A stretch of DNA of 22,359 nt from a virus. The position numbers and the translations under genes are program-made. Location: positions 1-22,359 of the IMG/VR virus record IMGVR_UViG_3300023192_002385; one strand, written 5' to 3'. Positions 1-22,359 of this stretch are shown here, one piece after another (position 1 is the first letter of the stretch; every line of letters starts with the position of its first letter). The notes beneath the pieces are model-generated. The model searched no databases. It had not been told where the DNA came from and saw only the letters and a list, made by a program, of their open reading frames with translations.

Positions 1-120
1 GGATATTACGCAATTTATGATGTTACAACAAAAAATCTTAAGGGAGCTGTTAAATTTGGAGTGTTAACAGAAAATAGTGTTAGTGGAGATATTATACTCA
101 TTAATGCGTGTTGGTTATGA
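1..120 (+). CDS. 3' end of an unidentified gene (partial)
   Basis: Frame 1 is open from the first base to a TGA at 118-120 and encodes the last 39 residues of a protein whose start lies outside the window. The peptide alternates polar and hydrophobic residues and ends in NACWL, which suggests a beta-rich C-terminus. It is followed on the same strand by two tiny genes that could belong to a lysis or tail-end module, so a tail, fibre or lysis protein is possible, but nothing in 39 residues identifies a family. Confidence 0.5.
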   Translation, partial: GYYAIYDVTTKNLKGAVKFGVLTENSVSGDIILINACWL

Positions 121-154
121 TAATGAAGGTAAAAATTAATTTAGTAGGGATAAC

Positions 155-373
155 ATGGTTATGAGAATAACTAACGAAGTCCTATTAGAAAAAATCATAC
201 ACATTCATGAGGATATTCAAGAAGTAAAGGTAGAACTAACGAATCTGAATGGGAAGGTTATCAAAAATTCTGAATTTCGAATAAGACAAACTACTTTAAA
301 CAAAATGTTGTGGGCCGTTATTAGCACCTCTGGTATATCTATTATTGCAATCGTTACTAAATTAGTTAGATAG
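155..373 (+). CDS. small coiled-coil protein with C-terminal membrane helix (XhlA-like)
   Basis: This 72-residue protein has an N-terminal amphipathic, coiled-coil-like half (about residues 5-45, rich in Glu, Lys, Ile and Leu) and a single hydrophobic helix at about 50-68 that ends in a short basic tail. That layout matches the XhlA/haemolysin-type phage proteins that accompany holins and endolysins, though the match rests on architecture only. A second ATG two codons downstream (161) is an alternative start. No clear TATA box or Shine-Dalgarno site is visible. It lies between a partial gene and another tiny membrane-active-looking gene, which fits a lysis or membrane role. Confidence 0.6.
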   Translation: MVMRITNEVLLEKIIHIHEDIQEVKVELTNLNGKVIKNSEFRIRQTTLNKMLWAVISTSGISIIAIVTKLVR

Positions 374-379
374 TAATAC

Positions 380-386
380 TTATAAT
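380..386 (+). promoter_or_regulatory. TATA-like box for the gene at 410
   Basis: TTATAAT lies 23 bases before the ATG at 410. The same box-to-ATG gap (19-23 bases) occurs at several other first genes in the window, so a leaderless transcript starting at or near the ATG is likely. Confidence 0.45.
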
Positions 387-409
387 TGTACGGGTTTTAA
401 TATAGCTCA

Positions 410-604
410 ATGGCAAAGAAAAATATTAACCAAACGATTACAGAAATCAAAGCATTGATTGATGAAATTAAAAACTTAGTTATGACCATTCTCGGGCTAG
501 CTTTAAAGCTAAAAGATTTAGTTGTTCGATTATTAAAAATCGTAAAAGCATTAGCTATAGATGTTATTAATCTAGTTAAAAGTTTAGTTCCAAAAAGAAA
601 ATAA
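410..604 (+). CDS. 64-residue cationic amphipathic helical protein
   Basis: The product is almost entirely predicted helix, with Leu, Ile, Val and Lys alternating (for example LVVRLLKIVKALAIDVI), no cysteines, and a basic C-terminus (PKRK). It could insert at or lie along a membrane and might be a holin-like or lysis-accessory peptide, but no family is recognised. The TATA-like box at 380-386 suggests its own leaderless transcript. It is the last + strand gene before a convergent - strand gene ends at 646; the 41 bases between hold no convincing terminator hairpin. Confidence 0.55.
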   Translation: MAKKNINQTITEIKALIDEIKNLVMTILGLALKLKDLVVRLLKIVKALAIDVINLVKSLVPKRK

Positions 605-645
605 TTTCATATTCATTACTACTAGAATTATTTACTTAATCAAAA

Positions 646-909
646 TTATCTTAATTTAGACTCAAGAGCTATTATAAACTCATCAACAACTTCTCTTATA
701 TGTTCGTCTTCAGGTTCAGTATGATTATAAGGTCTAAATTTAATCTTAAGATAATTAAGTAGTAGTTTTTCAACAGGGTCACCCTCTCTTTTGAGGTCTT
801 TTTCTATGCGTTCTAAGTCAGGATAATGTGGAGCAATAAGCATATGGATATAGTCTATGAACTCATTGCGTCGTTCTTGATAATCCAGCGCATCTTTTTC
901 ATATATCAT
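646..909 (-). CDS. 87-residue acidic helical protein, unknown function
   Basis: The protein is highly charged and predicted mostly helical, with a central basic patch and an acidic C-terminal helix. It has no cysteines, signal or membrane segment, so it is probably cytosolic. It is the last gene of the 2070-to-646 cassette. Its ATG (909) comes one base after the stop of the membrane-anchored beta-rich gene, so translation is probably coupled; no independent Shine-Dalgarno site is seen. No family is recognised. Confidence 0.65.
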   Translation of the reverse strand: MIYEKDALDYQERRNEFIDYIHMLIAPHYPDLERIEKDLKREGDPVEKLLLNYLKIKFRPYNHTEPEDEHIREVVDEFIIALESKLR

Positions 910-910
910 C

Positions 911-1822
911 TTATTGTACGCTTATTGGTTGTTCTATGTTGTTATAATATGTTATGTTGCTACTCTTTAGTGTAGATTCTAGTATGAATGACGCTGAGTT
1001 TATACCTGTACCATCTCCAATTATGCTATTATTTATTACTAAGGTACCAACTTTGAAATGTCTTAACTCTACTGGTGCTCCAAACATCTTAACATGTTGA
1101 ATAGTAATCTCTCCACAAGTAGTAGTTCCATCAGTCATATCAATAATAATTCTATCGTAATCACTTCCTTCTACTTTAGGAATTGTTAATGCTCCTCTTA
1201 CTCCGCCAAAGTTTATGTTGTTCACAGTTTGAGTTGCTATTGAAAAGGAATTACCATCTGCTATATTATTTGAGATTATTACTTTATACGCAGTAGCATT
1301 TCCAATAATTAATTTAGGTGCTACTAATCCGTTGATTGTTAAGGTCTCACATTCTAAATAGTTAGTATCATTACCTTCATTACCAAACATTAACAACGTG
1401 TGGTTTAATCCTGAATCTTTTCCTATCTCTAAATCACTTAAGAATATCTTATCTATACGGGAATTGCCTATAATTAAATTAAGCGTTTGAGTACCAGTAA
1501 TTTCTCCATTAATTAAAACTTCAGCTCCTGACTCTAGTTGTAATTCAGTAACATAATCTCCTGCGTGTGGGAATACTGGAGTATTATCTGTTCCAGCTAC
1601 AATTAAAAACATAGTCATAATAAATCCAATAGCTACTGCTGAATATCCAATCAGCATCATCTTCTTTGGTTTAGCTTCTAATTTGAAAAAAGGAATTCTT
1701 ATCGGAATTCGTGGAAGTTTTCTATTGTTAAGTTTAGGCATAGAAAATCTTAGATAATTAAAACTAAACTTTTTCTTCTTAGCTTTCATCTTGGATTTGA
1801 TCCATTCTTCTTCAGGTTTCAT
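911..1822 (-). CDS. membrane-anchored beta-repeat (beta-helix-like) protein
   Basis: The 303-residue protein begins with a strongly basic cytoplasmic segment (about 1-54, Lys/Arg-rich), followed by one hydrophobic helix at about 55-77 and a roughly 225-residue outside domain. That domain is Ile, Val, Asn, Gly and Thr rich, with repeated short strands (for example VLINGEITG, LTINGLVAPKLIIGN), the look of a right-handed parallel beta-helix like those of pectate-lyase and bactofilin-type folds. The topology suggests N-in, C-out anchoring, either in the host membrane or as a virion spike. Its ATG overlaps the TGA of the upstream two-helix membrane protein by four bases, so the two are co-translated. 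No catalytic motif or known family is recognised. Confidence 0.7.
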   Translation of the reverse strand: MKPEEEWIKSKMKAKKKKFSFNYLRFSMPKLNNRKLPRIPIRIPFFKLEAKPKKMMLIGYSAVAIGFIMTMFLIVAGTDNTPVFPHAGDYVTELQLESGAEVLINGEITGTQTLNLIIGNSRIDKIFLSDLEIGKDSGLNHTLLMFGNEGNDTNYLECETLTINGLVAPKLIIGNATAYKVIISNNIADGNSFSIATQTVNNINFGGVRGALTIPKVEGSDYDRIIIDMTDGTTTCGEITIQHVKMFGAPVELRHFKVGTLVINNSIIGDGTGINSASFILESTLKSSNITYYNNIEQPISVQ

Positions 1823-2070
1823 CTTCTAGGTATTTCACTCTGCATTTTTTGAACTAAAGCACCTACTGCCATTGAAACAGGGTTAGAGAATATAGCAAAA
1901 GCAACGAGGATTATGTCCAAGTGTGGTGCTACTTGCTCTGGGTTTGAGGTTGTTTTCCAAACAATAATAACTCCAAGAATAATAAACGCGAAGATTATTG
2001 GTCCAAGTAGTATCAATGTTAGGAACTCTGTACCTGAAAGAGTATAAGATTCTTTCTTTGGTTCGGTCAT
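1819..2070 (-). CDS. two-helix small membrane protein (holin-like)
   Basis: This 83-residue protein has a short polar N-terminus, a hydrophobic helix at about 15-38 and a second at about 52-74, joined by a polar loop with NPEQ, and it ends in a basic tail. Size and topology resemble class II holins or small membrane-adaptor proteins; neither can be assigned. It is the first gene of a three-gene - strand cassette with the membrane-anchored beta-rich protein (4-base ATGA overlap). AAAGGA just before the ATG may act as a ribosome-binding site. A TATA-like box lies 30 bases upstream. Confidence 0.65.
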   Translation of the reverse strand: MTEPKKESYTLSGTEFLTLILLGPIIFAFIILGVIIVWKTTSNPEQVAPHLDIILVAFAIFSNPVSMAVGALVQKMQSEIPRR

Positions 2071-2100
2071 GTTTCCTTTATAATAAATACATTGATTATT

Positions 2101-2109
2101 TTTAAATAA
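2101..2109 (-). promoter_or_regulatory. TATA-like box for the membrane cassette
   Basis: On the - strand TTATTTAAA lies 30 bases before the ATG at 2070. Transcription starting about 22-25 bases after it would leave a very short leader carrying AAAGGAAAC before the ATG. Confidence 0.35.
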
Positions 2110-2131
2110 GATTGTTCAGAGATATCTTTAA

Positions 2132-2227
2132 CTACTGCTCTTTTTTGCCTTTAAAAGCAGCTTCAATAAGATCTATTAAGATTTCAGATGTGAAAGTTAA
2201 CCAATTAAATTTTCTTTCGTCATCCAT
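2132..2227 (-). CDS. 31-residue acidic micro-protein (tentative)
   Basis: A short frame begins MDDERKFNW and ends KGKKEQ, with one amphipathic helix. Size alone would make it doubtful. However, its ATG lies exactly 22 bases after a TATA-like TTTATTA at 2250-2256, the spacing seen at other leaderless genes here, and that box sits just beyond the terminator of the preceding transcript. It has no Shine-Dalgarno site, as expected for a leaderless message. No family is recognised. Confidence 0.35.
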   Translation of the reverse strand: MDDERKFNWLTFTSEILIDLIEAAFKGKKEQ

Positions 2228-2249
2228 TAAATATATAGGCTTGATTGAG

Positions 2250-2256
2250 TAATAAA
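2250..2256 (-). promoter_or_regulatory. TATA-like box for the 31-residue gene
   Basis: TTTATTA on the - strand lies 22 bases before the ATG at 2227 and immediately downstream of the terminator at 2266-2303. A second AT-rich stretch (TATATATT) lies too close to the ATG to serve. Confidence 0.3.
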
Positions 2257-2265
2257 TGTTTTTGA

Positions 2266-2303
2266 AAAATAAAAAATAAGAGAGGAAATTAATCCTCCCT
2301 TAT
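2266..2303 (-). terminator. hairpin terminator after the exported acidic protein
   Basis: Read on the - strand, ATAAGGGAGGA (2303-2293) pairs with TCCTCTCTTAT (2286-2276), with one mismatch, around a 6-base loop. A T-rich run follows at 2276-2266. The hairpin begins 22 bases after the stop of the gene at 2325 and would end the early - strand transcript. Confidence 0.75.
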
Positions 2304-2324
2304 GTTTTCCATTGTACTTCGAGA

Positions 2325-2867
2325 TTATGCTGCGATAACTTCTAAGTCATCAAAGTCGCCATCTTCGTAGTTTACAGATACATTGTATGTGTTTTCATTC
2401 CAGTTGTCATCTTCATAATCAACTTGGAAAGTACATGTCCAATCATTATCTTCATGGTCTGTTTCACTTAATGTAACATCGTTCAATAGTCTGTGTCCAT
2501 CAGTTAAATCTGGTGAATCACTTACGTCATACGTAGAACCATCTTCGATGTAATCATCGTAATCGGATGTAGTTGTTGTATTTCCATCTGTTTCAGAAAT
2601 TTCAATTTCTTCTTGCCACTCTAAAGCAAAATTACCTACACACGCAGTTGCGATGTCTACTCGTTCAGCCCAATAATCAAATCGACTATCTACGACTTCA
2701 ACGATAACATCTTCTCCAGGAACATCAACATATACTGTTTCTCCTGGAACATCGACGTAAGATACAATTTCATCTGGGTTTACTACGCTTGCTCCGAATA
2801 AAGCCCCTATGACTAATGCTCCTACACACCAAATTACTATTTGATTTGCGATACCTTTTTTTGTCAT
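2325..2867 (-). CDS. acidic exported or membrane-tethered protein
   Basis: This 180-residue protein has a short basic N-terminus and one hydrophobic segment (about 8-30), an uncleaved anchor or signal, then a very acidic, Asp/Thr/Asn-rich domain. Residues about 36-58 hold a tandem repeat, YVDVPGETV then YVDVPGEDV, the kind of PGE stalk often seen between a membrane anchor and a surface domain. Two cysteines (about 76 and 144) could pair outside the cell. A strong Shine-Dalgarno site (GGAGGT, 8 bases before the ATG) and a separate TATA box at 2946-2953 suggest high, independent expression. The hairpin at 2266-2303 ends the transcript. No family is recognised; surface modification or host exclusion is a guess. 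Confidence 0.75.
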   Translation of the reverse strand: MTKKGIANQIVIWCVGALVIGALFGASVVNPDEIVSYVDVPGETVYVDVPGEDVIVEVVDSRFDYWAERVDIATACVGNFALEWQEEIEISETDGNTTTTSDYDDYIEDGSTYDVSDSPDLTDGHRLLNDVTLSETDHEDNDWTCTFQVDYEDDNWNENTYNVSVNYEDGDFDDLEVIAA

Positions 2868-2932
2868 TTTAGTTTACCTCCTTAATTTTTAAAATTCGAT
2901 TCAGAATTGTATTCATTCATCGTGGAGTAGAA

Positions 2933-2956
2933 TACTATTCGGGCCTTTAAATAGTA
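2933..2956 (-). promoter_or_regulatory. TATA box inside a perfect inverted repeat
   Basis: TACTATT (2933-2939) and AATAGTA (2950-2956) form a perfect 7-base inverted repeat. The - strand TATA box TATTTAAA (2953-2946) overlaps one arm. It lies at the very end of the cytosine methyltransferase gene and about 79 bases before the exported-protein ATG, leaving a leader of roughly 55 bases. A protein binding the repeat would block TATA recognition, so this may be an operator. Confidence 0.5.
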
Positions 2957-4188
2957 TGTGGTCTATTTGTCCAACTACGAATAATTGCTTCAATTACATT
3001 AACTGTAACAGCATTACCACATTGCTTGTATCTTTGCGTATTCGAAACTCCTGAAGTCCAATCATCAGGATAACCTTGTAATCTTTCACATTCTATTGGA
3101 GTTAATCGTCTTAAATTGTTTGTCAATGAGCCAACGCCCTGCGAGGCGTTGGAGTCTAAACAATAAGCTTCCTCAACTTTTCCAATAGTTCCAGAACCAG
3201 CAGGAGATCCGCAACATTTTTGATATAACTTCTTTGAACCACAAGGACATATTTTTGTTAAAGCTGGTCTGTCTGCTGATCTTTTTTGTAAGTTCATGAC
3301 AACCATAGGTACATTGTTACCTCCAGTTCCCATATTACTGGTTAATGTTGGACTCCCTTCATGTTTTCTTATTTGATCTGCTCGGTGTGCTTTGTATGTT
3401 GTTGAAATCATCGGCGACCAATTTTGTAAGGGTGGAGATATGCCTTTAATACCATATCTTCTCTTTGCTTGACCTATTTCTGGTCGGCTGTCTTGAGTTT
3501 CATAATATACTTCTGAAACCTCTGTTGCATTTTCTCGGAAAGGTAATATTTCTGGTCTGGGTTTTCCTCTAAGATTTGCGATAATGAATACCCGTTCTCT
3601 GTTCTGGGGAACTCCGAAAAATTTGCTGTTAAGAACCATCCATTGATATTCATACCCCAATTCTTGAAGCGTTTGAAGGATTTTGGTAAAAGTCTTCCCT
3701 TTTTCGTGATTGAGTAACCCTTTAACGTTTTCAAGGAAAAGATATGGAGTTCTTTTAGCTTTAGCAATTCGCATAATGTCAAAAAACAATGTGCCTCTGG
3801 TATCTTCGAAACCTCTCCTTTTTCCAGCGATTGAGAATGCTTGACAAGGAAATCCTGCACAGATGAGATCGTGGTCTGGTATGTCTGTCGCTTTAATGGT
3901 TGTAATGTCTGTTGCTTCGTAATCTGTTCCGAAGTTTTTATTATAGGTTTGGACTGCGTATTTGTCGAAGTCGTTGTAGTAGACACATTCCCATCTAAAC
4001 TTATTATTGGTACTGCTCCCATCCCACCTCGCTTTCCTTGTTTGACTGTTGGACTTATCCCTTGATTGCTCACTATCTGTCCTGCCTCTCCTTTGCTCGG
4101 GTATATATTCCCTTTCCGTATTATTCGTGGCTCTTTCAATACCAAGTGAAAACCCTCCGATTCCTCCAAATAAATCTATATATTTCAT
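2947..4188 (-). CDS. DNA (cytosine-5) methyltransferase with SEC-C zinc insertion
   Basis: This enzyme transfers a methyl group from S-adenosylmethionine to C5 of cytosine in DNA. Motif I is DLFGGIGGFSLG (5-16), catalytic Cys115 is in GFPCQAFS, motif VI is ENV (153-155), motif VIII is QNRERVF (195-201), ECERLQGYPDDWT (367-379) carries motif IX, and GNAV (391-394) is motif X, so all core motifs are intact. Two oddities stand out. Residues about 21-65 are a hydrophilic Arg/Ser/Asn-rich insertion between motif I and the next strand. Within the target-recognition region a 14-residue SEC-C motif, CPCGSKKLYQKCCG (314-327), adds a likely zinc site. No restriction enzyme is adjacent, so it is probably a solitary viral methylase that shields the genome from host restriction. 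Its ATG is 9 bases after the winged-helix gene. Confidence 0.95.
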   Translation of the reverse strand: MKYIDLFGGIGGFSLGIERATNNTEREYIPEQRRGRTDSEQSRDKSNSQTRKARWDGSSTNNKFRWECVYYNDFDKYAVQTYNKNFGTDYEATDITTIKATDIPDHDLICAGFPCQAFSIAGKRRGFEDTRGTLFFDIMRIAKAKRTPYLFLENVKGLLNHEKGKTFTKILQTLQELGYEYQWMVLNSKFFGVPQNRERVFIIANLRGKPRPEILPFRENATEVSEVYYETQDSRPEIGQAKRRYGIKGISPPLQNWSPMISTTYKAHRADQIRKHEGSPTLTSNMGTGGNNVPMVVMNLQKRSADRPALTKICPCGSKKLYQKCCGSPAGSGTIGKVEEAYCLDSNASQGVGSLTNNLRRLTPIECERLQGYPDDWTSGVSNTQRYKQCGNAVTVNVIEAIIRSWTNRPHTI

Positions 4189-4197
4189 TGTTCATAT

Positions 4198-4518
4198 TTA
4201 TTTCAATTGATTCATTACAGTAGTTAGTGCATGAAGAACTTTTTCACCTTTAAGTGTAAGTTTAACTCTTCGTTCTCTTCCCCCTGCGTCTCTAATTACT
4301 AATCCAGTATCTTCTAATCTTTTGATTAATTGATAGCAGTGACTGTATGTAACTTTAGTGTTACGTGCAACTTGACTTGGGTAATGTGAATAATCTTTCA
4401 TCTTTCGTTTGCTAATCCTTCGACCAGGTGAACCGATTATTCTTCCAATCTCTCTGAGCACTAGATAAGGTACAGTTCTAACAAACATATCCGGTAACTT
4501 CTCGTGTCGTCTAATCAT
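4198..4518 (-). CDS. winged helix-turn-helix regulator (MarR/ArsR-like)
   Basis: From the preferred ATG at 4518 the protein is 106 residues. A helical N-terminus is followed by a winged-helix domain: helices around 35-75, including a recognition-helix-like VARNTKVTYSHCYQLIKRLEDTGLV, and a wing with GGRERRVKLTLKGEKVLHAL, the typical MarR-type strand-and-helix ending. It should bind DNA in the cytoplasm and may regulate early viral genes. The start at 4518 is chosen because GGAAAG precedes it and because the longer start at 4581 would overlap the upstream gene by 26 bases; an ATG at 4542 is also possible. Its position beside the methyltransferase suggests it may control it. Confidence 0.75.
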   Translation of the reverse strand: MIRRHEKLPDMFVRTVPYLVLREIGRIIGSPGRRISKRKMKDYSHYPSQVARNTKVTYSHCYQLIKRLEDTGLVIRDAGGRERRVKLTLKGEKVLHALTTVMNQLK

Positions 4519-4555
4519 CTTCTTTCCTTTAATAGTAATCATAGTTAGTGAGGGA

Positions 4556-4945
4556 TTATTCCCCCACCAACTTGCACACATAATTTGTGTTAAATTTATC
4601 TCCAGTCTTCATGATACTCACTTTGACTGGTGATGCGGGTGTGTACACTCCGCCGTCGCCTTGCGTAGCTTTCCCTTTTAGTACAGCTGCAAGCTTGGAT
4701 CTTAGTCTAGCTGAAGGTGATTCTAAAACCTTCTCCATAACCTCTCCATCTTCCTCAGATACTTCAGCTATAAAATATAGCTTTTGTTCTCCAGGAGTGA
4801 ATCGATCTTCTTTCTCGACCATTTCCCATTTTGTAAGAGTTAATACTTTTTCAGTATCTGCCTCAAACTTGACGAAGCTACTGCCTCGTACTTCCATTTG
4901 TTCCCAGCTTAATCTGGTATTTCCTTCTGTGTCTACATATTCCAT
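4556..4945 (-). CDS. possible OB-fold single-stranded DNA-binding protein
   Basis: This 129-residue protein is predicted mainly beta, with an early strand pair around KVLTLTKWEMVEK, a helix-rich centre (SPSARLRSKLAAVLKG) and a final strand pair KVSIMKTGDKFNTNYVCKL. The pattern, the size and the place in a replication operon suggest a small single-stranded DNA-binding protein, but it lacks a diagnostic motif and lacks the acidic tail typical of bacterial SSB. AAAGGAG precedes the ATG with rather long spacing, and the start overlaps the upstream basic helical gene by 13 bases. It is certainly a gene; its function is inference. Confidence 0.7.
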   Translation of the reverse strand: MEYVDTEGNTRLSWEQMEVRGSSFVKFEADTEKVLTLTKWEMVEKEDRFTPGEQKLYFIAEVSEEDGEVMEKVLESPSARLRSKLAAVLKGKATQGDGGVYTPASPVKVSIMKTGDKFNTNYVCKLVGE

Positions 4946-5145
4946 TTTCTTTTTATCTCCTTTATCAACTTTTCTTCACGTTTTATCGCTGCTTTTGCTT
5001 TCATTTTTCGTGTGTAGCATAGCTTGATGATTCGCTCAGCTCGTTGAATATGATTTCTGGCTACTTTAATTCGCCATTTAACTACTGGATTAATTTTATT
5101 TAATCCCAACATACTCTCTATTTCGTTTATACTTATTTCTTTCAT
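4933..5145 (-). CDS. 70-residue basic helical protein
   Basis: From the ATG at 5145 the protein is about 70 residues and very rich in Lys and Arg, predicted as two long helices (for example VVKWRIKVARNHIQRAERIIK). It may bind nucleic acid or a partner protein; no family is recognised. The start at 5145 is preferred over 5157 because it forms a 4-base ATGA overlap with the adenine methyltransferase stop and is preceded by GGAG. It lies between the adenine methyltransferase and the possible single-stranded DNA-binding protein. Confidence 0.65.
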   Translation of the reverse strand: MKEISINEIESMLGLNKINPVVKWRIKVARNHIQRAERIIKLCYTRKMKAKAAIKREEKLIKEIKRKWNM

Positions 5146-5546
5146 TTTTTTCTCCATATGATAAGACAGCTTGGGAAAGGTGCTGGTTGAGGTTTTATCC
5201 CATCTGGCTTTTCAAATTTAATTCTTCCTTTCACGAACCTAACTTCTGCTGAACCGAATATATATTTGTGAAACGCAATGGTATCTGTTCTTGCAGGAAT
5301 TAACATAACTACAGTATTACCTTTGTTCCATTCTTCATAACTCTTCTTTATCCAAAGTTTTAAATTTGAATAAGGAGGATTAACATAATTGGAATCTTTC
5401 CAATCAATCTCTAATCCGTCCCACGTAGGTTGAGGATAAGGACAGGAATCAAAATCAAACTTAAATTCTGCATTCAATTCATCATATAACTTCTTTGGTG
5501 TTAACCAAATATTCGATTGACTCCTTGCGATATATCCTCTGCTCAT
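5142..5546 (-). CDS. phage-type DNA N6-adenine methyltransferase (Dam family)
   Basis: This 134-residue protein matches the short phage Dam family, which methylates the exocyclic N6 of adenine using S-adenosylmethionine. Visible landmarks are WLTPKKLYDELNAEF (14-28), FDFDSCP (30-36) and the catalytic NPPY motif at 56-59 in YVNPPYSNLKLWI. These are followed by VVMLIPARTDTIAFH (79-93) and a GRIKF strand (107-111). The length is usual for the family. Its ATG overlaps the helicase stop by four bases (ATGA), so expression is coupled. No partner nuclease is nearby, so the likely role is self-protection or marking of viral DNA. Confidence 0.9.
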   Translation of the reverse strand: MSRGYIARSQSNIWLTPKKLYDELNAEFKFDFDSCPYPQPTWDGLEIDWKDSNYVNPPYSNLKLWIKKSYEEWNKGNTVVMLIPARTDTIAFHKYIFGSAEVRFVKGRIKFEKPDGIKPQPAPFPSCLIIWRKK

Positions 5547-7744
5547 ATTAGCTCATACCTCCCTTTAGGGTTCATGAATATTACTCCTTGTTTTCTTAAT
5601 GTAGATATTATTCCAACCACATCTAGCTCTGGGAATTCAAACATCAATTGTGATTCTTCTTTAGGTGTGTGTCTAATCGTCTCAGTGATCATATCTACGT
5701 GACCAATAAGTTTTGAAGGTTTACCAATTTCTTCTATAACAATACGTGGATTATATTTATTCAAAGTTTTTAACATCTCAAGATAATAATGAGTAGCTTC
5801 CTTTAAATCTGTTTCATTCACTTCTGATCGTAAATGAAGTTTAGCTATTGCACAAGCAACTCGCATAAATGAAAGCATACTTCTACTGAATAGACGTAAG
5901 TCTTCTTTTGTAAGAGTATCACTTAATTTTTTAAGAGTTTCTTTATCAATTGAAACTTGTTCTATCAATCTGAGTGCTTCAAAATAATTTTTGATTTCGT
6001 CATGTTCATAAATCTCAGTTGAATCTGTTCCTAACCAATTAGCAAGAATATCTTTAGAGGATACAGCTTCACTAAGTAAACAAATAATATCGGTTCGGTC
6101 AATAATCGGTGTATGGTTTCTACCTCTTTGTTCAATCTCTTGTTTGATTTGTTCTAAAGGATCTTCACCAATCGGTTTCTTATTATTCGCAGTCATAAAC
6201 ATAACTGTGTAAGCATCATAACTAACTGACAATCCTCCCTTTGACCAATCAATTATTTTTTCTTCTAATGGTTGAAGTAAGAATCCTACCTTTTCAAACT
6301 TATCTAATTCATCAATAAGAACTGCTCTTGTATTGTTGAGAGGAATTAATCCTGCTCTAACATATTTTTCCTTTGAATCATAAGCTGCAGTCCATCCTGC
6401 TTGACTTGTATTATCAGCTTGACCTTTGGCTAATCGATTAGCTACTAGAGTAACTAAGCGTTTAGGTATTTCTGTTTTACCAGTACCTGGAACTCCATAG
6501 AATAAAGCATTTAATATTCCTCGCTTCGCCATTGGTCTTCCTCTAACTGGAACAATCATTTCTTTTGTATTCATTGAAGCGAGAGTTATAATAGCTAAAT
6601 CTTTAATTGGCTTTAATCCTGCTAAATCTTGGAATAGTGAATTATCAATTACACTAAGAATTTCAGCAGTAGATTTTTTAGCAAGAGCTTCTGCTTTCTT
6701 AATGTCTACTCTAAATTCATCTTCTTCCTCTAAACCAATAACCATATATTTAATGTCTTGAGCATCTTTGTGTTTAACAAAAGCTGATTTTAATTTAAAT
6801 AATAAAATCTTTTGCTCATCGCTTTGAACTGAACCAGGTCGCCATAAGTCTGCGTGAACGTATGCAGTAATCTTTTCACCTGTTGAAGTATCTATATGAA
6901 TTTCATACACAGGAAGATCCACATGAGTTTCGATTTTAATATCGTTGGAACAGTAAGGACAAAACTCATGCTTATCATTTGTTAGTAATACATGCTCAGT
7001 GTTTTCAGTACATCGATAAACTTTACCAATCCTCAGCTCCTTAGTTTTACTAAATCCTGTAACCCAACCAGATATTAAAGTCAAACCGCCTTTAAAATAG
7101 TCAGCTGAGTGAGAAATTTTTTTAAGAGTTGAAGGGATATTAAAAAAAACAGGCATTATTCTTATTTTGTCAGTATGTTCATCTGGTTCAAATTTTTGTA
7201 TAAGACTTTGACATAATTTAATATATGAAGTCTCAGCATCACTTGACAGTGTGGTTTGGAGGTCATAGGGTAGGGTATCAATGTCAAATTTAAAAACATC
7301 CTTATGTATATCGATTTCAAGATTATTTGCTAATTTCTTTTGTTCAGTTAATTCTTTTTCTGCATTCTCTGAAAATGTTACTACAAAATCCATCCAAAGT
7401 TTAATAATTTCTGTTCCAGTAGGTGAAGGAATTATTTTAGTGACGGATGATCTCCCTCTTCGACCATCGAGTTCAAAAAAACCATCTTGCTTTAATTTTC
7501 TAATAGTATATTTCATTGCATCAAAGTTGAAAGTTTTATCATCTCCGCTTTGATTATACCAATAAACTAATCCTTCTTTTGCAATACCACTTTGAACTAA
7601 AACTAATTCAATCTCTTCAATAGTTTCTACTTTATTACTTAGCGCAAGGAGTAGAAATCCATAAGGTGAGATCGAGTGGTGTCGTGAAAACTTCACCACT
7701 TGATTTCTTCTGTTCTTTAAGTCTTGAATTGTATTTAGTGCCAT
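5543..7744 (-). CDS. MCM-like replicative helicase with N-terminal winged helix
   Basis: This 733-residue protein should unwind DNA at the viral fork. Residues about 25-120 look like an added winged-helix domain (GFLLLALSNKVETIEEI; KLKQDGFFELDGRRGRSSV). An MCM N-terminal OB/zinc domain follows (about 195-300), with the hallmark YFKGGLTLISGWVTGFSK and zinc ligands C245, C262 and C265; the fourth is probably His251. The AAA+ core has Walker A GVPGTGKT (417-424), the MCM signature AGWTAA (449-454), Walker B VLIDELDK (475-482), sensor TANN (518-521) and the arginine finger in DRTD (R550). A winged helix ends the protein. The start is the ATG at 7744, overlapping the preceding gene by 10 bases; an in-frame TTG at 7810 is less likely. 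It is more divergent than host MCM, for example IDELDK in place of IDEFDK. Confidence 0.92.
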   Translation of the reverse strand: MALNTIQDLKNRRNQVVKFSRHHSISPYGFLLLALSNKVETIEEIELVLVQSGIAKEGLVYWYNQSGDDKTFNFDAMKYTIRKLKQDGFFELDGRRGRSSVTKIIPSPTGTEIIKLWMDFVVTFSENAEKELTEQKKLANNLEIDIHKDVFKFDIDTLPYDLQTTLSSDAETSYIKLCQSLIQKFEPDEHTDKIRIMPVFFNIPSTLKKISHSADYFKGGLTLISGWVTGFSKTKELRIGKVYRCTENTEHVLLTNDKHEFCPYCSNDIKIETHVDLPVYEIHIDTSTGEKITAYVHADLWRPGSVQSDEQKILLFKLKSAFVKHKDAQDIKYMVIGLEEEDEFRVDIKKAEALAKKSTAEILSVIDNSLFQDLAGLKPIKDLAIITLASMNTKEMIVPVRGRPMAKRGILNALFYGVPGTGKTEIPKRLVTLVANRLAKGQADNTSQAGWTAAYDSKEKYVRAGLIPLNNTRAVLIDELDKFEKVGFLLQPLEEKIIDWSKGGLSVSYDAYTVMFMTANNKKPIGEDPLEQIKQEIEQRGRNHTPIIDRTDIICLLSEAVSSKDILANWLGTDSTEIYEHDEIKNYFEALRLIEQVSIDKETLKKLSDTLTKEDLRLFSRSMLSFMRVACAIAKLHLRSEVNETDLKEATHYYLEMLKTLNKYNPRIVIEEIGKPSKLIGHVDMITETIRHTPKEESQLMFEFPELDVVGIISTLRKQGVIFMNPKGRYELI

Positions 7745-8205
7745 TTCTTTTTCGTGTCCGTTTGTCCAACTTGCTCTTCGTGTCGTGGTTTTGTATGGAC
7801 ACCTTGACAAAGTGTCTTAGCATCCAATTGGGAAACCACTCCCATAGTTATAGCTCCTTTTAAATGCCGTCTGGCTGTTCTATCACTGCATCTTGTTTGT
7901 CGGGTGTAGGATATAATAAAATCTTTCTTTAAAATACTTTCCCCAATAATTCGTTGAATCAACTCAATTCTATTTAGAGTTTGTACAACAACATCAGTCG
8001 AAGGCATTATCTTAAAGAACTTTGTTATCGTTCCACTTTCGATTTCAACCAACAAATCTCGTTTAAAGTTGTATAATAGTTTGTCATATAAGTTATCCGA
8101 AATCTTTAACTTAAATGGATGTAAGATATCATTATTATCGATAGTCATAATAATGACTTGTGCTGTCGTTGTCATCAATCTTCTCATTCTAATTACTGCT
8201 TTCAT
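7735..8205 (-). CDS. HTH-containing protein between primase and helicase
   Basis: From the ATG at 8205 this is a 156-residue protein. The N-terminal half is mixed alpha/beta (QVIIMTIDNNDILHPFKLKI). The C-terminal half carries a likely helix-turn-helix at about 97-124 (FIISYTRQTRCSDRTARRHL), followed by a basic tail. A DNA-binding role in replication initiation or in regulating the operon is plausible. It has no catalytic motif and no recognised family. The start is set by GGTGA five bases before the ATG. A longer GTG-started version (8283) would reach far into the primase gene and is rejected. It overlaps the primase by 17 bases and the helicase by 10. Confidence 0.75.
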   Translation of the reverse strand: MKAVIRMRRLMTTTAQVIIMTIDNNDILHPFKLKISDNLYDKLLYNFKRDLLVEIESGTITKFFKIMPSTDVVVQTLNRIELIQRIIGESILKKDFIISYTRQTRCSDRTARRHLKGAITMGVVSQLDAKTLCQGVHTKPRHEEQVGQTDTKKKWH

Positions 8206-8722
8206 TTTTTTCACCAATTTTGAATTTAATCTTACCTGTTTTCCAGTGAGGTGCATACTCAATGTTAATTGTTGTTCTTTCACTAGCTTTTTGTAAGTCT
8301 GCGTTAAATATCTTTAAGTATTGTCTTCGATATTCTGTTCGCTCTTCGATGTTCATTTGAAACATCTTATTCTCATATACATGAACATGAATTCCTCTGC
8401 TTCCAGTGTCGAAGACATGAACATCTTTAAATGTCTTTTTAAGTAAGTTGATTATATCTGTGAGTTTTTCTTTATAGGTTTCTGGTGTCATTTTGTTAGG
8501 TGGGTCAAAGTCAAATACTATTTCATTTTTTAATATGGTTCTAGCATTTACTGTTTTAAGAAAAGGATCTCTTCTAAATCCAACCTTTCGGTAGTTGTGT
8601 CGTTTAGAAAAGAATCCTCCTTTCTTTTGTACCTGCAACTCAAAATCTGTGAGTTGTTTTCCTTTGTCGTAGTAAAGCTTATCTAAGTAAGCTACCTTAA
8701 TCTCCGTCGTCGTTAGTTTCAT
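8189..8722 (-). CDS. minimal archaeo-eukaryotic primase (PriS-like catalytic core)
   Basis: This 177-residue protein carries the active-site motifs of the archaeo-eukaryotic primase family. These are the metal-binding pair D71/D73 in IVFDFDPPN, the nucleotide-binding motif GSRGIHVHVYE (107-117, with H112 and H114), and a late strand INIEYAPHWKTGKIKF (152-167) holding the third acidic position (probably E154) and the basic substrate segment. It should make primers for the MCM helicase fork. It is about half the length of cellular PriS, with no zinc knuckle and no large-subunit gene nearby. Its ATG at 8722 lies inside a 26-codon gene, suggesting coupled translation. Confidence 0.88.
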   Translation of the reverse strand: MKLTTTEIKVAYLDKLYYDKGKQLTDFELQVQKKGGFFSKRHNYRKVGFRRDPFLKTVNARTILKNEIVFDFDPPNKMTPETYKEKLTDIINLLKKTFKDVHVFDTGSRGIHVHVYENKMFQMNIEERTEYRRQYLKIFNADLQKASERTTINIEYAPHWKTGKIKFKIGEKNESSN

Positions 8723-8777
8723 TTTCTAATTCCTTTTCTTTCTCTTCTTTGTAGTAATCCAATCTAGTATCCATCAT
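8697..8777 (-). CDS. 26-residue acidic micro-protein before the primase
   Basis: The ATG follows directly on the TGA of the upstream gene and is preceded by a near-perfect Shine-Dalgarno site (GGAGGTGA). The peptide, MMDTRLDYYKEEKEKELENE followed by TNDDGD, is one highly charged helix with an acidic tail. Its stop lies 24 bases inside the primase gene, so it may mainly couple primase translation to the upstream genes. No family is recognised. Confidence 0.55.
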   Translation of the reverse strand: MMDTRLDYYKEEKEKELENETNDDGD

Positions 8778-8927
8778 TCACCTCCTCTTGACTGTTTCTC
8801 TAATTGCTTCTATTTTCCAATGTCCATAATAAGCAACTCCCCATTGATCCACAAACTCTTCTGTGAGTTTAAGATATAAATCTTCAGGTAGTTGTTCAAT
8901 ATCTAATCTTACTAATTTCTTAACCAT
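8778..8927 (-). CDS. 49-residue protein, unknown function
   Basis: Starting at the ATG at 8927 the product begins MVKKLVRLDIEQLPEDLYLK and has two amphipathic helices around a WGVAYYGHW segment. GGAGG precedes this ATG by nine bases; the upstream in-frame start at 8963 lacks such a site. It overlaps the preceding gene by eight bases and abuts the 26-residue gene. No family is recognised. Confidence 0.6.
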   Translation of the reverse strand: MVKKLVRLDIEQLPEDLYLKLTEEFVDQWGVAYYGHWKIEAIRETVKRR

Positions 8928-9090
8928 TTTCCATTTCCTCCTTGATCCTGTATGCTTTATCAAAGACTTGCTTTAAATTTTCTAACAAATCTACTGTATC
9001 ATTTAACTTTAAGTTATCCATATAATAATTAGCCAATGCATTATCAATTTCTTTTTTATAAGTACAGATATCATCTAAACTTATAGGCAT
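8920..9090 (-). CDS. 56-residue helical protein, unknown function
   Basis: The frame begins MPISLDDICTYKKEIDNALA and is mostly acidic helix. GAGGT lies nine bases before its ATG. It overlaps the next gene (start 8927) by eight bases. It lies in the series of eight very small genes preceding the primase. No family is recognised. Confidence 0.6.
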   Translation of the reverse strand: MPISLDDICTYKKEIDNALANYYMDNLKLNDTVDLLENLKQVFDKAYRIKEEMENG

Positions 9091-9108
9091 TATACTTTAA
9101 CCTCGTGT

Positions 9109-9261
9109 TCAATTATCATTCTTTAACCATTGCTCCTTTTCTAAAATCAGTAATTCAGAGATTAAATTATCTATCTCTTTCTGAATATCCTTTCGAATTT
9201 CAGAGCAAGAGTTTCTAGATCGTTCTAAAAGGAGTGCGTTTAGTTCCTTTAATATTGTCAT
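9109..9261 (-). CDS. 50-residue coiled-coil-like protein
   Basis: The product begins MTILKELNALLLERSRNSCS and is predicted as one or two long helices rich in Leu, Ile, Glu and Lys, a possible dimerising coiled coil. GGAGGATAGTGA precedes the ATG, a strong ribosome-binding site. It overlaps the upstream gene by four bases (ATGA). A 9-codon frame (9090-9119) bridges its end to the next gene. No family is recognised. Confidence 0.6.
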   Translation of the reverse strand: MTILKELNALLLERSRNSCSEIRKDIQKEIDNLISELLILEKEQWLKNDN

Positions 9262-9371
9262 TCACTATCCTCCTGTATGATTCCTGTGAATTTCTTACCT
9301 GAAACTAATTCTAATTCGATGGAGAGTTCTGAATCTCCAATTAAACTAATATCTACATCTCTAATCCTCAT
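9258..9371 (-). CDS. 37-residue beta-rich protein, unknown function
   Basis: This short frame, starting MRIRDVDISLIGDSELSIEL, is predicted as three or four beta strands. It is joined to both neighbours by 4-base ATGA overlaps, the main reason for accepting so short a gene. GGAGAAG lies upstream of the ATG. No family is recognised. Confidence 0.5.
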   Translation of the reverse strand: MRIRDVDISLIGDSELSIELELVSGKKFTGIIQEDSE

Positions 9372-9526
9372 AAGTTCTTCTCCACGAACTTTAAAAATTC
9401 AATTTGAAAATCTTCATCTTGTTCTGCATTGGAAAAATCTTCATTAGTGTGCAAACTATCATTACAATTTTCATACAACCAACTTTGAAATAAAACATTA
9501 ACCTGTTCCTTTAAAGTTAGTTTCAT
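9368..9526 (-). CDS. 52-residue acidic protein, unknown function
   Basis: The frame begins MKLTLKEQVNVLFQSWLYEN and continues with an acidic middle and a final helix. GAGGT precedes the ATG by seven bases, and both ends show ATGA overlaps with neighbours. No family or domain is recognised. Confidence 0.55.
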   Translation of the reverse strand: MKLTLKEQVNVLFQSWLYENCNDSLHTNEDFSNAEQDEDFQIEFLKFVEKNL

Positions 9527-9714
9527 ACTGTTACCTCATTAAACAAACTTTTAGGGATTTCATCTTTTTCATATGTTCCTAAATATATATATTTTTCATA
9601 TACTAATTCTGAACAGAAATCACATTTCATTTCTATATAAGAATAAGTTTGTGATTTGGTGCACTCGTGAGCTTCGTTTCCTGTGTTCTCATAACTATCG
9701 TGTTCGCATTTCAT
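9523..9714 (-). CDS. 63-residue putative zinc-binding protein
   Basis: The product has four cysteines and two histidines near the N-terminus: C3, H5, H16, C18 and a CDFC pair (31-34). This arrangement could coordinate one zinc ion, followed by a short alpha/beta tail. It is one of several small zinc-finger-like proteins in the early region, suggesting nucleic-acid or protein binding. Both junctions are 4-base overlaps. Confidence 0.65.
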   Translation of the reverse strand: MKCEHDSYENTGNEAHECTKSQTYSYIEMKCDFCSELVYEKYIYLGTYEKDEIPKSLFNEVTV

Positions 9715-9854
9715 TTCTTCCCTCTGTTGTTGAAAAGCTCCCTTAATTGTTTGAAATGTGCTCTGAGATTTTTCTTTTGAAATATACCTCCGACAGCTTT
9801 TAATCTACCTTCGTCATCAAGACAAACTGAGAACTTCTCTGTGATCTTAGCCAT
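9711..9854 (-). CDS. 47-residue basic protein, unknown function
   Basis: The frame begins MAKITEKFSVCLDDEGRLKA and ends in a strongly basic helix (KKNLRAHFKQLRELFNNRGK). A small beta hairpin plus basic helix could bind nucleic acid; no family is recognised. Its ATG overlaps the stop of the upstream gene by one base (TAATG) and its stop overlaps the next ATG by four bases including the shared codon. Confidence 0.55.
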   Translation of the reverse strand: MAKITEKFSVCLDDEGRLKAVGGIFQKKNLRAHFKQLRELFNNRGKK

Positions 9855-10024
9855 TATGCTTCGAACCTCGTTCTTAATTCTTCATTTAGCTTTGCAATCT
9901 TTTCTAGTGCTCTGTCAGTGTCATCATCATAAACTTTAATTGTCCATGTGTTTCCTCTTGTTGTTTTGCTAAATTCGATACTATTTCGAAATGTAGCATC
10001 AGTATGCGATATATCCTTCACCAT
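9854..10024 (-). CDS. 56-residue first gene of the replication operon, unknown function
   Basis: From the ATG at 10024 the protein begins MVKDISHTDATFRNSIEFSK, with beta strands followed by a charged helix (DRALEKIAKLNEELRTRF). The start at 10024 is chosen because a TATA box (TATATAA, 10053-10047) lies exactly 22 bases upstream, as at other leaderless genes; the longer frame begins with TTG at 10066, inside the promoter. It is probably the first gene of the long - strand early transcript. Confidence 0.65.
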   Translation of the reverse strand: MVKDISHTDATFRNSIEFSKTTRGNTWTIKVYDDDTDRALEKIAKLNEELRTRFEA

Positions 10025-10046
10025 ACACTTTAAATACAAATTTCTA

Positions 10047-10053
10047 TTATATA
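10047..10053 (-). promoter_or_regulatory. TATA box of the early replication operon
   Basis: TATATAA on the - strand lies 22 bases before the ATG at 10024 and overlaps the last codons of the gene at 10047-10238. It implies a leaderless transcript for the gene run that leads into primase, helicase and methyltransferases. Confidence 0.55.
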
Positions 10054-10238
10054 CTTTTCCATACAAAACAGGAAGGTTTTGTCATTACTGAATAGTAGTA
10101 ACAAAATTTCCCATTTAAATGAAATTTTCTTGTTCTTCTTTTATTAGTTCTAATTCTATTTCTTTTAAAATTGTTAATAGTTCCAAGAGCATTAAATTTT
10201 GATCCATTAAGTTTTTTAGTAAAGACTATGTTTTTCAT
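10047..10238 (-). CDS. 63-residue strongly basic protein
   Basis: The frame begins MKNIVFTKKLNGSKFNALGT and is rich in Lys, Arg and Asn, with a cluster RNRIRTNKRRTRKFH; such charge suggests nucleic-acid binding. Its ATG follows a TATA-like TTTTAAA (10266-10260) by 21 bases, so it is probably leaderless. It stands alone between the terminator of the upstream cassette and the promoter of the replication operon. No family is recognised. Confidence 0.5.
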   Translation of the reverse strand: MKNIVFTKKLNGSKFNALGTINNFKRNRIRTNKRRTRKFHLNGKFCYYYSVMTKPSCFVWKSI

Positions 10239-10259
10239 AATCTAAAAAAGAATTTTATG

Positions 10260-10266
10260 TTTAAAA
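10260..10266 (-). promoter_or_regulatory. TATA-like box for the basic 63-residue gene
   Basis: TTTTAAA on the - strand lies 21 bases before the ATG at 10238 and downstream of the terminator at 10327-10360. Confidence 0.4.
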
Positions 10267-10326
10267 GAGAGTGTTCAATTAATCTGTGTTATTACTTGTT
10301 ACTAATGAAAGGTAACAAAAATTTAT

Positions 10327-10360
10327 AAAAAAAAAAGAATAACTCATTTAAGAGTTATTC
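10327..10360 (-). terminator. strong hairpin terminator of the small-gene cassette
   Basis: On the - strand GAATAACTC (10360-10352) and GAGTTATTC (10345-10337) form a perfect 9-base stem with a 6-base loop, followed by ten T residues (10336-10327). The stem begins inside the last codons of the gene at 10355 and contains its TAA stop. Confidence 0.85.
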
Positions 10361-10762
10361 AAGCATTTCTTTCCAGACTTTTTTAAAATCTGAATCTTCT
10401 TTGCATTCTAAGGTGATTATATACCCATCTTTTATGATGTTCTTTCCTTCTTTCGTTTGGGTGGGGTGTTTCGTTGTTTGATAGGTTAGTGAATAGTTAA
10501 ACTCTTGCTCATCGTTAAGCGTAGTTATGCTTAAATCCCCTGCGCAGTCTTTAAACTTAGCAATTAATTGAGCTATAAAACACCCTATTCCGTTAAAAAC
10601 TATTTTTCTTTCCTCAAAAATATATCCATTAGTCCATTTTTTAGAACCAATATAATTTTTAAGCAATAATCCCCAAGCGTCAGTTTGTCCATCGTATTGT
10701 TTGTAAAGTGTAGCTAACTGAGTTTCATTTTCGTAAAATGTTGTCGTGCTTCGAGTTCCCAT
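10355..10762 (-). CDS. conserved MGTRS-type protein of unknown function
   Basis: This 135-residue protein begins MGTRSTTTFYENETQLATLY, followed by KQYDGQTDAWGLLL, NGIGCFIAQLIAKF and a beta-rich end. The MGTRSxT opening, the QYDG motif and the NGxGC segment characterise a widespread prokaryotic and phage family that, to my knowledge, has no assigned function; that recognition is from memory. The protein is probably cytosolic. AAGGTGA precedes its ATG, which overlaps the upstream stop by one base. It is the last gene of the cassette and its stop lies inside the terminator stem. Confidence 0.8.
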   Translation of the reverse strand: MGTRSTTTFYENETQLATLYKQYDGQTDAWGLLLKNYIGSKKWTNGYIFEERKIVFNGIGCFIAQLIAKFKDCAGDLSITTLNDEQEFNYSLTYQTTKHPTQTKEGKNIIKDGYIITLECKEDSDFKKVWKEMLE

Positions 10763-10914
10763 TATAATTTCACCTTGCTGTATTTCTTTCTAAAATCGTA
10801 AAGACTTTTATTATTAAAGTCTGCAACAATCTTAATTGCTTTTGTATTACCTTTTAAGGCCATCGCTACCATCGATTTATACCAATAAAACCAACTGCTT
10901 TCTGTATTTGTCAT
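10762..10914 (-). CDS. 50-residue protein, unknown function
   Basis: The frame begins MTNTESSWFYWYKSMVAMAL and ends in a basic region. An aromatic N-terminal helix leads into NTKAIKIVADFNNKS. It is not hydrophobic enough to be a clear membrane segment. It overlaps its upstream neighbour by four bases (ATGA) and the downstream gene by one. No family is recognised. Confidence 0.55.
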   Translation of the reverse strand: MTNTESSWFYWYKSMVAMALKGNTKAIKIVADFNNKSLYDFRKKYSKVKL

Positions 10915-11039
10915 TTTAAGTTTTTCTCCATAATATAAGCTTTAATTAATTCTCTAATTAAAGGGCTAACTGTGATATGATTTCGTTTTAATATGCTCAT
11001 ATCTTCGTTATTTAGTATTACTCCTGTTATTTTATTCAT
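10911..11039 (-). CDS. 42-residue small helical protein (ribbon-helix-helix-like?)
   Basis: The product begins MNKITGVILNNEDMSILKRN and continues HITVSPLIRELIKAYIMEKN. A strand followed by two helices with a VSPLIRELIKAYI segment recalls the end of ribbon-helix-helix DNA-binding proteins, but it is too short to be sure. GGAGGT lies upstream of its ATG inside the preceding gene, which it overlaps by eight bases; its stop overlaps the next ATG by four. Confidence 0.55.
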   Translation of the reverse strand: MNKITGVILNNEDMSILKRNHITVSPLIRELIKAYIMEKNLK

Positions 11040-11328
11040 TATTAACCACCTCCATTTTTTTATCGTTGTTAAAATGATTATATTTAAGAGCTAAATAACC
11101 CTCCATATAAGCGAAAAGTTCTAATCTTGTATTAAATATCTTTTGTTCGATTATACAATAAGGGTATTTCTTTTCAAATATTGAAATGGAATAATTCCCT
11201 CTTATGTCTTGCTTTCCAAATTGGATTAATCCAATACACTCTTTAAAACTTGATGCAAAATGATTTATGAGGTGTTTTTCTCTTATTGAGTCTTTTCCGT
11301 GTCTCATATTGACTAATTCTGTTTTCAT
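11032..11328 (-). CDS. 98-residue alpha/beta protein, unknown function
   Basis: The product begins MKTELVNMRHGKDSIREKHL and has a central three-strand stretch (ECIGLIQFGKQDIRGNYSIS; YPYCIIEQKIFN) followed by a helix (LELFAYMEGYLALKY). No motif is recognised. Its ATG overlaps the preceding stop by four bases. The final codons EVVNNE carry the ribosome-binding site (GGAGGT) of the next gene. Confidence 0.65.
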   Translation of the reverse strand: MKTELVNMRHGKDSIREKHLINHFASSFKECIGLIQFGKQDIRGNYSISIFEKKYPYCIIEQKIFNTRLELFAYMEGYLALKYNHFNNDKKMEVVNNE

Positions 11329-11459
11329 TTTGAAACCTCATAAGATTTTAGCAAACTTTCTTTTTCATTTTCAAAATCTTCATAGTTCATCGCTCCATTA
11401 TTTCCAATCCACTCCTCGACCTTCAGGAGCATATCTTCATAATAATTCTTATTTATCAT
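11325..11459 (-). CDS. 44-residue acidic helical protein
   Basis: The frame begins MINKNYYEDMLLKVEEWIGN and is two acidic helices. Its coding status rests mainly on ATGA overlaps at both ends and a G-rich ribosome-binding stretch upstream. No family is recognised. Confidence 0.5.
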   Translation of the reverse strand: MINKNYYEDMLLKVEEWIGNNGAMNYEDFENEKESLLKSYEVSK

Positions 11460-11632
11460 CTTTTAACCCCCCATTTATCAACAAATTTGGAGTAGTTCTT
11501 ATGTATTTCTTTTATTTGTTCTGAAGTTAATCCAGATAACGACATAACTCCTTTAATATCAAACATATTGACGGATCCGCTCAGTTGTATTTCTTCATAT
11601 TTTCTAAAGTCTTCTTTTGTTATTGTTTTCAT
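11456..11632 (-). CDS. 58-residue small phage-type protein
   Basis: The product begins MKTITKEDFRKYEEIQLSGS and contains VNMFDIKGVMSLSGLTSEQI then KEIHKNY. The pattern SGxxNMFD...LSGL...I..I..NY resembles a small protein of unknown role that recurs in many phage genomes; this is from memory. Overlaps of four bases occur at both ends. Confidence 0.65.
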   Translation of the reverse strand: MKTITKEDFRKYEEIQLSGSVNMFDIKGVMSLSGLTSEQIKEIHKNYSKFVDKWGVKR

Positions 11633-11946
11633 TTTAATTCACACTCAGATCCAAAATAGCAATCCTCACAAACCTTGACTTCTTCTTTATTTTTCGTAAA
11701 GACTTCTAATTTGCTGGTTTCTTTACAATAATGACATTGTGTCGCTTGAGTTTGTTCTGCTTCATGAACTTTTGCAATTAATTTATCGATATGTGTTCTA
11801 ATATCCTTAAAGAATATTTTTTCTTCTTTTGCTTCTGCTTTTCTTATTTCTGTTTCTTTTTTATTGGCTTTAATTCTATTAATTATAAACTCAGAAATCA
11901 AGCAATTAACTCGCATTAATTCTATCTTTTCTTCTTTAGTATTCAT
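11629..11946 (-). CDS. 105-residue helical protein with C-terminal zinc knuckle
   Basis: Residues 1-65 are long charged helices (coiled-coil-like, with KANKKETEIRKAEAKEEKIF). The C-terminus holds CHYC (about 71-74) and CEDC (about 93-96), a four-cysteine zinc site resembling a treble-clef or HNH-type knuckle, but no catalytic histidines are seen. It is likely a nucleic-acid or protein adaptor. It begins with the GAGGTTAAAAAATGA initiation module shared by its neighbours. Confidence 0.65.
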   Translation of the reverse strand: MNTKEEKIELMRVNCLISEFIINRIKANKKETEIRKAEAKEEKIFFKDIRTHIDKLIAKVHEAEQTQATQCHYCKETSKLEVFTKNKEEVKVCEDCYFGSECELK

Positions 11947-12044
11947 TTTTTAACCTCTTCTTTTGAAATCATAGAATCCAATAAATCAATACCCTTTTCT
12001 ATTTTTTTCAATATTTCAATTTCTCTTATTTCGTTTGTTTTCAT
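11943..12044 (-). CDS. 33-residue micro-protein ending EEVKK
   Basis: The frame begins MKTNEIREIEILKKIEKGID and ends SKEEVKK. It is a single amphipathic helix. ATGA overlaps join it on both sides, and its last codons GAG GTT AAA AAA TGA double as the ribosome-binding site and start of the next gene. Confidence 0.45.
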   Translation of the reverse strand: MKTNEIREIEILKKIEKGIDLLDSMISKEEVKK

Positions 12045-12166
12045 TTTTTAACCTCTTTAAATTCTGCTTCGGCTACGCCTTGAGCGTCAGATGTTGTTAA
12101 TCCTTCTTTTTCGAGTTCTAAAACTCTTTTATGATATTGACTGCCGTAAGCTCGGTTTAAACTCAT
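12041..12166 (-). CDS. 41-residue protein ending KEVKK
   Basis: The product begins MSLNRAYGSQYHKRVLELEK and is helical with a mixed-charge tail. Like two neighbours it ends in EVKK, because those codons (GAGGTTAAAAAATGA) form the next gene's initiation site. No family is recognised. Confidence 0.5.
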   Translation of the reverse strand: MSLNRAYGSQYHKRVLELEKEGLTTSDAQGVAEAEFKEVKK

Positions 12167-12321
12167 TTTTTAACCTCTATTATCTCGGCAGAGTCGAAAC
12201 TTGCGATATGTGAACAGTGGTCATAACATTCATCTTCAATCTGTTTTAATGCTTCTTTTTCTGAGTTTGCTTCAATCCAACAAGTCATATTAACATTAAC
12301 AGACATATGGTATTTTTTCAT
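12163..12321 (-). CDS. 52-residue alpha/beta protein ending IEVKK (DpnD-like?)
   Basis: The product begins MKKYHMSVNVNMTCWIEANS, then EKEALKQIEDE and a cysteine-containing stretch. A strand, then a SEKEAL helix, then a final strand recalls small DpnD/PcfM-type phage proteins, at low confidence. It overlaps both neighbours by four bases. The final strand AEIIEVKK carries the downstream ribosome-binding site. Confidence 0.55.
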   Translation of the reverse strand: MKKYHMSVNVNMTCWIEANSEKEALKQIEDECYDHCSHIASFDSAEIIEVKK

Positions 12322-12473
12322 AACCACTTCCCTTTTAGTATGATTTCTTTATTGCAAAATCGACACCCTGCTTCTAATTCCATTTCTTCGAAACTTTCTA
12401 CTGTGCTTGAGACTTCTGGAGTACCGTTCTTATCAGTCCAAGAGTGATATCCTCGCTTCCGACATAAACTCAT
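12318..12473 (-). CDS. 51-residue putative zinc-binding protein
   Basis: The frame begins MSLCRKRGYHSWTDKNGTPE and later has CRFC. Cys4, His10 and the CxxC at about 37-40 could hold one zinc ion, as in small zinc-ribbon proteins of phage early regions. Four-base overlaps occur at both ends, and a GGGAAGTGG stretch at its end serves the next gene. No family is assigned. Confidence 0.55.
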   Translation of the reverse strand: MSLCRKRGYHSWTDKNGTPEVSSTVESFEEMELEAGCRFCNKEIILKGKWL

Positions 12474-12712
12474 AGTCTTGTCCCTCTCCTTAAAGAGTCT
12501 TCACAATCAGAGCAAACATTTAACTGCTCTGCCTTGTAGTATGTTGTTTCGTTTGAATCATAACAACGCTCACATTCTTTTTTATTTATTGACATTTTAG
12601 TACTATTCTCTTCGATATCAATAACTTTTGTGCCGTCGCAAGCCTCACAATCTTTTTGATTTGTGTAGCTATCGCATACATTACAATCTTCTTTTTTATT
12701 TATTGTTTTCAT
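12470..12712 (-). CDS. 80-residue cysteine-rich zinc protein (DnaJ-type finger-like)
   Basis: Four CxxC pairs are visible: CNVC (10-13), CEAC (22-25), CERC (47-50) and CSDC (67-70), with an intervening DGT segment as in DnaJ-type zinc domains (CxxCxGxG-like, imperfect). Two zinc ions could be bound. It is the first substantial gene of the twelve-gene cassette. GTGAAAG lies near its ATG and a TATA box at 12769-12776 lies upstream, so it has a leader of about 35 bases rather than being leaderless. Confidence 0.7.
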   Translation of the reverse strand: MKTINKKEDCNVCDSYTNQKDCEACDGTKVIDIEENSTKMSINKKECERCYDSNETTYYKAEQLNVCSDCEDSLRRGTRL

Positions 12713-12768
12713 TGTCTTTCACTATGCTAAGTATTACTACTAGGCATACTTATCTATTGTATATGGTG

Positions 12769-12776
12769 TTTATAAA
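12769..12776 (-). promoter_or_regulatory. TATA box of the twelve-gene cassette
   Basis: TTTATAAA is a near-consensus archaeal TATA box. A start about 22 bases downstream on the - strand falls at 12747, the A of a 6-codon frame (12747-12727, MPSSNT), 35 bases before the ATG at 12712. The inverted repeat AAGTAT/ATACTT (12730-12752) spans the expected start region. Confidence 0.55.
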
Positions 12777-12883
12777 GGTGTCTATTATGTATAATATGTT
12801 TATATTTACTACTACTAAGTGAGTACTTTCTTTTATTGAAGAAAGATATAACAAAAGAAGAACTAAGAGAGTATCTATATCCT

Positions 12884-12907
12884 AATTAATATCATAATTA
12901 ATATCAT
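12884..12907. repeat. two tandem copies of a 12-base AT repeat
   Basis: AATTAATATCAT occurs twice without interruption. It lies between the terminator of the resolvase transcript and the promoter of the small-gene cassette and could be a protein-binding or melting element; its function is unknown. Confidence 0.6.
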
Positions 12908-12960
12908 ATATAGTATTTTAATAAGCTACTAAGAGACTATATGTAACATAGACATAGAAT

Positions 12961-12985
12961 AAAAAACAGAGTGTTGAACAACACT
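12961..12985 (-). terminator. hairpin terminator of the resolvase transcript
   Basis: AGTGTTG and CAACACT form a perfect 7-base stem with a 2-base core. On the - strand it is followed by CTG and six T residues (12966-12961). It would end transcripts coming from the resolvase and zinc-ribbon genes. Confidence 0.7.
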
Positions 12986-13053
12986 AAGAAAAGATCGGAT
13001 TTTTTTGCATTAGTTTTAGATAGGTTTATAAGCATTTCGAAAAAATTCTTAGT

Positions 13054-13076
13054 CACTGCTCAGTGGTATATATAAG
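13054..13076 (+). promoter_or_regulatory. palindrome abutting a TATA box
   Basis: CACTGCTCAGTG (13054-13065), two 5-base arms around CT, is followed after one base by the strong TATA-like TATATATAAG on the + strand. It looks like an operator next to a promoter. No + strand gene follows directly, so it may drive a short RNA ending at the T run at 13111-13123, or an antisense RNA toward the resolvase. Confidence 0.4.
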
Positions 13077-13137
13077 AGGTATCTAAAACCGACAGAAAAA
13101 ATTGGAGATTATTTTTTTTTTTTGTAAAAGCTAAAAC

Positions 13138-13299
13138 TTAGTGATGGTACCTAATTCGGTTAGGTACGTCTTCAGGAGGCTTAACTCTATCTCTACATTG
13201 AATACAAGTTCTTCGTCTAACTGCAGTAAGCCATTCACGAGCACACCACTTACATCTGCTATATCTTCTAGGTGGGTTTACGTACGGCGGTTTAATAAT
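13138..13299 (-). CDS. zinc-ribbon frame without ATG (ATT start or -1 frameshift extension)
   Basis: The frame encodes 53 residues with a clear zinc-ribbon: CKWC (16-19) and CIQC (32-35), surrounded by Arg-rich sequence and preceded by KPPYVNPPRRYSR. It looks like a real DNA- or RNA-binding module, yet it has no ATG, GTG or TTG before an in-frame stop at 13312-13314. Two readings are possible. One is initiation at ATT 13299, eight bases after GGAG. The other is a -1 frameshift from the resolvase gene at T TTA AAA (13305-13299), which would join this ribbon to the resolvase C-terminus. The last codons lie in a perfect inverted repeat (13147-13167, GTACCTAA/TTAGGTAC). An old indel is the third possibility. 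Confidence 0.55.
   Translation of the reverse strand: MIKPPYVNPPRRYSRCKWCAREWLTAVRRRTCIQCRDRVKPPEDVPNRIRYHH
13147..13167. repeat. perfect 8-base inverted repeat at a gene end
   Basis: GTACCTAA and TTAGGTAC surround TTCGG. It lies inside the last codons of the zinc-ribbon frame. As RNA it would be a stable hairpin, possibly a 3'-end or termination structure for the - strand transcript, although no long T run follows directly. Confidence 0.5.
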
Positions 13300-13595
13300 T
13301 TTAAAAACTCCTTAAGCTCAATCACAGCATAAGTTTTACCACGATCTTCTTTTACTACTTGCCAGTCTACATTCTCATTAGGTTTTAAATAATCAGCAAT
13401 TGACTTACGACACTTAGCTTGTATCTTCCAGGGTGTTCTACTATCAATGGGATAAATTATAACATCTACTTCGCTATGCATTCCAAGACTTCTACCGTCT
13501 GATGCCCACGCACGCTTTGCCTTGAATCCGTACTTCTCAGCTATATCTACAATTAGGTTTTCAAATCTAGTTCCTTTTCTTTTTTGCCAGCTCAT
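13278..13595 (-). CDS. Hjc-like Holliday junction resolvase (PD-(D/E)XK nuclease)
   Basis: This 105-residue protein has the archaeal Hjc layout. It begins with KRKGTRFENLIVDIAEKYGF (residues 5-24, with Glu12), then KAKRAWASDGRS, a metal-binding Asp44 in SEVDVII and the core pair Q59-x-K61 in KIQAKC, the usual E-x-K varied to Q-x-K. It would cut four-way junctions, resolving replication or recombination intermediates before packaging. GGAGAAAG precedes the ATG and the start overlaps the upstream zinc-ribbon gene by 29 bases. It is slightly shorter than cellular Hjc, and a -1 frameshift near its end could extend it with a zinc ribbon. Confidence 0.85.
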   Translation of the reverse strand: MSWQKRKGTRFENLIVDIAEKYGFKAKRAWASDGRSLGMHSEVDVIIYPIDSRTPWKIQAKCRKSIADYLKPNENVDWQVVKEDRGKTYAVIELKEFLKLLNRRT

Positions 13596-13800
13596 TGTTT
13601 TCTTTCTCCAAGGTTCTGATATAATTTATTCTTGCCATGAAATCATTCAGTTTAGCACTCCGCTTTGCAGGAGTTCTTTTATAATTTCCTGAACCTGATT
13701 TTGAGCATAATGTACAATAATTGGTAGCTTTAGAAGCGGCACGGAATTTCCAATTACACCGGGGACATATTTTAAACTTGTACCCTTTAGTCCTTACCAT
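13567..13800 (-). CDS. 77-residue zinc-ribbon protein with coiled C-terminus
   Basis: From the ATG at 13800 the protein begins MVRTKGYKFKICPRCNWKFR and has a zinc ribbon of C12, C15, C29 and C32 (CPRC, CTLC), then a basic linker and a helix-rich, charged C-terminus (MARINYIRTLEKENNELAKK). It probably binds nucleic acid and may regulate or assist the resolvase, which it overlaps. An upstream TTG (13836) extends the frame but lies too close to the likely TATA box (13845-13850), so the ATG is preferred. Confidence 0.7.
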   Translation of the reverse strand: MVRTKGYKFKICPRCNWKFRAASKATNYCTLCSKSGSGNYKRTPAKRSAKLNDFMARINYIRTLEKENNELAKKKRN

Positions 13801-13916
13801 AAAGTAGCGGGGAGGTCGGTGAAAAACAAAATGCAAAAAGAAACTTTATACAAATATCCTCCCCACCATTTATAAAAAGGGCAAGTCTTTTATATAAGTT
13901 TTTCCTTTTCTGAAAT
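13801..13916. promoter_or_regulatory. divergent promoter region between early and late genes
   Basis: For the + strand, TTTTATATAA (13888-13897) lies 19 bases before the ATG at 13917, implying a leaderless late transcript; a second box (TTTATAAA, 13869-13876) lies further up. For the - strand, TATAAA (13850-13845) would give a leader of about 22 bases before the ATG at 13800. Oppositely oriented GGGGAGG (13809-13815) and CCTCCCC (13858-13864) flank the - strand TATA box, standing out in AT-rich DNA. They look like paired sites for a switch protein. Confidence 0.6.
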
Positions 13917-14222
13917 ATGGAATCGAATACTGATACAAATGTAAAGTTGGAAAACGGGAAAATATTTTTCGCAACGAACAAGGTAGATGAAATGACTGTG
14001 AATGAAGCACAATTACAAATGCAAAATATTGATAAGGGGATTGAAAACCTCAATAATCAAAAAGATAATATGACCACCAACATATCAAATATGGAAAAAG
14101 AGATTGTTCGGTTGAACGGTATCAAACAAAGTATTATATCTGCGGGTGTCGAAGAATTAATTGAAGAAGATGGATCTAACAAAACAGGAAATTCAGGAAC
14201 TCCAAACGGAACTGAAAAATAA
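13917..14222 (+). CDS. 101-residue coiled-coil protein, first late gene
   Basis: The protein begins MESNTDTNVKLENGKIFFAT. Residues about 30-75 form a heptad-like coiled coil (LQMQNIDKGIENLNNQKDNM), followed by an acidic and Gly/Asn-rich tail. It has no cysteines, signal or membrane segment. A TATA box at 13888-13897 suggests a leaderless start. It overlaps the next gene by 53 bases and precedes the terminase genes, so a packaging or assembly accessory is possible. No family is recognised. Confidence 0.7.
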   Translation: MESNTDTNVKLENGKIFFATNKVDEMTVNEAQLQMQNIDKGIENLNNQKDNMTTNISNMEKEIVRLNGIKQSIISAGVEELIEEDGSNKTGNSGTPNGTEK

Positions 14223-14376
14223 ACGAACTCTTAAAGCTCTAGAGAAAGAGTGGGCAGATGGTTGGGCTACACTCCAATCGTGTGATGATACCTCTGAAGG
14301 CAAAGCTTTACGGAAACATTGTAACCTAGTGATGGGTAAGATAATCCTTCTAAAACAGGAAATTTATGGATTATGA
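14170..14376 (+). CDS. 68-residue helical protein before terminase
   Basis: Starting at the ATG at 14170 (the frame extends to a TTG at 14161) the product begins MDLTKQEIQELQTELKNKRT and is two or three charged helices with ALEKEWADGWATLQSCDDT in the middle. GAAGAAG precedes the ATG. It overlaps the upstream gene by 53 bases and the terminase small-subunit gene by 11. No family is recognised. Confidence 0.6.
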   Translation: MDLTKQEIQELQTELKNKRTLKALEKEWADGWATLQSCDDTSEGKALRKHCNLVMGKIILLKQEIYGL

Positions 14377-14941
14377 AGAGATAGCTAAACAGCTCGCTGC
14401 GTTACCGAATACAGAGGAAACACGGCGGAGAGCATTGTTGCTCAAAGAATTTTTGATCTCTGAAGAAAATGCGAAGACAAGAATTGCTGATATAGATAAT
14501 GGAATCTTTAGAGATACATTATCGAGTGACGAGGCTGCTATGGCTGAGCGTCTGTTTAATAATATCAAACGCGAGTTTGAAATCAATTCACAAAAAGACT
14601 TAATGGATTTATGGTTAATGGTTGCTACATTCGTTAAGAGTAAACGATTCATTAGAATCAAAGCAACAGATCCTGATGTCGCAAACAAGATTTCATCAAT
14701 CACCAAAAAATTCTTAGATATATATTCTTCGCTAGGGCGTGAGCTAGGGTTATCGAGACAGCAAAGACTGGTTCGAAGAACAGTTAGTGTGGATGATACA
14801 GGTAGCATAACTGAATTGTTCGCAGGAATTGAGCAAGTAGAATTAGATACTCCAGCTAAACGAAGTAAGAAGAAAAAGAAGTATGGCATTTCAAGCAGCG
14901 ACGAAGAAGAAGTTGAAGCAACTTCCGAAGAATCTAACTAA
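14366..14941 (+). CDS. terminase small subunit (P27-type, probable)
   Basis: The 191-residue protein is mainly helical. Residues about 110-135 (ISSITKKFLDIYSSLGRELG followed by LSRQQR) match the conserved end of P27-family small terminase subunits, in which a long helix leads to GLSPxxR. A basic run (KRSKKKKKYG, about 164-173) and an acidic tail follow. It would recognise viral DNA and load the large subunit. Position supports this: it overlaps the large-subunit gene by 59 bases. The usual N-terminal helix-turn-helix is not obvious. Confidence 0.75.
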   Translation: MDYEEIAKQLAALPNTEETRRRALLLKEFLISEENAKTRIADIDNGIFRDTLSSDEAAMAERLFNNIKREFEINSQKDLMDLWLMVATFVKSKRFIRIKATDPDVANKISSITKKFLDIYSSLGRELGLSRQQRLVRRTVSVDDTGSITELFAGIEQVELDTPAKRSKKKKKYGISSSDEEEVEATSEESN

Positions 14942-16283
14942 GAGTTTAAGTAAAGCGAAAGAAAACCCCGCACTCTTTTGTAGAACATTTCTAAGAAATC
15001 CTTTGGACGCAAGTAAAGCCTTTGAACCTACGTGGTACCAAGAGAAATTTTTTAATAGTAAAAAGAGATTTGTTCTTATTAATGCAGGAAGACAGGTTGG
15101 TAAATCCGAGATGGTAGTAAAATATTCTATCTGGTTAGCATACACTAAACCAAAGTCCAAAATTTTGTTCATCTCTGCTTCGCAAAGACAGGCATCATTA
15201 CTATTACATAAAGTAAGACAAGATATAGAACATAGTGAAATATTAGCTAGATCAATCCAGAGAGCAAGTAGAACTGAAGTACATCTCGATAACGGGAGCA
15301 TGATTGTATCCTTACCTCCAAGTGAAGCTACAATTCGAGGATACACTGCAGACATTGTATTCATAGATGAAGCAGCACACCTATCGAACGACGAATTATA
15401 TTATGAAGTAATAATGCCAATGGTTATTAGAACAGGAGGAAGAATTATACTCACCTCTACACCGTACGGGAAAGCAGGGTTCTTTTATAATATGTATTTA
15501 GAATGGAGTCAAGATAATGATCGCGCAGACGTGTTTCATTTCCCTGCGCTGAAAGATGGTAAACCTTTAGCACCGGGAGTAGATATCAGAGATTTAGAAG
15601 GCCAACGTAAATCAATGGGACCTATTCGTTTCGCCGTTGAGTATTTAGCTGAGTTCGTTGATGACGGAGTTCTCTTTTTCCCAACTGCTTTAATTAAAAC
15701 GTGTATGGAAGATTTCCCACAAGAGAGTTATGGTTCACCTGATGGTGAATACTATATGGGCATAGACTGGGGCAAGCAGAATTCTTCCACAGTTGTTACG
15801 ATCTTACAAAAGAACACAGCAGGACCTAGTAAGATTGTTATGATAAAAGAGTTCAAGCAGATGGCCTATGATCAAGTAATCGGACATGTAATCCAATTCG
15901 CCGAAAGGTTTAAGATTCGGAAGTGCTTAGCAGATACAGGAGCAGGATTAGCTCAAATAGATCAACTCAAAGCTATGGGATTGAGAATCAAAGGATTCAA
16001 TTTTACCGTAGGCAGTAAGGTTGATTTGTTTTCAAATCTTCGGCTGATGATGGAGACAAAGTCACTGGTCTTACCATACAACGAAAAGTTGAAAGCACAA
16101 CTCACGTCATTCAGCCAGAAGGTTTCACCAACGGGAAAAATGCTGCTTCACGCACCAGAAGGTATGCATGATGACTATGTTGATAGTTTGGCTTTAGCAG
16201 TATATAGTCTCAAACGAATGAGTCCAGGGTTCTTTGTTAGAAACGTATTAAAACCCAGAGTAAGATTCAAAAGAAACATTTAA
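14883..16283 (+). CDS. terminase large subunit
   Basis: This 466-residue packaging motor hydrolyses ATP to push DNA into the prohead and cuts the concatemer. The ATPase has Walker A GRQVGKS (69-75), Walker B IVFIDE (158-163) and coupling motif TSTP (191-194). The RNase H-like nuclease has Asp295 in MGIDWGKQNSS, Asp351 in LADTGAG and the acidic cluster HDDYVDS (429-435, D430/D431/D434). Both domains are intact and the length is normal. It overlaps the small-subunit gene by 59 bases, indicating coupled expression, and the portal follows after 34 bases. Confidence 0.96.
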   Translation: MAFQAATKKKLKQLPKNLTKSLSKAKENPALFCRTFLRNPLDASKAFEPTWYQEKFFNSKKRFVLINAGRQVGKSEMVVKYSIWLAYTKPKSKILFISASQRQASLLLHKVRQDIEHSEILARSIQRASRTEVHLDNGSMIVSLPPSEATIRGYTADIVFIDEAAHLSNDELYYEVIMPMVIRTGGRIILTSTPYGKAGFFYNMYLEWSQDNDRADVFHFPALKDGKPLAPGVDIRDLEGQRKSMGPIRFAVEYLAEFVDDGVLFFPTALIKTCMEDFPQESYGSPDGEYYMGIDWGKQNSSTVVTILQKNTAGPSKIVMIKEFKQMAYDQVIGHVIQFAERFKIRKCLADTGAGLAQIDQLKAMGLRIKGFNFTVGSKVDLFSNLRLMMETKSLVLPYNEKLKAQLTSFSQKVSPTGKMLLHAPEGMHDDYVDSLALAVYSLKRMSPGFFVRNVLKPRVRFKRNI

Positions 16284-16317
16284 TAACATCAACCGAATTA
16301 CTGTATCATCACACTCA

Positions 16318-17652
16318 ATGGCGTCACTAGGTAACCGATTCAGGAAGAGTGTTAGAAGTTTATTTCTAACCGAGTCTGGTAAGGGAAAGATAAGCACAGT
16401 ACGGGGTTTTTTTAGTTCTTATAATAATAACTATTCATTAAAAAAAGGTTATGATACTTACGAAAAAATATATAAGGAAGTGCCATTGGTACAAGCAGCA
16501 ATCAATTACACGTCAGATCTTGCAGTCGGTGTTGGTTACGAGTTACTTGGTGAAGATGAAAGAAAAATTAAGACAGTAACTGAGTTCTTTGAAAGTCAAG
16601 ACTTTCATATGATCGCACTAAGGCTTGCTAGAAATATGCTAATTTATGGAAATGGTTATCTCGAATTAGTTAGAGCAGGTTCTAGAATCGTCGAATTAAA
16701 AATTTTACATCCTAAGACTATGAGTGTGACTTTATCAGAAGATGGTACTGGTGAAATTATAGGTTATGAGCAAAAGAGTTCACACACACAATCTATTGAT
16801 TTCACAACGGATGAAATTGCACACTTCAAGATGAATGTCATCGGAGATGCAGCAGAAGGAACCTCAGCAATTGAATGTGTAAGAACAGCACTGGCAACTA
16901 AGCTTCAAATGGAGCATGATTTAAGATTAATCTCTCATAGATACGCAGCACCTCAAGTTCATTATAAATTAGGTACAGAGACTGAACCTGCTACCGAATC
17001 ACAGATTGATGATTTCGAATCTCAACTAAGTGACCAGAATCCTGAAATGGATTTAATCACAGCACACAATGTTGGAGCAGATGTATTAAGACCGTTAGGT
17101 TCAAAGATTGGTGTCGAAGATTTTTTATCTCACATGGAGAATCAAGTCATTGCAGGATTACAAGTTCCTGAAGTAGCGTTAGGTAGGGGACAAAGTATTA
17201 CTGAAGCAACTGCTAAAGTTCAAATTGGAATATTCGATAGAAGAGTTAAATCCATTCAAGAAGTTCTTACAACACAAATCAACATGCTTATCATTGATAA
17301 GATAGTTACTCCTGGTTCAGTAAAACTTAAGTTCGGAGAATTTAGTAAAGAAGACGAAGACGTAAAAGTAAACAGATTGCTTAGATTAAAGGCAGCTGGA
17401 ATTATTGATGCAAGATATGTAGCACAACAATTAGGGATTAAAGTTAAATTTATTCCTAAAGAGGATCCTGGAAACCCTGGAAACAAAGCGTTGAAAGGTC
17501 TGGATGATAATAAGAAAGATAAGTCTCCACATAAAGCACCTCTGAAAGAAGGATTCTATTATTTTGACCAATCAGGAAAACCTGAAAGAATTAGTGCTAA
17601 AGATGAACAATGGTTTAGAGATTACTATCGAAAGGGGATAACTCCATGGTAG
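16318..17652 (+). CDS. portal protein (HK97-type)
   Basis: This 444-residue protein forms the ring at one capsid vertex through which DNA enters. Typical portal features are IYKEVPLVQAAINYTSDLAV (about 56-75), the aliphatic stretch RLARNMLIYGNGYLELVR (102-119), VELKILHPKTMSV and a C-terminal helical region with PEVALGRGQSITEATAKVQI (about 280-299). Its position after terminase and before protease and capsid agrees. No clear Shine-Dalgarno site precedes the ATG. The stop codon overlaps the following gene's start by seven bases. The C-terminal 60 residues are charged and probably flexible. Confidence 0.9.
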   Translation: MASLGNRFRKSVRSLFLTESGKGKISTVRGFFSSYNNNYSLKKGYDTYEKIYKEVPLVQAAINYTSDLAVGVGYELLGEDERKIKTVTEFFESQDFHMIALRLARNMLIYGNGYLELVRAGSRIVELKILHPKTMSVTLSEDGTGEIIGYEQKSSHTQSIDFTTDEIAHFKMNVIGDAAEGTSAIECVRTALATKLQMEHDLRLISHRYAAPQVHYKLGTETEPATESQIDDFESQLSDQNPEMDLITAHNVGADVLRPLGSKIGVEDFLSHMENQVIAGLQVPEVALGRGQSITEATAKVQIGIFDRRVKSIQEVLTTQINMLIIDKIVTPGSVKLKFGEFSKEDEDVKVNRLLRLKAAGIIDARYVAQQLGIKVKFIPKEDPGNPGNKALKGLDDNKKDKSPHKAPLKEGFYYFDQSGKPERISAKDEQWFRDYYRKGITPW

Positions 17653-17936
17653 TTCCGTTTAAGATTGTTAGAAATCCTTACGATAAAAATAAGTGGCAAG
17701 CAGTTTATCAAGGTGATGATGCAGATGTACAATTCAAAACCAATCACACATTAAAAGACCAATCTGTCGGTCTTGGTGAACCTGGAAAAACAGACGGTCA
17801 ACAATGGCCTGAGAATAAATGGAGCACTAAGCAAGATTTGACAAATGTCACTGTAACCATAACAAACGCATTACTGCGAGGTCAACACCCTGAAGATTCA
17901 CCACTTAACACAAAACGTAGTTCTTACAACTATTAA
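17646..17936 (+). CDS. 96-residue protein between portal and protease, unknown function
   Basis: The frame begins MVVPFKIVRNPYDKNKWQAV and is polar, Asn/Thr/Asp-rich, with strands KWQAVYQGDDADVQFKTN and VTVTITNALLRG. It has no cysteines and no membrane segment. It starts inside the portal stop (seven-base overlap), so it is translated with the portal, and may be a head-assembly accessory or minor structural protein. No family is recognised. Confidence 0.65.
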   Translation: MVVPFKIVRNPYDKNKWQAVYQGDDADVQFKTNHTLKDQSVGLGEPGKTDGQQWPENKWSTKQDLTNVTVTITNALLRGQHPEDSPLNTKRSSYNY

Positions 17937-17941
17937 TTATA

Positions 17942-17949
17942 TTTAAATA
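17942..17949 (+). promoter_or_regulatory. TATA box for the prohead protease and capsid genes
   Basis: TTTAAATA lies 22 bases before the ATG at 17972, the common leaderless spacing of this window. It may give the protease, decoration and capsid genes an extra late promoter. Confidence 0.5.
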
Positions 17950-17971
17950 CGCCAAACGATTTAAATAATTT

Positions 17972-18991
17972 ATGCCAGCAGATTTTAAACGATGTATATT
18001 AGACGTTACTACACAACAAACAAAAAAAGGAAAGTCTGATAAAGATGCTAAAGCTTCGGCTTTTGCTATTTGTACATCGCGTTTTAAGAAAGCCGGTAGA
18101 AGGTATAAAGAGATGAAAAATATGAAAATAAATTTTGTTGTACCTATCGTTGAAAGCTATTCAGAAAACACAACTGATGATGGCATTCTGCGAATCGAAG
18201 GTGTTGCAATTGAGGAAACTACTTCGCGTAACAACGTTACGTATGAAATTGGTGAAATTAGTAAAGCAGCAGAAACTCTAGTCGGAGTACCACTTTTGAA
18301 AGATCATGAGAATACCGTTGACGGTATTGTCGGTCGAGTAACTGAAGCCTATGTAGACGGAAAGCAATTGAAGTTTAAGGCAGATGTAGTCGATGAATCT
18401 ATGCAAAAGAAGATTCGTAGTGGCTTAATCAGAAATGTTTCTGTCGGTTCCAAAATTGAGGAACTTAAAAAAATAGTTGAAGATGGAGTTACGAATTTTG
18501 TAGCGAAGAGTATCGAGTTCTTAGAATTATCGTTGGTAGCAATACCTGGTGTTCCGGGCGCAACATTCTCTGCAAGAGTTACAGAGGCGTACAATTCTTT
18601 CGAAAGTAAAGAACAAGAAAAAATGGAACGAAAATTGGAAGCAATTGAAGAAAAACTTGCTCTTCTCTTAAAAGAAGACGCAGAAGAAACCGAAGCAGAA
18701 CCAGAAGCTGAAGCTGAAAAAGAAAAAGAAGCAGAAGCAGAACCAGAAGCTGAGGAGAATGACGACGCAGCAGAAGAGAAACTTAATAATATGAAATCAG
18801 AAATTTCAGAATTAAAGTCTCACATGTTGGATTTAACCAAAGAAGTAATTAAGTCACGAGCTATTACTTCGGAAAATGTAAAAGCATTACCAGAATGGGT
18901 ATCAGGCGAATTGAAAAATGAGCGTGGTAACTACTGGCAGGAATGGGATATGGCCTATTGGCGAGAACATCACCCATTAGCAAAACTATAG
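17972..18991 (+). CDS. prohead protease fused to scaffold
   Basis: The 339-residue protein has three parts. Residues 1-50 form an extra basic N-terminal segment (ADFKRCILDV; ASAFAICTSRFKKAG). Residues about 52-208 are a prohead serine protease: VGVPLLKDHEN (His112), GLIRNVSVGSKI (Ser157 or Ser160) and IEFLELSLVAIPGVPGATF. Residues about 210-300 are a Glu/Ala-rich low-complexity stretch and a coiled coil, fitting a scaffold that the protease cuts away. The capsid gene follows one gene later, with no sign of a separate scaffold, so the fusion supplies that job. It ends in an aromatic tail (WQEWDMAYW). A TATA box lies 22 bases upstream. Confidence 0.88.
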   Translation: MPADFKRCILDVTTQQTKKGKSDKDAKASAFAICTSRFKKAGRRYKEMKNMKINFVVPIVESYSENTTDDGILRIEGVAIEETTSRNNVTYEIGEISKAAETLVGVPLLKDHENTVDGIVGRVTEAYVDGKQLKFKADVVDESMQKKIRSGLIRNVSVGSKIEELKKIVEDGVTNFVAKSIEFLELSLVAIPGVPGATFSARVTEAYNSFESKEQEKMERKLEAIEEKLALLLKEDAEETEAEPEAEAEKEKEAEAEPEAEENDDAAEEKLNNMKSEISELKSHMLDLTKEVIKSRAITSENVKALPEWVSGELKNERGNYWQEWDMAYWREHHPLAKL

Positions 18992-19003
18992 GAAATAAAA
19001 TAA

Positions 19004-19429
19004 ATGGTAAACACACAATTAATTAATATGCCTGGTACTACGTACCATGCAGTTGCTAGTGGCGCAGTCTCAGCAGGAGACTTATTAGCATCAGCATCAA
19101 CAACCAACGTTATGACTGCAATCAGTCAAGCAGGTTATGAAGCTGGCACAGTGCTAGTGGCCGTAGCAACAACAAGTGATGACGCAATCATCGTGGGGGT
19201 AGCCCTTACAGACGCAGCAAGCGGAGAAACATTATCCGTAGCAACACAAGGTTTGTTCATCTTCGCAGGAGACGCAGCTAACGTTTCAACAACTGGGAAG
19301 CTCGTAGAACAAGGTGCAACAGCACAAACCGTTAAAGACGCAGCAAGTTACAGCAATGTAATCGGCAGAGCAGTAACTGGTTCAACTGCAGCAGCATCAA
19401 AATACCTTTTGGTAAGATTAAACATTTAG
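19004..19429 (+). CDS. capsid decoration-like protein (DUF2190-type)
   Basis: This 141-residue, Ala/Ser/Thr/Val-rich beta protein contains HAVASGAVSAGDLLASAS near the start, then VGVALTDAASGETLSVATQG and GRAVTGSTAAASKYLLVRL at the end. This SGAVxAGD ... GVAL...GE.xxVxxxG pattern is that of small capsid-decorating proteins encoded beside the major capsid gene. It would bind the outer shell and stabilise it. No protease or membrane feature is present. It is 12 bases after the protease stop and 15 before the capsid ATG. Confidence 0.75.
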   Translation: MVNTQLINMPGTTYHAVASGAVSAGDLLASASTTNVMTAISQAGYEAGTVLVAVATTSDDAIIVGVALTDAASGETLSVATQGLFIFAGDAANVSTTGKLVEQGATAQTVKDAASYSNVIGRAVTGSTAAASKYLLVRLNI

Positions 19430-19444
19430 GAGGAGTGAAGTAAA

Positions 19445-20293
19445 ATGAAATACAATATTAAGGAAAGTGGAATTTTATCCACAGGAAGCACATCGACAGG
19501 AAGCAATGTACTTGCTCCAACCATGGTTTATCGAACCCTGCAAGAAGCAGTACGAAAGAATTTGGTCTTTAGACCATTGGCAGGACTGTTAATTGGTCCG
19601 AACGAAATACCAGGTCCAGCAGTAAAAGTGTCACTACAAGATCCAGAATCTATGGTAGTACACGAAGTAGCTGAAGGAGCTGAATTACCGTACGGTCAAG
19701 AAACGTACAGTCAAATCACATTGACTCCAGTGAAATACGGTGTAACAATCGGAATTACTAGAGAAATGATTGAAGACAGCCAATTCTCAGTAGTTGAGAA
19801 AAACGCAGCAACAGCAGGATATGCTTTAGCTGATAAAGAAGATAGTTTGGTAGCAGACGCTCTAAGTTCTGGAGCCGGAAGCACTGTAACTGGTGGAGCA
19901 ACTCTATCATTAGCTAACTTAACGGAAGCAATGGAAGATTTAGAATCCAGCGGATACACAGCAACTGACTTAATTGTAGGAACTGAAGTAGCAGCAGATA
20001 TTCGAAATTTAGCTGGATTAAACAGCGCAAATTTGAGCATCACATCAAGCGACTTACAAGTACGACTACTTGGAAACATTTTCGGTATGAACGTTATCGT
20101 GTCAAGAAATGTCACAGCTAAACATTGTTTAGTTATTGATAGAAACCACGCATATGCAATTGCTGAAAAGAGACCAGTAACTCTTGAGAATTTTGACGAT
20201 TTCATGAGAGATACAAACCACACTGTAGCAACAATTAGAATTGCAACTTCGGTATTACGAAGTTCTGCAATCGCAAAGATTACTACAAGTTAA
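19445..20293 (+). CDS. major capsid protein (HK97 fold)
   Basis: The 282-residue protein has an N-terminal arm (1-45), an E-loop region (EIPGPAVKVSLQDPESMVVH), the TLTPVKYGVTIGITREMIED strand-helix core (about 91-110), then spine-helix and P/A-domain segments ending in FMRDTNHTVATIRIATSVLR. These match HK97-type capsid proteins from tailed viruses. There is no long N-terminal delta scaffold domain, which agrees with the scaffold being fused to the protease. AGGAGG precedes the ATG, a strong ribosome-binding site suited to the most abundant protein. A hairpin terminator follows. Confidence 0.9.
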   Translation: MKYNIKESGILSTGSTSTGSNVLAPTMVYRTLQEAVRKNLVFRPLAGLLIGPNEIPGPAVKVSLQDPESMVVHEVAEGAELPYGQETYSQITLTPVKYGVTIGITREMIEDSQFSVVEKNAATAGYALADKEDSLVADALSSGAGSTVTGGATLSLANLTEAMEDLESSGYTATDLIVGTEVAADIRNLAGLNSANLSITSSDLQVRLLGNIFGMNVIVSRNVTAKHCLVIDRNHAYAIAEKRPVTLENFDDFMRDTNHTVATIRIATSVLRSSAIAKITTS

Positions 20294-20308
20294 AGTTGAA
20301 TAGATGAT

Positions 20309-20343
20309 GGGAGGGCTTTTATAGTTCTCCCGTTTATTTATTT
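20309..20343 (+). terminator. hairpin with T-rich tail after the capsid gene
   Basis: GGGAG (20309-20313) pairs with CTCCC (20327-20331) and a T-rich stretch follows at 20333-20343. Modest in strength, it may partly stop transcripts after the capsid gene and so raise capsid relative to downstream genes. Confidence 0.55.
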
Positions 20344-20356
20344 ATAATAATCAAGC

Positions 20357-22359
20357 ATGGCACTACCGAGTCAAATTACAGATAGAGAATACCAGAAGTT
20401 TACCGATATTAGCGGGTTACCTGCTATACGTGTAGATGTCGTAAGGACAGTTGGCGGTGGAGGCGGCGGAGGTTCCTCAGCTACAGAATATACTGATGAC
20501 GGATCTTTCACAGTAGCATCCGATAAAGGAAATGCTATTGGAGGTATCTTTACAACAGATACAATAGATGTAGGGGATTACGGCGTATTCAAAATAAACG
20601 CAGATAGAGAACTAGCAACAACTATTGAAAATGCTCCTAGTGTTAAATTACAAGACGGATCAGGAACTTCAATAACTTCAACACTCGTAGGCTCAGATCA
20701 AGGATTGGATGTTCAGATTTTAAACGCATCTTCCATAGGTAGTGGTTCACAATACGCAGATGGAACTACGGTAGCTTCACAAGTCGGTAACATTATTTTA
20801 GGAACTGATGGAACAGATTTACAATTTTTATCTGTTCACACAGATGGAGCATTAAAAGTAAAATCTATTGCTGATACTGTCGACACTAATGTTACAAATT
20901 CAACTCTCGCAGTAACTAAATCTGGAACTTGGAATGTCGGATTAAATACAGGTTCAAATGTAATTGGTAAAGTAAAAGTAACTGATGGCTCAGACGAATT
21001 AGCAATCACCGCGACAGGTCAAGTTAGTGTAGATACTGTAGATACAGTAACAACAATAACTAATGATATCGGTTCTAAAACCAAAGATGGTTCAGGAACT
21101 TCAATAACTTCAACACTCGTAGGTTCAGATCAAGGATTAGATGTTAACTTAGTTAACTCAACAATAGCAGTAACTACTGACGAAGCAAATGATTCTATTC
21201 AAGTATATGGATACGATGGAAGTGCTAATCAAGCAATCAAAACTGATTCATCTGGAAACTTACAAATAGATGTATTAACTCAACCAACCCTTTCAGAATC
21301 AACAGATGATATTTTAGTATATGGTAATGATGGATCTATTAATCGAAAATTAAAAACAGATACTTCAGGAAATTTACAAGTAGATTTAGCATCTTCTTTA
21401 CCTACTGGCACAAATTTAATAGGTGATATCGGAACTATATCTACAATTACAAATAATGTTGATGTAGATTTACATGATGGTGTTGGAGGTTCAATCACTT
21501 CCACAACCGTTGGATTCAACACAGGAATTGATGTTAATATAGTAGGCGGAACTACTGCAGGTTCTCAATATGAAGATGGCGACGTTGTAGTAAGTGGTCA
21601 AGACGGAACAATAGCTATGGGCACAGATGGTTCTAATTTACAATTCTTATCAACAAATTCAAGCGGAAGATTACAAGTAGATATAATTTCGGGAGGAGGG
21701 AGCAATGATTCTGTTATAACAGATGACTCAGCTTTCACTGCCGCATCAGATAAACTTACAGTAACTGGTGGTTTTTATACTACAGACCAAGTAGACGTTG
21801 GCGATGTTGGAGCATTTAAAATAAATGCTGATAGAGAACTCGCAGTGTTTTTAGGAGAATCTTTACCTGCTGGTTCAAATCTTATAGGAGCAGTCACACA
21901 GAGTGGAACGTGGGACATTAATGATATAAGTGGAACAATTAGTCTTCCAACGGGAGCAGCAACTGCGTCTAAACAATTAGCAGATGGTCATAATGTAACT
22001 GTCGATAATGGTTCTGGAGTAAGTGCAGTTAATATTCAAGATGGTGGTAACTCAATTACTATCGACGCTACTTCTTTACCTTTACCTTCTGGAGCAGCAA
22101 CTGAAGCAACTCTTTCAGATATTGAGACTAACACAGACGCATTAGCAGGTGTAACCAGTACAGGAACAGCATTGGATGTAAATGTAGCAAGTGGTACTAT
22201 AATCGCAAATATCGAAGGTGATTATGTAGATGATAGTGCTTTCGCCGTAGGTTCAGACAAAGGATTAATGGTTGGTGGATTCTTTACTACCGATACAATT
22301 GATTCAGGAGACTTCGGAGCTTTCAAGATAAACGCAGACCGTGAGCTTGGAGTATTCTT
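20357..22359 (+). CDS. long repetitive beta-rich structural protein (partial, runs off the end)
   Basis: The frame begins MALPSQITDREYQKFTDISG at ATG 20357 and stays open to the window's end (667 codons). After a seven-glycine linker it is Gly/Ser/Thr/Asp-rich with internal repeats. A roughly 42-residue module, DDSAFxxASDK...GGFFTTDTIDxGDFGAFKINADREL, appears at about 20490, 21720 and 22230. A GTSITSTLVGSDQGLDV unit appears twice, and units like DGTDLQFLS...GxLQVDI recur. Related DD-AF...DEGDVG...DRKL modules are common in phage structural proteins of unknown detail (from memory). A neck, tail or spike protein on the virion surface is likely. A weak AT-rich promoter region precedes the ATG. 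Confidence 0.85.
   Translation, partial: MALPSQITDREYQKFTDISGLPAIRVDVVRTVGGGGGGGSSATEYTDDGSFTVASDKGNAIGGIFTTDTIDVGDYGVFKINADRELATTIENAPSVKLQDGSGTSITSTLVGSDQGLDVQILNASSIGSGSQYADGTTVASQVGNIILGTDGTDLQFLSVHTDGALKVKSIADTVDTNVTNSTLAVTKSGTWNVGLNTGSNVIGKVKVTDGSDELAITATGQVSVDTVDTVTTITNDIGSKTKDGSGTSITSTLVGSDQGLDVNLVNSTIAVTTDEANDSIQVYGYDGSANQAIKTDSSGNLQIDVLTQPTLSESTDDILVYGNDGSINRKLKTDTSGNLQVDLASSLPTGTNLIGDIGTISTITNNVDVDLHDGVGGSITSTTVGFNTGIDVNIVGGTTAGSQYEDGDVVVSGQDGTIAMGTDGSNLQFLSTNSSGRLQVDIISGGGSNDSVITDDSAFTAASDKLTVTGGFYTTDQVDVGDVGAFKINADRELAVFLGESLPAGSNLIGAVTQSGTWDINDISGTISLPTGAATASKQLADGHNVTVDNGSGVSAVNIQDGGNSITIDATSLPLPSGAATEATLSDIETNTDALAGVTSTGTALDVNVASGTIIANIEGDYVDDSAFAVGSDKGLMVGGFFTTDTIDSGDFGAFKINADRELGVF
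20654..20713 (+). repeat. first copy of a 60-base in-frame repeat
   Basis: This segment is nearly identical to 21086-21145, including a run of more than 30 identical bases. The offset is 432 bases, a multiple of three, so it encodes the same GTSITSTLVGSDQGLDV unit twice. Confidence 0.8.
21086..21145 (+). repeat. second copy of the 60-base in-frame repeat
   Basis: This copy of the segment at 20654-20713 differs mostly at silent or near-silent positions. The near identity at base level, higher than that of the other protein modules, points to recent duplication or conversion within the gene. Confidence 0.8.

Follow-up and report, generated by a model that had tools for sequence, protein, structure and literature searches.

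The window, the whole 22,359-nt stretch of DNA analysed here, is a 22.4-kb virus fragment recorded in IMG/VR, and its minus strand carries a cluster of three genes in the order ribbon A, resolvase, ribbon B (Table 1). Other genes in the window encode a terminase, a portal, a prohead protease and an HK97-type capsid protein, a set by which the virus is classed as a tailed virus, together with the replication-type MCM helicase and PriS-like primase and a winged-helix protein. Judged from its gene content, the virus probably has an archaeal host. No host or provirus relatives were found in 84,980 species genomes searched with resolvase and terminase profiles, and no RNA families or tRNAs were found in the window. 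The last gene (20357-22359) contains internal repeats of ~60-125 nt that are 70-94% identical to one another and resemble those of repetitive tail-fibre-like or adhesin-like proteins.

Table 1. Positions of the genes and sequence elements of the ribbon-resolvase cluster in the window
Feature	Position	Strand	Details
Second small zinc-ribbon gene (ribbon A)	13567..13800	-	ATG; upstream of resolvase; Cys4
PDDEXK (Holliday-junction-resolvase-like) nuclease gene	13278..13595	-	ATG start, 105 aa; phrog_244, E 2.6e-8
GGAG, Shine-Dalgarno-like	13308..13311	-	8 nt before ATT; GAGGAG in L001
T TTA AAA heptamer, end of resolvase gene	13299..13305	-	C TTA AAA in L001; slippery site not conserved
Proposed AUU start codon	13297..13299	-	Counterpart AUU in L001; near ATG of L006
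Zinc-ribbon gene (ribbon B)	13138..13299	-	53 codons from ATT 13299; homologues L001, L006, L007, L050, L052, L056
Conserved non-coding element	13070..13110	-	TTTTTTCTGTCGGTTTT then TATATATA; downstream of ribbon gene

The middle gene of the cluster is classed as a Holliday junction resolvase or PDDEXK nuclease by its family match and its motif: the E-x-D...Q-A-K signature is present, EVDV and KIQAK are invariant among the resolvases, and further matches to Mrr_cat and Hjc are sub-threshold. The two ribbon genes that flank it may be paralogues, as judged from an alignment in which their four Cys residues coincide; the hhalign probability is only 24%.

Ribbon B (hereafter the ribbon) is a frame of 53 codons with the spacing C-x2-C-x12-C-x2-C and the translation GVFKIIKPPYVNPPRRYSRCKWCAREWLTAVRRRTCIQCRDRVKPPEDVPNRIRYHH*. 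It lies in the -1 frame relative to the resolvase gene, contains no ATG, GTG or TTG, and belongs to an open stretch bounded by a TAA whose last base is 13312 and by the stop TAA at 13140..13138. The two genes overlap by 22 nt, the resolvase stop being the seventh codon past the heptamer T TTA AAA. An earlier note on this DNA had described the frame with its two CxxC pairs and missing canonical starts, the heptamer with the exact -1 relation and the resolvase end seven codons on, and the GGAG eight bases ahead of ATT 13299; re-reading the open reading frames of the window bore out each of these observations. Gene finders limited to ATG, GTG and TTG overlook the ribbon gene, and it is also missing from the list of open reading frames of the window.

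The ribbon protein probably binds zinc and nucleic acid, a prediction based on its four Cys residues and basic composition. The Cys spacing is retained in all six aligned ribbon members. Small zinc ribbons known from archaea and archaeal viruses, such as DUF7564, have four Cys in two CxxC knuckles within about 35-55 residues, and the present family is similarly compact; three alignment members match DUF7564 weakly (best E 4e-4), whereas the window protein itself has no significant match to any Pfam, NCBIfam or PHROG family. The predicted structure is a hairpin with one short helix (mean pLDDT 69.6, moderate confidence), and a PDB structure search with this moderate-confidence model returned no significant match. 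Ribosomal protein uS14 (type Z) shares the C-x2-C-x12-C-x2-C spacing exactly and has a comparable Arg-Tyr stretch ahead of it; a PDB profile search gave an E-value of only 0.14 and there was no Pfam S14 match, and homology is not claimed.

The ribbon in related viruses

Six other viral contigs (L001, L006, L007, L050, L052 and L056) have homologues of the ribbon in the equivalent position, and the frame is therefore more than a chance opening; the BLASTP E-value between the window ribbon and that of L006 is 4e-9. L006 and L007 have the ribbon as a gene of its own, started at ATG (MYKKILRLYSVCKWCGDKWLTPFKKKYCRSCRE...), placed +1 relative to the resolvase and overlapping it by 29 nt. In L050, L052 and L056 it likewise stands as a gene with its own ATG, in the +1 frame (MPRYYSVCKLCGLYWLTSSKQNICSPCYSELKGRMY), and the gene whose end it overlaps, by 17 nt, is the other ribbon gene and not the resolvase, which was not found on these three contigs. 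The arrangement of the window recurs in L001, whose resolvase is about 90% identical to that of the window: here the ribbon is shifted by -1 relative to the resolvase and overlaps it by 16 nt, with ATT as its putative start, giving (I/M)AKRVRYYSVCLICGDKWLTPFKKNYCRLCREEDW.

Neither the close relatives nor ~20 further, more distant resolvase loci showed a resolvase-ribbon fusion, and the ribbon is absent downstream of the distant resolvases L017-L039 (about 40-50% identical). Because the frame and the upstream partner vary while the short overlap and the ribbon itself persist, the ribbon is best understood as a stand-alone overlapping gene of a ribbon family and not as a frameshifted extension, a conclusion that is well supported by the sequences compared. 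The comparison of relatives that the earlier note had recommended, for in-frame fusions or for separate ATG-started ribbons, thus yielded the latter in five contigs and the former in none. More generally, relatives that switch frame yet keep the gene can resolve overlaps that look like frameshifts.

The ribbon gene is dispensable, being absent from L003-L005, which are close resolvase relatives. In these three contigs the resolvase is followed by a different small open reading frame in the -1 frame (5290-5500 in L003), for which an ATG start is available (MKVMMLEIDEGIMDLL...), and the spot after the resolvase seems to exchange small genes. In L050, an unrelated open reading frame (MLTKRNSTIQGNVGLGYAIQYFTSQGYIVSIPL...; 1029-1460, plus strand) lies close by on the opposite strand and perhaps encodes another PDDEXK-like nuclease. 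By resolvase similarity L001 is closest to the window, whereas by terminase similarity L055, L046 and L050 are closer than L001, a disagreement pointing to exchange of the resolvase-ribbon module among related viruses. Phage records contained no match to the ribbon, and additional scans of viral contigs with the ribbon and with ribbon A revealed no new viruses.

The non-coding element beyond this gene cluster occurs once per contig searched in the six viruses compared (L001 about 5470-5510, L006 about 5490-5530, L050 856 (-), L052 250 (-) and L060 629 (-), in addition to the window). Its core, (A)TTTTCTGTCGGTTTT, is in most cases succeeded by a TATA-like stretch and a AAGAATTTTTTCG-like sequence, in that order, with the variant CTGGCGG in L006. 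Possible roles for the element are those of a promoter or activator site, of a terminator, or of a site for replication or packaging.

Translation of the ribbon frame

An error of sequencing or assembly might conceal an ATG or an in-frame fusion, and the near-identical contig 3300028612_000629 misses 13203-13329, so that the bases there rest on one assembly. Such an error is nevertheless extremely improbable: L001, an independent contig, repeats both the -1 relation and the ATT, which led an indel to be ruled unlikely, and the resolvase frame of the window is right, since the gene stops where its L001 and L003 counterparts stop. Contig 3300028612_000629 (L002/L054) is the only near-identical contig, with 99.99% identity to the window over 13330-22359. 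The first 127 bases of L054 consist of 13132-13202 in inverted orientation and then a piece of 14316-14379, also inverted, the two meeting at a AAAACTTA inverted repeat; this end is a fold-back chimera, probably produced by amplification or assembly.

Programmed -1 frameshifting at T TTA AAA, which would append the ribbon to the C-terminus of the resolvase, was proposed in the earlier note. The heptamer is of the X XXY YYZ type, a GGAG lies upstream and the ribbon frame is precisely -1; moreover, -1 frameshifting is known from archaea, and haloarchaeal tailed viruses have been suggested to use it (PMC8211752). The relatives, however, tell against it, since L001 has the same -1 arrangement with C TTA AAA, which is not slippery, while the five ATG-started homologues are in the +1 frame, three of them after a different gene, and none of the resolvase relatives examined carries a fusion. 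The heptamer alone is not notable either, because this A/T-rich virus has 25 in-frame slippery-type heptamers in about 5600 window codons and the same T TTA AAA arises by chance once more within this very resolvase gene. In addition, pseudoknot-free folding of the 100 nt from ATT 13299 indicated no stimulatory structure of the kind expected 5-9 nt downstream of a slippery site (z +0.57; 141 of 200 shuffles fold as well). Compared with archaeal -1 frameshifting in fucA1 of S. solfataricus, the locus shares an A/T-rich slippery-type heptamer and a -1 frame but differs in that neither heptamer nor frame is conserved, no stimulator is present and relatives have no fusion. On the grounds of relatives, heptamer and folding, a frameshifted fusion was rejected as very unlikely.

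Separate initiation at AUU 13299 is, by contrast, the likely origin of the ribbon, as the pattern of conserved signals suggests. The ATT is common to the window and L001, with GGAG 8 nt before it in both, and it is placed similarly to the start ATG in L006: the L001 start precedes the first Cys by 10 residues and the L006 start by 11. GGAG at this spacing agrees with the Shine-Dalgarno (SD) type and spacing of the other genes of this virus, although it doubles as Lys-Glu codons of the resolvase. The locus thus combines an open, conserved frame lacking a canonical start with a conserved SD motif at the usual distance. For L001, a GTG start was considered and discarded. Its ribbon has no ATG or TTG, and its sole GTG stands directly before the first Cys, inside the conserved core; initiation there would cut off the sequence RYYS, which lies ahead of the GTG and beyond the resolvase stop. 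Since RYYS is placed beyond that stop and is identical in L050, translation in L001 begins further upstream than the GTG. A non-canonical start is not a habit of the virus: each of the 17 other window genes with coding-strand homologues has an ATG that coincides with the conserved start or adjoins it, and the ribbon is therefore an exception. Of the two mechanisms that the earlier note had weighed equally, AUU initiation was strengthened by the GGAG and ATT kept in L001 and by the nearby L006 ATG, whereas frameshifting was not sustained.

Some doubt attaches to ATT 13299 in the window itself because it stands 15 residues before the first Cys, while the ATG-started homologues begin 7-11 residues before it. 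The ribbon might accordingly be translated separately from another near-cognate codon, several of which occur in the open stretch (AUU 13296, GUU, GUA), or by reinitiation at no fixed codon. This possibility is considered improbable, given that ATT 13299 has GGAG at the usual distance and is matched by an ATT in the equivalent position of L001.

Evidence of selection bears on whether the frame encodes a functional protein at all. Between L001 and L006, 22 of 28 ribbon residues are identical, nucleotide differences fall 6/4/21 across the three codon positions, pN is 0.18 with pS saturated, and none of 5000 randomisations was as extreme. By these measures the pair is under strong purifying selection, which implies a selected protein in a pair where only L006 has an ATG. 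Among the copies, that of the window has diverged furthest (randomisation values of 0.01-0.02 against L001 and L006, and 0.57 against L050), and it shows only a modest signal of selection. This divergence, together with the lack of a canonical start and the dispensability indicated by L003-L005, would suit a window copy that has lost its start codon and is now a decaying or hardly translated remnant. Against such decay, the window retains all four Cys, their spacing, the WLT motif and a full-length open frame, and L001 lacks an ATG at the same place yet shows clear purifying selection against L006. Decay of the window copy is thus regarded as unlikely, though less remote than the other alternatives.

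Possible coupling to the resolvase gene

If the ribbon is initiated at AUU 13299, the GGAG inside the resolvase gene would position ribosomes for this codon, and they could get to the GGAG either directly or after finishing the resolvase, the latter implying a probable coupling of the two genes. Initiation would proceed at a low rate, keeping ribbon output low, and the product would be a compact Cys4 ribbon with a basic tail. In E. coli, AUU has been found to initiate at ~0.3% of the ATG level (Hecht et al., cited in PMC10666635).

In archaea, termination-reinitiation from SD motifs within genes is an established process (PMC6728339). The archaeal and bacterial pairs of this kind resemble the present locus in their same-strand overlap and in an SD motif inside the upstream gene (PMC6728339), features that accompany every overlap observed here (22, 16, 29 and 17 nt). 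However, coupling has been shown mainly for overlaps of 1-8 nt (PMC10666635), in comparison with 22 nt in the window and 16-29 nt in its relatives, and this greater length counts against coupling; the start codon here also differs in not being NTG.

The closest parallels come from bacteria. The AUU-started genes infC and pcnB of E. coli and cvfC1 of Staphylococcus resemble the ribbon in having the AUU preceded by an SD motif. For cvfC1, which encodes a 61-residue putative zinc-finger protein, a conserved AUU start with a strong SD motif has been demonstrated by ribosome profiling (PMC13009471), and cvfC1 and the ribbon are both small potential zinc-finger proteins with a conserved non-canonical start (PMC13009471). 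Unlike these bacterial genes, the ribbon belongs to a virus with archaeal-type replication genes, and its proposed start lies inside an upstream gene. By analogy with cvfC1, it might be, although the idea is tentative and more doubtful than AUU initiation as such, that an archaeal virus starts a zinc-ribbon regulator at AUU in coupling with a nuclease gene, and that selection keeps the start weak and the protein scarce.

A review of archaea gives only AUG, GUG and UUG as start codons (PMC7531240), and according to a review of recoding, elongation and termination are the only steps at which archaea have been demonstrated to translate non-canonically (PMC8211752). The ribbon gene would be an unusual case if it is indeed initiated at AUU in an archaeal host. 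In light of the latter statement (PMC8211752), an archaeal virus with natural AUU initiation would offer a useful test case.
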